Below are positions 1-64,000 of a DNA stretch of 64,000 nt, piece by piece. Numbering within the stretch: the stretch's first letter is position 1; every line of letters starts with the position of its first letter. The position numbers and the translations under genes were made by a program. The DNA comes from Nitrospira sp. (GTDB taxonomy: Bacteria; Nitrospirota; Nitrospiria; Nitrospirales; Nitrospiraceae): positions 1-64,000 of the forward strand of contig JACOEL010000020.1 of assembly GCA_024998625.1 (NCBI GenBank), in the 5' to 3' direction. The notes under the pieces were generated by a model that saw only the letters and a program-made list of their open reading frames with translations, had not been told where the DNA came from and searched no databases.

Positions 1-54
1 CAGGTCGAAGAGCCGATCTATATTCGGCCGGCCGAGCGCGTGAACTGGCTGTAA
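1..54 (+). CDS. 3' end of an upstream gene, partial
   Basis: An open frame enters from the left edge and reads 17 codons ending EPIYIRPAERVNWL before a TAA stop. Two hairpins follow directly, so this is the real end of a plus-strand gene. A terminus of the form P-x-Y-x-R-P resembles the tail of TsaB-type threonylcarbamoyladenosine proteins, but 17 residues are too few to name it. The function is left open. Confidence 0.45.
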   Translation, partial: QVEEPIYIRPAERVNWL

Positions 55-60
55 GACTCA

Positions 61-152
61 CACCGGCGAGGGAGGACATCCACTCTCGCCGGTGAAGAGC
101 CCCAGCACAACGAAGGCAGGAGGTTCGAAAGAACTTCCTGCCTTCGTATTTT
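61..152 (+). terminator. tandem hairpins ending the upstream gene
   Basis: Two perfect stems follow the TAA at 54. The first pairs 61-70 with 85-94 (10 bp, GC-rich). The second pairs 110-121 with 136-147 (12 bp) and is followed by ATTTT, the form of a rho-independent terminator. Confidence 0.75.
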
Positions 153-415
153 GCAGCCCCACATTTTCTGCCTGCCGCCCCTCATTGTTACGCGAACAGC
201 TCCGCATCTCCCTGAACGGGTAAGGGGTCTGCGCAAGAATACTGCGAGAGCTGGACTCCCCAGTTCAACGAACTCGAAGTACTGCCGCCCGTGAGCCGAG
301 CCCCTCTCATTTCCCCAACACCTCAAGGCACTCAATATCCATGGTTTCACAGTGTATTCCGTAGCAAGCGCCCTTCCGCTCCAGAGCTGAAGCATGAACC
401 AGGTTTATGCAGATG
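153..415. other. intergenic stretch with no supported gene
   Basis: Between the terminator and the bfd promoter nothing convincing is visible. Open frames on the minus strand here have no ribosome binding site and no recognisable protein character. Confidence 0.5.
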
Positions 416-444
416 TTGACAGAAATTCGTTTGACCGCTATACT
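416..444 (+). promoter_or_regulatory. sigma-70 type promoter of bfd
   Basis: TTGACA at 416-421 and TATACT at 439-444 are separated by exactly 17 bp, near the consensus for a housekeeping promoter. Transcription would start near 451, about 85 bases before the bfd ATG. The leader contains TGAGAACAGTTATCAGTATC at about 454-473, an AT-rich, roughly symmetric stretch that could bind Fur. Iron control is expected for bfd genes, but the operator call is only inference. Confidence 0.6.
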
Positions 445-534
445 CTCCATAGTTGAGAACAGTTATCAGTATCGAGAAACCGATTATATCAGGCGCCCGC
501 AAGGACAACCGATCATCAGTGGGAGATACCACTC

Positions 535-741
535 ATGTATGTCTGCTTATGTAAGGGCTTGACGGAATCAGATGTGCGGGCGGCCGGTCGTCAGGGCTTC
601 CTGACCACGAGGCAAATCGTTGCTGAATTTGGCTTGCGCGATAACGGATGCTGCGGCCGTTGTGCGAAGAATATCCATGAACTTGTGTCGCTGGCGAAGA
701 GCCAGCTGGAGACTGCCTGTCAGAATCCTGTGCGGTCCTAG
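535..741 (+). CDS. bfd: bacterioferritin-associated ferredoxin
   Basis: This 68-residue protein has the layout of Bfd, a small [2Fe-2S] protein that in known systems docks to bacterioferritin and passes electrons to release stored iron. The N-terminus MYVCLCKG carries the C-x-C pair (Cys4, Cys6), and NGCCGRC at 38-43 supplies the C-x2-C pair plus one extra cysteine. Length and spacing match the family (E. coli Bfd is 64 residues). It is a single gene behind its own strong promoter and converges on the flavodoxin gene. No bacterioferritin gene lies in the window. Confidence 0.88.
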   Translation: MYVCLCKGLTESDVRAAGRQGFLTTRQIVAEFGLRDNGCCGRCAKNIHELVSLAKSQLETACQNPVRS

Positions 742-760
742 AATCTCGATCTGGAAGTAA

Positions 761-1393
761 TCACGGCCCGCTCAAACCGGCCCCATTTCCCTGTAACTCG
801 AATCCCCTCTTGACCGCGCCGGTAACGTCAGCCACCCGCCGACCCAACTCGCGGGCGCCGGTCAGCTCTTGCGCATCAATTCCAGGACTGTCGCCTTCTG
901 TTGTCGCAGAAGCGCCAAACGCACCACCAGCGCTGACGACAATCATCTGATTCCCGAGCATGGCCGCAAGAAGGGAGAGCATCGTGAGTTCCTTTCCACT
1001 TGAAATCTGGCCGCCGGTTGCAAATGCCGCCCCTACCTTGTTCTTCAATTTAAATGCCGGAAACACGCCGAACTTGAATTGCCAGTCATCAATAAATACC
1101 TTCATCTCACCGGCCATGTTGGACCAATAAACAGGAGACCCGAGCACAATGGCATCGGCGGCGAATAATTCCTCAGCCGTCACTTTCCCCACGCGCTTCA
1201 GGACGACATGCGTCCGAGACACCGATCGAGCGCCCTCTGCGACCGCCTCGGCCATTCGCTCGGTATGCCCGGAAAGAGAGTGATACGCCACCAGCACATT
1301 GATCGCGGATGGGGCATCAGCGGCTTGGCCAATGATCGGCCAGGACAGAAGACTGCTGACGCACAGAAGCAGCACTCGCCACAGCTGAATCAT
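761..1393 (-). CDS. exported flavodoxin/WrbA-like FMN protein
   Basis: The 210-residue product starts with a hydrophobic signal segment ending in AQAAD-like residues (about 1-25), then a flavodoxin fold. The FMN phosphate loop YHSLSGHTERMAEAV, the LGSPVYWSNMAGEMKVFIDD segment and ATGGQISSGKE match the flavodoxin_2/WrbA group of NAD(P)H:quinone or FMN reductases. The ATG at 1393 is preferred over the longer frame because AGAGG lies a few bases upstream, and the signal peptide then begins at the start. A secreted flavodoxin is uncommon, since FMN proteins are usually cytoplasmic. The substrate is unknown. Confidence 0.75.
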   Translation of the reverse strand: MIQLWRVLLLCVSSLLSWPIIGQAADAPSAINVLVAYHSLSGHTERMAEAVAEGARSVSRTHVVLKRVGKVTAEELFAADAIVLGSPVYWSNMAGEMKVFIDDWQFKFGVFPAFKLKNKVGAAFATGGQISSGKELTMLSLLAAMLGNQMIVVSAGGAFGASATTEGDSPGIDAQELTGARELGRRVADVTGAVKRGFELQGNGAGLSGP

Positions 1394-1533
1394 GACGCAC
1401 CTCTTATTGGATAAGAAAACAACCCTGACACCGGCTGGGCCAGGCCAAGAACGGCCTGGCATGAACTAGTCGCATTCGAATCGAAGATTGGGGACGGGAT
1501 CTGCGGAAAACTCGCCCAACAGAACCGTAGCGC

Positions 1534-1719
1534 TTACCGACGAACAATTTCTTCGTCCATGTGCTCTTCGACGGACACTTGGGTCAAGGTCCCGCGGTAA
1601 TCGCACTTGTGACAGCGAATTCTGAACTCCTCAATCCATTTTTCCTGCACGTAGGATTGGCGGCACTTCGGACACACAAATACGCCGCGCAAGTACAACA
1701 CACGTCGCGTTTCTTTCAT
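1534..1719 (-). CDS. small zinc-ribbon protein
   Basis: This 61-residue protein has two knuckles, CPKC at 16-19 and CHKC at 36-39, separated by 16 residues, which is a typical zinc ribbon. The ATG at 1719 follows GGAGG at good spacing, so the longer frame is rejected. The acidic C-terminal tail EEHMDEE is unremarkable. It could bind nucleic acid or a protein partner, and nothing around it narrows the role. Confidence 0.65.
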   Translation of the reverse strand: MKETRRVLYLRGVFVCPKCRQSYVQEKWIEEFRIRCHKCDYRGTLTQVSVEEHMDEEIVRR

Positions 1720-1814
1720 GAACAACCTCCATCCAAGCCAAAGGATAGGCGAGGATGGCATAGGGGCCGGCGAAATTGCAAGACAGCGTCGCACGCGTGT
1801 CCACCCACTGCAGA

Positions 1815-2977
1815 AATGTCCGCTTCCCACCACAATAGCAATGTCCGGTTCATAGCTTGGCCTCGCGAGGCCGGGCAGTCGCGAATGTCCCAACCCGATT
1901 CCACGGATGAGCAGGCTTCGGCTTGCCCACGGACCGTGGTCGTTGAGGGGGCGGCGGATTCACGAAGGCGGGAGACGGTTTCACGATGCGCTAATAGGTC
2001 AGGCGGCGGTCACCATGGAGCAGACAGAGGGTGCCATCCACCCGCTCTTCTACGACGACATGCGTGGCGCGTACACGGTCCTGGACTTGGTAGAGCTGGC
2101 CGCCGTGGGCCACGGTCCGATCCCGCCGAAACACCCGGCGCGTCCGCAAGGCCAAGACGGCCCGCACATCCGTGCCGACCGGAAGAGGGCGATGCCGGCC
2201 ATGCGCATCTCCTTCACCAGCCGATCTGGCAAGGTATGAAAGAGTGCGTCCCTTCGCCTGGGGCGAATGCGCGGCGATCAGCTCGACGCCCAGATCCCGG
2301 AGCGCCCGTCCCAACTGACTCGTCGGGGCGACGCCGGCTAATTGCTCTTCCACCGTCGGTTCCGCAGGGGAGCGTACTTATCGGCATACACGGCGAGGGG
2401 AAGCCCATACTGCTTCACGTACCGCTGAAAACGGTCGAGGGCTGGCCTGGTCCCTTCATAGTCATAGAAGCGGGCTGCACCCGGCTGCTCGCATCATCGA
2501 TCTAGGCCATGAGCACGCATCGGGGGCCGCGCCCCTCGAACCAATCATGATGGGAACCATCCAACTGCACCAGTTCGCCGCAGTGCGCGCGGCGAGCCCG
2601 CCAGATGCGGTGCGGACGTGGCCGGCGCCGAAAATAATCAATACCCTGGGCTCGTACGCCGCAGCGTCTCATCACGGGTGTGAGGCCATGATGCGTCGCC
2701 AGCTGTTCCACGGCTGGCCCCGGCTCCGATGCGCGAGCCCGCTCTCGCCTTCGGCTTGCAGCCGATGGCGGAGGCGGCGAATCTGCTGCGTCGTGACTCC
2801 TAGCGCCTCACTGGCCTGCTGTTGCGTGAGCTGTTGCTCGACCACTTGGCGAATCACATGGACTCGTCGAAACTCGCTCCCACTCATGACGATCCTGTCC
2901 TCTCTGACCATCCTGCCCTCCTGATGAGAGCCGAAAGTCTATCGAGGACATTGCTACGGTGGGAGAAGCGGACATTA
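1815..2977 (-). mobile_element. decayed insertion sequence (ISNCY/IS1202-like)
   Basis: Both ends are recognisable. The left end, reading in at about 1815, carries AATGTCCGCTTC followed by CCACC and a second AATGTCC about 24 bp on. The right end, read on the minus strand from 2977, carries AATGTCCGCTTC, then TCCCACC and AATGTCC. These are imperfect terminal inverted repeats, each with two AATGTCC boxes. Between them lies a broken transposase on the minus strand. The length of about 1.16 kb is short for the family, so the element is internally deleted. Confidence 0.75.
1991..2911 (-). pseudogene. broken ISNCY-type transposase
   Basis: Three frames carry consecutive parts of one transposase. 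At 2672-2911 is the N-terminal helix-turn-helix (LTQQQASEALGVTTQQIRRL). At 2502-2711 is a stretch ending ELVQLDGSHHDWFEGRGPRC, containing the first catalytic Asp of the DDE domain. At 1991-2353 is the later part with LGVELIAAHSPQAKGR, near the last catalytic residue, and a beta-rich tail. Frame changes between the parts, and missing sequence between the DDE segments, make it inactive. The terminal repeats flanking it support an IS origin. Confidence 0.8.
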
Positions 2978-3069
2978 TCGTTGTGGGATTACAGACAGCG
3001 TCGTACGCTGAGCTACGAGACCAATTCAGGCACCTTGACGGCTCGTAGAGCGCCCGCTAGGATGCGGCC

Positions 3070-3582
3070 ATGATACTCAAACCGACGGATTATCTTGATG
3101 AGACACGATTCCCTGCACCACCGACCCGTGCGATATTGTGGTTGCTCGGCAGTTTCATGCTGGCTGTAGGCTCATCCAGCTGGGCCGCTGATTCGCCCAC
3201 CGACACACTCATCACAGTCAAAACACCGACCGGCACGCTGATTCAGGCTGAATTGGCAGATACCGCATTGAAGCGGGCCCAGGGGTTGATGTTTCGAGAG
3301 CATCTGGCGGATGACCGAGGCATGCTGTTTATCTTCGGCGACGCCCAACCATGGACATTCTGGATGAAGAATACCAAGATTCCCCTCGATATCATCTGGA
3401 TGGACGCGAAGAAAACGATCGTCCATATCGAGCGAAACGTCCCCATTTGCACCAGACAGGACGACGGCTGTCCTCAGTACCACTCCGAGGAAGGGGCCCT
3501 CTACGTTCTGGAACTCGGGGGGGGCCGCGCAGCGGCGCTGCAGCTTCAACGCGGTATGAAACTGAGCTTCAAACAGCCCTGA
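3070..3582 (+). CDS. DUF192 (UPF0127) exported protein
   Basis: The 170-residue protein has a signal peptide (hydrophobic 18-39, cleavage after SSSWA) and one DUF192 domain from about 48. Family landmarks are visible: RAQGLMFRE, GMLFIFGD, FWMKNTKIPLDIIW and a late LELGGG. The domain is a small beta-barrel of unknown function, usually periplasmic or lipid-anchored in Gram-negative bacteria. It stands alone between the IS remnant and the convergent channel gene. Confidence 0.85.
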   Translation: MILKPTDYLDETRFPAPPTRAILWLLGSFMLAVGSSSWAADSPTDTLITVKTPTGTLIQAELADTALKRAQGLMFREHLADDRGMLFIFGDAQPWTFWMKNTKIPLDIIWMDAKKTIVHIERNVPICTRQDDGCPQYHSEEGALYVLELGGGRAAALQLQRGMKLSFKQP

Positions 3583-3598
3583 CCACCCTTGACGTTGA

Positions 3599-5113
3599 TC
3601 ACTGCGCCTTGCGCGCACCCCAGAAAAAGCTCTGAATGCGCTCGACAAGGGAGCGCGTGTGTGTGACTACCGAAAGGGCCGCTGCCTCACGAGACAGTTG
3701 CGCCTTCGCCGCCGCTGTCGCCGCCTGTCTACGGGCCACCACCTCACCGATGCGCTCGATCAGCCGACGATCCTCCTGCACAACCTGCAGCAACGCCTGC
3801 TTCCCGACGGCAATGACCAACAATTCCGTCGCGGCCGACACCGTGGCCGAACGCGGCTCGCCGGTCAGTAGCGACATCTCGCCGAAAAACTTCCCTGCGT
3901 CAAGCGTGGTCACCGTGGAACTGAGCCCTCCCTGCTCCAACCGCACATCAGCTTTTCCGGAAGCGATGACATAGAGGACGTCCCCAGGCTCCCCCTGGCG
4001 AACCACCCGTTCACCGGGCAGATAGGACTCCCACCGCGCTTCTTTGGCCAACACTTCGAGCTGCTTGGCATCGAGCGTACCCAGAAAGTCGACCGCCGCG
4101 AGTTGAGCAACCATGCGTCTAACCGCCTGCCCGTTCGCAACGATCTCCGGCTCGACCGACTGATGCACCACACGCTGCGGAAAGGGGATCTCGATTCCAT
4201 TGCGCGCAAAGGCATGCCAAATGTACGTCCGCATCCGGCTTTCGATCATGTCCCGCTGTGCGAAATCACCGATCGGGAATTTGATGCGATACTGGATCGC
4301 CGATTCATTGAATGCCGTGACCAGAGCCGTCGCTTTCGGGTCCTGCAATACCCCTGGCACTGCCACAGCCGCCTCAAGCAATGTGGCACAGACCTGCTCA
4401 GGCGGACTGCGATAGGCGGCATCGACATACACGCTACAGAAATGCGTCGTCGTGGGCCTGCTGAAATTCGTCACCCCGCTCTGGATCACCAGATCGTTAG
4501 GCAGCGAGACGAGATCCTGAGCGCGAGTCAGCAGCGTCACATGCTCCATGCCAATGTGGGTCACCATCCCTTCACGATCAGCCACCGTGATCCAATCCCC
4601 CACTTTCACAATTTTTCCCAGCTCAATTCCGGAAAAGAAGCGCGTCAGCGTATCTTTCAACGCGACACCAACCATCGCCGCCGCAACGGTCGGCAACGCC
4701 ACCAGGGCCACGAGGTTGATCCCCATGACCAACCAGAGAATCACCACTCCGGCAGCCACCACTTCCGCGCCGATGAGCAGCTGCCGGACAATATCGGGGA
4801 TATAGCGCTGCCTCCGTTCGATCAGCCATTCGCCGATGATCAGGGCATCAAGAATCGTGAAGAGAAAAAAAGATGCGCCCAGCCAGGCCGCGACATCGAG
4901 TCCCGACCGGACAAAGTGCGGAATGTGGCTCACGAGTTCGCTGCGACCGACCAACGCGGCGGTCACAAGCAATAGTGCCACGCCGCCGGCATAGAACGGG
5001 AGCGGCGGCGCCGACTTGCCGCGTCGAGCCAATAGATAGGTCAGGCCCATCAATACCGCCGCCATGACGGCAAGCATCGCCAGCACCGTGCCGACCAGCA
5101 GACCCAGGCTCAT
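3599..5113 (-). CDS. MscS-type channel with C-terminal cyclic-nucleotide domain
   Basis: The 504-residue protein has four or five membrane helices in about 1-160, then the MscS pore and beta domain (VGVALKDTLTRFFSGIELGK, VGDWITVADREGMV, SLPNDLVIQSGVTNFS). From about 345 it carries a cNMP-binding (CAP-ED) domain: YLPGERVVRQGEPGDVLYVI and GKFFGEMSLLTGEPRSATV, the phosphate-binding cassette with the expected Gly, Glu and Arg. The fusion suggests a channel gated or modulated by a cyclic nucleotide as well as by tension. It lies 48 bp downstream of rel. Confidence 0.9.
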   Translation of the reverse strand: MSLGLLVGTVLAMLAVMAAVLMGLTYLLARRGKSAPPLPFYAGGVALLLVTAALVGRSELVSHIPHFVRSGLDVAAWLGASFFLFTILDALIIGEWLIERRQRYIPDIVRQLLIGAEVVAAGVVILWLVMGINLVALVALPTVAAAMVGVALKDTLTRFFSGIELGKIVKVGDWITVADREGMVTHIGMEHVTLLTRAQDLVSLPNDLVIQSGVTNFSRPTTTHFCSVYVDAAYRSPPEQVCATLLEAAVAVPGVLQDPKATALVTAFNESAIQYRIKFPIGDFAQRDMIESRMRTYIWHAFARNGIEIPFPQRVVHQSVEPEIVANGQAVRRMVAQLAAVDFLGTLDAKQLEVLAKEARWESYLPGERVVRQGEPGDVLYVIASGKADVRLEQGGLSSTVTTLDAGKFFGEMSLLTGEPRSATVSAATELLVIAVGKQALLQVVQEDRRLIERIGEVVARRQAATAAAKAQLSREAAALSVVTHTRSLVERIQSFFWGARKAQ

Positions 5114-5161
5114 GCGGATCTCACCTGATGCGGGGAGGAGAACACGCGGGTACCTCTCTGG

Positions 5162-7342
5162 CTAGGAGCGCTCTTGCCATGAGCGAACACGTCGCACGGT
5201 GATTATGCCATCGACTTTTTCAATCGCCTTGAGCACCCGAGCCAGATGTGCGGTGTCCAAGACCTCGATGATGAAATCCAGCATCGCCTTCCGATCCTCG
5301 CGGGTCGTAATTTCAGCCCGACTGATATTGGCCTGACATTCGGAGATAGCCGTCGAGACATGCGCCAGCACTCCGGTCTTGTCCACGGCGATGACCGAGA
5401 CCTTGACGGAGTGTGTACTGGGCGCGGAATGGTCCCACTCGACTTCGACCAGCCGGTTTTTGTCATAGTCCAAGGCTTCCAAATTGGGACAATCCACGGT
5501 ATGAATCGTGAGCCCACGCCCCCTGGTGATATACCCCAAGATGCGGTCGCCCGGCACAGGGTTGCAACAGCGGGAGAGTTGCATCAACAAATCCCGCGCG
5601 CCTTTGACTTGCACACCCGTGTCATCGGTCCGTCCGGTGGCCGGCTTTGGCGGCGGAACCTCAGGGACGACCGTCTGGCCTTCCGTTGCGACGGGCGGAT
5701 TGATTTTGCTCATCACCTGCGAGGTCGGCACATGGCCGAAACCAACGGCTGCGGCCAGTTCCTCCGGCGTTTCATACCCGACCTGTTTGGCCACGGCCAG
5801 GAGCTGGTCAGACCGCATCATCTGGGCCGGCGCCAGTCCATGCCGGCGGAATTCGGCTTCCAGCAACCGCTTGCCGATCTCGATGCTACGGGATTGTTCT
5901 TCAGCCTTGATCCAATGTTTGATCTTGGTTTTCGCGCGCGACGTGCGGACGAATTTCAACCAATCCCGGTGAGGCGTTTGATTGGCGGCGGTCAGGATCT
6001 CCACCATATCTCCGCTTTCCATCATGTGTTTCAGCGGAACGATCTTGCCGTTGACCTTCGCCCCCACACAATGGTCGCCGATCTCGGTGTGGACGGAATA
6101 GGCAAAATCCACCGGCGTGGAACCTTTGGGCAATTCCTTCACCATGCCCTGGGGAGTAAAGACGTAGACGACATCGTGAAAAAGATCCAGCTTGACCGAG
6201 TCCATGAACTGACGATTGTCCGGCAAATCCTGATTCCATTCCACGAACTGGCGTAGCCAACTGAAAACCTTTCCGTCTTTCTCGTCGATCCGCCCGTGCT
6301 CTTTGTATTTCCAGTGTGCGGCGATGCCCTGTTCAGACACGCGATGCATCTCCTCCGTGCGAATCTGAAACTCGACATGTTCTCCCTTCGGGCCGACGAC
6401 GGTGGTGTGCAACGACTGATACATGTTGGATTTTGGAATCGCGATGTAGTCCTTGAAACGGCCCGGCAACGGACGCCACAGCGAATGGATGACACCGAGG
6501 AGCGCATAACAGTTCATCTTGATGTCGGTAATGATCCGCAGCGCAGCAAGATCGTACACTTCCTCGAATGAGATCGATTGCTTCTCCATCTTCTGGTAAA
6601 TGCCATACAAATGCTTGGGCCGCCCGGACACCTCACCTTGCAAGCCGGCCTCGGCCATGGCGTTCTTGACCAGGTCGATGACTTCCAGAATGTATTGCTG
6701 CCGGTCTTCGTCCCGCTTCGCCACCCGAACGCGCAGTGATTCGTAGACATCCGGCTTGAGATGTTTCAGACAGAGGTCTTCCAGCTCGTTCTTAATCCAA
6801 CCGATCCCCAGCCGGTTGGCCAACGGAGCGTAAATCTCCAGCGTCTCCTGGGCGATTTGTTGCCGCTTCCCCTCACTCAGATATTCCAGGGTCCGCATGT
6901 TGTGGAGCCGATCCGCCAGCTTGATGAGGACGACGCGGATATCGTCCGCCATCGACAAGACCATCTTGCGGAAATTTTCCGCCTGCTTTTCCTCATAGTT
7001 CCGGAAGGTAATCTTGCCGATCTTGGTCACGCCATCGACCAGATGCACCACGTCCTTCCCGAATCGCTGTTCCAACTCAAGCGGCGTGGCCAGCGTATCT
7101 TCCAGCGTGTCGTGCAGCAAGCCCGCGACGATGGCCGTCACATCCGTCTTCAAATGGGTCAGCAGGCCGGCGACCGCCAGAGGATGCTGAAAGTAGGGCT
7201 CACCGGATCGGCGCATCTGTCCTTCATGCGCTTTGGCCGAAAAATCATAGGCCCGTCGCACAAGATCGAGGTCTGCCTCGACGTTGTAGCTCTTCACCCG
7301 ATCGATCAGCTGACTCAGCTCTGTCACCGTCTCGTGCGGCAT
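5162..7342 (-). CDS. rel: bifunctional (p)ppGpp synthetase/hydrolase Rel
   Basis: The 726-residue RSH-family enzyme makes and breaks (p)ppGpp. It has the HD hydrolase (HPLAVAG at 53, HDTLEDT at 77) and a synthetase domain with RPKHLYGIYQKM. The RFKDY segment is the RxKD motif that marks bifunctional Rel rather than the RelA-type ExDD. Then come YQSLHT, a TGS domain (VYVFTPQGMVKELPKG), a conserved-cysteine region (RCCNPVPGD) and an ACT domain from about 650. It starts 2 bp after recJ ends, so the two are very likely cotranscribed. No other RSH gene is in the window. Confidence 0.95.
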   Translation of the reverse strand: MPHETVTELSQLIDRVKSYNVEADLDLVRRAYDFSAKAHEGQMRRSGEPYFQHPLAVAGLLTHLKTDVTAIVAGLLHDTLEDTLATPLELEQRFGKDVVHLVDGVTKIGKITFRNYEEKQAENFRKMVLSMADDIRVVLIKLADRLHNMRTLEYLSEGKRQQIAQETLEIYAPLANRLGIGWIKNELEDLCLKHLKPDVYESLRVRVAKRDEDRQQYILEVIDLVKNAMAEAGLQGEVSGRPKHLYGIYQKMEKQSISFEEVYDLAALRIITDIKMNCYALLGVIHSLWRPLPGRFKDYIAIPKSNMYQSLHTTVVGPKGEHVEFQIRTEEMHRVSEQGIAAHWKYKEHGRIDEKDGKVFSWLRQFVEWNQDLPDNRQFMDSVKLDLFHDVVYVFTPQGMVKELPKGSTPVDFAYSVHTEIGDHCVGAKVNGKIVPLKHMMESGDMVEILTAANQTPHRDWLKFVRTSRAKTKIKHWIKAEEQSRSIEIGKRLLEAEFRRHGLAPAQMMRSDQLLAVAKQVGYETPEELAAAVGFGHVPTSQVMSKINPPVATEGQTVVPEVPPPKPATGRTDDTGVQVKGARDLLMQLSRCCNPVPGDRILGYITRGRGLTIHTVDCPNLEALDYDKNRLVEVEWDHSAPSTHSVKVSVIAVDKTGVLAHVSTAISECQANISRAEITTREDRKAMLDFIIEVLDTAHLARVLKAIEKVDGIITVRRVRSWQERS

Positions 7343-7344
7343 AA

Positions 7345-9051
7345 TTACGACACCTCACCGCTCATGCGGAGGGCCTTGATACGCAACTGCACCCGATCGG
7401 AGCCGTTCCAATGATTGCGCTCGGGGCTGAAGGCCAAGTCCACCGGTCGACCGGCCCTGAGCCCCAGCTCTTCAAACGAGCCCATGCGAAAGCCGATACT
7501 ATCGAAGATAAATGACCGCCCTTGCCGCACACGCAACTTCAAATGCTTCTCGCCGACGACTCGCGCCTCCACCACATCCAGGCCGCGAACAGCCAAGGTG
7601 GGCTCGGGATTGCCGGCCCCGAAGGGATGCAGGGATTCCAGTTCCTGGATCAGGTCGAAATTGACATCCGTCAGTTTCACTTCGGCATCGACATGCAGGG
7701 TCGGCACCGTGCGCGCACCACCAGACCACTGAGCCGCCACCTCACAGAACCGCCAGCGGAATTCCTCCAACCGCGATTCCTTGAGCGTCAGTCCAGCGGC
7801 ACTCGGGTGACCACCATAGGCCTCCAGCAGATCCTTGCACTCCGACAATCCCTGATACAGATCGAACCCCTCCACCGTCCTGGCCGAGCCTTTCCCTATG
7901 CCCTGCCCATCGATCGCAATGACGATACTCGGACGATGGAACCGGTCCACCAAACGGGCGGCAACGATCCCGACAACACCCAGATGCCAGTCACGCGAGC
8001 CCAAGACGATCGCCGCAGCCGGCTCATCCTGCTTCAGATAGGTCGCCGCCTCACCGACAATGCCTTCCTCGATCTGTTGCCGCTGCCGGTTCAATTGCTC
8101 CAACCGTTCGGCAATCTGCATGGCCTCCTGATCGGACTCCGTTGTCAACAGCCGCACACAGAGCATGGCATGATCCAGCCGTCCTGCGGCATTCAACCGG
8201 GGGCCGAGACGGAAACCAATCGTCTCGCTCGTACAGGTCTTTGCGATACCAGCTACCTGCTTGAGCGCGCGAATTCCAGCGCGGGTACCACGCGTGATGT
8301 GAGTCAGGCCTTCCCGCACCAGAATCCGATTCTCATCATGAAGCGGCACGATGTCCGCCACCGTTGCCAACGCGACCAGATCCAAACAGGAGTCAGGCTC
8401 CACGTCGCCGGATCCATACCGTTGCCGGTAAGCCGACACCACCTTATACGCCAATCCCGCCGAGCAGAGCCCTTTGAACGGATAGATCGCATCGCGCCGG
8501 TGCGGATTGAGCACGGCAAGGGCGGCAGGCATCGTGGCATCAGTTTGATGATGATCCGTGACGATCACATCCATACCGAGTTCCCGGGCGACCGCAATCT
8601 CATGATGCGAGGTCGTCCCGCAGTCGGAGGTGACAAGCAGCGAAATCCCCTCTTCCGCTAAGCGGCGAACCGCCCTCTCGTTCAACCCGTAGCCTTCGCG
8701 AACCCGATGCGGAATGTAGCCACAGGCGTTCCCGCCGAGGCCTTGATAGAACGACAGATAGAGACTCGTCGCCGAGACCCCATCGACATCGTAGTCGCCA
8801 TAAAAACAGACCCGCTCCTGGCGAGCGAGGGCCTGATGTAACCGCTCGACAGCCGGTTCCATATCAGGGAGCAGAAATGGATCATGCAGCCCGCCCTGCA
8901 CGCCGGACATCCAACGGGTCGCTTCATCGGGAGTCGTGACACCGCGCGCAAGCAGCACCGACGCCGTCACCGGCGAGATCGACAATTGCTCCGACAGATT
9001 GTGCTGCAAGGCACGATCGGCCGCTCGAAACACCCACAACTTGTCCTGCAT
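7345..9051 (-). CDS. recJ: single-strand DNA 5'-3' exonuclease RecJ
   Basis: The 568-residue protein is a DHH-family nuclease. It shows the metal-binding motifs FYGDYDVDGVSATSL (motif I), TSDCGTTSHHEI, VTDHHQT (the DHH) and the DHHA1 signature GGHPSAAGLTL, followed by an OB-like C-terminal domain. In known systems RecJ trims 5' ends in recombination (RecFOR) and mismatch repair. The ATG at 9051 has AGAGG about five bases upstream. It leads a tight pair with rel. Confidence 0.95.
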   Translation of the reverse strand: MQDKLWVFRAADRALQHNLSEQLSISPVTASVLLARGVTTPDEATRWMSGVQGGLHDPFLLPDMEPAVERLHQALARQERVCFYGDYDVDGVSATSLYLSFYQGLGGNACGYIPHRVREGYGLNERAVRRLAEEGISLLVTSDCGTTSHHEIAVARELGMDVIVTDHHQTDATMPAALAVLNPHRRDAIYPFKGLCSAGLAYKVVSAYRQRYGSGDVEPDSCLDLVALATVADIVPLHDENRILVREGLTHITRGTRAGIRALKQVAGIAKTCTSETIGFRLGPRLNAAGRLDHAMLCVRLLTTESDQEAMQIAERLEQLNRQRQQIEEGIVGEAATYLKQDEPAAAIVLGSRDWHLGVVGIVAARLVDRFHRPSIVIAIDGQGIGKGSARTVEGFDLYQGLSECKDLLEAYGGHPSAAGLTLKESRLEEFRWRFCEVAAQWSGGARTVPTLHVDAEVKLTDVNFDLIQELESLHPFGAGNPEPTLAVRGLDVVEARVVGEKHLKLRVRQGRSFIFDSIGFRMGSFEELGLRAGRPVDLAFSPERNHWNGSDRVQLRIKALRMSGEVS

Positions 9052-9247
9052 GAATCCTCTATCTTTACCTGCAATAATCAGAAGTTACTAAGAAGTGACG
9101 GAATGGTATCGACTCACTTGTTTTTTGTCAAACGAGGCTCGTTGGACGAGAGCGTTCTTGGAAGGGCGGTGACGATCAGCGCTCTGACAGACGAACGACG
9201 TCTCGGGTGCACAGCAGGAGGGACAGACAGGGAGCGGATAAGAAGAA

Positions 9248-9267
9248 GGAGGGGACTATTCCCCTCC
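9248..9267 (-). terminator. rho-independent terminator overlapping the pup stop codon
   Basis: The perfect 8-bp stem GGAGGGGA/TCCCCTCC with a 4-base loop pairs 9248-9255 with 9260-9267. On the minus strand it is followed by TTCTTCTTAT. The loop contains the pup TAG, and one arm encodes the final Gly-Gly-Glu codons. Confidence 0.7.
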
Positions 9268-9453
9268 CTTTTGCACATAGTTCTTCACGAATTCTTCGGC
9301 ATTTTTTTCGAGTACGTCGTCGATTTCATCGACGAGTTTGTCGATGTCCTCTTTCATTTTTTTCCCGGACTCGACGACCTTTGGATTCGGCTTGACCTCT
9401 TCCTTCTGATGAGACTCTCTCCTGGATTCCGGTCTCCTCTCCTGCTTCTCCAT
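9256..9453 (-). CDS. pup: prokaryotic ubiquitin-like protein Pup
   Basis: The 65-residue, highly charged protein ends DEIDDVLEKNAEEFVKNY then VQKGGE. That is close to the C-terminal half of mycobacterial Pup, which binds the proteasomal ATPase and carries the Gly-Gly-Glu/Gln used for conjugation. The glutamate terminus means it needs no deamidation by Dop before PafA links it to lysines. The ATG at 9453 is chosen because GGAGG sits seven bases upstream. The N-terminal half is disordered-type, rich in Glu, Lys and Arg. The proteasome, Dop, PafA and ATPase genes are not nearby, so this pup is apart from its usual partners. Confidence 0.9.
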   Translation of the reverse strand: MEKQERRPESRRESHQKEEVKPNPKVVESGKKMKEDIDKLVDEIDDVLEKNAEEFVKNYVQKGGE

Positions 9454-9503
9454 CGGAGCACCTCCAGTCAATCAGAACGTGTTCGAATGACCCATCTACT
9501 GTC

Positions 9504-9533
9504 ACCTTACTCTAGGGCCCTCGAACGCGTCAA
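9504..9533 (-). promoter_or_regulatory. possible pup promoter
   Basis: On the minus strand TTGACG (9528-9533) and TAAGGT (9504-9509) are spaced by 18 bp, about 50 bases before the pup start. The -10 match is weak, so this is tentative. Confidence 0.35.
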
Positions 9534-9594
9534 GCCAAGGGGCACATCACGTCCGAAGGACTCGCACGTGACGCATTCCAGCTCACCATTTCGC

Positions 9595-11649
9595 CTATGT
9601 CACAATGAGCGAGACGATCAGCAGCGCCACGATGTTGATGACCTTGATCATCGGATTGATCGCCGGCCCAGCCGTATCCTTGTACGGGTCGCCGACCGTG
9701 TCGCCGGTTACCGCCGCTTTATGCGTATCGGTCCCCTTTAGTCCCTGCTCCTCGATGTACTTCTTGGCATTGTCCCACGCGCCGCCGCCGCTGGTCATGG
9801 AAATGGCGACAAACAGGCCCGTCACAATGCTTCCCACCAGCACTCCGCCAAGCGCCTGCGGGCCAAGGATGACGCCCACCAGGATCGGAGCCACCACGGG
9901 AATCAACCCTGGGATCATCATTTTCTGAATCGCCGCCTGCGTCACGATATCCACGCAGGTGCCGTACTCCGGCTTGCCGGTTCCTTCCATAATGCCTTTG
10001 ATCGTCCGGAACTGACGCCGGACTTCTTCCACAACCAGCCCGGCCGCCTGACCGACCGCTTTCATACATAACGCGCCGAAGATGAACGGCAACATTCCGC
10101 CCAGGAAAAGCCCCACGAGCACCGACGGATTGGACAGGTCGAAGGTGCTCGCTTGAGTGCCCTTGGCCACTTCACGAGCGAACTCGGCAAACAACACTAC
10201 CGCCGCAAGCCCGGCCGAACCGATCGCATACCCCTTTGTGACCGCCTTTGTCGTATTGCCTACGGCATCGAGTGGATCCGTGATATCCCGTACTTCTTTC
10301 CCCAGATGGGCCATTTCGGCAATCCCGCCGGCATTGTCCGTAATCGGGCCGAACGCATCGATTGCCACCACGATCCCTGCCATCGACAGCATCGACACCG
10401 CCGCCACGGCCACACCGTACAAACCGCCCGAAGCCGCGCCGCCGCAGATCCAATAACTGCCGAGAATCGCCCCTCCGATAATCACCACGGGCGCAGCCGT
10501 CGACTGCATGCCCACTGCCAGACCGGCAATGATATTCGTTGCATGGCCCGTTTCGCTGGCCTTGGCGATATCCTTGACCGGCGCGTACTCCTTGGACGTG
10601 TAATAATCGGTGATGAAGACCAAGGCCAGCGTCACCGCCAGCCCCATCAGCGCCGCCAAATAATAACTGAGACCACTCACGCCGCCGACCCCTTCCATGA
10701 TCTTCGAGGTGATCGGGTAGAACGCCACGGCCGCAATCCCGCCAGCCACGAACAACCCCTTGTACAGGGCCGGCATGATCTCGCCGCCCGGACTCACTTT
10801 CACAAATAGAATGCCGATGATCGTGGCGAAAATGGTCACCCCGCCTAACGCGAGCGGATACAGAATCGGTGCACTGACCCCCTTGAACATCGTGAACGCG
10901 AGGACCATCGCGGCCACGGTCGTCACCGCGTAGGTCTCGAAAAGGTCTGCCGCCATACCTGCGCAATCGCCGACGTTGTCGCCCACATTGTCCGCAATGA
11001 CTGCCGGATTACGAGGATCATCCTCAGGAATACCCGCTTCTACCTTCCCGACCAGGTCGGCGCCCACGTCGGCCGCTTTGGTATAGATGCCACCGCCGAC
11101 GCGTGCAAACACGGAAATCAGGCTGCCGCCGAAACCAAGGCTGAGTAAGGCATGAATCGCCTTTTCCTGCCCGGCCATCTGCGAGGCCAGTGTGTAGAAA
11201 CTGGTAATCGCCAGAAGACCGAGCCCGATCAGCAGCAGCCCCGTCACCGCACCGCCACGAAACGCGACGGTCAACGCCGCGTTCATGCCGTTGTGGGCCG
11301 CTTGCGCCGTCCGCACGTTCGCCCGGACCGCGATAATCATGCCCACATAACCGGCGAGTGCCGAGGCCCCGGCGCCAATTAAAAATCCGATGGCCGTCAG
11401 CATTCCGAATTTGTCCGATACGGCGCCCGCCCCCCAGAGCACCACGAACAAGACCGCCGCCACCATGCCGACCGTCTTGTACTGGCGGTTCATATAGGCG
11501 CCGGCGCCCTCCTGAATCGCTTTCGAAATTTCCTGCATCTTCGCATTACCCGCGTTGAGTTTGAACACCCACATGGCAAGATAGAGGCCATAGGCAATAC
11601 CGGCAATCGCCGCAATCAGAGCAAAGGTCACAATCGCTGAGTCGCTCAC
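9595..11649 (-). CDS. hppA: membrane-bound H+-translocating pyrophosphatase, K+-independent type
   Basis: The 684-residue protein has about 16 membrane helices and couples pyrophosphate hydrolysis to proton export. The substrate site shows [20 protein letters not shown] and [20 protein letters not shown]. The [17 protein letters not shown] segment has Lys where K+-dependent enzymes have Ala, which places it in the K+-independent class. The GTG at 11649 follows AGGAGG by eight bases, so the longer ATG frame is rejected. In an energy-limited nitrite oxidiser it would recover energy from biosynthetic pyrophosphate (inference). Confidence 0.95.
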
Positions 11650-11939
11650 AGTGTTCTCCTCCTGTTCACAGAATGGTGAAACTGAGAATCCAGCTAAGTG
11701 TCTACGCGAATACACCGTCGCGAACATGAACCAGTCACGTACAACGGTCGACGAATGTCACAGAATCTCCGTGGCCTGAACCCATCGCGAGCTGAGAACG
11801 CAGCAGGAAGAAATGCTGCATGCCCGACAACAGACACGGTGCGAACGAGCGGAAAGTGGCGCCATTCTATAGCGAGGCTAGAGTCGGATCAAGACGAAAG
11901 ATGGAAAACCTGCCCCTCTATCGGCAGCGGATCGATCGA
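11650..11939. other. intergenic gap upstream of hppA
   Basis: These 290 bp separate the hppA start from the end of the next minus-strand gene. I see no convincing gene, terminator or promoter in it. Confidence 0.4.
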
Positions 11940-12470
11940 TTATAACCGCGCCACCAACTCATGCATCGCCTGTTGCGGCCACACGAGTGCCCCCTTGACC
12001 CGGCAGGGTCGCTCGTTCAGGGCGAGAGAGGTCGCGATCGGGTCGAGTTCCATCACATTGGCGATTCTATTCAGCATGCCGTACTTGAGGTCATCCGCCG
12101 CAACACGCATCGAACCGAGCACAGATCGATCGGTGCTTCGATGAACCCCCAATTGCCCAAGCATCAAACCGGCACGGGCAATCTGTTCACGCCTCAGCCC
12201 CTGCGCCTCTAACACGGCAAGAAACAGATCGCGATGCCACTGTCCAAGTTCGGCCAACTGCGGCGCACGCAGCCCCGGCATGAACAACACGTAGCGAGTG
12301 AGGTCGTGGCAGAACAGCACGCACTGGCGGCGGTCGAGCGTTAGCAGATGCCCGTGCCAGCTACTCAATGGACCGGCCTGGGCATCACGCTCAGCAACGA
12401 CCTCAGACGGATCAGCAGTGCAAGGAATCCGGGCTGCCAGCTTCTGAGTACAATGAAGAATCACAACCAT
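11940..12470 (-). CDS. DUF6933-like protein of unknown function
   Basis: The 176-residue soluble protein begins VVILHCTQKLAARI and carries the segment SWHGHLLTLDRRQCVLFCHD followed by TRYVLFMPGLRAPQ. This looks like the DUF6933 family, in which a short sequence with a W-x-G-H motif and a beta-rich core is conserved. I am sure it is a real gene because of its coherent composition, but not of the family name. The second half is helical. No partner is suggested by context. Confidence 0.55.
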   Translation of the reverse strand: MVVILHCTQKLAARIPCTADPSEVVAERDAQAGPLSSWHGHLLTLDRRQCVLFCHDLTRYVLFMPGLRAPQLAELGQWHRDLFLAVLEAQGLRREQIARAGLMLGQLGVHRSTDRSVLGSMRVAADDLKYGMLNRIANVMELDPIATSLALNERPCRVKGALVWPQQAMHELVARL

Positions 12471-12527
12471 GCAGCCTATGAAACAGTGAGTGAACGCGGC
12501 AACTCGAATCGAGCGGAGCGCAGAGGC

Positions 12528-12775
12528 TCACAGTTCCATCGCGGCCCCGTTCTTCTTGAGCCACTCTTTTCGATCATGATGATTGGGCAAGACCTTATCC
12601 ACTTCGTTCCAAAACGCCTCAGTGTGGTCGAGAGAGTGGAAATGACAGAGTTCATGTACCACGATGTAGTCAATGATGGTGGGCGGCGCCATCATGCATT
12701 TCCAATGGAATGCAAGGCTACCCGTGGGTGAGCAAGACGCCCACCGATGCCCAAGCTCTCGCACATCGACGTTGC
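12528..12775 (-). pseudogene. fragment of YgjP-type zinc metallopeptidase
   Basis: The frame contains VRELGHRWASCSPTGSLAFH and IIDYIVVHELCHFHSLDH, then a C-terminus ending RKEWLKKNG. These are the last two thirds of the YgjP/DUF45 metallopeptidase family: RWxSC strand, HExxH zinc site, and a third His before F-W. Codons upstream hit a stop within a few residues, so the N-terminus is gone. Genes of this family often sit in type I restriction loci, which fits the neighbouring fragment. Confidence 0.7.
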
Positions 12776-13399
12776 GCGGTCAATCTTCTCCCGCGCAGCG
12801 GCCATCAATTCTTCTTCCTTCTTTTCCGGCGCACTCAGATCGGCCTTTAGCTGCCTGGCTTCATCCTCCAGGGCCTTGTGGCGAGCCAGTCGTTTCTCGG
12901 CCGCTTCGGCGCGGGCCAGGAATTTAGATTGGTCCCGCTGTTCCTTCTTCGCGAGCTTCGCCTGGGCCCTGGCTTCTTTGATCTCTACCTTGAGGGTCTT
13001 CACTTCATCGTCCGGCAGTACGCCCGTGTCGTCGTTATCCTCATAGTCCTCGTCCTTAGCAGCGGCAAAGAGCTCGTGGAGTTCGGCCAACCTGCCCCGG
13101 TTCTGCTCCATCTCGGCCAGAATCTCAGGGAACTGGCTCTGGAGAATCTCGTCGTCGGGGATCAGCTCCGGTCCCCAGCCACTGAAGGCGATGGATTTGA
13201 ACTCCGGCTTGAAGACCTCAAAATAGCTGGCCAGCGCTCCACGAATCTGATGCTCAGTCAGCAGATCCTGCCTGGCGAATGCGGAGACAATGCTCGCCAG
13301 CAATTGGCGGCGCAGCTCATAGGCATTGCCGTGCTTGGGCGCGAGGGCTTCGATGAACGGGAGATGCTCTTTCCACCACAGCTCCCATAGGATTGCACC
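12692..13399 (-). pseudogene. 3' fragment of type I restriction-modification HsdM
   Basis: A frame open from 13399 with no good start encodes the C-terminal region of a type I DNA methyltransferase subunit. Visible features are LWWKEHLPFIEAL, SGWGPELIPDDEILQSQFPE, an acidic DEDYEDNDDTGVLPDDEV stretch, and a long charged coiled coil. The methylase domain with its SAM and NPPY motifs is missing. The frame runs out of homology at about 12775, where the metallopeptidase fragment begins in another frame. One deletion probably fused the two genes. Confidence 0.7.
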
Positions 13400-13491
13400 T
13401 CACTCGCTGACGAGCACAGGCCAAACCCAACCGGCTGGTTTGCGGAAGGACAACGACTTTGTTATAGTGCGCGCGGATTAAGGACTGCGTG

Positions 13492-13746
13492 ATGGGACTG
13501 GCGCCAGAATATATCCTGATCGATCAGCAAAAGTTCAGCAAAACCAAGCTGGCGCTGGACAATCACGTGTATAAGAATTGCGAGATCGACGACTGCGATG
13601 TGTATTACAGCGGCGGGCAGTACGAATTAATCGATACGCATATCACCAACTCACGCCTCATCCTCAACCACCCGGCCAAGGGCATCTACAGTGCCATTCA
13701 GATCTTCAAGATGAAGTCCCCCGGTTCCCGCATCGTCTCCGAATAA
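13492..13746 (+). CDS. small conserved-looking protein of unknown function
   Basis: This is an 84-residue protein. Alternating polar and hydrophobic residues around KNCEIDDCDVYYSGGQYELI and THITNSRLILNHPAKG suggest a short right-handed beta-helix or pentapeptide-like fold (inference). The ATG at 13492 has AAGGA seven bases upstream; a GTG directly before it is an alternative. It is the only plus-strand gene in this part and converges on the cytochrome gene. I do not recognise the family. Confidence 0.5.
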   Translation: MGLAPEYILIDQQKFSKTKLALDNHVYKNCEIDDCDVYYSGGQYELIDTHITNSRLILNHPAKGIYSAIQIFKMKSPGSRIVSE

Positions 13747-13756
13747 TCCGCCGATG

Positions 13757-14995
13757 CTACCTAGCGACAGGAATGTTCTCGCTGAACTTCGCGATGGGGA
13801 TGGACTGAAACACCGGGTCCTGCGCACCCTTGGATGACTCCGCCTCAATGCGTTGTAAGAAGGCAGACGGCCCAGTCACAGGAGCGTAACTGAGGAGGGC
13901 CTCGACGTCGAAGGTCTTGGTGTCCTTCGGCGTCGTGAAGGTAAAGGTTTCCAGTCGCTTTTCTTCCGGCTTGAGCACCGTTTCTTCAAGCACCTTGACG
14001 GCCTCAAAATCGAACACCGTTTTTTGCCCCTTGGCGTCGGCGTATGTCCGCCCGTAGACGCGCTTCTCGCTGAACACGGTCTTGAGGTTCTTGCCCTTGA
14101 TATCCAACTCCAAGACGACACTGGCCCAACCGGGATGGGTGGTCGGCAGATTATGCGGGACCAGGCTCTGCACGGCTACCGTCACAGTAGTTTTCTCCCC
14201 TTCCACTTTGGTCGAGACTTCCAACTTGGCCGCTTCCTGCCTAAGCTGACCGATGCGGCCCGGAAACGTATGGTTCGCCACTTTCCGCTTGGCTTCTCCG
14301 TTGGCCGACTCCCCCACCTGCTCAGGCATGTGGCAGGTTTGGCATTCCTTGCCAGACTTCACGGCTTTGCTCTGGTCCCAATTTCCCAACAGGTCGTTAC
14401 TCTTGCCGAGGTCCGCCGCAGCAGGCACCACCTGGTGACAATTCAAGCACAGGTCAGACTTGTGGAAGAGCCCCAATTCCATGGATTGGTGCGCAAGGTT
14501 CTGCGCGAAATCTTTGTACGGGCCATACATGGTCTTGCTGCCGAGATCGTACTTCGGCTCAGGCGGTTGTTTCGTGCGATCGACCTGCTTGATGAGGTGA
14601 CATTGCACGCAGGCCACACCATCCAATGACGGCTCACCGGATTGAGCCTGAGTCACGAACAAGTGAGCCTGGTCGGCAAACTCGCGCACATGCGGGGCAT
14701 GACAGCGAAAGCATAAGGCTTTGTCTTTCCCGGCAGAAGAAGTCAAGTAGGCATCGAGCGCCGCCCGGAACGTCGGCGTGTGTATCGAACGCGAAAGCGG
14801 CGACGTCTCCCACTCTTCGAACACCCGCTCATGACAGCGCTTACACTTACTCGAGCTGGGAAAGGCCTTTTCGATCGTGGCCTGAGCCTTGGCATCTTGG
14901 GCCAATCCCTGCTGCACGCCGTAGCTGGTGATAGCCACCGCCGACAACACCAGGCCGATTACGAATCCCTGCAGTAATCCTCGTCGATTCTTCAC
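13757..14995 (-). CDS. exported pentaheme cytochrome c, copy 1
   Basis: The 412-residue protein has an N-terminal signal/anchor (about 8-32) and five CxxCH heme sites: CKRCH 51, CFRCH 95, CVQCH 129, CLNCH 183 and CQTCH 218. The C-terminal 180 residues are beta-rich and heme-free. The N-terminal half resembles cytochrome c-554-type multiheme proteins, and MYGPYKD is shared with its upstream paralogue. GTG at 14995 is chosen because GGAGG precedes it. A GTG 12 codons earlier would add a non-signal-like extension. It is probably periplasmic, an electron carrier or redox enzyme of unknown substrate. Confidence 0.82.
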   Translation of the reverse strand: MKNRRGLLQGFVIGLVLSAVAITSYGVQQGLAQDAKAQATIEKAFPSSSKCKRCHERVFEEWETSPLSRSIHTPTFRAALDAYLTSSAGKDKALCFRCHAPHVREFADQAHLFVTQAQSGEPSLDGVACVQCHLIKQVDRTKQPPEPKYDLGSKTMYGPYKDFAQNLAHQSMELGLFHKSDLCLNCHQVVPAAADLGKSNDLLGNWDQSKAVKSGKECQTCHMPEQVGESANGEAKRKVANHTFPGRIGQLRQEAAKLEVSTKVEGEKTTVTVAVQSLVPHNLPTTHPGWASVVLELDIKGKNLKTVFSEKRVYGRTYADAKGQKTVFDFEAVKVLEETVLKPEEKRLETFTFTTPKDTKTFDVEALLSYAPVTGPSAFLQRIEAESSKGAQDPVFQSIPIAKFSENIPVAR

Positions 14996-15067
14996 CGTCG
15001 GCGTATCCTCCGCACAGTACTCAATCCTCACTGCCTGTGGTGCACGGCCCGCTGCAGGGGAGCTTAG

Positions 15068-16375
15068 TTAGAGTGATTTGGCCCGATAGGTCAGCATACG
15101 AGGCTGAATGTATTCCTCAATGACCTTTTTTGCGGTCGCCCGCTCCTGATCGTTCGCCAAGGTCGCCAGATACTTTGCTTTGAGTTCCGCTTCCGGTTCC
15201 GGGATCAATGCATAACTGAGCACGACCTCAATCGTCTCCGCCGCGGCGCCATCCTTCAGCATTTGGGAAAACTGGACACGGCGCGTGTTGCCGCCCTTGA
15301 TGAACGGGTCAGGAATCGGGCCGCGCAGAATCTTGTCGTAGGGAAGACCGAATCGTTTCGTCTCTTCACCCAACACATTCCCCTGCGCATCCTTGATGGT
15401 GATCGCAAGAAAGAACTGCTTCAACACCGGATCGCCGTCGGGGAAACTATGCGGCAGACTGCCGACCTTCACGAGCACGGTTCCGTCCACCCCCGTCCCG
15501 GACTTCGTCGCTTCCACCTCGATACGCGGCATCCACTCTGCCTGCAGGTTGCGGTTCTTCAACAACGTCCCGGGAATAACGACCCCGCGGAACCAATGGC
15601 GGCCAATCGCACGGGTCATGGCGCCGCGTTTCGACGTGGAACTCCCGGTGGAGGGCTCCATATGGCAATCCTGACAGATGGTCCCCTGCAGAATCTCGCC
15701 GGGTAAATCCTTCTGCGTGACATCCTTCACCTTGTCGAAATGGCAGGACGTACAGAAATTCGCGCCACGAAACAGCGGCAACTGCATGGCCGGATGCACC
15801 AGATTCTCTTCCGGATCAGAATAGGGACCATAGAGCATCTCGCCCGGCTGCACCTTGTAGGTCGGAGGAGGCAGCGGCGTCGTTTCAACGGCGTTGATGA
15901 GGTGACAGGCCGCACAGCCGATGCCCTCGATCTGCGGCTTACCGGACAAAACTTGAGCGCTGATCTTCTCGACATGCTGAGGAAAGACCGTCACGGCCGG
16001 CGCATGGCAGGACAAACAACGTTGCCGCTCCTGCATCGTCGGATTAGTCTGCATCCATACGCCCAGCACCGTCCGGAATACCGGCGATTCGAACGAGGTA
16101 CCATGCAACAAGGCCGCATCGACCCGTCCGAACGATTTCAGGTCCGGAGTCTGCTCGCGCATCCCCTTCCATTCTTCGTAATGACGATCGTGGCATTGTT
16201 TGCAATCTTCCGATCGGATGAAGATCTTTTCGATCTCGGCCATCCAATCGGCCGGTACCTGACCATCGGGCCTCTGCGCGATCGCCCGTTCGTGAAAGGT
16301 GATGTTGAGCAGTGCCAGGAACAGCAACACCCCGCCCATCGCCAATTTTTGAATCGATCGTCCCTTGTCGTTCAC
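15068..16375 (-). CDS. exported pentaheme cytochrome c, copy 2
   Basis: This 435-residue paralogue of the next gene downstream has a signal segment at 10-34 and five CxxCH sites: CKQCH 58, CLSCH 120, CAACH 154, CTSCH 208 and CQDCH 234. LYGPYSDPEENLVHPAMQLP matches the MYGPYKD region of copy 1. A heme-free beta-rich C-terminal half follows. The start is GTG. It lies 72 bp upstream of copy 1 and 24 bp after the PDZ gene. The tandem copies suggest a two-component electron relay or a duplicated redox enzyme. The substrate cannot be read from the sequence. Confidence 0.82.
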   Translation of the reverse strand: MNDKGRSIQKLAMGGVLLFLALLNITFHERAIAQRPDGQVPADWMAEIEKIFIRSEDCKQCHDRHYEEWKGMREQTPDLKSFGRVDAALLHGTSFESPVFRTVLGVWMQTNPTMQERQRCLSCHAPAVTVFPQHVEKISAQVLSGKPQIEGIGCAACHLINAVETTPLPPPTYKVQPGEMLYGPYSDPEENLVHPAMQLPLFRGANFCTSCHFDKVKDVTQKDLPGEILQGTICQDCHMEPSTGSSTSKRGAMTRAIGRHWFRGVVIPGTLLKNRNLQAEWMPRIEVEATKSGTGVDGTVLVKVGSLPHSFPDGDPVLKQFFLAITIKDAQGNVLGEETKRFGLPYDKILRGPIPDPFIKGGNTRRVQFSQMLKDGAAAETIEVVLSYALIPEPEAELKAKYLATLANDQERATAKKVIEEYIQPRMLTYRAKSL

Positions 16376-16399
16376 GCTGCGCTCATGACCGGTTCTGAA

Positions 16400-16879
16400 T
16401 TAGTCCCGCTTGCACCCGACAAAATGAAAGTTCACGCCCCAGCCGACCGGATCACCCGGATCTGCCGGCTCATAGGTCCCGACGGTAAAATTGCACTCTT
16501 TCATCGCCGCCTTGACGGCCTTCCCGAAATCGATCAGGTTGCGCACTTCCTTCTTGTCGATCTCCTTGATGACCGACCGCACCTTGATCCCAGCGTAATC
16601 CGCCCTGGAATTGCCGATCACTTCGAAGACCGCCACGCCTTCAGGCCGCTGTAGCTTCAGTTCCTTCTGTACTTCTTCATCGACTTCACCGACCGCGATC
16701 CCGAACTCTTCCCCGAGTTGCACGGCTTCCTCCACCGTCATCTCGCCGTTCGCACCAGCAGCCGCCTCGGCCTGAGAGCCCCCCGCCGCAGTAAGCAGGG
16801 CTCCACACACACAAAGAGCCCTTCCGAGAGAAAGGGCTCTGGTGAAAATCGCTCGATTCTTCTTGGACATTCCCTCCAA
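16400..16879 (-). CDS. exported PDZ-domain protein
   Basis: The 156-159 residue protein has a signal peptide (ALSLGRALCVCGALLTAAGG, then SQAEAAA) and a single PDZ-like domain (GVAVFEVIGNSRADYAGIKV, then RSVIKEIDKKEVRN). There is no protease domain. The start may be TTG at 16879 or the ATG nine bases later; GGAGG lies only two bases before the ATG, so the choice is open. It sits between the gamma-like heme protein and the two pentaheme cytochromes, and may hold a periplasmic complex together (inference). Confidence 0.7.
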   Translation of the reverse strand: MEGMSKKNRAIFTRALSLGRALCVCGALLTAAGGSQAEAAAGANGEMTVEEAVQLGEEFGIAVGEVDEEVQKELKLQRPEGVAVFEVIGNSRADYAGIKVRSVIKEIDKKEVRNLIDFGKAVKAAMKECNFTVGTYEPADPGDPVGWGVNFHFVGCKRD

Positions 16880-16953
16880 CGGGTTCGCCTCATCTGCACA
16901 GGTTGAACCAGAACTGACACGGCCTGCCGACAGTCACATCCTACCAGGAAGAA

Positions 16954-17796
16954 TTACGTCTTTGTGACCGGATCGAGCGCGAGTTGAAACCAGGGGGCAA
17001 TCGCCTTCTGTCCATTGCGCTCTTTGTTCTCGCCGTTCCATACGGCAAAAGACACGGCCTGAATACGTCCCGGAATCAGCTTGGCTTCATTCTCCTGCTC
17101 TTCACTTGACAGGGGCCGACGCATCACGACTCGCCACGTGCCGTCTTTCCAAGTCGCTTTTCCCTGCACGCGCCCCTGCTTCTCCTTGGTAGTCAGGGTA
17201 CTGAACCCGCCGCCGATCAAATCTTCCACCGAGGACGCCCGCCGCGGAATGACCTCAAAGCGACGGGGTTCACCACTGGCCGCCTTGTCTTTCTCCGTGG
17301 TCCTGGAGGCACGCCGGTCGATGTCGCTCTGCCAATCGGCCTTCCAATGCCAGATATTGATGTAATGATCGAGCTGACCCATACAGAAAAATGCCGGCGC
17401 ATCGCCGAGCGGCAATCCCAGCGCAACGCCGTCACGGAAGGTGCCAGGCGTCAGGCGATCGTTTTTCGTATTGTCCTGCCACTCCAATAAGAAGGCGATG
17501 TCGGTTCCATTGTGCACGGCGCGGACCGCCAACGCATGGGCCGTCGGCTCCGGCCATACCGGCCGGGTGATCACCTGGCCGCTCAACGGCAAGGTCATGG
17601 GCGCAATTTTCTGCCAGAGGGGATCTTCTGGCGCCGTCGGGATGTCTCCCGAGAGGGCCTGTGCACGAATGATCATGCCTTCTGAGCTGACGATGGGGAT
17701 ACCGAGACCGCCCAGAATAAGGGCGAGAACGAACAGGCTGGAAAGAAGTGTCAGTAACCGGGTGCGGGATGTGTGAACCGATGTCATTCGCCTCAT
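16954..17796 (-). CDS. exported NXR-gamma-like heme b protein (EB_dh domain)
   Basis: About 280 residues with an N-terminal hydrophobic signal (LLTLLSSLFVLALILGGLG) and the ethylbenzene-dehydrogenase-type heme domain found in gamma subunits of type II DMSO-reductase enzymes. Shared marks are LSGQVITRPVWP, LLEWQDNTKNDR, FFCMGQ with the Met expected as a heme ligand, SSVEDLIGGGFSTLTT, WRVVMRRPL and ERNGQKAIAPWF with the Lys expected as the second ligand. The frame extends to a TTG at 17871, but ATG at 17796 or 17787 puts the signal peptide near the start. It is a shorter paralogue of the 317-residue protein at 24 kb. Confidence 0.75.
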   Translation of the reverse strand: MRRMTSVHTSRTRLLTLLSSLFVLALILGGLGIPIVSSEGMIIRAQALSGDIPTAPEDPLWQKIAPMTLPLSGQVITRPVWPEPTAHALAVRAVHNGTDIAFLLEWQDNTKNDRLTPGTFRDGVALGLPLGDAPAFFCMGQLDHYINIWHWKADWQSDIDRRASRTTEKDKAASGEPRRFEVIPRRASSVEDLIGGGFSTLTTKEKQGRVQGKATWKDGTWRVVMRRPLSSEEQENEAKLIPGRIQAVSFAVWNGENKERNGQKAIAPWFQLALDPVTKT

Positions 17797-17871
17797 GTCC
17801 CGACGCAATCCGCTAACCGCGAAAACTCCCGCACCCATTGTGCGCGCGGGACGCTGAATCCGCTCTCCCAA

Positions 17872-19125
17872 TTACCACAGTTTGGCGCGACGAATCTTAT
17901 TTTCACCCCGCTCACAGATATACAGGGACCCCTGCGTGTCGAGCGTCAACCCCACCGGAGAATTGACCACTGCCTCAACCGCGAGCAAACCATCGCCATG
18001 CTTCAGCGCGCCGGCGGCATCTTTGGCGACAAACCGAGCCGCGCCACAGCCACCCATGTTCTTGTCATCGTACCCGCTGTCACCGTTGCCGGCCACCGTG
18101 CTGATGAAGCCCGTGTCTGCATCCACCTTCCTGACCCGATGGTTGCCGGTATCGGAGATATAGGCGTGATTGTGTTGATCGAAGACGATGGCTTCCGGCG
18201 CGTGCAACATCGACTTCGCCGCCGGCTTCCCGTCTCCATCGTATCCGTACCGGCATACACCGGCGAGGGTTGAAATCAACCCGGTCTTACGATCAATTTT
18301 GCGCACTCGATTACTGCCTTTGTCGACGACATACACATCACCGGCATGGTCGACGGCGATACCGACGATATCGTACAGCCGCGCCTCCATGGCCGGATGG
18401 CCGTCATCGAGGTACATCGACAAACTGAGTCCATCCGAACAGACCGGCATCAGCCACCCGTTGTCGTCACTGAAATCGATGCCGATCGCATCGCCGGACA
18501 ACACCACCAGGTTGCGCGCCACCAACGGCTGCTCGCGGGCTTCGTCTTCCGCGGTCCAGCTTCCCGCGATGGTTTCCACCAGGCCGGTCCGCGAATCGTA
18601 CCGACGAATCCGGTGCGCTTGCGTATCGGCAATATACATCACATCGTCCGCGTCGAAGGCAATCGCCGCCGGCCAGGTCAAATTCACTTCCAACGCAGGG
18701 CCATCACCATTAAACCCATGTTCACCGGTGCCCACGACCGTGGTGATAATTCCGGTTTCATGATCGATTTTACGAATCCGGTTACTGCCGGAATCACAGA
18801 CATAGAGATCGTTGCGGGAATCACAGGCGACGTCCAGCGGCAGATATAGTCCGGCTTCTCCGCAAGGCCCTTCGTCGCCGCTGTAACAGGTCTCGCCGAT
18901 CCCGGCAAAATTATGGACGGTACCCTCCGCGAGATTGACACGACGAACTCGGTCGCTGCCTGATTCGGCGAAATACAACCACCGCTCGTCCCGATCCAAC
19001 GCGACATGGTGCGGCAGTGGAATGCCTGCTTTCACCGCGCGCTTACCGTCCCCCGTGCTTCGCGCCTTCCCGTTTCCGGCAAAGGTTTCAATGTATCCGA
19101 CTGCTAACTGAACGTCCGTTTCCAT
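17872..19125 (-). CDS. NHL-repeat beta-propeller protein
   Basis: The 417-residue protein consists of NHL repeats. Several copies of a DGKxAxxAxLxxPxGIAxD-like unit are visible, such as SGDEGPCGEAGLYLPLDVAC, FNGDGPALEVNLTWPAAIAF and YDGDGKPAAKSMLHAPEAIV, each followed by YVCDSGSNRIRKID-type strands. This predicts a six-bladed propeller. There is no signal peptide from the ATG at 19125. The longer open frame upstream is arginine-rich and antisense to low-complexity sequence at the tatA 3' end, so it is rejected. A binding or scaffold role in the accessory cluster is likely. Confidence 0.75.
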   Translation of the reverse strand: METDVQLAVGYIETFAGNGKARSTGDGKRAVKAGIPLPHHVALDRDERWLYFAESGSDRVRRVNLAEGTVHNFAGIGETCYSGDEGPCGEAGLYLPLDVACDSRNDLYVCDSGSNRIRKIDHETGIITTVVGTGEHGFNGDGPALEVNLTWPAAIAFDADDVMYIADTQAHRIRRYDSRTGLVETIAGSWTAEDEAREQPLVARNLVVLSGDAIGIDFSDDNGWLMPVCSDGLSLSMYLDDGHPAMEARLYDIVGIAVDHAGDVYVVDKGSNRVRKIDRKTGLISTLAGVCRYGYDGDGKPAAKSMLHAPEAIVFDQHNHAYISDTGNHRVRKVDADTGFISTVAGNGDSGYDDKNMGGCGAARFVAKDAAGALKHGDGLLAVEAVVNSPVGLTLDTQGSLYICERGENKIRRAKLW

Positions 19126-19171
19126 AACTGTCTCAATCCGTTCTGTGCTGGACCCATTGTGCCGAAGGATG

Positions 19172-19459
19172 CTACGCGCGCGCAGCCGGGGGCGCTGCGG
19201 CAACCGGCGGCTCAACGACAGGCGTCGACATGGCTCCCGGCGGCGGGGCCTGAATAGCCTGTGCCTGCACCGGTTCGGCCTGTTGCGCCTGCGCTTGCGC
19301 TTCTGCCTCGATCGCATCCGCCTCATGAACGGATTTCTTAAAGCCCTTGATCGCTTTGCCGATCCCCTCACCAAGCTGTGGCAACTTCCCGGCTCCGAAA
19401 ATAATCAGCACAATAAACAGGATCAGGATCAACTCTGTAAAACCAAGACTGCCAAACAT
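19172..19459 (-). CDS. tatA: twin-arginine translocase subunit TatA
   Basis: The 95-residue protein has one N-terminal membrane helix and the [20 protein letters not shown] amphipathic helix with the FG-x-KLP signature of TatA/B. A Q/A/P-rich tail follows. TatA forms the pore through which folded, cofactor-loaded proteins with twin-arginine signals cross the inner membrane. Its place in a cluster with a Tat-dependent ferredoxin and a TorD chaperone suggests a dedicated copy. TatB and TatC are not in the window. Confidence 0.9.
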
Positions 19460-19483
19460 GGTGTGTCTCCTTTGCTCACATGT

Positions 19484-20296
19484 TCAGGATGCGGCTCCCT
19501 CTTTGGCTTTCTTCGCGAATCGTTCTTTCAAGCGCTGGCGAGCCTGTTCGGCCTGCTCGAACATCTTGCACTTGTCGTAGACGCTGATCAAGTTGTAGTA
19601 AGCGAGGGGCTCGTCCGGGCTGTGCTCCACCGCGCTCTCCATGACCTTGATCGCCAAATCCGTCTTCCGATGATTGAGGGCGATTTCCATCAGTTTGAAG
19701 CTCGCCTCCAGATGTTTCGGATCTAACTCTAGGACACGAAGATAACACTGGATCGCCATGTCGATCGTGTTGTAATCGGAGACTTGCGGATTGTCGAGTT
19801 CCACGTACACGCCGGCGAGATTGTACCACGCCATCGGATCGTCCGGCGTGATCTCGACGAGCCGCTCGTAGTAATTCTTCGACTCCATATACTTTCGTTT
19901 ATCCGCTTGTACACGCCCCAGGTTAAACAGAGCAAGGACGTCATACGCATGGACATCCAAGGCGCGTTTGAATTCCGCCTCGGCTTCGTCGACCATGCCC
20001 TTGGTGGCGTAAATCGTTCCCAGGTTCGAGTAGTACATCGCCAGCGATCGGTTCATCTCGGTCCTGAGCCCCTCCGCCATCTCGATCGACTTTTTCACTT
20101 CAGTGAGCGCATCGTCGAGCCGCCCCTTGCTGAAATACAACTCCCCTAGCCGACACCGTGCCTGAAAATCGTCCGGCTCGGCGCCGAGCAACTTTTCAAT
20201 TTCCGCAATTTCTTCATCGGGGCTCAACGGTTGATCACCGGAATCCACCGCCGCACTTCCCTGCTCTGCTCCGCTTGCCTGTGTCTGCTCATCCAT
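19484..20296 (-). CDS. TPR-repeat protein
   Basis: The 270-residue protein is acidic at the N-terminus and then has about five tetratricopeptide repeats (A-x-x-Y-Y-N-L-G-x-x-Y-x-x-K-G pattern: SLAMYYSNLGTIYATKGMVD, YDVLALFNLGRVQADKRKYM, PMAWYNLAGVYVELDN). It lacks a signal peptide and is probably a cytoplasmic adaptor. It is 24 bp upstream of tatA and 33 bp after the membrane protein gene, so all three are likely cotranscribed. Confidence 0.8.
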   Translation of the reverse strand: MDEQTQASGAEQGSAAVDSGDQPLSPDEEIAEIEKLLGAEPDDFQARCRLGELYFSKGRLDDALTEVKKSIEMAEGLRTEMNRSLAMYYSNLGTIYATKGMVDEAEAEFKRALDVHAYDVLALFNLGRVQADKRKYMESKNYYERLVEITPDDPMAWYNLAGVYVELDNPQVSDYNTIDMAIQCYLRVLELDPKHLEASFKLMEIALNHRKTDLAIKVMESAVEHSPDEPLAYYNLISVYDKCKMFEQAEQARQRLKERFAKKAKEGAAS

Positions 20297-20329
20297 AACA
20301 GCGTATCCTAATCTGGGTGACTCATAAGA

Positions 20330-21451
20330 TTAAATTTGTCCACCAACGAGAGATTCCTGCGTGCCGACGATGGGTGGCCTGGTCACCGCCGCCTGTTCCG
20401 TCACCGCGCCTTTGGGACGATCAAGCGTCAAGAGCATCACTCCGAGCACCACCATCAGAGTCAAACTGGAAAAGAGCAACGCATACCCGGCGATAAACAT
20501 TAACGCCAAGCCGTATCCCGCAAGACGCCCCATCGTCACGAGCCTAATCACGGTGTACGACCAACAAAGCAGCCCCGCGACATAAAAGGCAAAGGGCAGA
20601 TAAAAGGTATACCCCATGCCCATCTGAAAGATCCAGCTGATCCCCTCGCCGCCCTTTCGGATCGAATTCGCCAATGCCGGGTTGTATAGGCCCAGGAAAT
20701 AATCCATGAACAGGAGGGCAAGAAATACGAGGCCGGCGACGGACCAAAACCAGATCGCGCGCCGGCGCTGCTGTCGATTCCTGGTACGGAATGACACCCC
20801 GCGCCCATAGGCCCAGAACACTAGGATGCTCGCAAGAACCATCAGCGCTTCCCCGAGACGATTGGCTTCGTACACAAACGGCGGTGCGGCAATCACCCCC
20901 ATCCACCCATAGGCAGTAGAGAAAATTTGATAATAGAGCCATCCGGAAATGCCGAAGTAATAAACCAGGCCCATCACTCGCCTCGACCACTCCTGCTGCT
21001 GGGAGAGGTACTCCAGCATCAGCGCAGTGAGTGCAATGAGGGTCACGACATTGTAGGCAATGGAGCCCAGCATGGCCGGCGGCACAATCAGAAAGGACAC
21101 CGTGAGAATCAGCAGGAGGGCCACACTGGGAATCGTGACGGCATTCAACCCCGTGATGCCCTTGGCGCGAGCCCTGTTCACCAGCAGAACCACCAAGGCC
21201 AGAAATACAAAGATTGCGACGACATTCAGCAAGGCGAAGCCGACAGACGTCAGCAATTGGAAGATCGTTCCGACCCACTCATGCTGGGCCGCAATCTTGC
21301 TGATGTGCATGCCGAGCCGGGATACCAGGCGATAGAGGACGAGTTCGAAAAATGCGACGAACAACACCAACTTAATGGTGTATTCGAACAACAGCCCCTG
21401 ATCTTCGACCCGCCCGTTTGACCGTTCAACGGCGGTGGCTACAGCAGACAT
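20330..21451 (-). CDS. polytopic membrane protein of unknown function
   Basis: The 373-residue protein has about ten predicted membrane helices joined by short loops. One loop, RTRNRQQRRRAI, is strongly basic and should face the cytoplasm. No heme or quinone motif is evident, and I do not recognise the family. The ATG at 21451 follows AGGGGGG by six bases. Its place between the radical SAM gene and the TPR/tatA genes suggests a role in assembling or anchoring the cluster's redox complex, but this rests on context only. Confidence 0.6.
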   Translation of the reverse strand: MSAVATAVERSNGRVEDQGLLFEYTIKLVLFVAFFELVLYRLVSRLGMHISKIAAQHEWVGTIFQLLTSVGFALLNVVAIFVFLALVVLLVNRARAKGITGLNAVTIPSVALLLILTVSFLIVPPAMLGSIAYNVVTLIALTALMLEYLSQQQEWSRRVMGLVYYFGISGWLYYQIFSTAYGWMGVIAAPPFVYEANRLGEALMVLASILVFWAYGRGVSFRTRNRQQRRRAIWFWSVAGLVFLALLFMDYFLGLYNPALANSIRKGGEGISWIFQMGMGYTFYLPFAFYVAGLLCWSYTVIRLVTMGRLAGYGLALMFIAGYALLFSSLTLMVVLGVMLLTLDRPKGAVTEQAAVTRPPIVGTQESLVGGQI

Positions 21452-21540
21452 CTCCAGCCCCCTGTGCAAAACGTTGATGATAATCCTCTGGCCACAACCG
21501 GTCAACGAGCAGGAGGCCTGCCCTCATGACCGCGCGAACG

Positions 21541-23322
21541 CTAAGAGCCGGTCGGTTGCGGTACCTGCAACGCTTGCGACTTGGCCCGGGCAATATAGAG
21601 CAGCCCGTCGGCCATGGAATAGTTAAACGGCAATTCGCACACGACTTCGCTGATTTTTTCGTAGACCTGTTGATAGAGTTGCTCGGCCTGGGCCGGGGTC
21701 ATGCCCTCCTGCACCTCGTAAAAGAAGCCCAGGCTCAGGTCTTCGGTCGCCGGCCGCATGATCCGACGGATGCCGTAACTGCCCGGATCGCTCATGATCG
21801 GCGCCTCTTTTTCCAGATCGAACAGACAGGGCTGACAGGAGAACCCGTAGGACTCGTGGAGCTTCTTGTTCCCCACCACGAAGTTCATGGTATCGAGGGC
21901 TTCCTCTTCTTTCTCCGTGGGGAATCCGACGATCACGTAGCAGTGCACGGCAATGCCAAGATCGACGCAGTCATCGACAATCCGGCGAACCCATTCCTGT
22001 TTGATGCCCTTCTTCATGAAGTCCATCACACGTTGGTTGAACGATTCCAGACCGAACACGATTTTTAAACAGCCGGCGTCCCGCATCTGTGTCAGCAATT
22101 CGCGGCTCAGATTCTTTTCGAACCGAAGTTCGCACGTCCACTTGACGTTCACTTGCCGCTCGATCATCTGCTGGCAGAGCCGCTTGGTCGGGGAGAGGGC
22201 AAAACATTCGTCGGTGAAGAAAAAGGACTGCGCGCCGTAACGCTCTTTCAACCAGACCAAATCGTCCACCGTCTTCCCCGGATCACGCTGCCGGAAATTC
22301 TGGTGATCCAGCGTGAGGGCGCAGAACGCGCAATCTTTGTAGTAGCAACCCCGTGAAAATTGTACCGGCAGAACAGGCTCGGGGGACAAATACAGATCCA
22401 GCGGAAACCCGTCGTAGTTCGGCGCTGTGAGCTGGTTGATATTCTCAGAGTAAAAGGGCTGATTGACCGTAATCTTGTCGTTCTGGCGATAAATCAGATT
22501 CGGAACCCTACTGAAATCCCGCTTGCCGTCCATCTGGTTGACCAGCTCCAGCAGGGCGGTTTCGCCTTCAAAGACGACGAAATCATCGACGAGGTCAAAC
22601 AACCATGGACATCGCCGCAAATTATCGACCAACCGGGTGAAGATACTTCCACCGACCGTCACATGCAATTCGGGCGCATGCTCCTTGATCAATCGGCAGA
22701 GCGTGAGCCCTGGAATAATTTGCGAGGTCGCTGTAATCGAGACACCGACCAGATCCGGACGATCACTCAGGAGCGAAGGCAACACATGCTCGCGGAAGAG
22801 ACTAATATAGGGATTCTGCCCTTCGTCACGAATGGCCTTGATCAGATCTTTTGACGAGTAGATCGAATAGTCACCGAATTGGTTATCGACAACTGTCATT
22901 CGCGTCGGAAAATACAACGAGGAGAGAACCTCAAGCCATTTGTCGATCAGAAAGAGACTATTGCGGTACGCCTCAATATCGTAGAACCCCTCACCTCGCA
23001 GTGTCTCTTTTGCCAGTTCGATTCGCTCAAATAAATAGGGAAACCGGTCAAGCGACTCAATGACGCGAGCAAGTTGTTCCGCGCTTCCAGGCCCCCTCTC
23101 ACCGGTTCGCTCTCGCTCCAGACTCTGCTGTTTGTCCACCAACTGCTGGTAGAGCCCATGCGCATATGATTGCGTCAGAACCTTGTCCAAGAGCTCAATA
23201 CCGAGATCGCGTTGGGAGACATTTTTGACTCCGGCCTGGGTGAGGAATCCAGTGAGTGATGGAAGACTGAGGTAGGGTTGGGAGGGGTGCCACGTAGGAG
23301 GAAACAGGAGTGAAACTTTCAT
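21541..23322 (-). CDS. B12-binding-type radical SAM enzyme
   Basis: The 593-residue protein has an N-terminal half with the Rossmann-like cobalamin-binding layout (LVGVSITATSQIIPGLTLCR, HVTVGGSIFTRL), then a radical SAM barrel. The iron-sulfur motif is FSRGCYYKDCAFCAL, C-x4-C-x2-C, one residue longer than the classic C-x3-C-x2-C but seen in B12-type relatives. GLESFNQRVMDFMKKG and YVIVGFPTEKEEE are typical of the barrel. Such enzymes methylate or rearrange cofactors, peptides or lipids; the substrate here is unknown. The gene opens the downstream half of the accessory cluster, after a terminator. Confidence 0.82.
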   Translation of the reverse strand: MKVSLLFPPTWHPSQPYLSLPSLTGFLTQAGVKNVSQRDLGIELLDKVLTQSYAHGLYQQLVDKQQSLERERTGERGPGSAEQLARVIESLDRFPYLFERIELAKETLRGEGFYDIEAYRNSLFLIDKWLEVLSSLYFPTRMTVVDNQFGDYSIYSSKDLIKAIRDEGQNPYISLFREHVLPSLLSDRPDLVGVSITATSQIIPGLTLCRLIKEHAPELHVTVGGSIFTRLVDNLRRCPWLFDLVDDFVVFEGETALLELVNQMDGKRDFSRVPNLIYRQNDKITVNQPFYSENINQLTAPNYDGFPLDLYLSPEPVLPVQFSRGCYYKDCAFCALTLDHQNFRQRDPGKTVDDLVWLKERYGAQSFFFTDECFALSPTKRLCQQMIERQVNVKWTCELRFEKNLSRELLTQMRDAGCLKIVFGLESFNQRVMDFMKKGIKQEWVRRIVDDCVDLGIAVHCYVIVGFPTEKEEEALDTMNFVVGNKKLHESYGFSCQPCLFDLEKEAPIMSDPGSYGIRRIMRPATEDLSLGFFYEVQEGMTPAQAEQLYQQVYEKISEVVCELPFNYSMADGLLYIARAKSQALQVPQPTGS

Positions 23323-23480
23323 AGGATAATCTTTATATTAAGCAGGAAAATCAGTATTTTCAGAAGAATTGCCCCGTATCGGTTTATACACTCCGCTCCA
23401 GTCCGAATGCAACCCTCCGCCCCGTGCGCGCCAAGAAATTTCAGACCTTCCAGAGATTGATCCACTCTCTTTCAAAACAC

Positions 23481-23532
23481 AGGAAGGCCCCGAATCACTT
23501 TGCCATCTCTGGCAACGACTCGGGGCCTTCCT
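23481..23532 (-). terminator. terminator after the NXR-gamma-like gene
   Basis: A 13-bp perfect stem pairs 23481-23493 with 23520-23532, with an inner TGCC/GGCA stem. On the minus strand it is followed by GTGTTTTG. It lies 68 bp after the stop of the 317-residue gene and separates it from the radical SAM gene. Confidence 0.75.
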
Positions 23533-23599
23533 GTTACGAATCAGAAACCCGATTCCTACCCGGCACAGGAGTAGGGTGGGCCGCTTCAGGCCACTAGGC

Positions 23600-24553
23600 T
23601 CACGGCATCTTCAGCGTGAACCAGGTGGAGAGGGCCTTCATACCGTTTCGTTCAATGTTGGAACCATCCCAGATTGCGAAGGCGATTGGCACCGAGGCAC
23701 CCGCCTTGAACTGGGTGTCGTTGGCATCGCTGGTCTCCAGCGAACGCTTCACGACCACACGCCAGGTCGGGCCGGTGTATCCACCGCCCTTGAGGGACCC
23801 TGACGGCTCCCACACACCATTGCCGATCACATCCTGATGGGCCTGGGTGGTCAATGTGCTGAACCCGTTGGCATTCAGATCCTCGACGGAGCTGACGCGC
23901 AGCGTCGGATCAGACATGATGTTACCGGACCAAATGCCGGAATTGAATGGACCAAGGCTCCGGCCGATACGATCCGGATAGGTAACTCCACCAGCCGGCT
24001 CTTCGAAATAATAATCCCAGAAGATGCCGGGGTATTGGTCATCTACGTCCCACATCCCAGCGCTGTCCTTGCCGAGATCCTTCTGCCACTCCGCGTTCCA
24101 ACGCCAGATATTGACCGTCCCACCGGACTGGCCCATGCACTGGAATGGCGGGGCTCCCGCGGTGTTGACCGGGAACATGACGGCGGCCTGGTCCCGGAAA
24201 TCCTGCGGACCGATTGCCGTGTCGTTCTTGGTCTGGTCGCTCCAATCAAGGCGCAACCCCAAATCCTTCCCATTGCTGACCGCCTTCACAAACACCGACT
24301 TCACCGAGATATTCGGGTGCATCGGGGTCGTGATGGTCTGGCCGCTCAACGGGATGATGACACCTGGCACTCCTTCCCAGATGGGGTTTGCACCATCCAT
24401 CGGGATTACCCCCTTGATCGCCTTCACGGGAATGGTCACCGGTTGGCTGACCGCGAGAGGCACCTGCCCGATCGTCAACATAATGCCGACGATCAGCGCA
24501 GAGAACAGAATGCCAAACACCAAACGCTTATTGCGTGTCTGCACCAGTCTCAT
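23600..24553 (-). CDS. nxrC: candidate nitrite oxidoreductase gamma subunit (heme b, EB_dh domain)
   Basis: The 317-residue protein has a signal peptide (FGILFSALIVGIMLTIG, cleaved near LAVSQ) and an EB_dh heme b domain. Shared marks are LSGQTITTPMHP, LRLDWSDQTKND, PPFQCMGQ with a likely heme Met ligand, NIWRWNAEWQ, RVSSVEDLNANGFSTLTT, WRVVVKRSLE and ERNGMKALSTWF with a likely Lys ligand. In Nitrospira such proteins are the proposed membrane-proximal heme subunits of the periplasmic NXR. The ATG at 24553 follows GAGGAGGG. The alpha and beta subunits are not in this window, so the partner enzyme is inferred. Confidence 0.75.
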   Translation of the reverse strand: MRLVQTRNKRLVFGILFSALIVGIMLTIGQVPLAVSQPVTIPVKAIKGVIPMDGANPIWEGVPGVIIPLSGQTITTPMHPNISVKSVFVKAVSNGKDLGLRLDWSDQTKNDTAIGPQDFRDQAAVMFPVNTAGAPPFQCMGQSGGTVNIWRWNAEWQKDLGKDSAGMWDVDDQYPGIFWDYYFEEPAGGVTYPDRIGRSLGPFNSGIWSGNIMSDPTLRVSSVEDLNANGFSTLTTQAHQDVIGNGVWEPSGSLKGGGYTGPTWRVVVKRSLETSDANDTQFKAGASVPIAFAIWDGSNIERNGMKALSTWFTLKMP

Positions 24554-24652
24554 TGCGTATGCCCTCCTCTGAAAGATTAATAAGAAAAAGAACTGGGAAC
24601 GTATAACGTCTGCCGAAAACCGAATACTGCACTGCCCGCAAACCGAGAACTC

Positions 24653-25630
24653 CTACGCAGTCCCGACTGGGCCTTCGCTCTTCTCGCCGGCCTTCTCTTT
24701 TGTCTGTTGGTCCATGAAGGACTCAGCGCCGACCTCACTCAGCAACATGCTGAGCTCATTCCCCTTGTCCTGCGCCCCGCACTCGTAGGTTTGACCTTCC
24801 GGAGCATTGAAGGTAGCTGGTCTATAGTCCGCCTCAGAGTACGGCTGCACAGTCACTCCGAGGAAGGCGACCTCAAAATCCATCCATTCCGATATACAGT
24901 CGGCAATCAGCTTGAATAACCCCGTATCCGACTTCTTCGCCAACATTCTACAGAACAACGGTACCCATCGGCCGATATGATTCTTGATAAATTTCTTTTG
25001 CGCATCGACCACGATCTCAGTCTTGTCGATCCCATCATGGCAACGGGAATAGGACTCTTTGTAGGTCAGAAAATGCATGAACTCCAGCTCGACACTCAGG
25101 TGATCGAGACGCTCGTGCACGTCCTTGGAGAGCTCGACTCCGAAGGCTTTGTAAAAGCCCGCAATGTCCCCCATCACATGGGACTGCGCAAAGACGTGAT
25201 CGTTACCGAAAAGTGTTTCGTAGGGCGGACAATCCAGCGTAATCACATTGGTGAAGACCCGCCGATGCTCCGTCTGAAGATCGCCGATCTGCCAATTGAC
25301 ACACTCAGCCGAAACCAGCTTCTCGATCTGGTCGAACTGTTTTTTCATCAGGGCGATTTTTTGGCTGGCCCGATCACCACCGATGCCATCGAGTGCGAGA
25401 CGCAATCCGTCCAATGCGGCTCGTCCGTCTTCGACGAATTCACCACACTGGAGATAATCCAAGAACTCCTCGTCCTCAGGATACAATAAACTCCATGAGA
25501 ACAAGAGATATATTTTGCTACGATTGAGCGCTCGCTCGACGGCTGGCGAATCTTTTATGGCGACCGCCTGCGGGGGGGCGATTGCGGTGGAGGACGGGGA
25601 GGTGGGCTGCACGACCTGTTTCGATGTCAT
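24653..25630 (-). CDS. TorD/NarJ-family molybdoenzyme chaperone
   Basis: The 325-residue protein is mostly helical. It has the hallmark ECVNWQIGDLQTEHRRVF and CPPYETLFGNDHVFAQSHVM, the segment used by TorD/NarJ-type chaperones to hold the molybdenum subunit until cofactor is inserted. A long C-terminal tail adds about 80 residues beyond the usual core. The ATG at 25630 has GAGGAG upstream and a strong promoter behind it. It precedes the nxrC-like gene by 99 bp, so the two probably form one transcript. The client is likely the catalytic NXR subunit or a similar periplasmic enzyme. Confidence 0.85.
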   Translation of the reverse strand: MTSKQVVQPTSPSSTAIAPPQAVAIKDSPAVERALNRSKIYLLFSWSLLYPEDEEFLDYLQCGEFVEDGRAALDGLRLALDGIGGDRASQKIALMKKQFDQIEKLVSAECVNWQIGDLQTEHRRVFTNVITLDCPPYETLFGNDHVFAQSHVMGDIAGFYKAFGVELSKDVHERLDHLSVELEFMHFLTYKESYSRCHDGIDKTEIVVDAQKKFIKNHIGRWVPLFCRMLAKKSDTGLFKLIADCISEWMDFEVAFLGVTVQPYSEADYRPATFNAPEGQTYECGAQDKGNELSMLLSEVGAESFMDQQTKEKAGEKSEGPVGTA

Positions 25631-25654
25631 ACGTATCTTGCTCCTCACCTCAAC

Positions 25655-25688
25655 ATGTTGCGCACTTTTTTCGCACACTACGCAACAT
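25655..25688 (-). promoter_or_regulatory. inverted repeat in the leader of the TorD-like gene
   Basis: ATGTTGCG at 25655-25662 and CGCAACAT at 25681-25688 form a perfect 8-bp inverted repeat around an 18-base loop. Its promoter-distal arm, on the side nearer the gene, overlaps the 10-bp palindrome CAACATGTTG (25651-25660). It sits just before the ribosome binding site and could be an operator or an RNA stem. Confidence 0.45.
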
Positions 25689-25713
25689 CTGAGTCCTGCG
25701 GCACAGGAGGCGT

Positions 25714-25742
25714 ATGATAGGTAAAGGAGGGAGGGATGTCAA
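25714..25742 (-). promoter_or_regulatory. sigma-70 type promoter of the TorD-nxrC-like transcript
   Basis: On the minus strand TTGACA (25737-25742) and TATCAT (25714-25719) are spaced by 17 bp. The predicted start is near 25707, giving a leader of about 77 bases before the ATG at 25630. Confidence 0.65.
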
Positions 25743-25840
25743 GCATGAACTCTCTCTCTCCTTCGCCCTTGCCACAAGTGCCGATGTTTCACTACTCTGC
25801 CTGATCATTTCGCATTCCGGATCGAGTAAATACACTGCTT

Positions 25841-26446
25841 TTAGAGGCCCAGCGCACCGGCAGACAGGTTTCTAGCCGGTGTCACCTTGATCGCAATACG
25901 ATCATTGACCGTCTTGCAAATCTGCTCACACATACCACATCCGACGCACCGCTCTGGAGCCACCACCAGATGCAGCGCGTGAAAATCCATCGAGAGAGCC
26001 TCGACGGGGCATTTCGACACACAGGCATGACAACCCTGGCCTGCCGTACAGACACGGTGCGACACCGTCGCGACACCCATTCGGACATCAAAGCAATCGG
26101 CAACCGGCAGGAGCGCCTCGGTCGCACAGGCGGCAATACAGGGAAAATCGTCGCACAATTCGCACGCGACCTGATTCGAGAAAATGACCGGCGTACCGTT
26201 CGACACATCGCTCACGATCGCACCCGGCGGGCAGGCTTCAATGCAATCGCTACAGCGCGTGCACCGTTCGAGAAACACCGCCTCATCGACGGAACCCGGG
26301 GGACGCAACCAGTCTGTTCGCACAGGCGCGGCCGGTTGCTCGCGAGGCGCATCCTTATGAGCCGCGAACTCCCGCGCCGCCTTCGCTACCGACACGACGG
26401 AGTCTTTGAGAAAATCACGGCGCCCGTATTTAGGATCAGCGGTCAC
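25841..26446 (-). CDS. Tat-exported polyferredoxin (NapF/NapG-like)
   Basis: The 201-residue protein begins with a twin-arginine motif GRRDFLKDSVVSV, though the following stretch is less hydrophobic than a classic Tat signal, so a NapF-like cytoplasmic location is possible. Four cysteine groups predict four [4Fe-4S] clusters: CTRCSDCIEAC, CELCDDFPCIAAC, CTAGQGCHACVSKC and CVGCGMCEQIC. NapF and NapG relatives pass electrons to or help assemble molybdoenzymes. It lies 12 bp after the HExxH gene in the same operon. Confidence 0.85.
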   Translation of the reverse strand: MTADPKYGRRDFLKDSVVSVAKAAREFAAHKDAPREQPAAPVRTDWLRPPGSVDEAVFLERCTRCSDCIEACPPGAIVSDVSNGTPVIFSNQVACELCDDFPCIAACATEALLPVADCFDVRMGVATVSHRVCTAGQGCHACVSKCPVEALSMDFHALHLVVAPERCVGCGMCEQICKTVNDRIAIKVTPARNLSAGALGL

Positions 26447-26458
26447 GATGCACCCCGA

Positions 26459-27490
26459 TTACATCACACCATCGGCCCGCAGTTTGTACACTTCCACACA
26501 ACGATCACAGGCCCCGTACTCGACATCCCAGCCCGGATGGTTCTCGCGGATGAAGTCCAAAATATACTTTTCCAGCTTGGTTTCCATATCTTCCACCCAG
26601 GTGTACGTCGGGAACCGGCAGAGCGGACAAGGAAACCCCGGCATGAGCATCACCTTATTGGTGGTCTCCGGGACTTCTCCGCCCTCGACATCCACCGCGC
26701 GATCCAGGATGCGCAGGGTGTCGGTCGCCATTTCCACCAATTCAGAATGGGTGAAATAGCTCGTCTGCCACAACCCCTCAAATACGGATTTCAACTGAGC
26801 CGGAGGAATCTTTCGATACCACGAGCGAAACTCCTTGAATCGATCTTCCTTCTGGAGCATCGGCTCCTTTCCGGAAGCGATCAAGCGGCTATCGACGCTG
26901 ATATTCCAAAGAATACGATAGCGGTGCAAAATGAGGGTTTCTTCACCTGGATTCTGTCCGACCCGCGTATCGGGATCGTATCCGAACGCCGGGTCGAGCA
27001 TATCATGGATATGCAGGAGCTCGTGACGGCAGTACCTCGTTAACGCCGGATCATAGAACCGCCGCGGAATCAGCTTGATACCGACTCCCTTCAGTCCCTT
27101 CTCCTCAAATTGCTTCGCCAGGTCGTGCTCGACGGAGCCCCATTTGCGCAGGACGTCGACTCCTTCCTGATCCTCCTTAAGCACCCCCTTGACCAAGACG
27201 ATTCCGACTCGCTGCTTCAACTCAGGAAATTCATTGAAGGCGTCGCGGATGATATCGGAGAATCCCCAGATACCGAATAAGTATTGATACAGCTTCTTGA
27301 ACTCGGCCTCGCGATCGTCCAGCGTGAACTTTTCATAGATCGGGTCGGCGAGTTCATGGAACTCTTTATAGTAGGTCGGATCCCCTTCCCGCTCCGTCTT
27401 TTCAATAAAGGAGTCGATGACTTCCTGCAGTAAGGCCGGCTGAAAACGGATCTCCATCGACGGCTTGGAAACTTCTACTCCGGTTGCCAT
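26459..27490 (-). CDS. HExxH-containing protein of unknown function
   Basis: The 343-residue soluble protein belongs to no family I can name. It has TRYCRHELLHIHDMLDPAFG, an HExxH zinc motif at 156-160 with further His162 and Asp163, plus two CxxC pairs, CPLC at 288-291 and CDRC at 328-331, that could form a zinc ribbon. There is no signal peptide. It leads the operon with the polyferredoxin and is preceded by a promoter, so it is probably a maturation or quality-control factor for the redox enzyme served by this cluster (inference). Proteolytic activity is possible but unproven. Confidence 0.6.
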   Translation of the reverse strand: MATGVEVSKPSMEIRFQPALLQEVIDSFIEKTEREGDPTYYKEFHELADPIYEKFTLDDREAEFKKLYQYLFGIWGFSDIIRDAFNEFPELKQRVGIVLVKGVLKEDQEGVDVLRKWGSVEHDLAKQFEEKGLKGVGIKLIPRRFYDPALTRYCRHELLHIHDMLDPAFGYDPDTRVGQNPGEETLILHRYRILWNISVDSRLIASGKEPMLQKEDRFKEFRSWYRKIPPAQLKSVFEGLWQTSYFTHSELVEMATDTLRILDRAVDVEGGEVPETTNKVMLMPGFPCPLCRFPTYTWVEDMETKLEKYILDFIRENHPGWDVEYGACDRCVEVYKLRADGVM

Positions 27491-27592
27491 AAGACCTCAC
27501 ATGTTCTGGTTCGGTGAACGAATGAAACCCGCACGGGTACTGCGCTTGACTTGCTCCCAGTCGTTCTCTTACGATCATCGAAACGACTGCCG

Positions 27593-27622
27593 ATTATACA
27601 AACCCCTCAGCGATTTTTGCAA
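27593..27622 (-). promoter_or_regulatory. promoter of the HExxH-ferredoxin operon
   Basis: On the minus strand TTGCAA (27617-27622) and a perfect TATAAT (27593-27598) are 18 bp apart. The leader that follows holds the inverted repeat CAGTCGTT/AACGACTG (about 27559-27589). Confidence 0.55.
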
Positions 27623-27687
27623 ACCGTTGAGGGTCCGGCCGGGGCTCGATGGCCCCCGCTCAGCACAGCGACGAGGCACAGACTTTT

Positions 27688-28797
27688 ATGAGCAATCAAA
27701 CGACCGCGCCCCTGACCACGCCTTTAACCGGACAACCAAGCAGCCAGAGCGGAACCGTACAGCCCCCCCCTCCCGTCGACCATTTAGAATATTGGAAAGC
27801 AGGGTTTCGGGAACTCAAGACGTTTCGCGGACACTCGCACGGCGTCTGGTCCGTCGCCTATGCTCCCGATGGCCAAACGATTGTCAGCGGCGGCGTGGAT
27901 CGATACGTCCGCGTCTGGGACATTGAAACCGGGCGACTTCTGCGTTCGTTAAGGGGCCACACCGCCGATATTCGCGCCCTGGTGTTCACCCCGGACGGCC
28001 GCACGCTGGCCTCAGGCAGCGAAGATCGGACCATCCGTCTGTGGAACCCGAAGACCGGCGAGCCGACCAAGCTCTTATTTACCCGGTACGATCACAATGT
28101 CTGCAGCCTGTCGTTGTCTCCTGACGGTCTCATGCTGGCCCGAGGTAGCCACAATAAGGACATCAAGATCTGGGAAGTCACGACCGGCACCGACCTCATG
28201 ACCCTGCTGGGAAAAGACCAATACGATCACCACTGGTCGGTCTGTGTAGCGTTTTCGCCGGACGGCGTGCACCTTGCCAGCGGGTCCGACATCGGCAAGA
28301 TCAGAATCTGGGAAGTCCTCCCGAGCGGAGAGGAGAAAATTCTCCACAACGGCCATTGGGAAGAAACAGCCGAAGACTCAACAGAGACCCGCGGCTTCTT
28401 CATCGAAGACGACGGCGGATTTCAAAAACCGATGGAGTTCTGGATCGGCGCGATGGTCTTCACGCCGGATGCAAAAATGCTGATCACCGGCAGTCGTGAC
28501 AACACGATCCGTTTTTTCGAGATGCCGACGATGAACGAACTGCGGGTCGTGCGCGGGCACAATGGATGGGTTCGGTCGTTAGTGGTTTCGCCCGACGGCA
28601 AAGTGCTCATTAGTGCAGGGGATGACAACACCATCCGTTTCTGGGACATCGCCACGGGCCGAAATTTTCGCACCGACAAAACCCACGGGGGAGCGGTGCG
28701 CGGCATCGCCCTTTCGCCGGACGGATTACGCCTCGCCAGCGCCTCCTGGGATCGTACAGTGAAGCTCTGGGAAGGCGGCGTGGAGCCTGCCGAGTAA
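27688..28797 (+). CDS. seven-bladed WD40-repeat protein
   Basis: The 369-residue cytoplasmic protein contains seven WD40 repeats in a row, the number needed for a closed propeller. Examples are FRGHSHGVWSVAYAPDGQTI with VRVWD, LRGHTADIRALVFTPDGRTL with IRLWN, and THGGAVRGIALSPDGLRLAS with VKLWE. A short Pro/Ser/Gln-rich N-terminus precedes them. ATG at 27688 is preferred over 27649 because the repeats and GAGG upstream fit it. It is a scaffold protein of unknown partners, divergent from the redox cluster and convergent with the regulator gene. Confidence 0.82.
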   Translation: MSNQTTAPLTTPLTGQPSSQSGTVQPPPPVDHLEYWKAGFRELKTFRGHSHGVWSVAYAPDGQTIVSGGVDRYVRVWDIETGRLLRSLRGHTADIRALVFTPDGRTLASGSEDRTIRLWNPKTGEPTKLLFTRYDHNVCSLSLSPDGLMLARGSHNKDIKIWEVTTGTDLMTLLGKDQYDHHWSVCVAFSPDGVHLASGSDIGKIRIWEVLPSGEEKILHNGHWEETAEDSTETRGFFIEDDGGFQKPMEFWIGAMVFTPDAKMLITGSRDNTIRFFEMPTMNELRVVRGHNGWVRSLVVSPDGKVLISAGDDNTIRFWDIATGRNFRTDKTHGGAVRGIALSPDGLRLASASWDRTVKLWEGGVEPAE

Positions 28798-28798
28798 C

Positions 28799-30250
28799 CT
28801 ACTCATCCTTCTCCTCCGCCTCCCCCTTGGCGGAGGAGAGACCGTACCGCTTACATTTGTCCCACAAGGCCTTTCGGGATAACCCCAGGATCGTGGCGGC
28901 ATTCGTCCGGCTGCCGTCTACCTGCTTTAAGACTGCGGCAATGTAGTCCCGCTCAAATGCTTCCCGCGCCGTCGCGAGCGTGGCAGGAGCCGTGGACTCC
29001 GGCTTCTCAACCTTCGCCGTCAGTCCTTCTGCGCAAAAACCGCAACCTGCTTGAGGTGAACCGCCGAGATAGGGACAGGTCTGGAAGCCGCACAGATCCC
29101 ACGGCTGTAACGACTCTCCGTCCCGCCCCAAGGCGGCGGCTCGCTCCACCATCTGCTCCAGCTCACCGACATTGCCGGGAAACGAATAGTGCAGGAGCAG
29201 ATCGCGACTCGGTTGCGCAAACCCGTCTAGCGACTTACCGAGGGCCGCCGACCTCGCCTCCAGCATATGCTCGGCGATCACCAGCACATCCTCCCGCCGC
29301 TCGCGCAATGGCGGCACCACGATCTGCACGGCTGTAAGTTGCTCGGAAAGTTCCTTATGAAATCGTCCCTGCTGAGCCATTTCCTTCAGATCATGGTTGG
29401 ACGCACATACGATGCGGACGTCCGCATCGATGGATTCGCGCCCGCCGACGCGCTCGAATCGCCGATTCTGAAGCAAGCGCCACACCTTCGCCTGCACATT
29501 GTGAGTGACCGCATCAATATCGTCAATAAGCAGGGTTCCCTTGTGCGCCAATTCGAACCGTCCGCGTCGTTGACGCAGCGCCCCGTGAAACGCGCCCTTT
29601 TCATGACCGAATAACTCTGCCTCCAGGAGCGCCTCGGGAAGGTCCGCGCAACAGACCTTGATCAGAGGTTGATCGCGCCGGGGACTATTCAAATGAATGG
29701 CATGGGCCACTAACTCCTTGCCCGTCCCGCGCTCCCCGATAATCGACACCGGCGAATCGGTTGCGGCCACCAACTTGATCTTCTCCAGCAAGGCCCGCAT
29801 CTGATGATTGCACCCGAGGATCCCGCCGAAACTGAACCGGTCTTCCAGCACCTCTTTCAATTCAAGATTTTCCCGTCGCAACCCAAGAATCTTGCCGACA
29901 CGCTCGACGATCAGCAGGAGCTCGTCCATTTGAAACGGCTTGGTGATGTAGTCGTATGCACCCAGCTTGATCGCACCGACCGCCGTATCCACCGACCCAT
30001 GGGCCGTGATCAGGATGACTTCCGTCGTCGGACTCCGCTCCTTACAGGCCTTCAAAACCGTCAGGCCGTCGGCGCCGGGGAGGCGCAAGTCGGTAATCAC
30101 GATATCGAACTGACGCGTCCCCAGAACCGTCAGTCCCTCCGTTCCAGTGGCGGCTGCCATGACTTCGCAGCCGATGCCCTCCAAGGCATCCAGCATGGAC
30201 AACCGCATCAACGGCTCATCATCAACAATCAGTACATTGAGGCCCTTCAC
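28799..30250 (-). CDS. NtrC-family sigma-54 response regulator with cysteine cluster
   Basis: The 483-residue protein has a receiver domain (acidic pair D10-D11, phosphoacceptor D54, K104), an AAA+ domain with Walker A GERGTGKE at 172 and Walker B LLIDDID at 240, and a Fis-type helix-turn-helix at about 446-470. The sigma-54 contact loop is GAFHGA at 219 instead of GAFTGA. Between the AAA+ and DNA-binding parts lies C387-x4-C392-x10-C403-x2-C406, a possible iron-sulfur or zinc site. It overlaps the kinase gene by four bases (ATGA), so they are a cognate pair. Target promoters are unknown. Confidence 0.9.
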   Translation of the reverse strand: MKGLNVLIVDDEPLMRLSMLDALEGIGCEVMAAATGTEGLTVLGTRQFDIVITDLRLPGADGLTVLKACKERSPTTEVILITAHGSVDTAVGAIKLGAYDYITKPFQMDELLLIVERVGKILGLRRENLELKEVLEDRFSFGGILGCNHQMRALLEKIKLVAATDSPVSIIGERGTGKELVAHAIHLNSPRRDQPLIKVCCADLPEALLEAELFGHEKGAFHGALRQRRGRFELAHKGTLLIDDIDAVTHNVQAKVWRLLQNRRFERVGGRESIDADVRIVCASNHDLKEMAQQGRFHKELSEQLTAVQIVVPPLRERREDVLVIAEHMLEARSAALGKSLDGFAQPSRDLLLHYSFPGNVGELEQMVERAAALGRDGESLQPWDLCGFQTCPYLGGSPQAGCGFCAEGLTAKVEKPESTAPATLATAREAFERDYIAAVLKQVDGSRTNAATILGLSRKALWDKCKRYGLSSAKGEAEEKDE

Positions 30251-33200
30251 GAAAACCTCCCGATGACGTGCCGTTCCGTCGCCAGCGGAATAGAGACAGT
30301 AAAGGTGGTCCCTTTCCCGACTTCGCTCTCGACAAAAATCCTCCCGCCATGCCGCTCCACGATACCCAGGCTGACGGACAGGCCAAGCCCGGTACCCTCC
30401 CCTTCATTCTTCGTGGTGAAGAACGGATCGAAAATCCGCGGCAACACCGAGGAGGAAATGCCGCAGCCTGAATCCCGAATCCGAACCAGACAATGCCCCT
30501 CATCCATCGACGTGCGGATGGTCAGGACTCCTCCGGTCCGCATCGCTTGAATGGCGTTCAACACAAGATTCATCAACACCTGTTCCATCATATGCCGATC
30601 GATCATCAACTCCGGAATATCGGGCGAAAGCGCCGTCTCCAGCTGCACACGATGGGGAACAAACAGATGGTCCGTCAGCAACAGTACCCGATCGACGACT
30701 TGATTGATATCAGCCAGCGCGAGTTCCGGGTTGTGTTGCTGCGAGAAATCGAGCAGTTGCCGGACGATCCGCTGCACCCGCCGCAAGCCGTCTTCCATCG
30801 ACGCCAGGTACTCCTCCTGCCTGGACGGCGACAGGGTTCCCTTCCGCATATTGTACAGACAATTGAGAATGCCCCCGAGTGGGTTATTGATCTCGTGCGC
30901 AACCCCCGCAGCCAATTTTCCCACCGACGCCAACTTCTCGGAGTTTCTAATTTGTTGCTCCAGCTTCTTCGTGTCCGTCATATCGCGGGCGATTCCCAGC
31001 ACGCCAAGGATCTCCCCCTCCACGCCATGAAGCGGCGAGACGCTGACCATCACGGAACGCGGCTCGCCGGACTTCGTCAACACTTCGACCTCATAGACCT
31101 GTTTCACACCGATATCCAACGTCGATTTCAACCGGCGCCCCCGATGCCGTTTCGACAGTAACCCCAGATACGGCCGCCCCAGCAGATCTTCCTTGGCATA
31201 CCCCCAAGCCAGCACCTTGCCGTTCACGTACGTGAAACACTGCTCGTTATCGAGCGTATATATGACGTCATTGGCGTTCTCAAGGAGATTCTCAAGGTAC
31301 TGCTTGGTCTCTTCAATCTCGCGGGTTCGCTCGCTGACCTTCGCTTCCAGCTCCTGCTGGTAGGTATGCATCTGCCGTTCAAGACGTTTTCGGTCGGTGA
31401 TGTCGCGAAGCTGAACCATCACCCAGGTATGGTCGCTGCCGCGCACCAGAATCAGGTCCATCTCGACCGGCGTCTCTCTGCCGGTGGCATCGCGCACGGT
31501 GATTTCCTGAGTCGGCACCTGGCGCTCGCCGGCACGGATCTTTTCCAACAACACCCGCATCTCGTCGTGATGAACCGGTTCGACCACGTTGAGAATGCTG
31601 CTTCCGACGATTTGTTGCTCCGGGTATCCCAGCGCCTGCTCTTCCCGTTTGTTGACGGCCACAATCACACCGTCTTCCCCCACCATAAACACCGAATCAG
31701 CCACCAGGTCGAACAAGGCTTTATACCGTTCTTGCGAGGCCACCAGTTGCCGTGTGCGTTCGTTGACCGCCTGTTCCAGTCTGGTCGTGTACTGATGGAT
31801 TTGTGCCTCCAACAGGCGCCGCTCCGTGACATCGCGGACAAACGCGCGCGAGTGGACCAGACCGCCACCGCTTTCGAATAACGCCGTCGCATGGATTTCC
31901 ACGTCGATCGGGTGGCCATCTCCAGCCACAAACACGGTCTCTATCGTACTGCGCCCCTGCGAAACCAACCGCTCCAGATAAGCCAACACCTCAGCCTCAC
32001 GACCTTTGGGAACGAGATCCCAGAGGCGCATCTGGAGCATCTCATCCAGGGAATAACCAAGCTTGTCCAGGCCGGTCTTATTGACGTGCACAAACTGGCC
32101 GGCCTTGTTCAACTGATAGATCATCTCCGGGGAATGTTCGATGAGATCGCGGTACCGCGCCTCCAACCGGCGGACATCTTCCATCCGCTGCTCGATCTGT
32201 TCGAACGAGGTGCGCAGGTTCGCCGCCATATTATTGAAGGCGTCCGCCAGTTGTTCGATTTCATCGCCGGTCTTGAGATCCAACTGCTGATCCAACCGCC
32301 CGCTTCCGATCCGCTGCACGCCTTCATGCAACAGTCCGATCGGACGGGCGATGCGTCGCGCGACGGTCAGACCCGTGAGCAACAGCACGCCGAACACCCC
32401 CAGCCCATACACCGTCACTTGCACGACGAGCCGAGAGAGCGGCGCATAGGACTCGGCCGGGTCCTGCCGCACAAATGTCACCCAGCGCTTCCCACCCAGA
32501 CTATCCGGCGTCAGTTCAGTTCCCAGCCGGACCGGCGCAAACCCCACAATCGAATTCTGTCCCCCGTGGGAATCATTGGCCAACGTGGTCCATCCCGCGG
32601 GGCTTGCGCTGATGGCGCTCACCAACTCAGGCTTCACTGCATGTTCTTCCGGTGCCAAAACCGGGCAAATCAATGGAACCCCGTCAGAATTGAACAACAT
32701 GGCATGCCCAGTGTGCCCCACCGTGGCTTCCGACACGGAATGAAACAGGGTATCCCGCCGCAAAAGCACTGTGACCGCACCGATCGTCACATGCTGTTCA
32801 TCGTCAATGATCGGCGCCGACACATTGACCACGTGGGTGCCGAAAGCAGGATCAAAGAAGATATCGCTGACAAACACCTTCCCCGTTCCGCGCTTCATGA
32901 CCGCCTGCCACCAGGCTGCCTTGCCATGGTAATACTCGACCTGCGGGATCGAACTCACCACCAGAGCACCGCGGTTGTCCGTTACAAAAATCCCCACGTA
33001 GTCGGCCTTGCGGATATCGTGCCATCGAATCAAATAGTTGGTCACAATCCGGTTGATGAACAGCGGAAACTCGCTCTGCTTGTCCCGTTGACGCCACCGC
33101 TGCTGCCAGGCTTTGATCATGGACTGGACCGTTTTTTCGTCCTTGTCCAGGTAGGTGCGATTGGATTCGGTCACAGAGGTGCGCAGGAAGGGGGTGGCGG

Positions 33201-33423
33201 CGAGTTGCTGCGCCTCATTGACCCCACGCGTCACCTGCATCTCAATCCGCCGGGCAGCCTCAACCGCCACCTCTTTAAAGTTGGCCCCGATCGTTTCCCG
33301 AAGCGCGCGGCGTTCTTCGATGTAGGTGAGGACGAGTGAGAGGCACAGCGGCAGGAGGCCGACCATCACGATTGCCGTGATGATCTTTCGCTGGAGACTG
33401 TGAGAGCGGCTCCAGAACAGCAT
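30247..33423 (-). CDS. membrane sensor histidine kinase with dCache, HAMP and PAS domains
   Basis: The 1058-residue protein has a membrane helix (about 13-35), a periplasmic double-Cache sensor (about 40-340), a second helix, a HAMP linker (ARRIARPIGLLHEGVQRIGS), at least three PAS domains (ARYRDLIEHSPEMIYQLNKA, ERYKALFDLVADSVFMVGED, QYLENLLENANDVIYTLDNE), and HisKA with the H-box GVAHEINNPLGGILN. The ATPase shows NQVVDRVL, the RDSGCGI region and GTGLGLSVS. Ligand and signal are unknown. The Cache domain suggests a small extracytoplasmic molecule. Confidence 0.9.
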   Translation of the reverse strand: MLFWSRSHSLQRKIITAIVMVGLLPLCLSLVLTYIEERRALRETIGANFKEVAVEAARRIEMQVTRGVNEAQQLAATPFLRTSVTESNRTYLDKDEKTVQSMIKAWQQRWRQRDKQSEFPLFINRIVTNYLIRWHDIRKADYVGIFVTDNRGALVVSSIPQVEYYHGKAAWWQAVMKRGTGKVFVSDIFFDPAFGTHVVNVSAPIIDDEQHVTIGAVTVLLRRDTLFHSVSEATVGHTGHAMLFNSDGVPLICPVLAPEEHAVKPELVSAISASPAGWTTLANDSHGGQNSIVGFAPVRLGTELTPDSLGGKRWVTFVRQDPAESYAPLSRLVVQVTVYGLGVFGVLLLTGLTVARRIARPIGLLHEGVQRIGSGRLDQQLDLKTGDEIEQLADAFNNMAANLRTSFEQIEQRMEDVRRLEARYRDLIEHSPEMIYQLNKAGQFVHVNKTGLDKLGYSLDEMLQMRLWDLVPKGREAEVLAYLERLVSQGRSTIETVFVAGDGHPIDVEIHATALFESGGGLVHSRAFVRDVTERRLLEAQIHQYTTRLEQAVNERTRQLVASQERYKALFDLVADSVFMVGEDGVIVAVNKREEQALGYPEQQIVGSSILNVVEPVHHDEMRVLLEKIRAGERQVPTQEITVRDATGRETPVEMDLILVRGSDHTWVMVQLRDITDRKRLERQMHTYQQELEAKVSERTREIEETKQYLENLLENANDVIYTLDNEQCFTYVNGKVLAWGYAKEDLLGRPYLGLLSKRHRGRRLKSTLDIGVKQVYEVEVLTKSGEPRSVMVSVSPLHGVEGEILGVLGIARDMTDTKKLEQQIRNSEKLASVGKLAAGVAHEINNPLGGILNCLYNMRKGTLSPSRQEEYLASMEDGLRRVQRIVRQLLDFSQQHNPELALADINQVVDRVLLLTDHLFVPHRVQLETALSPDIPELMIDRHMMEQVLMNLVLNAIQAMRTGGVLTIRTSMDEGHCLVRIRDSGCGISSSVLPRIFDPFFTTKNEGEGTGLGLSVSLGIVERHGGRIFVESEVGKGTTFTVSIPLATERHVIGRFS

Positions 33424-33497
33424 GGGTGACTTACCCCGACTAACGGCCCTCTCACAGGACTATACAGGGTTTCAGCCAAGGCCCGGACGACCCGAGC

Positions 33498-34415
33498 TTA
33501 GCGACGCTTCATGAGCCCCCCGGCACTGCCGGGCCACAGCAGCAACAACGGGCTCGCCACGAAGACTGATGAATAGGTTCCGAACATCACGCCCCCGAGC
33601 AGTGCCAGGGAGAAATCGTGCAAGACCTCGGCACCTGCGAGCACCAACGGAATGAGCACGATGACCACGGTCAAACTGGTGACGATGGTACGGCTCAGAA
33701 CCTGGTTGATGGCCTGGTTGATGATCGTTTCTTCATCCTCACGCCGGCGCGTCCGCAAATTCTCACGGATACGATCGAAGACGACCACGGTGTCCGTCAA
33801 CGAATACCCTGCCAAGGTCAGCAATGCCGTGATCACCAACAGCGTAATCTCTTTATCCAGCAGATAAAAGACACCCAGCACAGCCAGCACATCATGGAAT
33901 GTCGCCAAGGCGGCCGCCACGCCGAATCGCAACTCAAACCGGACCGCAATATAGAGCACGATGCCGACGAACGAAATGAGGACCGCGATCATCGCATCTT
34001 CTTGGAGTTTCTTCCCGATCGTCGGGCCGATTTCCATACTGGAATCCACCACAAACTTGTTGGCGGGGAATTCTTTGCTGAACACTGCCATGACCCGTTC
34101 GGCAACCTTCTCCTCAATCGTGGTCGACGCCTTCACACGGATGAGCAACTTGTTGTCTTGCGTGAACTCCTGCAACTCCGCCGACCCCAGACCGTTATTT
34201 TCCAGCGCACGTCTCGCCTCGTCGATCTTCATCGCTTGCTCGAACTTCAACTGCACCGCCGTCCCGCCGGCGAAGTCGATCCCCAGATTCGCCGCGCCGC
34301 GCGCAATTTGAAGCACCGCGATGAGACCAAGAAAGGCGAGGATGCCGGAGATCACAAACGTGATGGACCGCTTTCCCATGAAATCGATATTCGTCTTTCC
34401 CAAAATCTCGAACAT
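33498..34415 (-). CDS. secF: protein translocase subunit SecF
   Basis: The 305-residue membrane protein has six helices and the SecF marks GIDFAGGTAVQLKF and TLAGYSLTDTVVVFDRIREN. With SecD and YajC it uses the proton motive force to pull proteins through the Sec channel. It lies 11 bp after secD in the order yajC-secD-secF. Confidence 0.95.
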   Translation of the reverse strand: MFEILGKTNIDFMGKRSITFVISGILAFLGLIAVLQIARGAANLGIDFAGGTAVQLKFEQAMKIDEARRALENNGLGSAELQEFTQDNKLLIRVKASTTIEEKVAERVMAVFSKEFPANKFVVDSSMEIGPTIGKKLQEDAMIAVLISFVGIVLYIAVRFELRFGVAAALATFHDVLAVLGVFYLLDKEITLLVITALLTLAGYSLTDTVVVFDRIRENLRTRRREDEETIINQAINQVLSRTIVTSLTVVIVLIPLVLAGAEVLHDFSLALLGGVMFGTYSSVFVASPLLLLWPGSAGGLMKRR

Positions 34416-34426
34416 GCCGGCTCCTC

Positions 34427-36076
34427 CTAGATACTGAGCTGCTCAATTTTTCTGCGCTGATTGAACAGGTCGAACACCACTTTGGTCCCGACCAGCGCCG
34501 TAAAGAGGTTGATCGCGATACCGAGGCAGAGCGTCACGGCAAAGCCTTTGATCGGCCCGGTACCGAAGAGAAACAGGGCGAACCCCGTGATCAACGTCGT
34601 CACGTGCGAATCCACAATCGTCAACAACGCCTTGTCATATCCCGCATCGATCGCCACCCGAACCGCCTTGCCCTGCCGGAGTTCTTCTCGGATGCGCTCG
34701 AAAATTAGCACGTTCGAGTCCACACCCATACCGATGGTCAGAATGATACCGGCAATGCCCGGCAAGGTCAGCGTGGCGTTCAGCCCCGCGAGCGCCCCGA
34801 TCAGACAGACCAGGTTCAGCAGGAGCGCAAAGTTTGCGATCACACCGGACAGGCGGTAATACAGGGCCATGAACAGGATCACAAGGAGGCCCGCAAAGAG
34901 GGTGGCCTTCACACCTTTTTCGATGGAATCCTGCCCGAGGGACGGACCGACGGTCAGGTCCTGGATGATCTTGAGCGGTGCAGGCAACGCACCGGCACGC
35001 AACACGATCGACAGGTTGTTCGCTTCCTCCATCGAAAACGTCCCGGTGATCTGAGCCCGTCCGCCGCTGATTCGTTCTTGAATGACCGGCGCCGAATAGA
35101 TGGTATTGTCGAGCACGATCGCCATGCGCTTCTTCACGTTCTCGCCCGTGATGCGGTCGAACTCCCGCGCGCCCTTCGCATCGAACGTCACGGACACGTA
35201 GGGTTCATTGAACTGGCCGATGGAGACCCGCGCATCGCTCAACACGTCGCCGGCCAGCATCACCCGCTTTTTCACCAGATAGGGCGCGAGCCATTCCTGC
35301 CCGCTGTCCTTTTCGACGATCCGCTCGAACAAAATCTGATCGCCTTCCGGCACCTTCCCCTCGACCTGCTTCAGGAACGCGTCTTCGCGCTCCTTGCCCT
35401 TCTGAATTCGGCCGGGCAGATCCAGCTTGAGCTGATTCTCATCGTCCAACAATTTGAACTCGAGCAGCGCGGTCTGTTTGATCAGGTCTTTGGCAAGCTT
35501 GGCATCCTTGATACCGGGCAACTGGACGACCACCTGCTTGAGCCCTTGTCGTTGAATCAACGGCTCAGCCACACCGAACTGGTCGATGCGATTCCGGATC
35601 GTCTCCAACGCCTGATTGATGGCGGAGTCCTTGATGCGCTTGATCTCCGCATCTCGCAACTCCCAAACGACCTTGTTGGCGGACCCGGCCGACTCCATCT
35701 CCACATAGGTCGGGAAATCGTCCAACAGCTTCTGGACCTGCGCCTTCAATTCGGCATTTTGAAATCCGATGGTGATCTGCGACGAGCCGGTACGTTTCAC
35801 CGACTCCGCCGGGATTTTCTTCTCCACTAACAGATCCTGGAGCCCCGCCGCCGTCCGCTCCACGGCGATCTCGACGGCCCGATCTTCCTCCACCTCCAAC
35901 ACCAGGTGAATGCCGCCCTGTAAATCCAACCCCAGGGTGATGCCCTTGTCCGGCAGGACCTCACGCACCCACCGCGGCAGTTCCTTGTACAGAGGTTGGT
36001 ATGAGGGCAAGAAAAAGATGATCGAGGCGACCACCATCGTCACTAGGGCTAACAACCGTCCGCCGACTTTTTTCAT
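34427..36076 (-). CDS. secD: protein translocase subunit SecD
   Basis: The 549-residue protein has an N-terminal helix, a large periplasmic region with LGLDLQGGIHLVLEVE, and six C-terminal helices with GAGALPAPLKII-like sequence (LRAGALPAPLKIIQDLTVGP) and IGMGVDSNVLIFERIREE. Length and motif order are normal for SecD. It is cotranscribed with yajC and secF. Confidence 0.96.
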   Translation of the reverse strand: MKKVGGRLLALVTMVVASIIFFLPSYQPLYKELPRWVREVLPDKGITLGLDLQGGIHLVLEVEEDRAVEIAVERTAAGLQDLLVEKKIPAESVKRTGSSQITIGFQNAELKAQVQKLLDDFPTYVEMESAGSANKVVWELRDAEIKRIKDSAINQALETIRNRIDQFGVAEPLIQRQGLKQVVVQLPGIKDAKLAKDLIKQTALLEFKLLDDENQLKLDLPGRIQKGKEREDAFLKQVEGKVPEGDQILFERIVEKDSGQEWLAPYLVKKRVMLAGDVLSDARVSIGQFNEPYVSVTFDAKGAREFDRITGENVKKRMAIVLDNTIYSAPVIQERISGGRAQITGTFSMEEANNLSIVLRAGALPAPLKIIQDLTVGPSLGQDSIEKGVKATLFAGLLVILFMALYYRLSGVIANFALLLNLVCLIGALAGLNATLTLPGIAGIILTIGMGVDSNVLIFERIREELRQGKAVRVAIDAGYDKALLTIVDSHVTTLITGFALFLFGTGPIKGFAVTLCLGIAINLFTALVGTKVVFDLFNQRRKIEQLSI

Positions 36077-36111
36077 ACGTGCGCCAATCCTTCCCGTCTC
36101 CGTCGCGTGCG

Positions 36112-36432
36112 TCAGTCTTCTTCTTCACCGCGCAGCCGAGCAATATGCTCTTTCTGGATTTTGATTTTGGTCGTGTCCGCGATCTGGAGCGTCACCGTGT
36201 CCTTCCCTAAATTGGTAATGGTCCCCCAGATTCCGGAGGCCGTGACTACCTTGTCGCCCTTCTTCAAGGTCTCCATCATTGTCTTCAACTGCTTCTGGCG
36301 TTTTTGCTGCGGCAGAATCAGCATGAAATAGAAAATGACGAAAATCAGGACGAACGGGACCAGCGAGAGGAGCCCCCCTCCTGCGCCTGTGTTCCCTGAT
36401 GCTCCCTGCGCCCATGCCACCGAATCCCACAT
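36112..36432 (-). CDS. yajC: preprotein translocase accessory protein YajC
   Basis: The 106-residue protein has one membrane helix (LVPFVLIFVIFYFMLILPQQ, then KRQKQ) and the YajC core KKGDKVVTASGIWGTITNLG. The position just upstream of secD is the usual one for yajC. An alternative frame further upstream is not needed. Confidence 0.92.
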   Translation of the reverse strand: MWDSVAWAQGASGNTGAGGGLLSLVPFVLIFVIFYFMLILPQQKRQKQLKTMMETLKKGDKVVTASGIWGTITNLGKDTVTLQIADTTKIKIQKEHIARLRGEEED

Positions 36433-36455
36433 AATGTCCCCCGCCTGTGCCGCCG

Positions 36456-37613
36456 TTAAGCACCGTTCGTATTCCGAATCTCCGATCGACCATCATCGGC
36501 CGGACGATCCACGACATACGTCCGATGAAACTCACGGCGAAACTCCTGAAAGGTTCCGCCTCGCACGGCGCTCCGGATCTCGTTCATCAACTTCGCGAAA
36601 AACCATAAGTTGTGAATCGTATTCAGCCGGGCGCCCAACATTTCTTTTACGCCGAACAAGTGGTGCAAGTACGCCCTGGTGTACCGCGTGCACACCGGAC
36701 ACCGGCAAGCCGGATCAATCGGCTGCTCATCACGCGCATACCGAGCCTGCTTAATCACCACACGCCCGAACGAAGTAAACAACCAGCCTGTGCGTCCATG
36801 ACGCGACGGCACGACGCAATCGAACATATCAATCCCGCGCGCCACCCCTTCAACCAAATCCTCGGGCATACCCACGCCCATCAAGTAACGAGGCTTGGCC
36901 GACGGCAACTCGGGCACCGTGACATCCAACATGCCATACATGTCGGCCTTGTCCTCGCCTACCGACAACCCACCGACGGCATATCCGTCAAACCCCACCG
37001 AGACCAAATCACGCGCCGACTCCACCCGCAAGCCGGCATCCAGACCGCCCTGAACGATCCCGAACAACGATTGATCCGTCCGCCGTCTGGCATTGATGCA
37101 CCGTCGCGCCCACAGCGACGTCCGCTTAGAGGCATCACGGACCTGATCCAGGGAGGACGGCAATGGCACGACATGATCGAACGCCATAATGATGTCCGCG
37201 CCTAAAGCTTCCTGAATTTCAATGGAGGTTTCCGGACTGATAAACCGAGACGACCCATCGATATGGGATTGGAACATCACTCCTTCATCGGAGATCTTGC
37301 AAAACTTTGCCAAACTGAAGACCTGGAACCCCCCACTATCGGTGAGAATAGCGCCGGGCCAGGCCGTAAACCCGTGCACCCCGCCCAACTCCTCCACTAC
37401 TTTGTGTCCGGGGCGAAGGTACAGATGATAGGCGTTATTCAAGATGAGGCCATACCCCATCTTGAGCAATTCCTCTCCATCGACACTGCGCACATTGCCC
37501 AGCGAGCCGACCGGCATAAACGCCGGTGTCGCGATCTCACTGCGGGCGGTGGTCAACACGCCGACGCGCGCGCGTCCGCCGGATTCTTCATGGGTGGTGC
37601 GGAAGGTTAACAT
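36456..37613 (-). CDS. tgt: queuine tRNA-ribosyltransferase
   Basis: The 385-residue enzyme swaps guanine-34 for a 7-deazaguanine in tRNAs with GUN anticodons. It shows TDSGGFQVFSLAKF (catalytic Asp), FDHVVPLPS, GLSVGEDKADMY, RYLMGVGMPEDLVEGV and the zinc site CRCPVCTRYTRAYLHHLF. Placement next to yajC-secD-secF is common in bacteria. It begins 13 bp after argS ends. Confidence 0.96.
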   Translation of the reverse strand: MLTFRTTHEESGGRARVGVLTTARSEIATPAFMPVGSLGNVRSVDGEELLKMGYGLILNNAYHLYLRPGHKVVEELGGVHGFTAWPGAILTDSGGFQVFSLAKFCKISDEGVMFQSHIDGSSRFISPETSIEIQEALGADIIMAFDHVVPLPSSLDQVRDASKRTSLWARRCINARRRTDQSLFGIVQGGLDAGLRVESARDLVSVGFDGYAVGGLSVGEDKADMYGMLDVTVPELPSAKPRYLMGVGMPEDLVEGVARGIDMFDCVVPSRHGRTGWLFTSFGRVVIKQARYARDEQPIDPACRCPVCTRYTRAYLHHLFGVKEMLGARLNTIHNLWFFAKLMNEIRSAVRGGTFQEFRREFHRTYVVDRPADDGRSEIRNTNGA

Positions 37614-37626
37614 GGGATAGGCAGTC

Positions 37627-39381
37627 CTACATCTGCTCGGGGGCTGACACGCTCAACACGTTCAACCCGTTTCGGACCACCTGCTGCACGGCCCACATGA
37701 GTGCCAGCCGGGCACCTGTCAGACCCGGCGTCATCACCTCAGTTGTCCGGCCTGAGGAGCCGGACTGCTCTGGGGATGAGGCGGCTGCTGCCTCGCTGTC
37801 TGGGGCCGGAGGTAAAATCCGGTGCTTGTTATAAAAGGGATGCACCATGCCGGCCAACTCACGAAGATAATAGGCCATTCGATGCGGCTCTAATTCCACG
37901 GCACTCGCCTGCAATACCACCGGGAACGCCGACAGTTTCCGAATGAGCGCGAGTTCATCCGGGTCTTCCAATATATTGAGATCGGCCTGACTCGGTAGGG
38001 GGCACGCAATGCCCCGCGAAGCCGCCACACGCCGGAGACTGGCAATTCGCGCATGCACATATTGCACGTAATAGACCGGGTTTTCTTGCGATTGCTGCTT
38101 GGCCAATTCCAAATCGAAGTCCAGATGCGTGCTGGAATCACGCATGAGAAAGAAAAACTTGGCGGCATCCGCCCCGACCTCGTCCATCACCTCGCGCAGC
38201 GTAATGAACTCTCCGGACCGCTTGGACATTTCGACCTTCTGGCCTCCACGAAGGAGATTCACCATCTGCACCAGCACGACCCTCAGTCGTTCCTTCGGGT
38301 GTCCGTAGGCCTGCACCACCGCCTGCATCCTCGGAATATACCCATGATGGTCGGCGCCCCACACATCGACCAGGAGATCAAAGCCCCGTCGCAGCTTATC
38401 TCGATGGTAGGCGATGTCGGAAGCCAGATAGGTATAGTCCCCCTCCTGCTTCCGAACAACGCGATCCTTTTCGTCACCGAACGCCGACGATCGAAACCAT
38501 TGCGCGCCCTCCTGATCGAACAAGAGGTCCCTGGCGCGCAGTTCATTCAGTACCTGTTCCACGGCGCCGGACGACAACAACGAAGCTTCACTGAACCAGG
38601 ACTCAAAGGCGATCCCGAACGTCTCCAGATCCTGACGGATGAGTGCCAGTAATTCCCGATACGCGAACTCCCTACTCCGCTGTTCCGCATCAGCGGCGGG
38701 AAGCGAGAGCAGCGCCGCGCCCTGTTCCGCCTTCACCTGCTCGGCGACCGTGCGAATGTACCCGCCATGGTATCCATCTTCAGGAAAGGACACCGTCTGC
38801 CCACAAGCCTCCCGGTACCGCGCCAGAACCGACAGTCCCAGCAACTTCATTTGCCGGCCGGCATCGTTAATGTAGTACTCACTGACGACATCATGTCCGG
38901 TAGCGCGTAAGAGACGGACCAGGGCTTGCCCCACAGCCGCGCCGCGGCCATGTCCGACATGCAACGGCCCGGTGGGATTGGCGCTGACATACTCCACGAG
39001 TACTCGCCGTCCCTGCCCCACTTGGCTGTGGCCATACCGCTCGCCCTGCGCTTCAATCTCGCGCAGAACATCCATCCAGAGCTCCCGCTTGACCGTCAGG
39101 TTCAGAAAGCCCGGTCGCGCGATTTCTGCACGACTGAACAAGGCGTCCCGCTGCTCGATGTGATCGACAATAATCTGGGCGATTTCAAGCGGAGGTCGGC
39201 GCTCCGATGCAGATAACGACATGGCGACGGTACACGACACATCACCCCACTCAGGCCGCTTCGGAGCTTCGAGGTTGACCATCGGCATCTGCTCAAGCTT
39301 GAGCATCCCGTGTTGCTGCGCCGATCGAAGTGCCTCGACCAACGCCTGACTGACCTTGTCTTGCACCACACCCTGAGTCAC
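37627..39381 (-). CDS. argS: arginyl-tRNA synthetase
   Basis: The 584-residue class I synthetase has the HIGH signature as HVGHGRGAAVGQAL in VSANPTGPLHVGHGRG, the KMSKS-like KVEMSKRSGEFITL, and the C-terminal DALR anticodon domain (YYVQYVHARIASLRRVA). The Ser/Ala-rich insert near 545 is slightly unusual. It probably starts the operon argS-tgt-yajC-secD-secF. Confidence 0.96.
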   Translation of the reverse strand: MTQGVVQDKVSQALVEALRSAQQHGMLKLEQMPMVNLEAPKRPEWGDVSCTVAMSLSASERRPPLEIAQIIVDHIEQRDALFSRAEIARPGFLNLTVKRELWMDVLREIEAQGERYGHSQVGQGRRVLVEYVSANPTGPLHVGHGRGAAVGQALVRLLRATGHDVVSEYYINDAGRQMKLLGLSVLARYREACGQTVSFPEDGYHGGYIRTVAEQVKAEQGAALLSLPAADAEQRSREFAYRELLALIRQDLETFGIAFESWFSEASLLSSGAVEQVLNELRARDLLFDQEGAQWFRSSAFGDEKDRVVRKQEGDYTYLASDIAYHRDKLRRGFDLLVDVWGADHHGYIPRMQAVVQAYGHPKERLRVVLVQMVNLLRGGQKVEMSKRSGEFITLREVMDEVGADAAKFFFLMRDSSTHLDFDLELAKQQSQENPVYYVQYVHARIASLRRVAASRGIACPLPSQADLNILEDPDELALIRKLSAFPVVLQASAVELEPHRMAYYLRELAGMVHPFYNKHRILPPAPDSEAAAASSPEQSGSSGRTTEVMTPGLTGARLALMWAVQQVVRNGLNVLSVSAPEQM

Positions 39382-39465
39382 AAAAACCCCTCTAAGTCTG
39401 CGTGGAAACAGCGAAAATCAAACTGGGAATCTAACACACCATGGCATGAGAGACAAGATCGTGAG

Positions 39466-40497
39466 TTAGGTGGCAGGAACGGTCCGTCGCTCTGCCAATA
39501 ATAGTCGGCAGGCTTCGATGATGCGCTCCGGAGCAATCTGAAGACACACGCGCTCATGACACTCTGTGACGGCACTCCAAGTCCGGCAGGTACAGAGTGC
39601 TCCCGATACAAGCGACACGACGCGACCAAGCGGAGCCCAGCGACGTGAATCAGTAGGACCAAAACAGGCAATCGTAGGAACCGACAAGGCAGCGGCAAGG
39701 TGCGTCACGCCAGAATCATGGCCCACATAGAGTTTCGCATGCGACAGTACCCCTGCCATTATGGGCAAATCCAGCCCACGGATGACCGGCACGTCAATCT
39801 TGATCGTCGCGAGGACGCGCTCCACAGCCTCACGATCGGCTGGGCCTTCCAACAACAAGGGAGCCATGTCGGCCTGGAACAACCACTCGATCACAGGCAC
39901 GAGAATCTGTGCATCTAAACGCTTATGGCGACTCCCGCTCCCGGGATGAATCACCACCGTGTAGCGATTCTCTTGAATGAGTCCCTGAACAATGAGCCTG
40001 CCACGTTCACGAATAATTGGTGAGAGAACGAGTGGAGTGTCGGCTATCTGATGAGTGTCGCTGGCCTGGATGGCCTCAAGATACCGCGACGCCTGGTGTT
40101 CGGCACACAGGTCGGTAGATAAAGCAGGCTTCAGGTAAATCGAGCGCACTCCTACGGCGCGCAGTGTAGCCGAGAGGCCCCCTTCTGTGTCCGGAAGCCA
40201 CCCGACTGCGATATCGCACTTGCTCAACCAGGCCCTAAAGCCTAAACAAAGGCTGTCCGGCCCAGCCCACAGTTCACTCAAATACGACGATTCAAGAGGA
40301 AAAACTCGATCAACTTCCCCAGCTCCACACAAGAGCGCTCCGACGGACTGCCCGGCCAAAAACGCAATCTCATGGTGTGGAAACTGGCATCGGACTGCGA
40401 ACAAAGCAGGGCGGGATAAGAGCACATCACCTAAAGCGCCGGGGTGAATGATTAGCACTCCGCGCTTGTCGCCACCCTGCAGTACCTTGCTCGTCAC
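39466..40497 (-). CDS. glycosyltransferase family 9 (heptosyltransferase-like)
   Basis: The 343-residue protein has the two Rossmann halves of GT-B enzymes: VLIIHPGALGDVLLSRPALF at the N-terminus and HPGSGSRHKRL with YVGHDSGVTHLAAALSVPTI in the second half. These are the marks of ADP-heptose:LPS heptosyltransferases. It overlaps mobA by four bases (ATGA). An LPS core role is the likely one, and the acceptor is unknown. Confidence 0.85.
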   Translation of the reverse strand: MTSKVLQGGDKRGVLIIHPGALGDVLLSRPALFAVRCQFPHHEIAFLAGQSVGALLCGAGEVDRVFPLESSYLSELWAGPDSLCLGFRAWLSKCDIAVGWLPDTEGGLSATLRAVGVRSIYLKPALSTDLCAEHQASRYLEAIQASDTHQIADTPLVLSPIIRERGRLIVQGLIQENRYTVVIHPGSGSRHKRLDAQILVPVIEWLFQADMAPLLLEGPADREAVERVLATIKIDVPVIRGLDLPIMAGVLSHAKLYVGHDSGVTHLAAALSVPTIACFGPTDSRRWAPLGRVVSLVSGALCTCRTWSAVTECHERVCLQIAPERIIEACRLLLAERRTVPAT

Positions 40498-41114
40498 GAT
40501 TTATCGGATATCGCTGCGTCGGCGAGAGTCAAATCGTCGGGCGTATTAATATTCTCAAATGAACGAAGACCAACACCAAGAGAGGACAGGTCATTCGCTC
40601 CCACTACCGCAACTCGCAATGCTTCACTTCGATACAGTGTCTGGATCTTCAAATTTTGGCGTTCAGCCATCGCCTTGAGAAATTCGGTACACCGCTTGGA
40701 ATATACTGCGTGCATGGGGTGGAACTGTCCCTGGAGTTCCGCGACAACGACATCGGCCATTTCATCAAAGGAGACCATGTAACGAATCACGTCGGGATGA
40801 AGAAACGGCATGTCACAGGCCACGGCAAATATCCTCGGCTGCGCGGCCGCCAATAGCCCAGTATACAGACCCCCTAAACTACCTGCGTTGGGGATAACAT
40901 CATAGACAACTCGACAGTCACGAACCTCCAGTGATTCGATTGGTTCAGCTAAGACCACCACGGTCTCCACGAAAGTATCCATTAAGAGCGAGAGGGTCCG
41001 GTCAAAGACACTCTTCCCCTTCACCTTCAGAAAACGCTTGTCGCGCCCCATGCGTCGGCTCTTTCCACCGGCAATGAGGACTCCTGTGACATTCACTAGG
41101 CTGCGCTCACTCAT
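40494..41114 (-). CDS. mobA: molybdenum cofactor guanylyltransferase MobA
   Basis: The 206-residue nucleotidyltransferase has the N-terminal GVLIAGGKSRRMGRDKRFLK signature (GTP loop) and the ACDMPFLHP metal site. MobA links GMP to molybdopterin to make the bis-MGD cofactor of DMSO-reductase-type enzymes such as nitrite oxidoreductase. It lies between the oxidase operon terminator and the glycosyltransferase, to which it is translationally coupled. Confidence 0.92.
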   Translation of the reverse strand: MSERSLVNVTGVLIAGGKSRRMGRDKRFLKVKGKSVFDRTLSLLMDTFVETVVVLAEPIESLEVRDCRVVYDVIPNAGSLGGLYTGLLAAAQPRIFAVACDMPFLHPDVIRYMVSFDEMADVVVAELQGQFHPMHAVYSKRCTEFLKAMAERQNLKIQTLYRSEALRVAVVGANDLSSLGVGLRSFENINTPDDLTLADAAISDKS

Positions 41115-41151
41115 CCCAATGCAATCCCCGAATCATAGTCACATAAAAAAA

Positions 41152-41177
41152 GAGGGGGTGAGTTTCCCCACCCCCTC
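41152..41177 (-). terminator. rho-independent terminator of oxidase operon I
   Basis: A 9-bp GC-rich stem (41152-41160 with 41169-41177) is followed on the minus strand by a run of seven T. It lies 30 bp after the stop of the diheme/heme b protein. Confidence 0.88.
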
Positions 41178-41206
41178 GCAAGACTACCTCTAGATCGAGT
41201 ATCGAC

Positions 41207-42991
41207 TTAGAGGACCTTACCCTTCTTCTTGTTGGCTCGGCGGGTCAACATCCACCCTTCCAAAAACACCACGCCAACTGCAATAACCGCTGGGTAAATG
41301 TACACTTCCTGCGGAATCGGAGGCTGCAAGATCGTATAGTAGAAGGCCGAAACGGCCATCTTCCGTCCCGCATCTCCGTTGTGTCCATCCCAGGCAAAGA
41401 AGACCATCGGAATGTACTTACCGATATCGAACCTGGTGTATTCATCATAATCATCCTTGTCGCCCTTAAGCGGACGGGAGATCATGACAGTCCACTGGCC
41501 GTTTTTCCACTCTGACTTCAACAATTTAACTTTTTCTTCGAAGTCATCACGTTCTTCAAAGTCCTGATCCCAACCAGTTCCCTTAAAGGACCGGAGAGAA
41601 CCATCCGCCTCCCACTTCAGAATGTCAGCGTTGAACTTCGCATCTCCCCACAAATATCGTGGCTTGAATGGAGCAGGAATCTCCTGCCACTTGATGGGGA
41701 ACTGGAATGCAACACCATCGTTATAGACGGCATAGTTGTTCTGAGCAGCAGCAATTGACCCTTCTTCTCCGGTCTTAGGCGCTTGCTCCTTCACACCAAA
41801 GTTCTCAACATTGACTTGAGTAGGCGCCCAAGGAAGTTTCCCCTCTGCGACACTCTTCGTCCGATCATCCCACTGGATGAGGTAAACAACATTCTTGTCG
41901 TTGTACAGCGACTTCACCCAAATGTCATCGATACGATTGACGAAGTTACGAGGCTTGTGGGTGATTTGCCCCCCCATGGCCACATAACGACGGCCCTGCT
42001 TCTTCCACATCTCATTCTCGGGGTCGTTCGAAATTTCACCCTCGACCGGAGCAGAAGGAATCACGAAGTTGATCTTCGGCTTGTCGGTCAGAGGATCGAT
42101 GCCGAGGGGCTTGCCCTCCTCATCGCGCTCGCATAACGAATTAACGAAGTTCGCAATGTTCCAGCGATCTTCGACTGACGTACTATCCGCAAAGGATGGC
42201 ATTGGCGTCCCGTTTACACCCGTGGAAAACGTACGGAAAATATTCCGTACATTGTAGGGATCTTGTCGGCTTCCGCGGAAATTCCAACACTTGTGCCAGT
42301 TGGCCGGCTGAATCGAAAAGCCCCAGTCATCTTTCAGATTGAAAGCGTTACCGTCCCCACGCCCCTCAACACCGTGGCACTCGATACACTTCTTGTCCAC
42401 AATCAACTGGGCGCCCTTCTTGATACTATCCTCGGTCGCCTCAGCAGGCTTAATAGTTCCAAGTTGAAGAATCGTCTGTGTCTCAGACTGCTTGTCTGTA
42501 AACTTTCTGTCCTTGACCAACTGCGTCGTGACAAAGGACAGAACTTGGATTCGTTGTTCCTCGGTCAAGATACCTTCCCACGGCGGCATCGCTGATCCAG
42601 GAAGACCGTGCGTGACCGTGTCAAACAAGTCATTCTTGCCTGAATCAGGAGTCTTTTCATTGTAATTAAACAGTGGCAACTCTCCACTCGCCGTATGGCG
42701 AATTTTGAAGGTACCCTGGTTGAAGTTGCGCGGCCGTGGCCACAAACGATCGGCACCTGGCCCGTCACCTGCACCGTCCACACCATGACACCAGACACAC
42801 TTGGTGAAATAGACTCGCTTACCTGCTTCGATCATCTCGGCTGGAGGAGCAGGCGCCAGCTCCCCCTTGGCAAAGCCTTCCGGAAGATCTCCAGCATGAC
42901 CCAATCCCACCGTACTTGCGGAGAGGATAAGGGCACCCAAGGCTGCTCCGATAATCGGGGTCGCCTTTACGTTCATACGAAGTTTGCTCAT
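41207..42991 (-). CDS. diheme cytochrome c fused to EB_dh heme b domain, membrane-anchored
   Basis: The 594-residue protein has a signal peptide, two c-type heme sites (CVWCH at 65-69, CIECH at 202-206), an EB_dh-type domain at about 330-555, and a C-terminal helix (VYIYPAVIAVGVVFLEGWML) followed by RRANKKKGK. The EB_dh part keeps WDDRTKS, the WTVMISRPL strand and the Lys near its end, but where the paralogues have FFCMG or FQCMG it reads YLWGD. The Met heme ligand therefore appears to be absent. It is the last gene of oxidase operon I and is probably the electron entry to the oxidase. Confidence 0.82.
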   Translation of the reverse strand: MSKLRMNVKATPIIGAALGALILSASTVGLGHAGDLPEGFAKGELAPAPPAEMIEAGKRVYFTKCVWCHGVDGAGDGPGADRLWPRPRNFNQGTFKIRHTASGELPLFNYNEKTPDSGKNDLFDTVTHGLPGSAMPPWEGILTEEQRIQVLSFVTTQLVKDRKFTDKQSETQTILQLGTIKPAEATEDSIKKGAQLIVDKKCIECHGVEGRGDGNAFNLKDDWGFSIQPANWHKCWNFRGSRQDPYNVRNIFRTFSTGVNGTPMPSFADSTSVEDRWNIANFVNSLCERDEEGKPLGIDPLTDKPKINFVIPSAPVEGEISNDPENEMWKKQGRRYVAMGGQITHKPRNFVNRIDDIWVKSLYNDKNVVYLIQWDDRTKSVAEGKLPWAPTQVNVENFGVKEQAPKTGEEGSIAAAQNNYAVYNDGVAFQFPIKWQEIPAPFKPRYLWGDAKFNADILKWEADGSLRSFKGTGWDQDFEERDDFEEKVKLLKSEWKNGQWTVMISRPLKGDKDDYDEYTRFDIGKYIPMVFFAWDGHNGDAGRKMAVSAFYYTILQPPIPQEVYIYPAVIAVGVVFLEGWMLTRRANKKKGKVL

Positions 42992-43038
42992 TGTTAACCT
43001 CACCACCTGTTCTCCCAGGTTGTTTGTAAGATTCAGGA

Positions 43039-44076
43039 TTAGTCCCATGTCCGAGGATAGTATCCCGTGTGCCAGTATTCGAACAGGATCACCTTCCAAA
43101 TTTCATCCGTGGTCAGGTGCTGTTCCCATGGTGGCATAACAGAGGCCCAAGGGAATCCTTCGTTCGGCAAACCAATTCCGCCCTTAGCCACCCGCCAAAA
43201 AATGAAGGTTTCCTGCAACTGCGCAATCGTTCCCGGATCTGTGAAGTTCGCAGGAATCGGGTTGAAGGCAAAGGCATGGAGACCGCGACCGTTAAGATTG
43301 TCACCATGGCAGAAGTGACAGTTCTGGAAGAAAATTTCTCCTCCTTCGCGGACATACTTCAGGTACCCCTCAGCCTTTTCATCCCATGGGTTAGCATTGG
43401 GGGCCATCAGTCTTCCCATGCCCTGCTCGACGATCAGCTTATTGCTGTATGCTTGATCGTACTTACCCTCAAGATTGACCCTGTATGGATTCTGGGAAGT
43501 TTGCAAGGTGTAGGTCTTGCCATGCACCTTCGTGCTGGCAGGCGGTGCTGGATGCACCGTACGCAACTCAATCGGCTCATCCACACTTGGCTTCATGGTC
43601 AAGAATGAGAAACCGCCAATGAGCAATGGCAGCAGAATCAAGTACATCGTGCGTAGCGCTTTGTGGAAGCCGGTGTTGGCATCCAAGACATTGAGAATCG
43701 GCTGACGAAATTTCTTCCAATCCTCTTCATTGGCTGAGACCCACATGAAAACGGCTACAAACGACACGGTTCCGTACATGGCACGAACGCTGAATGGGAT
43801 CGGCGGATAGATACGGAACTTCAGATAGGTTTGGATAAAGACCCAAAACAACACACCCTGCCAGAACCGAGGGAATGCAATTCCCATGGAATTGGCCAGA
43901 TAACTCAGGCCGGTGAAACCAGCCACGAAGACGGCTAGCTCACTCAGTACCTGCATGGGCATGTAGCCCTCAACGAGCCTGACGGTGTTCGAGGGAATCA
44001 CTCCGAAGATCATTCCGATCAACATGAGCAGTCCCAGGACGCCGATCAATGCCCCGACTGACATTAATGCTTTCAT
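43039..44076 (-). CDS. membrane-bound monoheme cytochrome c
   Basis: The 345-residue protein has about five N-terminal membrane helices in residues 1-165, then a periplasmic cytochrome c domain with CHFCH at 253-257 and a distal Met in SVMPPWEQHL. MPPWE also occurs in the first heme domain of its neighbour. It sits between the two other cytochrome genes of oxidase operon I, with gaps of 47-48 bp. The role is as an electron carrier of the oxidase complex; no name is recognised. Confidence 0.8.
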   Translation of the reverse strand: MKALMSVGALIGVLGLLMLIGMIFGVIPSNTVRLVEGYMPMQVLSELAVFVAGFTGLSYLANSMGIAFPRFWQGVLFWVFIQTYLKFRIYPPIPFSVRAMYGTVSFVAVFMWVSANEEDWKKFRQPILNVLDANTGFHKALRTMYLILLPLLIGGFSFLTMKPSVDEPIELRTVHPAPPASTKVHGKTYTLQTSQNPYRVNLEGKYDQAYSNKLIVEQGMGRLMAPNANPWDEKAEGYLKYVREGGEIFFQNCHFCHGDNLNGRGLHAFAFNPIPANFTDPGTIAQLQETFIFWRVAKGGIGLPNEGFPWASVMPPWEQHLTTDEIWKVILFEYWHTGYYPRTWD

Positions 44077-44124
44077 GTCCTCATCTCCCTTTCTTCCGCA
44101 ATAGCAACCAGATACCTATCGCAA

Positions 44125-45444
44125 CTAGGAGGCCTTGGGTGGCTCTTTCCCCTCCTGCACCTGCGAGAGGTAATCTACAAGTTTCTTGAGCGCGCCAGCG
44201 CTGAGCTTCTGACCGAACACCTTAGGCATGGTGTTATCGGGGAATCCTTTCACAACATACGCACTAGGCTCGACAATGGACTCCATAATGTAGTCAGGAA
44301 CGCTCTTCGCCTTCCCTTTGTAATCCTTGTCTTTAATGCGTAATGGAGCATTCGTTCCCTCGACCAACTTCGGACCAATCGTGCCGGTCGCTCCGGCGAT
44401 TCCAGGAATCGTATGGCACGCGACGCATTGTCCTTTTGCAAAAATCTGATCGACTGGCTCGGTTCCGTCCGCCATCAGCGCTGATGCACCACCACCGGCA
44501 GCCTTGTCACCCTCTGTGGGTGGTTTCGGACGGTCGGATTCTGGAATAAACTTCTCATACGACTTCACAATTTCGTCGAAGCTCGGAGCGTCTCTTCCCT
44601 CACGCACATAAAGCCAGGTGTCGACCGCCGCTAACTCGGGCAACGACAAGGAAATCGGTGGCTTATGAATAGAAGGCATCGGGCTGACCTTGTCATTGGT
44701 ACCCTTCACACCGTAACCAGCCACCACGAAACAGCTCGGGCATGCATGGGACTCAGCAATGTATTCCTGAGCATTCTCGGCCGTTCCTGACCCAGGAAAT
44801 GCTTCCTTTTGATCGGAATCGCGAGCAGCAGCGTTACCCTTATGATAGCGAGGATCTTCAATCTGGGTTCCTGCACGCTCTGGGAGTCCATCTAAGTTTG
44901 GTGCGCGCTCGCCCAACATACCCTTGTGGAAAGCATGGCAGAGCGGACACTGACCCTTGCCGATGGCTCCCTGAACCTTATTCTGACCGACGCCGCCAAA
45001 AATGATCTTCTCACCTTCGTCAGCCAACTCTGTTTGGGGCATGTTGCTGAAATCTTTCTTCTCCTCGATCGGCGGAAATCCACCTTCTACCTGAGGCAAC
45101 CAATTACCATACCCAGAGAGGGCCGCAGCGATAAAAAACATGAATCCGCCGATTTTTAGCAAGGCGCTGATATTTGTAAAGTACAGCGCCATCATGAATG
45201 TCATTGAGGTAATCAAAACCAACGAAACCGGCAAAAGCCTCGACTCTTCAAAGAAATTCATCTTGTAGTTGGCGATAGCCATGAAAAGAAGGATAGCGCC
45301 GATAATGCCGATGAATGTCTTAAACACCGCCCGTTTGTTTGCAACAGGATCTGAAATAGAGGCCTTAAAATAAAACATTAGGCCCACCAGGATCCCTAAT
45401 GCAGGCCAGCCCATCCCTAAGGCCGCTTTAATGAGTTCAATCAC
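44125..45444 (-). CDS. membrane-anchored cytochrome c with two heme sites and one degenerate site
   Basis: The 439-residue protein has four N-terminal helices and a periplasmic part with c-heme sites CPLCH (166-170) and CVACH (340-344). Between them is CPSCF (235-239), a heme site whose His is replaced by Phe. The last domain ends with the Met ligand region GFPDNTMPKVFG. It follows the oxidase subunit gene by 87 bp. Whether the CPSC pair binds something else, such as copper, is unknown. Confidence 0.8.
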   Translation of the reverse strand: MIELIKAALGMGWPALGILVGLMFYFKASISDPVANKRAVFKTFIGIIGAILLFMAIANYKMNFFEESRLLPVSLVLITSMTFMMALYFTNISALLKIGGFMFFIAAALSGYGNWLPQVEGGFPPIEEKKDFSNMPQTELADEGEKIIFGGVGQNKVQGAIGKGQCPLCHAFHKGMLGERAPNLDGLPERAGTQIEDPRYHKGNAAARDSDQKEAFPGSGTAENAQEYIAESHACPSCFVVAGYGVKGTNDKVSPMPSIHKPPISLSLPELAAVDTWLYVREGRDAPSFDEIVKSYEKFIPESDRPKPPTEGDKAAGGGASALMADGTEPVDQIFAKGQCVACHTIPGIAGATGTIGPKLVEGTNAPLRIKDKDYKGKAKSVPDYIMESIVEPSAYVVKGFPDNTMPKVFGQKLSAGALKKLVDYLSQVQEGKEPPKAS

Positions 45445-45531
45445 AGCTCAAACCTCCTGCAGGAGGGGAAGGATCCGGCTGCGTGAGCAGCATAGACACC
45501 TTCCCCCATTGATTCATTTCTTGCGTTTTGA

Positions 45532-47451
45532 TTAGTGACCAACTGCCGGCGCTGCCGCCCTTCCAGGCACAGCTGCCTTTGCCTCGACTGGTGCCTTCTT
45601 GGCAGCAAGGGCTCCCAACCAAAACACGAACATAATTGAAATCCAGAAGAACAGTACGTTGGCTGAAATCATGTTCGCAGCAAATCCAACCGTGTGCGTA
45701 TAGGCCCAGGGTGAATTGTCGCGCATGATTTCATTGACGTGCCAGAACAGTCTAACCGATGACCGGATGTAACCCATCAGTCCCATCATCCACGTAAAAG
45801 CGGTGGCCAACATAATGAGCGCGTATTGAGACCGGGCAGAAATCTTGCCCCACTCGATCGGCCCCATCTGCTTGGCACCCTTCATCATGACGCTGTTAAG
45901 CGCAAACATAAAGAACAGGCACGACAACGTGGTGGCCACCTGCGGGACAGACAAGCCAACGCGTACGTTGGCCGGAATGTAGTAACCGTACACAGCCAAC
46001 ATAATAATATTGAGATAGGCGAAGAAGAAGAAACATCCCATGAAGATGTTGCCAAACTTCGACCATGACACCGTCGAAACCTTATTGCCTCGCATGTACC
46101 ACACGAAGCTCAAAACGGTTGTTGTGATAATCACGTTAATGCCGCCGTTCTTGGCCGACATAACCCCGTAATTACCGAGTACCGGGTGCTGCTGACCACC
46201 CATGGCCTTCAACTCAGCCGGAGTCATGACGATGGTATGCGGAGTGATAAAAACCAGAAATCCGCAGGTCAACAAGAACACGAGATACTTAATGTAACGT
46301 TGATATTTTTCCGCGCCGCGCATCCGTCCGAGAGCTTGCCAGAGATAGTAATTCGTGCTCAGGAAGAGAATGCCGATCATGGTGGCCTGAATGATGAACA
46401 GCCAAGCCAACAATCCGCCCATCAGCGTAATGCCCATCTGCTGCCGATAGGCATAGACTTCGCGCATCAACCAGTACCCGGCGAACGGCAACGGAATCAA
46501 GAAGGCGACGCCGAGAGCCATGGCAATGTAGCCCATCCAATCATAGTGGGCGCGCTCCTCATCGGTCTTGGCCGACAAGAATCGGTAGGCTGAGTAGGCC
46601 GCCACGACACCACCACCGAAGGCCATGTTGCCTAGGATGCGATGGAGATTGAGGGGGTTCCACAAGGCCGTATGTATCACGTGCCAAATGTTACCAAGAT
46701 AGCGACCCTGCTCATCAACGCCAGCAGGAGACATCATGAAGCCGATCCATGAATTCGCCAAGAACATCAAGATCGTACCGATGACGTTCAGTACGACGGA
46801 CATACTGAGGTGAATCCACTTCAGCAGCCCCTCCTTCATCTTGTCCCAGCCATAATAGTAAATATAGAGGGTTCCGCTTTCGGCCACGAACATCAATGCA
46901 TAGATATGCATGACCGGCCTAAAGATACCCGAGAGATACTGGAAGAAGGCTGGATAGAGTGTCAGGAAGGTAAAGATGAGAATTCCGCCCAAAATGGCCG
47001 TCAGAGAGTAGGCCGTCAGACTGATCTTAATAAAGTCATAGGCCAGCTGATCATACCGCTTAGCCATCGCCTTATCCTTGGTCACGACCCCCATAAATTC
47101 GATGACCATACAGAAAATAGGGACAGCCAAGACGAAGCTACCATAATAAAGGTGCTGCTGGTTGGCAAACCAGAGCAGGACGCGACTCTCGAAGTTGTAT
47201 CGCGGATAGTCCTTCTCGCTGTCCGTTGTCTTAGGGGCCGGCGGGCCCGAGACAATCCCTTCCGTTTTGTAGTAAACGTCCTTACCCTTCTCAACCTTTG
47301 CGTCACCACCCTCTTTCTTCACGCCGGCAGCAGGAGCGCCACCGTCGCTAGCAAGGGCAGGGATCGCAACCAGAATAGGCAAGAGGAGGAGGCCGATCAT
47401 CGCGCCCAGCGCCATGATCGACATCAACTTCGTGCGGGTTACAGAGCCCAT
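45532..47451 (-). CDS. cytochrome bd-like terminal oxidase subunit I, copy I
   Basis: The 639-residue protein has about 14 membrane helices and an N-terminal signal. It is distantly related to CydA; Nitrospira genomes carry these as their candidate terminal oxidases. Conserved His and Trp clusters include NIWHVIHTALWNPLNLHRIL, YYLWQALGRMRG, GNYGVMSAKNGG and FWHVNEIMRDNSPWAYTHTV. The quinol-loop features of true CydA are not evident, so electrons may come from the linked c cytochromes. AAGGAGG precedes the ATG. It is 35% or more identical by eye to the copy at 51-53 kb. Confidence 0.85.
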   Translation of the reverse strand: MGSVTRTKLMSIMALGAMIGLLLLPILVAIPALASDGGAPAAGVKKEGGDAKVEKGKDVYYKTEGIVSGPPAPKTTDSEKDYPRYNFESRVLLWFANQQHLYYGSFVLAVPIFCMVIEFMGVVTKDKAMAKRYDQLAYDFIKISLTAYSLTAILGGILIFTFLTLYPAFFQYLSGIFRPVMHIYALMFVAESGTLYIYYYGWDKMKEGLLKWIHLSMSVVLNVIGTILMFLANSWIGFMMSPAGVDEQGRYLGNIWHVIHTALWNPLNLHRILGNMAFGGGVVAAYSAYRFLSAKTDEERAHYDWMGYIAMALGVAFLIPLPFAGYWLMREVYAYRQQMGITLMGGLLAWLFIIQATMIGILFLSTNYYLWQALGRMRGAEKYQRYIKYLVFLLTCGFLVFITPHTIVMTPAELKAMGGQQHPVLGNYGVMSAKNGGINVIITTTVLSFVWYMRGNKVSTVSWSKFGNIFMGCFFFFAYLNIIMLAVYGYYIPANVRVGLSVPQVATTLSCLFFMFALNSVMMKGAKQMGPIEWGKISARSQYALIMLATAFTWMMGLMGYIRSSVRLFWHVNEIMRDNSPWAYTHTVGFAANMISANVLFFWISIMFVFWLGALAAKKAPVEAKAAVPGRAAAPAVGH

Positions 47452-47515
47452 GGGTTACCTCCTTGATACATCGCGTATGTGAGCAACAACTTCTAAAGCC
47501 CTACCCTCCGAATGA

Positions 47516-47638
47516 TTACTTTCGAAGGAGATACCAAAAGTCCAAACCCTGCGCATCCATCAGAAAATGATCGACCGCTGCGAAAAACGAGACGCAGATC
47601 ACCACAGAGACGACGACATACACAATTGTTTGGCCCAT
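47516..47638 (-). CDS. 40-residue membrane protein upstream of oxidase I
   Basis: A short gene starting MGQTIVYVVVSVVICVSFFA with one membrane helix and a tail DFWYLLRK. GAGGGGGG lies six bases before the ATG. It is 65 bp from the oxidase gene and follows another small gene, so it is probably a single-helix subunit of the oxidase, comparable in size to the CydX or CcoQ-type small subunits. I do not recognise the family. Confidence 0.6.
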   Translation of the reverse strand: MGQTIVYVVVSVVICVSFFAAVDHFLMDAQGLDFWYLLRK

Positions 47639-47688
47639 CTCAAACCCCCCTCAACGTGATAAACAATTCCCCAGGCCAGAATACCGGA

Positions 47689-47805
47689 TCAGCAAGGGCA
47701 CTGAATCCCGCCGAACCAATAAAAAAACCAAAGACTGACTGCACAGGTGATGTAGAAAATCATTTTGCCGATCTTAACTTGGACGTCATCCTGAGCAGCT
47801 TCCAT
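47689..47805 (-). CDS. 38-residue membrane protein, first gene of oxidase operon I
   Basis: A short gene starting MEAAQDDVQVKIGKMIFYIT with one membrane helix and an aromatic tail SLWFFYWFGGIQCPC. GGGGGA precedes the ATG at fair spacing. It stands 50 bp before the 40-residue gene on the same strand, and both lead to the oxidase gene. The C-terminal CPC is unusual and could bind a metal or form a thioether (speculative). Confidence 0.55.
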   Translation of the reverse strand: MEAAQDDVQVKIGKMIFYITCAVSLWFFYWFGGIQCPC

Positions 47806-47841
47806 CTTGATTCCCCCAACGGTTTAAGTACGTATTTTGAA

Positions 47842-47867
47842 TTGACACACCAACTACGCTGTGTTAA
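47842..47867. promoter_or_regulatory. inverted repeat in the divergent oxidase promoter region
   Basis: TTGACACA (47842-47849) and TGTGTTAA (47860-47867) form an 8-bp inverted repeat with one mismatch, separated by 10 bp. TTGACA here is also 17 bp from TAATCA, a possible -35/-10 pair for the plus-strand small gene. It lies midway between two divergent genes and could be a regulator site for both. Confidence 0.45.
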
Positions 47868-47906
47868 TCAAAATCCCTCACGCACATGATTTTTAAAGGG
47901 ATTTTT

Positions 47907-48011
47907 ATGGCTAAAAATTCAAAAGTGTTCGACATTATAGTTTTGGCTGGAATGGTTGTCAATATCATTTTGGCCGTGTTTCTGATCCTCTACTACTTCG
48001 ATTTTCTATAA
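47907..48011 (+). CDS. 34-residue membrane protein divergent from oxidase operon I
   Basis: A short gene starting MAKNSKVFDIIVLAGMVVNI, then a continuous hydrophobic helix and ending in YYFDFL. AAGGG is seven bases before the ATG and a possible promoter lies upstream. Its last 47 bp overlap, in antisense, the 3' end of the sulfatase-modifying-factor-like gene, which lowers confidence. It may be another small oxidase-associated protein. Confidence 0.45.
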   Translation: MAKNSKVFDIIVLAGMVVNIILAVFLILYYFDFL

Positions 48012-48918
48012 CTTTCTCCTGCGCCACACCTCCAGACGACCGGCCATTCTCTGCACTTGATTGAGCGCAACGAAAGCCGATGGTTTCGTCCCGAAAATCC
48101 AGCATCATCTTGCTGCGCGCGGTAATGCGTAAATCAGATCCCGAACTGGTATACGCAGCCCCGCGCAGCACCTTATAAGTTCCGTATTCAGGACTTTCCG
48201 GATTGCGCTCTGACGCCGCGGCATAGGCCCCCTCAAGGTACCAATCGTTCACCCATTCCATAACATTGCCCGCACCATCCATGACACCATAGGGACTGGC
48301 GTCACTCTTCACACGCCCCACCGGTGCCGCCACTTCAAATCCATCGTCCACTCGAGCCCAATTCGCCGCATTCGGCACTTCCACGTTTCCCCATGGCCAC
48401 AGACGACCATCGGGCCCGCGCATGGCCTTCTCCCACTCCGCCTCAGAGGGCAACCGCCTTCCGCGCCACTCGCAATAGGCTTTCGCATCTTCCCAGGAGA
48501 CATAGACCGCAGGCTGATTCACGCCTCGCATACGCAGCGTATTTTTCGCATACCGTGAGGGCGGGCCAGACTTTCGATGCCCCGTTGCCTTCACAAACGC
48601 AGCATATTGCGCATTAGTCACCTCGTAGCGATCAATCAGAAACTGGTCGAGGTAAATCGTCCGCTCAGGCTGCTCATCGAACCCGCCCCGATTGGTCCCG
48701 AGCACAAACGGACCCGCAGGAATGACAACCATCTCCTCATCAAGCGGCTCCTCGGAAGAAATCGACTCGAGATTCGCCCCCTCCTGATCCTGCTCCGCAT
48801 GCTGGGGTTCAGCTTCAAACGGCGTCGAGACCGTCCCGCGAAGAATCGCAATGATGGGCAAGCTGGCGGCAAACAGTACCACCAGAAGAAAAATCACTTT
48901 GAATCGCGTTTCGAGCAT
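47965..48918 (-). CDS. membrane-anchored sulfatase-modifying-factor-like protein, copy 1
   Basis: The 317-residue protein has an N-terminal helix (VIFLLVVLFAASLPIIAILR) and one FGE-sulfatase (SUMF1) domain: VVIPAGPFVLGTNRG, YEVTNAQYAAFV, VSWEDAKAYCEWRGRRLPSE, SPYGVMDGAGNVMEWVNDW and YKVLRGAAY. After VLRG, where true formylglycine-generating enzymes have the catalytic cysteines, the sequence reads AAYTSSGSDLRITAR, with none. It is thus probably a binding fold, not an FGE. It is the last gene of oxidase operon II. Confidence 0.8.
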   Translation of the reverse strand: MLETRFKVIFLLVVLFAASLPIIAILRGTVSTPFEAEPQHAEQDQEGANLESISSEEPLDEEMVVIPAGPFVLGTNRGGFDEQPERTIYLDQFLIDRYEVTNAQYAAFVKATGHRKSGPPSRYAKNTLRMRGVNQPAVYVSWEDAKAYCEWRGRRLPSEAEWEKAMRGPDGRLWPWGNVEVPNAANWARVDDGFEVAAPVGRVKSDASPYGVMDGAGNVMEWVNDWYLEGAYAAASERNPESPEYGTYKVLRGAAYTSSGSDLRITARSKMMLDFRDETIGFRCAQSSAENGRSSGGVAQEKVIENRSSRGSETRPK

Positions 48919-48929
48919 ACCGCTACAGA

Positions 48930-49844
48930 CTACTTAACGACCACATCGGCCTCGATGTCTTTCGCGCAGCGAAAACCGACCGTTATGTCATGCCGCCACG
49001 GTTTTGCCTGAAATCGCTTTGACGAACGCACATTTCGTTTGGTTTCCCGCCAGGAACCGCCACGGATAACACGCTGCTCACCCTGGTCAGGCCCCTTCGG
49101 ATCACGATATGGAGAACCCCGATACGAATTTTCGTCGTAAACATCCGCGACCCATTCACCGACGTTACCCGTCATATCGTAGATTCCGTAGGGACTGCGT
49201 CCCGACTCGAACGACCCAGGTGGAGCCAGGTAACGAAACCCATCCTCATTCCCATCGATGTTCGCATATCCGACCACAAACTCATCACCCCAGGCATAGC
49301 GGCGCTTCCCCTCTCCGCGAGCGGCCTTCTCCCACTCCGCTTCCGTCGGTAACCGCTTGCCGGCCCATTTGCAATAGGCCTCTGCATCGTCCCACGTCAC
49401 GGCAATCATCGGATATTCCGGTTTCAGTAGTTTGGCAGGATCCTCTTCGAATACTTCGATCTTTCGCTTGACTCGCTTCGTCATCTTGGCAAAACGATCA
49501 TAGGCATCCTGCGTAACCTCGTGCCTATCCAGAAAATACGATTTCAAGTACACTTGATGCTCAGGTTTTTCATCCGGATCACTATCGTTATCCCGGCTGC
49601 CCATCACAAACGGCCCCTCAGACACCTGCACCATCTCACGGCCGTCATCGCCGACAAGCGTCTTATACATCGAGAAGTCTTGTGCGGCAGCCGCGGCGAC
49701 CGGCTTGACCTCCGTAGTGATCGACAGCGCCAGCTGCCGCATCTGCTTGGCCTTATAGGATTCGTAGACCAAGCCGCCGATCATCAGAATAAACGACCCG
49801 AATACAAAGATAATCGACCCGATCAACACGCCCCTGTTTTCCAT
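48930..49844 (-). CDS. membrane-anchored sulfatase-modifying-factor-like protein, copy 2
   Basis: This 304-residue paralogue of the next gene has an N-terminal helix (IGSIIFVFGSFILMIGGLVY) and an FGE-sulfatase fold: MVQVSEGPFVMGSRDNDSDP, RHEVTQDAYDRF, VTWDDAEAYCKWAGKRLPTE, SPYGIYDMTGNVGEWVADVY and RVIRGGSWRETKRN. The catalytic cysteine positions after RGGSW are again empty. The two copies are 11 bp apart and probably act together in the periplasm, perhaps as a heterodimer. Confidence 0.8.
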   Translation of the reverse strand: MENRGVLIGSIIFVFGSFILMIGGLVYESYKAKQMRQLALSITTEVKPVAAAAAQDFSMYKTLVGDDGREMVQVSEGPFVMGSRDNDSDPDEKPEHQVYLKSYFLDRHEVTQDAYDRFAKMTKRVKRKIEVFEEDPAKLLKPEYPMIAVTWDDAEAYCKWAGKRLPTEAEWEKAARGEGKRRYAWGDEFVVGYANIDGNEDGFRYLAPPGSFESGRSPYGIYDMTGNVGEWVADVYDENSYRGSPYRDPKGPDQGEQRVIRGGSWRETKRNVRSSKRFQAKPWRHDITVGFRCAKDIEADVVVK

Positions 49845-49859
49845 TGGGTTACTCGCACC

Positions 49860-50261
49860 TCATGATTTGGTGACCGCGGAGTGCGCCGCAGCTGCGTCAT
49901 CACCCGCTTCCAGCGCTGCGGCCTTCCGCGCCGCACGCATGTCCAACAACATGGAAATCTGCACGCCGAGGAATCCTCCCATCGCCGCGCCAGCTCCCGC
50001 CCCAAACGAGACCTTTTCGAATCCTGCGACCATCCAAGCCAGCAGTCCGCCCAGCACCGTCCCGACTAAAATACTGACCAGAAATCGACGCCCACCAAGA
50101 AAACCAACCACCGCGCCAAGCGCCAATCCTAATCCGGAAGCCAAGGGGATGGACGAGCCACCCAAAATAGTCCCAATCAGGGCACCGACCGTGCCCATGA
50201 CTACGACACCGAATATGACGTCGAACAGCGCGCGGGCCGAAGGTCGGTTCATAGTCGACAT
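49860..50261 (-). CDS. glycine-rich small membrane protein
   Basis: The 133-residue protein has four hydrophobic segments rich in Gly and Ala (VMGTVGALIGTILGG, LALGAVVGFLGG, ILVGTVLGGLLAWMVAG, GAGAGAAMGGFLG), like glycine-zipper membrane proteins. The C-terminal tail is Ala-rich and polar. Function is unknown. Gene spacing of 15-34 bp places it in oxidase operon II. Confidence 0.65.
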   Translation of the reverse strand: MSTMNRPSARALFDVIFGVVVMGTVGALIGTILGGSSIPLASGLGLALGAVVGFLGGRRFLVSILVGTVLGGLLAWMVAGFEKVSFGAGAGAAMGGFLGVQISMLLDMRAARKAAALEAGDDAAAAHSAVTKS

Positions 50262-50295
50262 GACGTCCTCATCATTGCAGAAAACGCGCAGGCGC

Positions 50296-50979
50296 TCACT
50301 TGGCCCGACTTACCGTAACCGCACCAAAATCGATCTCGACACCGGGGCCGGCAAACAGCGAGATACCCCAAGCCTTTTCGGCAGGCTCATGCTTATGAAT
50401 CCGCTTGAAGTCTTCGTACACGTTCACGCGCTCTTCGACCCACTCCCCGACCGGAAGCACCCCGCTCTGCACGACTAATTCTGAACCGCTGAACATCCCA
50501 CCCTCTACGAACGTCCCCTCCGGTTTTCCGGCGCTCCAGATGTATTTCGTAAACACCGGAATAAACATTAGATCAGTATCCAGCGAAGCGTAGAGCGCGG
50601 CAATTGGCTCCGAACCGGTCGGGGCCTTATGGAGACGCCATCGCCACGTCAGTACCGGGTACGCTTTCGGATCCCAGTCGATCTTGCGCTTTTTCACACG
50701 CTGGCCCGCATCCTTGGCCGCGAGAAATTTCTTTCCGTCCTGCGCATGGATCTTGTAGGCGTCGCGCCCCTTGGCCTGACTACGCTGGTTCTCATGCTGC
50801 CAATCGATCGGAAACCCATCCTGATCCGCCGACTGAAAATCCTCCAGCACCAACACGCCGGCCTCACTCGCATAAACGGGGGCATCAGATCCCATCACAC
50901 CGCACAAGCCCACCAAACCCCACAATCCGATCGCCGCGACAAACACCCTCATAGCCATCTCACATTCCCTCATCCACAT
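50296..50979 (-). CDS. exported DUF3047 protein
   Basis: The 227-residue protein has a signal peptide (VFVAAIGLWGLVGLCGVMGS) and a DUF3047 domain: LVLEDFQSADQDGFPIDWQH, VLTWRWRLHKAPTGSEP, KYIWSAGKPEGTF and GVEIDFGAVTVSRAK. The family is periplasmic with a jelly-roll-like fold and unknown role. ATG options exist seven codons apart at the start. It lies 2 bp after oxidase II ends, so it is in the same transcript. Confidence 0.75.
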   Translation of the reverse strand: MWMRECEMAMRVFVAAIGLWGLVGLCGVMGSDAPVYASEAGVLVLEDFQSADQDGFPIDWQHENQRSQAKGRDAYKIHAQDGKKFLAAKDAGQRVKKRKIDWDPKAYPVLTWRWRLHKAPTGSEPIAALYASLDTDLMFIPVFTKYIWSAGKPEGTFVEGGMFSGSELVVQSGVLPVGEWVEERVNVYEDFKRIHKHEPAEKAWGISLFAGPGVEIDFGAVTVSRAK

Positions 50980-50981
50980 CC

Positions 50982-52850
50982 TTATCCCTCGTGAGACGGA
51001 GACGGCAGAAAGCCTGCTTCCTTCTCCGCACTCACATCTTCATGCATCACCGGCTGCTGCCCGCGCTGACAGACCCAGAACAGGAAAAATACCGCCCCCC
51101 AAAACAGGGCCATGTTGATCGTGACCATTTTTGCGGCAAATCCAAGCGAGGGCGTAAACGCCCAGGGAGACGTATCCGGCATCAACTCGTTGACATGCCA
51201 GGCCAACCGGCCGGAAGAACGAATATACCCCATCAATCCCATCACCCAGGTAAACGCCGCCGCCAACCCGAACAAACCCACCATTCCGCGAACCGAAATC
51301 TGGCCCCACTGCACAGGACCATGGATCGTTGCACCACGCAACATACGCCGGTTCAGCAACAAACCCAGCGTGACCACGAGCAGCGTGGTGACGGCCTGCG
51401 GACCGGACAGCCCGACGCGAAGACTGGCGGGAAGATAAAATCCATAGACCGATAAGCCGATGATGTGCGCCGTTCCGAGGCCGAACAATGCCCCCACGAT
51501 GACATTCCCTGCTTTCACCCAGGAGATTGTCATCGTCCGATTTGCGCGTCGATAAAAAATATAACTCAAGGCAGTGATGCAGATCATCACGTTGACCGCG
51601 CCGTTCTTCGACGACATGACACCGTAGTTTCCAATGACCGGATGCTGCGCCCCGCCCATGGCTTTGACCTCCGTCCCGGTCATCAAAATGGTGTGAGGCG
51701 TCAGCCAGATAAACAGACAACCCGTCAGCGCGAGCAGGAGATATTGATAGTAGGGCTGATAGCGCTCCCCACCGCGAATACGCCCCATGCTCTGCCAGAG
51801 ATAATAATTGACGCCGAGAAAGAGGGCGCCGATCAACAGCGCCTGCACCACAAAGAGCCAGGTCAGCAACCCGCCCATCATCGTGACACCCATGCTCTGA
51901 CTGTATGCATAGACGGAACGCATCAGCCAATAACCGGCGAACGGCATCGGTAATAGGGCGCAGACGGTCACAAACAAGAACACGTAGCCGACCCAATCGT
52001 AATAAGCCCGTTCTTCCTGACTCTTGCTGGAGAAGAACCGATAACAGGCGTAGGCCAGGACGACCGCACCACCCGACATGATGTCCGCGAGGAATCGATG
52101 CAGATTCAGGGGATTCCAGAGCGCCGAGCGGAGCAGATGCCAGGGATTCCCCAAATACCGTCCCTGTCCGTCGACGCCGGACGGCGCCATCATGAACGCG
52201 GACCAGGCGTTGGCCAATAACAGCAGCGACGTGCCGAACACCACCGCAAGCACACCGATCGACAGATGGACCCACTTCGATCCCGGCGCTGCCATCCGAT
52301 CCCAACTGTAGTAGTACGCGATCGTCAGAAAGGTCGTCCCGACAAACACCAGCGCATAGAGGGGCATCATGACCTTGAAGGTGCCTCCCATGTACTGCAT
52401 AAAGCTGGGGTACAGCGTGATGAACATCATCAGCATCACGCTCCCCACCGCTGCGGTCACGGAAAGCGCGAGCAGCGCCACCTTCAACAGATCTTGCGCC
52501 AACCCGTCATAACGCACGGCCATCGCGGGATTCCTCGCGACCAACCCCAGAAATTCCAAGAGGACGCAAAAGATCGGTAGGGCCAGGACAAAACCACCGA
52601 AGTAGGTATGCTGCTGGATGATAAACCACATCAGCAACCGGCTATCGAGTGACCCGACTTGCGGATAGTGATTCTCATTCGCCGTCGGCGCCGAAGGACC
52701 GTCCGGAACTCCAGGCGTATGGAAATACACATCTGCGGAGGGGTCGGCGGCCACCAGCGATGGCGGACTCAGCAGCAGAACACTCGCGGCCACTAGCAGC
52801 CCGCACAGCAACAACAGGATCACGGACGGAAGCGGAAGGCGTTTAATCAT
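50982..52850 (-). CDS. cytochrome bd-like terminal oxidase subunit I, copy II
   Basis: The 622-residue polytopic protein is a close relative of the one at 45-47 kb, with the same motif order: signal segment, YFHTPGVPDGPSAP, IIQQHTYFGGFVLALPIFC, NPWHLLRSALWNPLNLHRFL, GNYGVMSSKNGAVNV and LAWHVNELMPDTSPWAF. It has no c cytochrome partners beside it. Instead it starts within the last codons of a membrane protein gene (ATGA overlap at 52847-52850) in an operon with methyltransferase, DUF420 and PCP_red genes. It is probably an alternative oxidase used under other conditions. Confidence 0.84.
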   Translation of the reverse strand: MIKRLPLPSVILLLLCGLLVAASVLLLSPPSLVAADPSADVYFHTPGVPDGPSAPTANENHYPQVGSLDSRLLMWFIIQQHTYFGGFVLALPIFCVLLEFLGLVARNPAMAVRYDGLAQDLLKVALLALSVTAAVGSVMLMMFITLYPSFMQYMGGTFKVMMPLYALVFVGTTFLTIAYYYSWDRMAAPGSKWVHLSIGVLAVVFGTSLLLLANAWSAFMMAPSGVDGQGRYLGNPWHLLRSALWNPLNLHRFLADIMSGGAVVLAYACYRFFSSKSQEERAYYDWVGYVFLFVTVCALLPMPFAGYWLMRSVYAYSQSMGVTMMGGLLTWLFVVQALLIGALFLGVNYYLWQSMGRIRGGERYQPYYQYLLLALTGCLFIWLTPHTILMTGTEVKAMGGAQHPVIGNYGVMSSKNGAVNVMICITALSYIFYRRANRTMTISWVKAGNVIVGALFGLGTAHIIGLSVYGFYLPASLRVGLSGPQAVTTLLVVTLGLLLNRRMLRGATIHGPVQWGQISVRGMVGLFGLAAAFTWVMGLMGYIRSSGRLAWHVNELMPDTSPWAFTPSLGFAAKMVTINMALFWGAVFFLFWVCQRGQQPVMHEDVSAEKEAGFLPSPSHEG

Positions 52851-53932
52851 GACGACGCTCTCTGGCTGTTCTTGTCAAAGACAGCCGCAGATCCACTCAA
52901 TGCCGTACCAGCAATGGCTTCGCGGGACTTGCCGAGAATGCCCATGACGAATGGGCAGCGCAACAAGGCGCTGGGCACTCCTCCAGGCTGACGATTTTCG
53001 ATATCCCGCCGATGTCCCAGGTAATAGCAGTACAGCGCCATCACGCCACCGACGAGGCCGGCGACGCCAGCGAAGAGTCCGGGTGAACTCATCGGCTGTT
53101 TCAACACATACAGACAACCGCCGACCAACACCAGATAGTAGGTCGAGGCGAAGGCCAGCCCGGGCCACCACCAAAACTTCACCAATTCACTCCAGCGGGT
53201 CGAGGACAATCCGGCCGTCCAGGCTGCCCCATTTCCTTGCCCGGCGAAAAACGCCAAGAGACCGACCGTTCCCGCCGCCATCGTCACGACAGCGCCTTGC
53301 GCCAACACGGCCATGTCACCGCTAACGAGCGCCGCCAGAAGCAGCGAGAGACTCACACAACCGGCAACCCCTGCCGCCACCCACCCCGCCAGGGCCGGCG
53401 TCACTCGCGCCAGCAGGGCACGAAGCCCCGCGCCATCAGGAAACGTGACGAACGGCCGCCCGCTGGCTTCAAGCCATCGCACATACCCGATCTCAAATGC
53501 ATCGCGCGCGACCGCCGTACTGGGAATAATCATCGCCATCATGGCCGGGCCATCGGGATGCTTGGCATAGTCATATCCAACGAGCCAGAGTAGCGCCAGC
53601 ACGAGCAGCGACAACTGCACTCCATACACAAAACCGATCCAGGCAAGAATCCATCCGATACGTCTGGCTCCATCCGCGCTCACTAGTTGCGCAAACGGCA
53701 CCCCTCGACCGACGCGATAGGCACAGATCGCCGTCACCAGCGACACCAGGCCACTCAGGAGCAGCAGCGTCACCGGCTCTGCCAGCGACATGCCATGCTT
53801 CGCCGCCCGGTACACCGCAAACGCCACCAGCCCCGGGACAAACATGACCAGGCGCTTTCTTGTTCGAACCGAATCTTCGGTGACGGCCAGCGTCAAACTT
53901 GGAAGGACTCGCAGTGCCAATCGGTGCAACAT
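52847..53932 (-). CDS. polytopic membrane protein coupled to oxidase II
   Basis: The 361-residue protein has about seven or eight predicted membrane helices with long Ala/Val/Leu segments and few charged loops. No known family is recognised. It overlaps the oxidase II start by four bases, so translation is coupled and it may be a second oxidase subunit or an assembly factor. The ATG at 53932 begins MLHRLALRVL; a GTG-type longer frame to 53953 is possible. Confidence 0.6.
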   Translation of the reverse strand: MLHRLALRVLPSLTLAVTEDSVRTRKRLVMFVPGLVAFAVYRAAKHGMSLAEPVTLLLLSGLVSLVTAICAYRVGRGVPFAQLVSADGARRIGWILAWIGFVYGVQLSLLVLALLWLVGYDYAKHPDGPAMMAMIIPSTAVARDAFEIGYVRWLEASGRPFVTFPDGAGLRALLARVTPALAGWVAAGVAGCVSLSLLLAALVSGDMAVLAQGAVVTMAAGTVGLLAFFAGQGNGAAWTAGLSSTRWSELVKFWWWPGLAFASTYYLVLVGGCLYVLKQPMSSPGLFAGVAGLVGGVMALYCYYLGHRRDIENRQPGGVPSALLRCPFVMGILGKSREAIAGTALSGSAAVFDKNSQRASS

Positions 53933-54008
53933 GTTGTCAGTCGCCAAGCACAATGATGTGGGGCGCGGGAGCGACGCCGTGGGCTCCGCGCAAGAGCCGC
54001 CTTAGCAT

Positions 54009-54509
54009 TTACGCGTCATCGCGCTGAGCCGCCATGCCGAAATATCGCGCCTTCACTTCTTCCATCAGCGCGACGGTCACAGAGCGTTCACCACGATCCA
54101 CCGCCGTTCGTTCCAACTCAACGCGCGCCATGGCCCGAACCGGCGCCGGCACATTGGCGAGGCGCTGCTCTGCATCCGGGTCCCATGAGACCATATCGCC
54201 CGTTTTCGCCTGATCGATCAATTCGTAGGTAATCACTCGCTGCCGTCTGGTCCGGGCAAACCCTTCCACCAGTTCACGCAGGACTGGAACGGCATAGGGA
54301 GGAACACGATCCAGCCGATGCCGGGCATCGTCAGTCCACATCAGACGATCGACCAACCCATCGACCTGTCCCACCGGCACATCGACCCCCACTACCCACT
54401 GGCAGGGCCGACACTCCGAACGGACAAACCACGTGGGATCGCCCTCACGGGAGATGCGCTCCTCAACACCCTCGGTATGCATCCATCCGCCGCACCCGCA
54501 CACAAGCAT
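54009..54509 (-). CDS. protein with PCP_red-type domains and cysteine-rich N-terminus
   Basis: The 166-residue protein has two copies of a helical motif like the C-terminal PCP_red domain of light-independent protochlorophyllide reductase: WTDDARHRLDRVPPYAVPVL and WDPDAEQRLANVPAPVRAMA, each followed by VITYEL/VTVAL-type strands. At the N-terminus CGCGG and ECRPCQW give four cysteines that could bind a metal. Its role is unknown; in oxidase II's operon it may serve heme or metal delivery (inference). Confidence 0.65.
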   Translation of the reverse strand: MLVCGCGGWMHTEGVEERISREGDPTWFVRSECRPCQWVVGVDVPVGQVDGLVDRLMWTDDARHRLDRVPPYAVPVLRELVEGFARTRRQRVITYELIDQAKTGDMVSWDPDAEQRLANVPAPVRAMARVELERTAVDRGERSVTVALMEEVKARYFGMAAQRDDA

Positions 54510-54544
54510 ATCGGCCCTCAGCTCTTCATCTCCGCTCGACGTTC

Positions 54545-55261
54545 CTACCCGATTTTCCCGGGATAGAGGATGTACAACATGGCATAGGTAAAGGTTCCGG
54601 TCAGAAAGAGGATGCAGTAGACGATCATGGTGAAACGGCCGAGGGCGCGGTGCCGCTGCCCGCCATCAGGCCAGATCCGTTGAATGCCCATCTCCACTGC
54701 AAACACGATCGCGACCAGGGTGAGAAACCCGATATAGACCTCCAGCTTTCGCATGGAAAACCCGGCAGACATGACGCGTGTTCCGAATAACAGCATCACC
54801 ACCGCCAGGAGCGCCGCAAATATCAGGCTCACCTTTTTCCACGATGTCAGCAGCCGAGCGGCACTCAGCACCCGTGCGCCGCTCAGAAATTGCTGCGAAC
54901 GGAACCCCAGCACAATCATGTACACGGCCATGACCAACCCGATGATCACCAGAATGATATGTATTGTCAGCACAGGGATGAACACGTAGTCGTATAGGGC
55001 CTGGGAACCCCCGAATCCTTCTTTTCCTTCGAACGCCAACACCCCCAACTGCCGAAACAGATAGTAGGCGGTGAAGAATCCGACCATGGTCACCATCCCG
55101 CCCAACATGAGCCAGTGATGGTGATGTCCACGATGCTGCTTGGCCTGCAACCATCCGATGATGAAGAGGCCGGTGAACAGCGTGGCCATCAACTGACTGA
55201 GATCGGCCCCCATCGTCGCATGGGTGCCGAAGAATCCCGGCTGACGCAAAAATTCAAACAT
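54545..55261 (-). CDS. DUF420 membrane protein
   Basis: The 238-residue protein has about seven helices and the DUF420 pattern. GTHATMGADLSQLM and KQHRGHHHHWLMLGGMVTMV carry several His residues, PVLTIHIILVIIGLVMAVYM another, and HRALGRFTMIVYCILFLTGT a further His; such positions can ligate heme or copper. DUF420 genes are often found beside cytochrome oxidase assembly genes. It starts 8 bp after the methyltransferase gene in oxidase operon II. Confidence 0.78.
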   Translation of the reverse strand: MFEFLRQPGFFGTHATMGADLSQLMATLFTGLFIIGWLQAKQHRGHHHHWLMLGGMVTMVGFFTAYYLFRQLGVLAFEGKEGFGGSQALYDYVFIPVLTIHIILVIIGLVMAVYMIVLGFRSQQFLSGARVLSAARLLTSWKKVSLIFAALLAVVMLLFGTRVMSAGFSMRKLEVYIGFLTLVAIVFAVEMGIQRIWPDGGQRHRALGRFTMIVYCILFLTGTFTYAMLYILYPGKIG

Positions 55262-55269
55262 GGTACATC

Positions 55270-56259
55270 TTACCCGACACTTGGCCGAACACCTTGCACC
55301 ACCGCCGTCCGCTCGATTTCCTCAACCGAGACATATCCCCCATCGTGCATCCACTGCATGGCTTCTGCGGTGCGGTAGCAGGCGCCTTGTTCAGTATTGA
55401 CGAGAATATGGACGGCAAACGCCGCCGTCCAGGCAGGGCTCGTACCCGAGGCATCCAAGAACCGGTCTTTGATGATCAAGCGCCCACCGGGATTCAGATG
55501 GCTATAGATTTTCTTCACCAGCGCGGCATTGGTTGCCAGATCCTGATAGTGAAGGATATCGGACATCAACACCACGTCATAGGGGCCACCCAACGAATCG
55601 CGGTTGAAGTCACCGGCCTTCAGGGAAATCCTGCCTTCAAGCCCCGCGTCCTTCACGGTCCGTTCGGTCAATGGGAGCGTCGTTTGCAGATCGAAGACCG
55701 TCGCCGAAAGTTGCGGGTACACCTGACAAAATGCAATGGCGTTGGTTCCGGCCCCGCCCCCGAGATCGAGCATCGTCCGTGCCTGGCCAAGCGCAAGGCG
55801 TTTCGCCAAATCTGGGCCACTTTGCTGCCCGATCCGATGCAAGACGGACAACACATTGGCGCCAAGCGCGGGATCCGTCTCGAAGACATGTTGCGTAACC
55901 GGCGATCGGCCTGTTTTCACGGCCTCCTCCAGCTTGCCCCAATTGCCCCATTCGGCATCATGCAACAGCAGCAAGTGCCCGATATATTGCGGCCCGTGCT
56001 TGACGAGATGCGTCGTGGCTACCGGCGTATTGGCATAGAGATCGCCGGTCTTCGACAAAAGCCTGATCGCCACCAGCGCATTCAGAAGTAACTCCAGCGC
56101 CCGCACATCGGCGCCGAGTTTCTCGGCCGCTTCAGAGGCGGTACGGCCGCGTCCATCCAGCACCGAAAAGACGTCTAACTTCACGGCTGTCAAAAGAATT
56201 TTTGTTTCCCAGTAGTACCCTAACTGGAACACTTCGGCGAGAGACAATTCACGAGGCAC
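55270..56259 (-). CDS. SAM-dependent O-methyltransferase-type protein
   Basis: The 329-residue protein has an N-terminal winged-helix dimerisation domain (KLDVFSVLDGRGRTASEAAE) and a Rossmann methyltransferase domain with TMLDLGGGAGTNAIAF (SAM loop), VFDLQTTLP, AGDFNRDSLGGPYDVVLMSD and LNPGGRLIIKDRFLD. It resembles the family of plant and bacterial O-methyltransferases that includes BchU/CrtF. The GTG start at 56259 is used. As the first gene of oxidase operon II it may modify a quinone or heme, but the substrate is not shown. Confidence 0.8.
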   Translation of the reverse strand: MPRELSLAEVFQLGYYWETKILLTAVKLDVFSVLDGRGRTASEAAEKLGADVRALELLLNALVAIRLLSKTGDLYANTPVATTHLVKHGPQYIGHLLLLHDAEWGNWGKLEEAVKTGRSPVTQHVFETDPALGANVLSVLHRIGQQSGPDLAKRLALGQARTMLDLGGGAGTNAIAFCQVYPQLSATVFDLQTTLPLTERTVKDAGLEGRISLKAGDFNRDSLGGPYDVVLMSDILHYQDLATNAALVKKIYSHLNPGGRLIIKDRFLDASGTSPAWTAAFAVHILVNTEQGACYRTAEAMQWMHDGGYVSVEEIERTAVVQGVRPSVG

Positions 56260-56477
56260 AGATCACCCACTCAGATAATGTGGTGTTGAAATTTGGCATC
56301 TTACCCAGTTCAGAAAGGGAAACGCAAGGCGAGTGGCGGGCAGGGAACAACCCCTGAAAACCAATAACGACGCGGATTGGCCGGCTGGATGATGCTGATG
56401 AAATCGATGGACTCAGAGGCCGGAACACCTGATGTGATGAAGAGGAAGATCGCCCATGGTGCGACACAAACAAAAGA

Positions 56478-56504
56478 GGCAGTGGTCCGATGTGAACCAC
56501 TGCC
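56478..56504 (-). terminator. terminator after the 265-residue cupredoxin-like gene
   Basis: The 9-bp stem GGCAGTGGT/ACCACTGCC (56478-56486 with 56496-56504) is followed on the minus strand by TCTTTTGTTTG. It ends the gene at 56542 before the methyltransferase. Confidence 0.75.
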
Positions 56505-56541
56505 CCTCAGTCAGCGAGCTATCCCGCCGTTAAAAACGAGA

Positions 56542-57339
56542 CTACTTGATTTCAGCCTTCAAGTTAGCCGTTCCACCCTCTGCAACTTCGACTTCAAACT
56601 CGTTCAGCTTGCCCTTGCCGACAAAGGGATGCCAAACCACCACTTTGTGCTTACCGGCCGGCACGCCAGGGAGCTCGAACGATCCGTCATCCTTCACCAC
56701 TGCATGGTACGGATTCCAGACAGGGAGGAAGAAGGACTGCATGAACTCGTGCTGGTCGCACTGCAAACGATAGAAGCCCTGCTTTTCCGCGCCACCACGG
56801 AAGGTCACCGGCTTCTCCAACTTGTCGCCCTTCTTCGCCAAACCGATGTTGAAACCGGTGGCCGAGCTGGAACCCTTCACCACGAAGCTGTGCGGATTGT
56901 GCAACACGCCCTGCACGGACTTAGGATCATCGGGGTCGGCATCCTTATTTTCCGCACGGAAGTTCTTGTTGTTCACAACCACGCCGCTGAAGGGCAAGAA
57001 TTCGCAGAATTCCGCCGTCACGTCCGTGCCCTTGAATCCATCCTGGAACGCCTGATCCTCGATATCGACCACGGAGACGATCGCACCTTTGAGACCACCA
57101 TCCTTGGCAACCTCGATGGTCTTGAGGAAGCGCTTGTCGCCATCCATGAGGCTCTTGTTCGGGTTCTTCGGGCAAAACTTCGGGTTCGGGAACTTGGAGA
57201 AGGAAAACTCCTTCTGCTCAGCTTTCCCGGCATAGGTCACTTTACCCGCAATCGTGCCTCCGGCAAACGAGGCGAGGGGCGCAGCCAAAAACGCTGCGGC
57301 CGCAACGCCGAATACTACTTTCATCGCACCCTTCTTCAT
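56542..57339 (-). CDS. exported cupredoxin-like protein, copy A
   Basis: The 265-residue protein has a signal peptide (VVFGVAAAAFLAAPLASFAG) and beta-rich domains. A His in LHNPHSFVV and the loop QCDQHEFM form H...C-x2-H-x2-M, the copper ligands of amicyanin-type blue copper proteins. The C-terminal part (GSFELPGVPAGKHKVVVWHP) is like a carboxypeptidase regulatory-type domain. AAGGAGG lies before the ATG, with a good promoter upstream. It is probably a periplasmic electron carrier or copper-binding protein. The two paralogues at 59-61 kb share the fold. Confidence 0.75.
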   Translation of the reverse strand: MKKGAMKVVFGVAAAAFLAAPLASFAGGTIAGKVTYAGKAEQKEFSFSKFPNPKFCPKNPNKSLMDGDKRFLKTIEVAKDGGLKGAIVSVVDIEDQAFQDGFKGTDVTAEFCEFLPFSGVVVNNKNFRAENKDADPDDPKSVQGVLHNPHSFVVKGSSSATGFNIGLAKKGDKLEKPVTFRGGAEKQGFYRLQCDQHEFMQSFFLPVWNPYHAVVKDDGSFELPGVPAGKHKVVVWHPFVGKGKLNEFEVEVAEGGTANLKAEIK

Positions 57340-57486
57340 GTCACTGCCTCCTTGTAATGAACATTAACCGAACAACTACTCCGTCACCACTCAATCACAA
57401 GGGCTGGTGACCATTGCCCCTTGTATGACAATCTCTTCCCCTTGACGTGGCTACACATCGACCACGTTCAGGCGTCTAAACATGTC

Positions 57487-57516
57487 TCTATACTGGAATC
57501 ATACTCGCAGTGTCAA
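57487..57516 (-). promoter_or_regulatory. promoter of the 265-residue cupredoxin-like gene
   Basis: On the minus strand TTGACA (57511-57516) and TATAGA (57487-57492) are 18 bp apart, about 150 bases before the ATG at 57339. The HEAT-repeat gene ends just upstream. Confidence 0.6.
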
Positions 57517-57541
57517 CTTGAAATCCAGGCCCCCTTGGCAC

Positions 57542-58939
57542 TTACGATTTCGCGTGATTAGGTGATGGCTTCGCATGAGTGAGAATGCGCGCAATCGCCC
57601 CACCCACGGTGGCCCGAACGGCATCGTCCTCATCATGCAAGGCCAACTTCAACATCGGCAATATCTCCGCCCCTCCAATCTGCCCGAGTGCCCTGGCTGC
57701 GGCGATCCGAGGGCGCGGAATGGGATCTTTCAGCATGCCGGAAAGAAACTCAATCGCAGCTTTCATATTGGCGCCATGCGCCCTCCCTGCTGCCTTACCG
57801 GCTGCGGAGCGGGTTCCGGGATCATGATTTTGCGCCAATTCGTACAGTTCCTCTCCAACGGATTCAAACGGTTCCTCGACCCGTAACAGCGCCGACACAA
57901 CCGCCGCCTTGACCACCGGGTTCTGATCAGCCAGCGCCTTCCTCAGGGCAACCAGTGAATCTTTCACGCCTAATTCGCCCAGGCTGATCGCCGCCGACGT
58001 TTTCACGGCTGGAATTTTATCCTCCAGCGCATGCTCCAACGCGGGGATCCCCTGCACCTTCCCAAGGTCCCCCAAGGCTGAAGCGGCGGCCCCGCGCACA
58101 GATGGCTGCGTATTGGTGATCGCCTCCAGCAGAACCGACAGCCCGCGCGCGTCCTTTAGCTCCCCCACCATCCGCAGCGCTGTGGCGCGCTCTTCCGGAT
58201 TCGGGGCGGAGGCGGCCTTCAGTATCGTGTCCCACATCGCCGTCTGCCCCGTATGGTACAACGCTCCCGCCGCCGCAAGCCGCACCGCCGGCTGCTCGTC
58301 CTTCAAAGCTTTCTCAAGGAGCGGGATCACCGAGCGGTCCCCGCTCTTCCCCAACACCTTCAGGACAGTTGCCTTGACCAGCCCGGCCTGATCTTCCAAG
58401 GCATTACGCAAGCGCGGCGAACGCCGCCCCGCCTCCAGCTTCCCCAGAGCTTCTGCCGCCAAGGCGCGCACCAGTCCGGATCCGTCACTTAGTCCATCCT
58501 CCAGCGCGGGAATCATCTCCGGGGAATCCACATCTTTCAGCGCCGTGTAGGCCGCGCCACGCATCTGCTCTCGCATGTCTTTCAGGAGCACATACACAAA
58601 CCCCAACGCCACTTCTTTCAGCAGCGCCCGGTCGTCCTGCTTCAAGTCCCGCTCGAGATGCTCGTACTCGACTAATGCGTCCTTGGGCTTTGCTAGAAGA
58701 ATCAATGAATGAATCTTGAGCCGCCTGGCCTCCGGTTGAGGCCCCTGCTCTTTGGTCACTTGTTCGACGAGATCCAGGGCTTCCTGATACTGCTTCTTGT
58801 CGAACGCGGCCTGCGCCTCCTTCAACGAACGCGCGGACGCGGCCGACGGCCAGAGGCACAAGAGCACCCCGGTCGCCATCGCCACCGCCATCCATCCACT
58901 CATTGTCAGAAGCGAACGCGACTCATTATGCAATGCCAT
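57542..58939 (-). CDS. exported HEAT-repeat protein
   Basis: The 465-residue protein has a signal peptide (about 12-35), a short TPR-like helical stretch (ARSLKEAQAAFDKKQYQEAL), and about nine HEAT/PBS-lyase-type repeats from about 120 to the end (D-x-x-V-R-x-A-A-A-x-A-L-G-x-L-G: PSVRGAAASALGDLGKVQGI and others). ATG 58939 is chosen since AGGAAGGG precedes it. It is probably a periplasmic scaffold. It lies 29 bp after the LolA-like gene. Confidence 0.8.
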   Translation of the reverse strand: MALHNESRSLLTMSGWMAVAMATGVLLCLWPSAASARSLKEAQAAFDKKQYQEALDLVEQVTKEQGPQPEARRLKIHSLILLAKPKDALVEYEHLERDLKQDDRALLKEVALGFVYVLLKDMREQMRGAAYTALKDVDSPEMIPALEDGLSDGSGLVRALAAEALGKLEAGRRSPRLRNALEDQAGLVKATVLKVLGKSGDRSVIPLLEKALKDEQPAVRLAAAGALYHTGQTAMWDTILKAASAPNPEERATALRMVGELKDARGLSVLLEAITNTQPSVRGAAASALGDLGKVQGIPALEHALEDKIPAVKTSAAISLGELGVKDSLVALRKALADQNPVVKAAVVSALLRVEEPFESVGEELYELAQNHDPGTRSAAGKAAGRAHGANMKAAIEFLSGMLKDPIPRPRIAAARALGQIGGAEILPMLKLALHDEDDAVRATVGGAIARILTHAKPSPNHAKS

Positions 58940-58968
58940 GAAATCCCTTCCTGGTCCTACCACGAGGC

Positions 58969-59652
58969 CTATCCTCTTTCTTGTGTCGCGGATGCCGGAG
59001 CCCAGCGTCGATATCCCGTCGGTTCCTCAAAATAGTAGTCCGGCTGAGGGGAGAGACGGATCCGCGAATACTCGATGGACCAGTCCCGATCCTGGCTCAC
59101 CAATTTCAAGACCACGCCGGTCTCAACATCCACCCATTCGTAAAACCGTTCATTCCGGCCGTTATAGTCCACTCGCACCTCGTAGAGCTTGGACGCACGG
59201 CCGATGGTCGTAGCATCGCCCACCAACCTCCGGCTCTTTTCCCCCGGAAGGCTGGGCTGAATCGGCAGGATTTCTTCGGGCTTGACGGGAACCGGAAGAA
59301 TTTGCCGGCGCTGAGCCAGCAAAAACCACGACTCGTGCTTATCCAATCGGATGATTTCTATACTGGAATAGCCAAGCTCGGTCTTGACCGCGTACTTGTA
59401 CTCCAGTCGGATACGATCGCCTTTTGCAAAAACCTGAGCCTCGAAACGACGCCCTTCAACCCGCTTCACCAGCGAGGCAGAAAACTCTGCCGGACCGATG
59501 GCAGATGGACCGTCCGCCGCAGAGGCATACCCGAAACCGGACAAACAGAGAACCCCTGAGAATCCGGCTCCCACGCACCACCGTGGGAGGCCCCCCCACC
59601 TGGACTTAGTGCTGATGCTCCACCAACGGCTCAATCTCCACGGGATGACCAA
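58969..59652 (-). CDS. exported LolA/LolB-like protein of unknown function
   Basis: The protein has a signal segment (VGAGFSGVLCLSGFGYASA) and a beta-rich body with RIRLEYKYAVKTELGYSSIE, HESWFLLAQRRQILPV and NGRNERFYEWVDVETGVVLK, the look of half-barrel lipoprotein carriers such as LolA. The start is uncertain: TTG at 59652 overlaps the upstream gene by 47 bp, while GTG at 59574 would begin at the signal peptide. It lies in a run with the HEAT-repeat and cupredoxin-like genes. Confidence 0.6.
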   Translation of the reverse strand: MVIPWRLSRWWSISTKSRWGGLPRWCVGAGFSGVLCLSGFGYASAADGPSAIGPAEFSASLVKRVEGRRFEAQVFAKGDRIRLEYKYAVKTELGYSSIEIIRLDKHESWFLLAQRRQILPVPVKPEEILPIQPSLPGEKSRRLVGDATTIGRASKLYEVRVDYNGRNERFYEWVDVETGVVLKLVSQDRDWSIEYSRIRLSPQPDYYFEEPTGYRRWAPASATQERG

Positions 59653-60532
59653 GGGACTCCAGCCCGAAACGAGGATTGTCCATGACCCTGTAGGCCGTCC
59701 GAGTTCCCCTGGGAGCAGGAAGCGCCACTTGTTCCACCGTAGCCCCGTCAGGACCGACCGTAATCGTCCGCGTCACCCCAGGCCCTGCCTGCGGATGCCA
59801 GACCACCATCTGGTACGTCCCCGGCGGGACATTCTCGATCCTGAACGCGCCTTGGTCATCCGTCACCGCGTAATAGGGGTTGTTCACGGCCATCGCCCAG
59901 CTTTCCATGTAGGCGTGAAAGCCGCACTGCATGTAAAACGTTCGCCGTCCCTTGTTCAGATAGACCGGTCCTACCAGAGACTTTCCCGGTGCATGGTTAT
60001 GAATCGCATGCATATTTCCCCGTTGATGCTGTTGATTTAGAATCAAGGGCGTATTGAACAACACTCGTGCCCCGGCCTCGGGAGAGGTTTCATAGCCCTG
60101 AATGTCGTGCATCACCGGATCCATATTCACCACTTCCACCGCATGGCCATTGCGCACGATCGTCATCCAGGGGCCGAACATGCAATCCCGCGCCTCGATC
60201 AGGGGCACCGAGAGATCAAATGGCTTCCCCGACTCGACCCCTTCGAGCAGCACTACGGCATTTTTCAAACCGCTCTCGGCGTTCACGATGAAGTCGCGCA
60301 GGAGACGCCACCCCTTCCCGTTCGAAATCCGCCCACAATAGGTCGGGTCTGGGAACGTAATGAGATTGAACGCTTTCGGGTCCGGAACGGCGCCCGACAG
60401 GGTCACTCGTCCTTCAAGTGACCCGCCATGCTGAACGTCGACAATGTCATAGGCAGAGACGGAGGGCACGACCTGGCACAACCAGACGACGAGCGCAAGA
60501 CAACAGAGCAGGCTGGAACGAGTCAATCTCAT
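59606..60532 (-). CDS. exported cupredoxin-like protein, copy B
   Basis: The 308-residue protein has a signal peptide (LLCCLALVVWLCQVVPSVSA), a first beta domain (GGSLEGRVTLSG), then DPVMHDIQGYE and MQCGFHAYMESWAM. The latter holds C-x2-H-x2-M with the upstream His, as in short-loop blue copper proteins. A carboxypeptidase regulatory-like end follows (GAFRIENVPPGTYQMVVWHP). A His-rich segment (QQHQRGNMHAIHNHAPG) could bind extra copper. Its sequence is close to the gene upstream, so the pair arose by tandem duplication. Confidence 0.75.
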   Translation of the reverse strand: MRLTRSSLLCCLALVVWLCQVVPSVSAYDIVDVQHGGSLEGRVTLSGAVPDPKAFNLITFPDPTYCGRISNGKGWRLLRDFIVNAESGLKNAVVLLEGVESGKPFDLSVPLIEARDCMFGPWMTIVRNGHAVEVVNMDPVMHDIQGYETSPEAGARVLFNTPLILNQQHQRGNMHAIHNHAPGKSLVGPVYLNKGRRTFYMQCGFHAYMESWAMAVNNPYYAVTDDQGAFRIENVPPGTYQMVVWHPQAGPGVTRTITVGPDGATVEQVALPAPRGTRTAYRVMDNPRFGLESLGHPVEIEPLVEHQH

Positions 60533-60561
60533 GATCTCCCTCTTTCCTCTTCGAACAGACC

Positions 60562-61470
60562 TTAGGGAACCTGGCGCTGCAATGTCGGACGAATATCTAC
60601 GACCTTTCCAAGTGACTCAGGGCCATAATGCGGATTCTGCTCGATTTCATGCACGCTTCGCCGTCCTTGCGGAGCCTTGAAGTCAAAATCGACGTTCGAT
60701 AGTCCCTTTTCCGTCACAGTCACTTTCTTTTGCAACATCGTACCGACCCCGGGATGCCAGACCATCAGCGTATAGTCGCCAGGCGGGACATCCGTCAAAC
60801 TGAAGGTGCCATCATCACCCGTCAGCGCGAAGTAGGGGTTATCGACGGCGAATCCCCAGCTCTCCATGTAGGCATGGAACCCGCACTGCATCAGAAAAAT
60901 CCTTCGCCCCTTAGTCATATGAATCACTTCCGTAACCGGCTCGCCCGCCAGATGTTCGTGACTTTCCGCGCTCACAAAACGTTTATGGTGGGGATTCATC
61001 GGCAAAGGCGTGTTGAACAGGACCCGAGGACCGAGTTGCGAGGTCTCATAGGCCTGGATGTCGTGCATGACCGGATCCATGTTCATAACAGCCACTTCAG
61101 AACCATCTTTCACAACCGTGACAAAAGGAAGGAACCGGCAATCACGCGCCTCGATGGTCAAGGGTTCAAACTTGAACGGTTTCCCCTTCGTCACATCAGT
61201 CAAGACGACGACGACATCCTTCAGACCTTGGCTGGAAGCCATTGAAAACTCATCAAGAATTCGCCACCCCGTTCCGGTCGATATGCGACCGCAATAGACC
61301 GGATCGGGAAATGTGATCAGGTTATATCCCTTCGGGGTTGGTTTTCCTCCGGTCATGGTGACTGTCCCTTTTATGGTACCGCCATCCGTGACCGCGATCT
61401 CCTCGTACGCCCACGATGGAGACCAACAGACACCGACAGCGCAGAGCACGGCAAGGCCGACTAATCGCAT
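60562..61470 (-). CDS. exported cupredoxin-like protein, copy C
   Basis: This 302-residue tandem paralogue of copy B has a signal peptide (LVGLAVLCAVGVCWSPSWAY), TIKGTVTMTGGKPTPKGYNL, DPVMHDIQAYE and MQCGFHAYMESWGF, the same C-x2-H-x2-M site, and DGTFSLTDVPPGDYTLMVWH at the end. A His-rich stretch (NPHHKRFVSAESHEHLAG) stands where copy B has its own. ATG 61470 is chosen because GGAGGG precedes it; the longer frame is cysteine-rich and has no signal at its start. Confidence 0.76.
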   Translation of the reverse strand: MRLVGLAVLCAVGVCWSPSWAYEEIAVTDGGTIKGTVTMTGGKPTPKGYNLITFPDPVYCGRISTGTGWRILDEFSMASSQGLKDVVVVLTDVTKGKPFKFEPLTIEARDCRFLPFVTVVKDGSEVAVMNMDPVMHDIQAYETSQLGPRVLFNTPLPMNPHHKRFVSAESHEHLAGEPVTEVIHMTKGRRIFLMQCGFHAYMESWGFAVDNPYFALTGDDGTFSLTDVPPGDYTLMVWHPGVGTMLQKKVTVTEKGLSNVDFDFKAPQGRRSVHEIEQNPHYGPESLGKVVDIRPTLQRQVP

Positions 61471-61569
61471 GTCATCCCTCCAGTAATAAGTATGATATCG
61501 ATGCAAGCAGTATCGACAGAAAGTCAGACGTATCCGCTCATCATACACAATCCCCGGCGGACAACAAAA

Positions 61570-61595
61570 GGGGGGAGCCCTTTCAGGCTCCCCCC
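61570..61595 (-). terminator. terminator after the multicopper-oxidase-like gene
   Basis: The perfect 10-bp stem (61570-61579 with 61586-61595) is followed on the minus strand by CTTTTGTTG. It is 33 bp after the stop of the oxidase-like gene. Confidence 0.85.
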
Positions 61596-61628
61596 TCCTC
61601 ACCTCATCTCTTGAGAGATGCGATCAGT

Positions 61629-64000
61629 CTACTTGGCCGCGACAGGAATCGCGTGCGCAACCGGCTGCTCAACCTCGGCACTCTTGGTGCCGGCGCTCGC
61701 GCCAGCCAATGGCAGCAGTCGCGTATCACCGGACGGCAATACCCGCACATAGCCCCACTGTCCGGACTGCGAGTACGGCAAGCGCTGGTTGCTGTACACA
61801 TAATCCCCGGGCAAACGATACATTCCACCCGCCGAGGGGAGGAACGCGTCGATCGTCTCGGAGCCGGAGAACTCCACGACACTAATCAGGTCAGCGCCCC
61901 GCATAAACGGCTCGATCGGCCATTCGTGCTTCTCAACGCTGAACATGCCGTTCTGCTCGTTGCTGACACCCAATACATGGATGCGCACCGGGTCACCGGC
62001 ATGCGCTTCGATGAGCGGGGTCGCCGGATCTTCCGGCTTGTCCGCCTTACAAGGTTGGAACACCTTGCCGAGCGAGCAGCCCTGCTCTTCACGGAACTTG
62101 TACGGTTCCGACCGGTAGTTGACGCCGGTCAAACCCGCCACGTTCTGCACGTAGGGCATGAAGCTCGTGCCGATGATGTTGTCTTCATCCTGGAAGAACA
62201 ACGCCACGTCACGATAATTTGCCCGCATTTCATTGCCCGGCACCGAGTGATCGATGATGACATCGGCCGCCCAGGCATTCTTATTGGACAAATCCGCACC
62301 GGTCTTGGGATCACGATATTTCGATCCCTTTGGCCCGACCACGACGGCACCGAACAACCCGTTCCGCGGATTGGTCATCACATTGCCCCAATCCCACACC
62401 AACGAGGTCGTCTCGCCGTTGAACGGATCGGCGTAGTAGGTGTAGTCCCGCTCGCCCCCCGGTGCGACCGTCTGGTCACCCGGATTGTTCCCTACGTTCG
62501 CGCCCATGGAATCCTTCGGATCGAAGGCCAGGCCGATCGCAGAGAAGGAGGCCTTGCTGTCCTTCATCTTGTTCTTCAAATGCACCTTGACGCAATCACC
62601 GCTGTTCACACGCAGCGTCAGCGGCATCGGGTGTGCCCCGCCGGCCACTTTCGCGGTGTCTTCTTCCAACGCATAGATCTTCGCTTCAGCGTTGGTCATG
62701 AGGATCCGCCGCTCAAAGTCCACTTCGATGGATTCCGGCGCCTTGGCATTGAACTTCATGCCGGCGTAGTCCATCGCGACGACGTTGAACTGCTTCACGG
62801 GAGCATCGGCAGGACAGACCGGTAGAGGCTTCGGCATCTCGCCCTTGTTGGAGAAGCCCGCGGGCAACTTCTTCAAATCAGCCTGCTCCTTATCCAACAC
62901 CCGGATGATGCCCCAGCCACCCTCGGAGAACTTCGAGGATCGACCGTTGAAGTGAATGTAATCGCCGGCTTGATGTCGTGATCCACCCGCCTCAGGAACC
63001 ACCAGGTCATACCGCTCGGCGATACCGATATGGATGGAATTCTTCCGATTGGCATCCGACGCATACCGCTCGGTCCAGAACGTGTGGCCGGACAGGGTCC
63101 AGACCATCGACTCGTTCATGAGGGTGTGCAGCAGACGGAAGACCATCGTGTCACCGACATAGGCACGCAAGGTCGGCGTGTACGGATCACCGTGGACCAG
63201 GCTGCTGAAAATCTGTGACGAATCAGGGTTGGTCGCCAACCGTTGCGCAACCGGCGCCGCCCTGAAATTCAAGCCGCTGCCGGTGGTATGCGTACCACCG
63301 TTCAAGAACGGCATCGGTGTCATATAGATCTTCTCCGGCATCATGAACGAGACGGTCTTTCCTGCCTCGAGCGCAACTTCGATCGGCTGCCCGGGAGGAT
63401 TGCCCGCCGTCACGATGTTGACGGTGTGCGGCACGGTGTCGTGCACTTGGACCATCAATTCACGGAAGCTGTTGTTCACGCCATGACCAACCGGCTCGTT
63501 CGTGTGAATGTCCGCGATCGGTCCGCTGCGGATCAATTTTCCAGTCTTTGGATCATGATAAGTCGATCCAACCGGTTCGGCGATGAAGGTGCCGAAGCCG
63601 CCGTGCGGCCAGGTGGTCGCACCGAACGCATGGTCGTGCCAGAACACCGTCCCCACGTCCGCATCGACCCAGAACCGCTGACGCACGAACTCGACCGTGA
63701 CGATGTCATTGGCCGGGTGATCGTTTTTCAGCCCTTTGGCCAACGTAATCGTATTGCCGCTGATGGCCTTGATGCGGGAGATTTCATTCCCCTTCACATT
63801 GTCGGCACCAACAAGCAGCAGTGTCCCGACATGGAACTGCTTGGCATTCTTCACCGTGATCGTGTTCGCGCCCTTCTTAGCGGCGGCGGTCACGACGGTG
63901 TTCATCGGGGCGGGAAGCCCCTTCGCATTCTTCTTCTCCAGCATCGTGAACGGACGCACGGATTGCTCATAGGAGAATCCGGTGATCACACCGTCGGAGG
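61629..64000 (-). CDS. multicopper-oxidase-like protein, N-terminus beyond the window
   Basis: The frame is open to the window edge, giving at least 790 residues. Several cupredoxin domains are seen: TVFWHDHAFGATTWPHGGFG has the H-x-H pair of a trinuclear copper centre, and VFRLLHTLMNESMVWTLSGH a further His-rich strand. There is an extra inserted domain near the start (KKGANTITVKNAKQFHVGTL). The C-terminal domain, where most such enzymes have H-C-H-x3-H, reads GDYVYSNQRLPYSQSGQWGY, so the type 1 copper site must lie elsewhere or be absent. Large multidomain oxidases of this kind include manganese oxidases. The substrate is unknown here. Confidence 0.75.
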   Translation of the reverse strand, partial: SDGVITGFSYEQSVRPFTMLEKKNAKGLPAPMNTVVTAAAKKGANTITVKNAKQFHVGTLLLVGADNVKGNEISRIKAISGNTITLAKGLKNDHPANDIVTVEFVRQRFWVDADVGTVFWHDHAFGATTWPHGGFGTFIAEPVGSTYHDPKTGKLIRSGPIADIHTNEPVGHGVNNSFRELMVQVHDTVPHTVNIVTAGNPPGQPIEVALEAGKTVSFMMPEKIYMTPMPFLNGGTHTTGSGLNFRAAPVAQRLATNPDSSQIFSSLVHGDPYTPTLRAYVGDTMVFRLLHTLMNESMVWTLSGHTFWTERYASDANRKNSIHIGIAERYDLVVPEAGGSRHQAGDYIHFNGRSSKFSEGGWGIIRVLDKEQADLKKLPAGFSNKGEMPKPLPVCPADAPVKQFNVVAMDYAGMKFNAKAPESIEVDFERRILMTNAEAKIYALEEDTAKVAGGAHPMPLTLRVNSGDCVKVHLKNKMKDSKASFSAIGLAFDPKDSMGANVGNNPGDQTVAPGGERDYTYYADPFNGETTSLVWDWGNVMTNPRNGLFGAVVVGPKGSKYRDPKTGADLSNKNAWAADVIIDHSVPGNEMRANYRDVALFFQDEDNIIGTSFMPYVQNVAGLTGVNYRSEPYKFREEQGCSLGKVFQPCKADKPEDPATPLIEAHAGDPVRIHVLGVSNEQNGMFSVEKHEWPIEPFMRGADLISVVEFSGSETIDAFLPSAGGMYRLPGDYVYSNQRLPYSQSGQWGYVRVLPSGDTRLLPLAGASAGTKSAEVEQPVAHAIPVAAK

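Follow-up and report, generated by a model that had tools for sequence, protein, structure and literature searches.

Pup tags proteins in bacteria much as ubiquitin does, and a Pup ending in GGE requires no deamidation. In the Pup-proteasome locus of Actinobacteria and other bacteria, its gene accompanies those for ARC/Mpa, Dop, PrcB, PrcA and PafA. A passage in PMC2588565 states that pup is 'invariably' adjacent to a gene of the PafA family, and a passage in PMC3511204 that gene order at the pup locus is 'rigidly conserved'. The stretch of DNA analysed here (the window) comprises 64,000 nucleotides of a contig from the nitrifying bacterium Nitrospira sp. Its source genome resembles the described systems in carrying all parts of the locus and a normal Pup, but differs in that pup does not lie beside dop or prcB.

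The pup gene and its immediate neighbours

The pup coding sequence is located on the reverse strand at 9256-9453 (ATG at 9453, TAG at 9258-9256) and specifies 65 amino acids ending in NYVQKGGE. The product matches the Pfam Pup profile (PF05639) with 76.9 bits (cut-off 27), covers profile positions 5-69 of 69, and is the only such match in the source genome. A Pup ending in Gly-Gly-Glu had been proposed in a first-pass annotation, and both translation and profile agree with it; of the interval given there, 9248-9453, the end at 9453 is correct, and the start at 9248 lies inside the 3' arm of the hairpin described below. The C terminus is thus of the Gly-Gly-Glu/Gln type expected of Pup and, being already GGE, would need no deamidation. 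Among 137 pups of the genus and family, 129 end in GGE and 8 in GGQ, the search pattern having demanded one or the other. The gene is 70% purine, the highest value among 353 called genes being 60%, and is preceded by a Shine-Dalgarno sequence, GGAGGTG (9459-9465, reverse strand), which forms a conserved block in the genus alignment.

Upstream of pup lies hppA (membrane pyrophosphatase, 9595-11727) and downstream recJ (exonuclease, 7345-9051), followed by a gene for a relA/spoT-like (p)ppGpp enzyme (relA, 5162-7342). These names are putative assignments from the sequences; all three genes are conserved neighbours on the same strand as pup. A promoter-like block (GGCTTGACG...CCCTAGAGTAAGGTGAC, 9501-9536, reverse strand) precedes pup and is conserved across the genus as TTGACG...TAGAGTAAGG, although a consensus promoter scan of the window did not list it. 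The recJ-relA pair has a promoter-like site of its own (TTGACA-17-TACCAT, 9103-9131, reverse strand), which agrees with 10 of 12 consensus bases and is supported by the genus alignment. Because conserved promoter-like blocks precede both pup and recJ, and the sequence between the hairpin and the recJ site is variable across the genus, the arrangement fits transcription of pup as a one-gene unit. Elsewhere in the window (13757-16375), two adjacent CxxCH-rich genes probably encode multihaem cytochromes.

Relocation of pup across the order

The source genome contains genes for the ligase, the depupylase, the ATPase and the 20S subunits. They lie in a row on another contig, C36, as ARC (4900-6669), Dop (6681-8180), PrcB (8194-9018), PrcA (9022-9705) and PafA (to 11213; coordinates of locus L011). 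The 13-nt gap between Dop and PrcB is the usual slot of pup, and it holds no pup. The first-pass annotation was therefore right to place pup apart from the proteasome genes, and the genomic check it called for locates the whole pupylation set on C36 and pup elsewhere. Its remark that the usual neighbours are absent holds for the surroundings of pup only: the set is intact on the other contig, and the move is order-wide.

A second set, a complete UBact locus on contig C7 (L012, 5063-11838), comprises ARC-like, Dop-like, UBact, PrcB-like, PrcA-like and PafA-like genes, so that the genome has two tag-proteasome loci. The tag gene of this set (PF20513, 75.5 bits) lies inside its own cluster and its product ends in GQ, which distinguishes it from the pup of the window. 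The PrcA-like protein scored 21.8 bits in one search and 22.5 in another, with a cut-off of 22.4. UBact was found in 24 of 29 genomes of the genus and in 136 of 172 of the family. At the Pup locus, ARC (ending at L011 6669) has the C terminus NTGHYL, presumably a docking-type motif; the ARC of the UBact locus (L012 6862) ends in LVNQII, without such a tail.

Pup was found in 27 of 29 genomes of the genus and in 157 of 175 of the family, and its neighbours were read at 28 loci of the genus, 110 further loci of the family and 23 further loci of the order. In the genus, the order hppA-pup-recJ was seen at 25 loci, with only recJ seen at two and only hppA at one. For the rest of the family the corresponding counts were 101 for hppA-pup-recJ, four for hppA-pup-relA, three with hppA only and two with recJ only; for the rest of the order, 10 loci had hppA-pup-recJ, eight recJ only and five relA only. 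As far as the flanks show, all 161 loci thus have pup in the hppA/recJ/relA neighbourhood, and at none of the 161 does dop or prcB adjoin it. Conversely, PrcB directly follows Dop in all 30 family loci read around Dop (60 genomes searched). In four loci of the family (L067, L186, L207 and L212) relA directly follows pup and recJ was not seen.

Outside the order the canonical arrangement prevails. In the rest of the class, dop-pup-prcB was read at 10 of 11 loci (PrcB only at the other), and in the rest of the phylum at 12 of 14 (PrcB only at one, PafA only at one), so that Dop and/or PrcB stand beside pup at 24 of these 25 loci and PafA at the remaining one. Among 53 named loci, mostly from Actinobacteria, Myxococcota and Deltaproteobacteria, 47 have dop-pup-prcB and one has Dop only. 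The other five gave no resolved order: two came without neighbours, one without a Pup match, one with an HppA stretch and one with ARC pieces. Named loci L070-L095 and L097, mostly Nitrospira records, were excluded from the neighbourhood counts.

Judged from gene order, the simplest account would be that pup moved once, at the root of the order. The order-wide relocation contradicts the rules as worded in the quoted passages of PMC2588565 and PMC3511204. It shows that Pup can be expressed separately from its enzymes, so that the amount of Pup can be adjusted independently of the amount of proteasome. Neither a relocated pup nor a pup terminator in Nitrospira was found in the non-subscription literature searched.

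A hairpin across the pup stop codon

The end of pup can fold into a hairpin, AGGGAGGGGA-ATAG-TCCCCTCCTT (9269-9246, reverse strand), with 10 pairs, a loop of four and a free energy of -17.7 kcal/mol (consensus scan; folded alone). Its 5' arm (9260-9269) consists of the last two bases of the Lys codon, the Gly codons GGA and GGG and the first two bases of the Glu codon, and is conserved and covarying in the genus. The loop (9256-9259) comprises the last base of the Glu codon and the stop TAG, and the 3' arm (9246-9255) begins at the first base past the stop. A U-rich tail follows (CTTCTTATCC, 9236-9245), which in the window copy is weak and interrupted (CTTCTTATC), yet passes the strict scan described below; most relatives in the genus have better tails, with unbroken T runs. 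A search of Rfam over positions 8000-11000 gave no match at gathering score. With its GC-rich stem, short loop and T-rich tail ahead of the promoter-like site of the next gene, the structure resembles an intrinsic (Rho-independent) terminator, and differs from one in being built partly from the gene itself: codons supply the 5' arm and, with the stop, the loop. It is probably a transcription terminator, a putative assignment from the predicted fold.

For comparison among relatives, a strict rule was applied: a perfect stem of at least 6 bp, a loop of 3-9, at most -9 kcal/mol, a U tail, and a position spanning the stop. It was passed by 24 of 27 pups of the genus (the failures being L014, L025 and L036), by five of 110 other pups of the family and by five of 23 others of the order. 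No canonical-site pup (0/68) and no stop of the upstream hppA in the same loci (0/127) passed. In three genomes of the genus it was passed by one of 995 genes, in a survey that under-samples short genes because the gene caller overlooked pup and, probably, further small genes, and by none of 805 coding windows. The simple form is missing from most other genera of the family (105 of 110 pups), but many of these pups have a longer nested hairpin that still uses the same codons. The hairpin is also part of the minimum free energy structure of the pup mRNA, taken from 60 nt before the ATG, in 26 of 26 genus pups; one of the 27, on a short contig, was left out.

A looser criterion, which asked for six or more paired sense bases across the stop, was dropped; it gave 27/27 in the genus, 83/110 in the family and 18/23 in the order against 46/69 at canonical sites, and did not separate relocated from canonical pups. 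Combined with a T-rich tail it did separate them (15/27, 34/110 and 5/23 against 2/69). From the canonical group, L326, L333, L334 and L338, without a recognised GG[EQ] stop, were dropped, and L104, the neighbours of which were unrecognised, was included.

Dinucleotide shuffling gave a mixed result. None of 200 shuffles of a 36-nt piece of the window folded as well as the hairpin (z -3.36), against nine of 200 for a 61-nt piece (z -1.93), and p 0.05 was reached by no more than 15 of the 27 pups in the genus and 34 of the 110 in the rest of the family. The test is a weak one here because the downstream tail is pyrimidine-rich and its shuffles often fold as well. Covariation, arm swapping and scans with the same ruler were therefore used.

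The Lys codon in pups of the genus is AAG or AAA, so its third base is a silent site within the stem. Across 27 pups this site forms A-U in six, G-C in 15 and G-U in six, with no mismatch; on a locus tree, where one further register was admitted, L018 counts as a mismatch. The 21 Watson-Crick pairs were reached by 35 of 10,000 permutations, which ignore relatedness, and on the locus tree the A-U pair occurs in two separate clades, in one of them beside G-U relatives. In arm swapping, likewise with relatedness ignored, a pup's own downstream sequence paired better than those of others, shuffles being as good in one of 500 cases for the genus and in none of 500 for the rest of the family. Together with this compensatory change, the 10-bp fold bears out the first-pass reading that the last codons and the stop make up one arm and the loop of a terminator-like hairpin, and the comparison it had suggested across the genus returned a strict hairpin with U tail in the 24 pups mentioned above.

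In the genus, all 27 pups end both Gly codons in a purine, as do 77 of the 110 pups from other parts of the family; the rate for Gly-Gly pairs in the remainder of the source genome is 143 of 842. Among those 110 family pups, the association of such codons with strong stems is a trend only (42/77 against 11/33). The further suggestion that RNA structure explains the conservation of the C-terminal residues did not survive, since pups in canonical operons keep GGE or GGQ although none of the 68 scanned has the strict hairpin. It appears instead that the protein had fixed these codons first and that the hairpin arose around them, which leaves only the synonymous choice to be attributed to RNA or base composition.

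How the pup transcript may end

We regard it as reasonably probable that pup was relocated in the ancestor of the order and forms a one-gene transcript ending at a stop-overlapping terminator, perhaps backed by Rho; termination at this site is what we infer from the fold and its conservation. Pup would have departed the dop-pup-prcB operon in the common ancestor of the order and taken up a place between hppA and recJ-relA, transcribed singly from a promoter of its own. A terminator would then have been gained, at least in the window's genus, with the Lys-Gly-Gly-Glu codons as 5' arm and the stop in the loop. Since it overlaps the stop codon, the pup mRNA would have almost no 3' UTR. RNA polymerase would be at the U tract soon after starting the 198-nt gene, the hairpin would fold if the ribosome had not yet arrived at the last codons, and transcription would stop ahead of the recJ promoter. 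A ribosome on the last codons would block the hairpin, and the C-rich, G-poor RNA downstream would then offer a second chance via Rho.

Several observations count against this account. In E. coli, according to PMC4824070, ribosomes repress a terminator a few bases past a stop codon almost completely, and termination recovers once the distance exceeds about 30 nt; moreover, the U tail of the window copy is weak, shuffled sequences frequently fold as well, the loose pairing measure fails to set relocated pups apart, and the simple form is missing from most other genera of the family. Three options address the repression: polymerase may outrun the ribosomes, Rho may do most of the termination, or repression may itself be the signal. 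Of these we prefer outrunning by polymerase, with Rho as a second line. A precedent is the runaway transcription of Bacillus type, for which a passage of PMC13323073 describes terminators close to or inside genes and a polymerase that outruns the ribosome. Under such a mode a hairpin at the stop could function; here, however, a single gene is concerned, and the genes of the genome average only 51.7% purine.

The composition downstream of pup bears on the second option. The 45 nt past the stop in the window are 87% pyrimidine, a value reached by none of 144 control genes (mean 50%). Pups of the genus average 81% after the stop, 70% over 90 nt (against 51%) and 66% over 130 nt, and their downstream C/G ratio is 4.3 against 1.03, a bias that fades slowly and is still raised over 130 nt. 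This is untranslated RNA of the C-rich, G-poor kind on which Rho acts, the tract at 9166-9255 (reverse strand) is a possible Rho loading region, and a Rho gene is present. Rho might thus end the transcript, the hairpin mainly capping and protecting a trimmed 3' end or being a by-product of a purine-rich end next to a pyrimidine-rich tail, a combination that many family members have without the simple hairpin. Phase-exact pairing, compensatory change and the unbroken T runs of most genus members would be superfluous for Rho, however, and we consider this reading rather unlikely. Pairing, the Rho-type tail and purine bias overlap at the end of pup, and the three are only partly separated here.

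The third option would make the hairpin a translation-controlled switch, in which ribosomes decide between an end and read-through into recJ-relA, or in which a freed 3' arm (CCUCC) covers the pup ribosome site and provides feedback by Pup. In favour of this reading, the loop contains the stop, a place at which E. coli ribosomes would repress termination (PMC4824070); recJ-relA comes next on the pup strand; and the anti-Shine-Dalgarno-like 3' arm is complementary to the GGAGG of the ribosome site. Read-through is unnecessary, however, because recJ-relA has its own conserved promoter-like site, and the complementarity follows from the 5' arm encoding Gly-Gly. A switch of this kind therefore appears improbable. 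Just as doubtful is a broader version, in which relocation gave pup a supply switch of its own, a ribosome-sensed and Rho-backed terminator linking Pup translation to transcript length and recJ-relA read-through; if true, tag supply would be wired together with stringent-response genes. Least likely is a functionless chance palindrome inherited within one genus from skewed base composition, for although the shuffled tail often folds as well and the simple form is concentrated in that genus, pairing is kept by compensatory changes in two clades and the hairpin is missing from all 127 hppA stops and from all but one of 995 surveyed genes.

Terminators hugging the stop were rejected as a general trait of the genus: other terminator-like stems in the three genomes mostly start at least 10 nt past the stop, and for 18 of the 20 best stems under the strict rule the distance is 10-79 nt. 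In such a genome, where other terminator-like sites stay clear of the stop, the pup hairpin offers a natural test of how termination proceeds at a place that ribosomes would be expected to block.

In a further family of the order (L353), pup is followed by a long near-perfect palindrome with the stop codon in its stem and then a T run, an arrangement that looks independent in origin.

Follow-up and report, generated by a model that had tools for sequence, protein, structure and literature searches.

Respiration in Nitrospira, comammox members among them, depends centrally on bd-like enzymes, which may act as oxidases or in reverse electron transport. CcoQ and CcoM, short single-helix subunits of the cbb3 oxidases, aid assembly or stability. 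The small proteins of canonical cytochrome bd oxidases are CydX, CydY and CydZ, of which CydX has 37 amino acids and the motif YxxWxxGx15E/D (PMC4325964). The bd-like oxidases of the group that includes bd-like_3 are described as having 14 helices, with helices in place of the Q-loop, and as lacking the quinol ligands (PMC3578206). In the published nomenclature, bd-like_3 shares its cluster with two c-type cytochromes and an alternative NxrC (PMC6606698), and the presumed terminal oxidase is another protein, bd-like_2/NIDE0901 or an OR-N1/OR-N2 pair (PMC6606698, PMC12342949). Here, we analyse three very small genes beside a bd-like oxidase gene in a window of 64,000 nucleotides (the whole stretch of Nitrospira DNA that was analysed) and denote them A40, B38 and C34. 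The features of the locus are as follows.

41207-43099, minus strand: alternative NxrC-like protein with cytochrome c domains (PF00034) and an EB_dh domain (PF09459); start approximate
43039-44076, minus strand: membrane-bound cytochrome c protein of the cluster (PF13442/PF00034)
44125-45444, minus strand: cytochrome c protein of the cluster (PF00034)
45532-47451, minus strand: bd-like oxidase (bd-like_3), 639 amino acids, PF01654
47516-47638, minus strand: A40, single-helix protein of 40 amino acids, MGQTIVYVVVSVVICVSFFAAVDHFLMDAQGLDFWYLLRK, with a core D..LM..QGL kept to phylum level
47689-47805, minus strand: B38, single-helix protein of 38 amino acids, MEAAQDDVQVKIGKMIFYITCAVSLWFFYWFGGIQCPC, with a C-terminal CPC (often a terminal His outside Nitrospirales)
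47842-47870, plus strand: putative C34 promoter, TTGACA-N17-TAATCA, with a TGn extended -10
47907-48011, plus strand: C34, single-helix protein of 34 amino acids, MAKNSKVFDIIVLAGMVVNIILAVFLILYYFDFL, divergent and holding the antisense operon promoter
47934-47962, minus strand: predicted sigma-70 promoter with perfect consensus, TTGACA-N17-TATAAT, embedded in the C34 frame and directed at B38-A40-oxidase

The three genes occupy 47516-48011. The preliminary description had recognized here two minus-strand genes of 38 and 40 codons, with ribosome binding sites, ahead of a bd-like oxidase gene and a divergent gene of 34 codons, each of the three encoding a single helix, and our analysis bears out the coordinates, the lengths and these attributes. 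Each protein has one hydrophobic segment, and each start is preceded by a purine-rich stretch resembling a ribosome binding site (GAGGGGGG for A40, GGGGGA for B38 and AAAGGGA for C34). B38 is separated from A40 by 50 nt and A40 from the 639-amino-acid oxidase gene by 64 nt; the starts of C34 and B38 lie 101 nt apart on opposite strands. By the positive-inside rule, B38 and C34 look N-in/C-out and A40 is ambiguous. Codon 1 of C34 is ATG in 64 of 68 loci and GTG in three, and the extra upstream residues of a longer, 41-amino-acid open reading frame vary without conservation; we therefore favour the 34-codon start. C34 and an open reading frame with an FGE-sulfatase domain (47965-48918, minus strand) share roughly 47 nt at their 3′ ends, in a tail-to-tail overlap (47965-48011 in the window) whose extent differs among relatives.

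Chance produces many open reading frames this short (178 with a length of 25 amino acids or more overlap the surrounding 14-kb stretch), so conservation, not size, is the deciding test. Profile searches detected A40 in 209 of 236 Nitrospirales genomes (146 of the 154 near-complete ones) and C34 in 213 of 236 (150 of 154), nearly always as a single copy; for B38, the distribution derives from 74 loci plus 49 additional genomes. At least four of the near-complete genomes without A40 (G033, G035, G082 and G135) also have no full oxidase locus in the assembly, which in G082 and G135 ends inside that locus. Among the 74 loci with an orthologous oxidase, A40 and B38 are present in 72 and C34 in 71: L056 and L057 have none of the three genes, and L015 lacks C34 alone because its contig stops before the C34 position. 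Within the genus, pN/pS is 0.079 for A40 (pS 0.48, pN 0.038), 0.123 for B38 (pS 0.51, pN 0.062) and 0.000 for C34 (pS 0.19, pN 0.000); other reading frames give values of about 1 or more in most cases and contain stops. The genes had been put forward with the caveat that the frames might be unconserved, or interrupted by stops, in relatives, and they proved to be conserved (pN/pS 0.00-0.12). Judged by these substitution patterns, A40, B38 and C34 are shown to be genuine protein-coding genes under strong purifying selection. Neither they nor the members of their broad families (A, B and C) matched a family in Pfam or NCBIfam, the comparison with PDB chains returned chance-level matches only, and the literature searched contained no mention of them that we could find. 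They are best read as three new families of single-helix micro-proteins.

The 639-amino-acid neighbour scores 73.4 bits against PF01654 (cut-off 26.2, E 1.7e-20), and its candidate haem ligands, H100, H214, H270, H405 and H571, are invariant across the OR-N set; by this score and these conserved candidate histidines it is a member of the cytochrome bd subunit I superfamily. It corresponds to bd-like_3 of N. moscoviensis, and its paralogue a few genes away (50982-52850) to bd-like_4. The bd-like_3 assignment follows from the make-up of the cluster: a pair of cytochromes c, one cytochrome c/EB_dh protein and the nearby paralogue. The partner had earlier been named simply as the Nitrospira bd-like oxidase; it is indeed bd-like, but it is bd-like_3, not the presumed terminal oxidase bd-like_2. 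An AlphaFold2 model of the oxidase (14 sequences) had a mean pLDDT of 45, too poor for seeking docking surfaces. In the class Nitrospiria, the locus also contains two conserved genes for membrane-anchored proteins with FGE-sulfatase domains (PF03781; 47965-49844 in the window, and L241-L247); outside Nitrospirales they lie between C and B. Some Nitrospirales carry second bd-like_3 copies (L231-L236, L239 and L240; 75-78% identical), which form one group in the tree. The flanks of these copies, of bd-like_4, of bd-like_1/2 and of the anammox homologues were searched for A, B and C, and none was found beside them.

The hexamers of the site within C34 match the sigma-70 consensus at 12/12 positions; no other perfect site occurs in the 64 kb, shuffled sequences gave none, and the predicted transcription start lies at about 47927. 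All 12 bases are retained in 68 of 68 loci (families f1, f2 and f4) at constant position and spacing, and the promoter is missing only from the basal f3 loci of Nitrospirales. It fixes codons 10-11 of C34 (ATT ATA) and most of codons 17-19. In neighbouring genes, ATA makes up 6 of the 421 Ile codons (1.4%); C34 codon 11 is ATA in 68 of 68 loci, and third positions of C34 are invariant at 4 of 4 sites inside the hexamers versus 4 of 31 elsewhere. The site thus combines the -35/-10 consensus and 17-nt spacing of a sigma-70 promoter with conservation exceeding coding constraint. Outside the promoter codons, C34 has a pS of 0.55 and a pN of 0.08 over three families (pN/pS 0.15), with no nonsynonymous changes in the genus. 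The sequences show that B, A and the oxidase share a strand downstream of a consensus promoter, which lies antisense within C34 in three of four Nitrospirales families; this predicted promoter probably drives the operon of the complex. In the other orders of Nitrospiria, a near-perfect promoter for B (10-12/12, 17-nt spacer) lies between C and B, outside C34, which suggests that the embedded position is derived in Nitrospirales. The putative promoter of C34 itself (predicted transcription start at about 47877) has a TTGACA that is invariant in 29 of 29 aligned loci and a conserved TGnTA. The two promoters stand face-to-face, and their predicted transcripts would overlap by about 50 nt across the C34 ribosome site. 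This promoter-in-gene arrangement is an unusual element of the locus.

The other orders of class Nitrospiria keep B and A, in unchanged order, ahead of the oxidase (59-67% identical); C is present in 16 of 16 genomes and, in the seven loci examined at that distance, lies 2-3 kb upstream. In f15 and f20, two families of outgroup Nitrospirota, the oxidase is 48-52% identical and C-B-A-oxidase form a row on a single strand, a run seen in three outgroup genomes. Across Nitrospirales, the other Nitrospiria and these outgroups, the B-A-oxidase order is fixed, with short gaps. The Nitrospinota-type genomes have an oxidase (62% identical) without A, B or C beside it; this oxidase (L201-L209) branches inside class Nitrospiria in the tree, which suggests horizontal transfer of the oxidase gene. 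In 9 of 9 of these genomes, a C|B-A cassette stands away from the oxidase (L340:6446-6962, L341:8183-8694 and seven further loci, L342-L348). In L340 and L341, the two loci inspected in detail, a terminator-like hairpin directly follows B-A, and the L340 cassette adjoins a gene of the DUF420 family, which is linked to oxidase assembly. Nitrospinota-type loci also contain a second C34-like, single-helix open reading frame of 37 amino acids (MDYKFTYSKFFNIIFHVGVAFNVILVTWLYLIFFEII; L172:1749-1862 and L165:1801-1914, both minus strand, L166, L177, L184 and L196), situated in L172 and L165 between an arginyl-tRNA-protein transferase-like gene and a leucine-rich-repeat gene.

Searches of eight anammox genomes and of nine Nitrospirota genomes with only distant bd-like clades (f29+) gave no convincing match to A, B or C; the few hits there, which lie in long frames and reach an E of about 0.01 at best, were discounted. 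The three are present in all Nitrospiria, in Nitrospirota of f15/f20/f21 and in the nine Nitrospinota-type genomes, all of which have an oxidase of the bd-like_3 clade. By these profile matches, A, B and C are shown to occur only in genomes with a bd-like_3-clade oxidase among those tested, and, given their absence from anammox and the distant clades, their presence follows that clade exactly in this set. They adjoin the oxidase in the examined Nitrospirota loci with intact contigs, except at extra oxidase copies, and are separate from it in Nitrospinota. Of 71 Nitrospirales loci, 67 encode a B38 with a C-terminal CPC (47689-47699 in the window); B ends in VHH in the basal family f3 and often in a His outside Nitrospirales. 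In Nitrospinota, the His is instead on A, at the end of a Gly-rich tail in about six of nine loci. The C-terminal Cys/His of B, or the His of Nitrospinota A, might be a metal or haem ligand.

We consider it fairly probable that A40, B38 and C34 are supernumerary subunits of a complex comprising bd-like_3 (OR-N type, CydA-like), two c-type cytochromes and the alternative NxrC. This reading rests on the order-wide presence of the genes, their low pN/pS, the fixed B-A-oxidase order, the conserved promoters and the co-occurrence with the bd-like_3 large subunit, which was found throughout the genomes tested. The role of the small proteins would be structural and possibly cofactor-supporting, each adding one helix and taking the place of the CydX/CydH-type peptides or of CydB in ordinary bd oxidases. 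The strong promoter inside C34 would support high-level transcription of B-A-oxidase, and the opposing promoter of C34 may tune C34 relative to the operon via the roughly 50-nt transcript overlap. Two observations weigh against the subunit reading: the second bd-like_3 copies and bd-like_4 have no adjacent A, B or C, so the genes would have to act in trans or be dispensable there; and C|B-A is separate from a 62%-identical oxidase in Nitrospinota, an assembly-factor role also being possible. As a bolder and tentative proposal, which may possibly hold, one 34-codon micro-subunit gene would double, through its opposite strand, as the perfect promoter of its partner operon, the face-to-face promoters would set the stoichiometry of the complex by antisense overlap, and the peptides would form a module able to act in trans that supplies the bd-like enzyme with a metal or haem ligand, a C-terminal Cys/His.

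The main rival to the subunit reading is that the three are dedicated assembly or cofactor-insertion peptides, delivering haem or metal and lying outside the finished enzyme. The separate Nitrospinota cassette, next to the DUF420 gene in L340, agrees with this, as does the resemblance of the ends of B (CPC or His) and A (the Gly-rich tail with His) to metal ligands. In most lineages, however, the genes are co-operonic with structural genes behind one strong promoter, and the near-invariant C34 helix across the whole order suggests a fixed packing partner; we regard an assembly role as unlikely. It seems decidedly improbable that the proteins belong to another membrane complex of Nitrospiria and Nitrospinota, with the oxidase merely a genetic neighbour in Nitrospirota: the decoupling in Nitrospinota and the divergent, distant C of other Nitrospiria would accord with such an arrangement, but outgroup Nitrospirota whose sole OR-N protein is of the bd-like_3 clade have C-B-A directly before it, and the distribution tracks that clade exactly among the genomes tested.

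Two further readings concern single parts of the locus. Because they are short and directly precede the oxidase gene on its strand, A40 and B38 could be regulatory leader peptides (attenuators) of that gene. The stand-alone Nitrospinota cassette contradicts this, since A and B lie away from the oxidase in 9/9 genomes and the B-A unit has its own terminator-like hairpin in L340 and L341; conservation of individual residues in two phyla, together with fixed hydrophobic helices, would also be atypical of leader peptides, and we hold this reading to be very improbable. It is scarcely credible that C34 is not a protein and that its apparent conservation is merely that of the embedded promoter. The 12 invariant bases do fix five codons wholly or partly, but the codon statistics outside them contradict this view, a homologous protein exists where the promoter sits elsewhere, and C34 has its own conserved putative promoter.

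As conserved helices without annotation, A40, B38 and C34 give proteomics, cryo-EM and multimer modelling specific targets; their sequences are needed in search databases, as they will otherwise be overlooked. The promoter within C34, whose 12 bases are the same in 68 of 68 loci, is a clear example from nature of one sequence with two jobs. Compared with the known systems, the three resemble CydX, CydY and CydZ as tiny single-helix proteins that are encoded in an operon with a CydA-type protein, are easily missed by gene callers and are tied in their presence to one CydA clade; at 34-40 amino acids with one hydrophobic segment each, they fall within the size range of CydX (under 50 amino acids, one membrane helix). 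The preliminary description had taken them for unrecorded small subunits of the bd-like oxidase, on the model of CydX; unrecorded small genes tied to the oxidase they are, but membership of the CydX family fails on profile, motif and gene order. No CydX-type Pfam or NCBIfam profile matched them or the members of their broad families, the motif YxxWxxGx15E/D (PMC4325964) is absent from representatives of all three families, and CydX lies downstream of cydB, whereas no CydB gene was found near A, B or C, the genes after the oxidase encoding the cytochromes c and the alternative NxrC. Unlike CydX, they are three different proteins without sequence relation to it, encoded upstream of the oxidase, one of them divergently. 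The partners differ too, theirs reportedly having neither the Q-loop nor the quinol site of a canonical bd oxidase (PMC3578206). CcoQ and CcoM are similar as short single-helix proteins but have no detectable homology to A, B or C and belong to another enzyme class. The closest known counterparts of the large neighbour, by its PF01654 domain and conserved His ligands, are the OR-N type CydA or bd-like oxidases of Nitrospirota and Nitrospinota, as these are described in the accessible text of three papers (PMC12342949, PMC10839748, PMC6606698). Small subunits go unmentioned in those portions, and A, B and C would extend the known composition of these enzymes.
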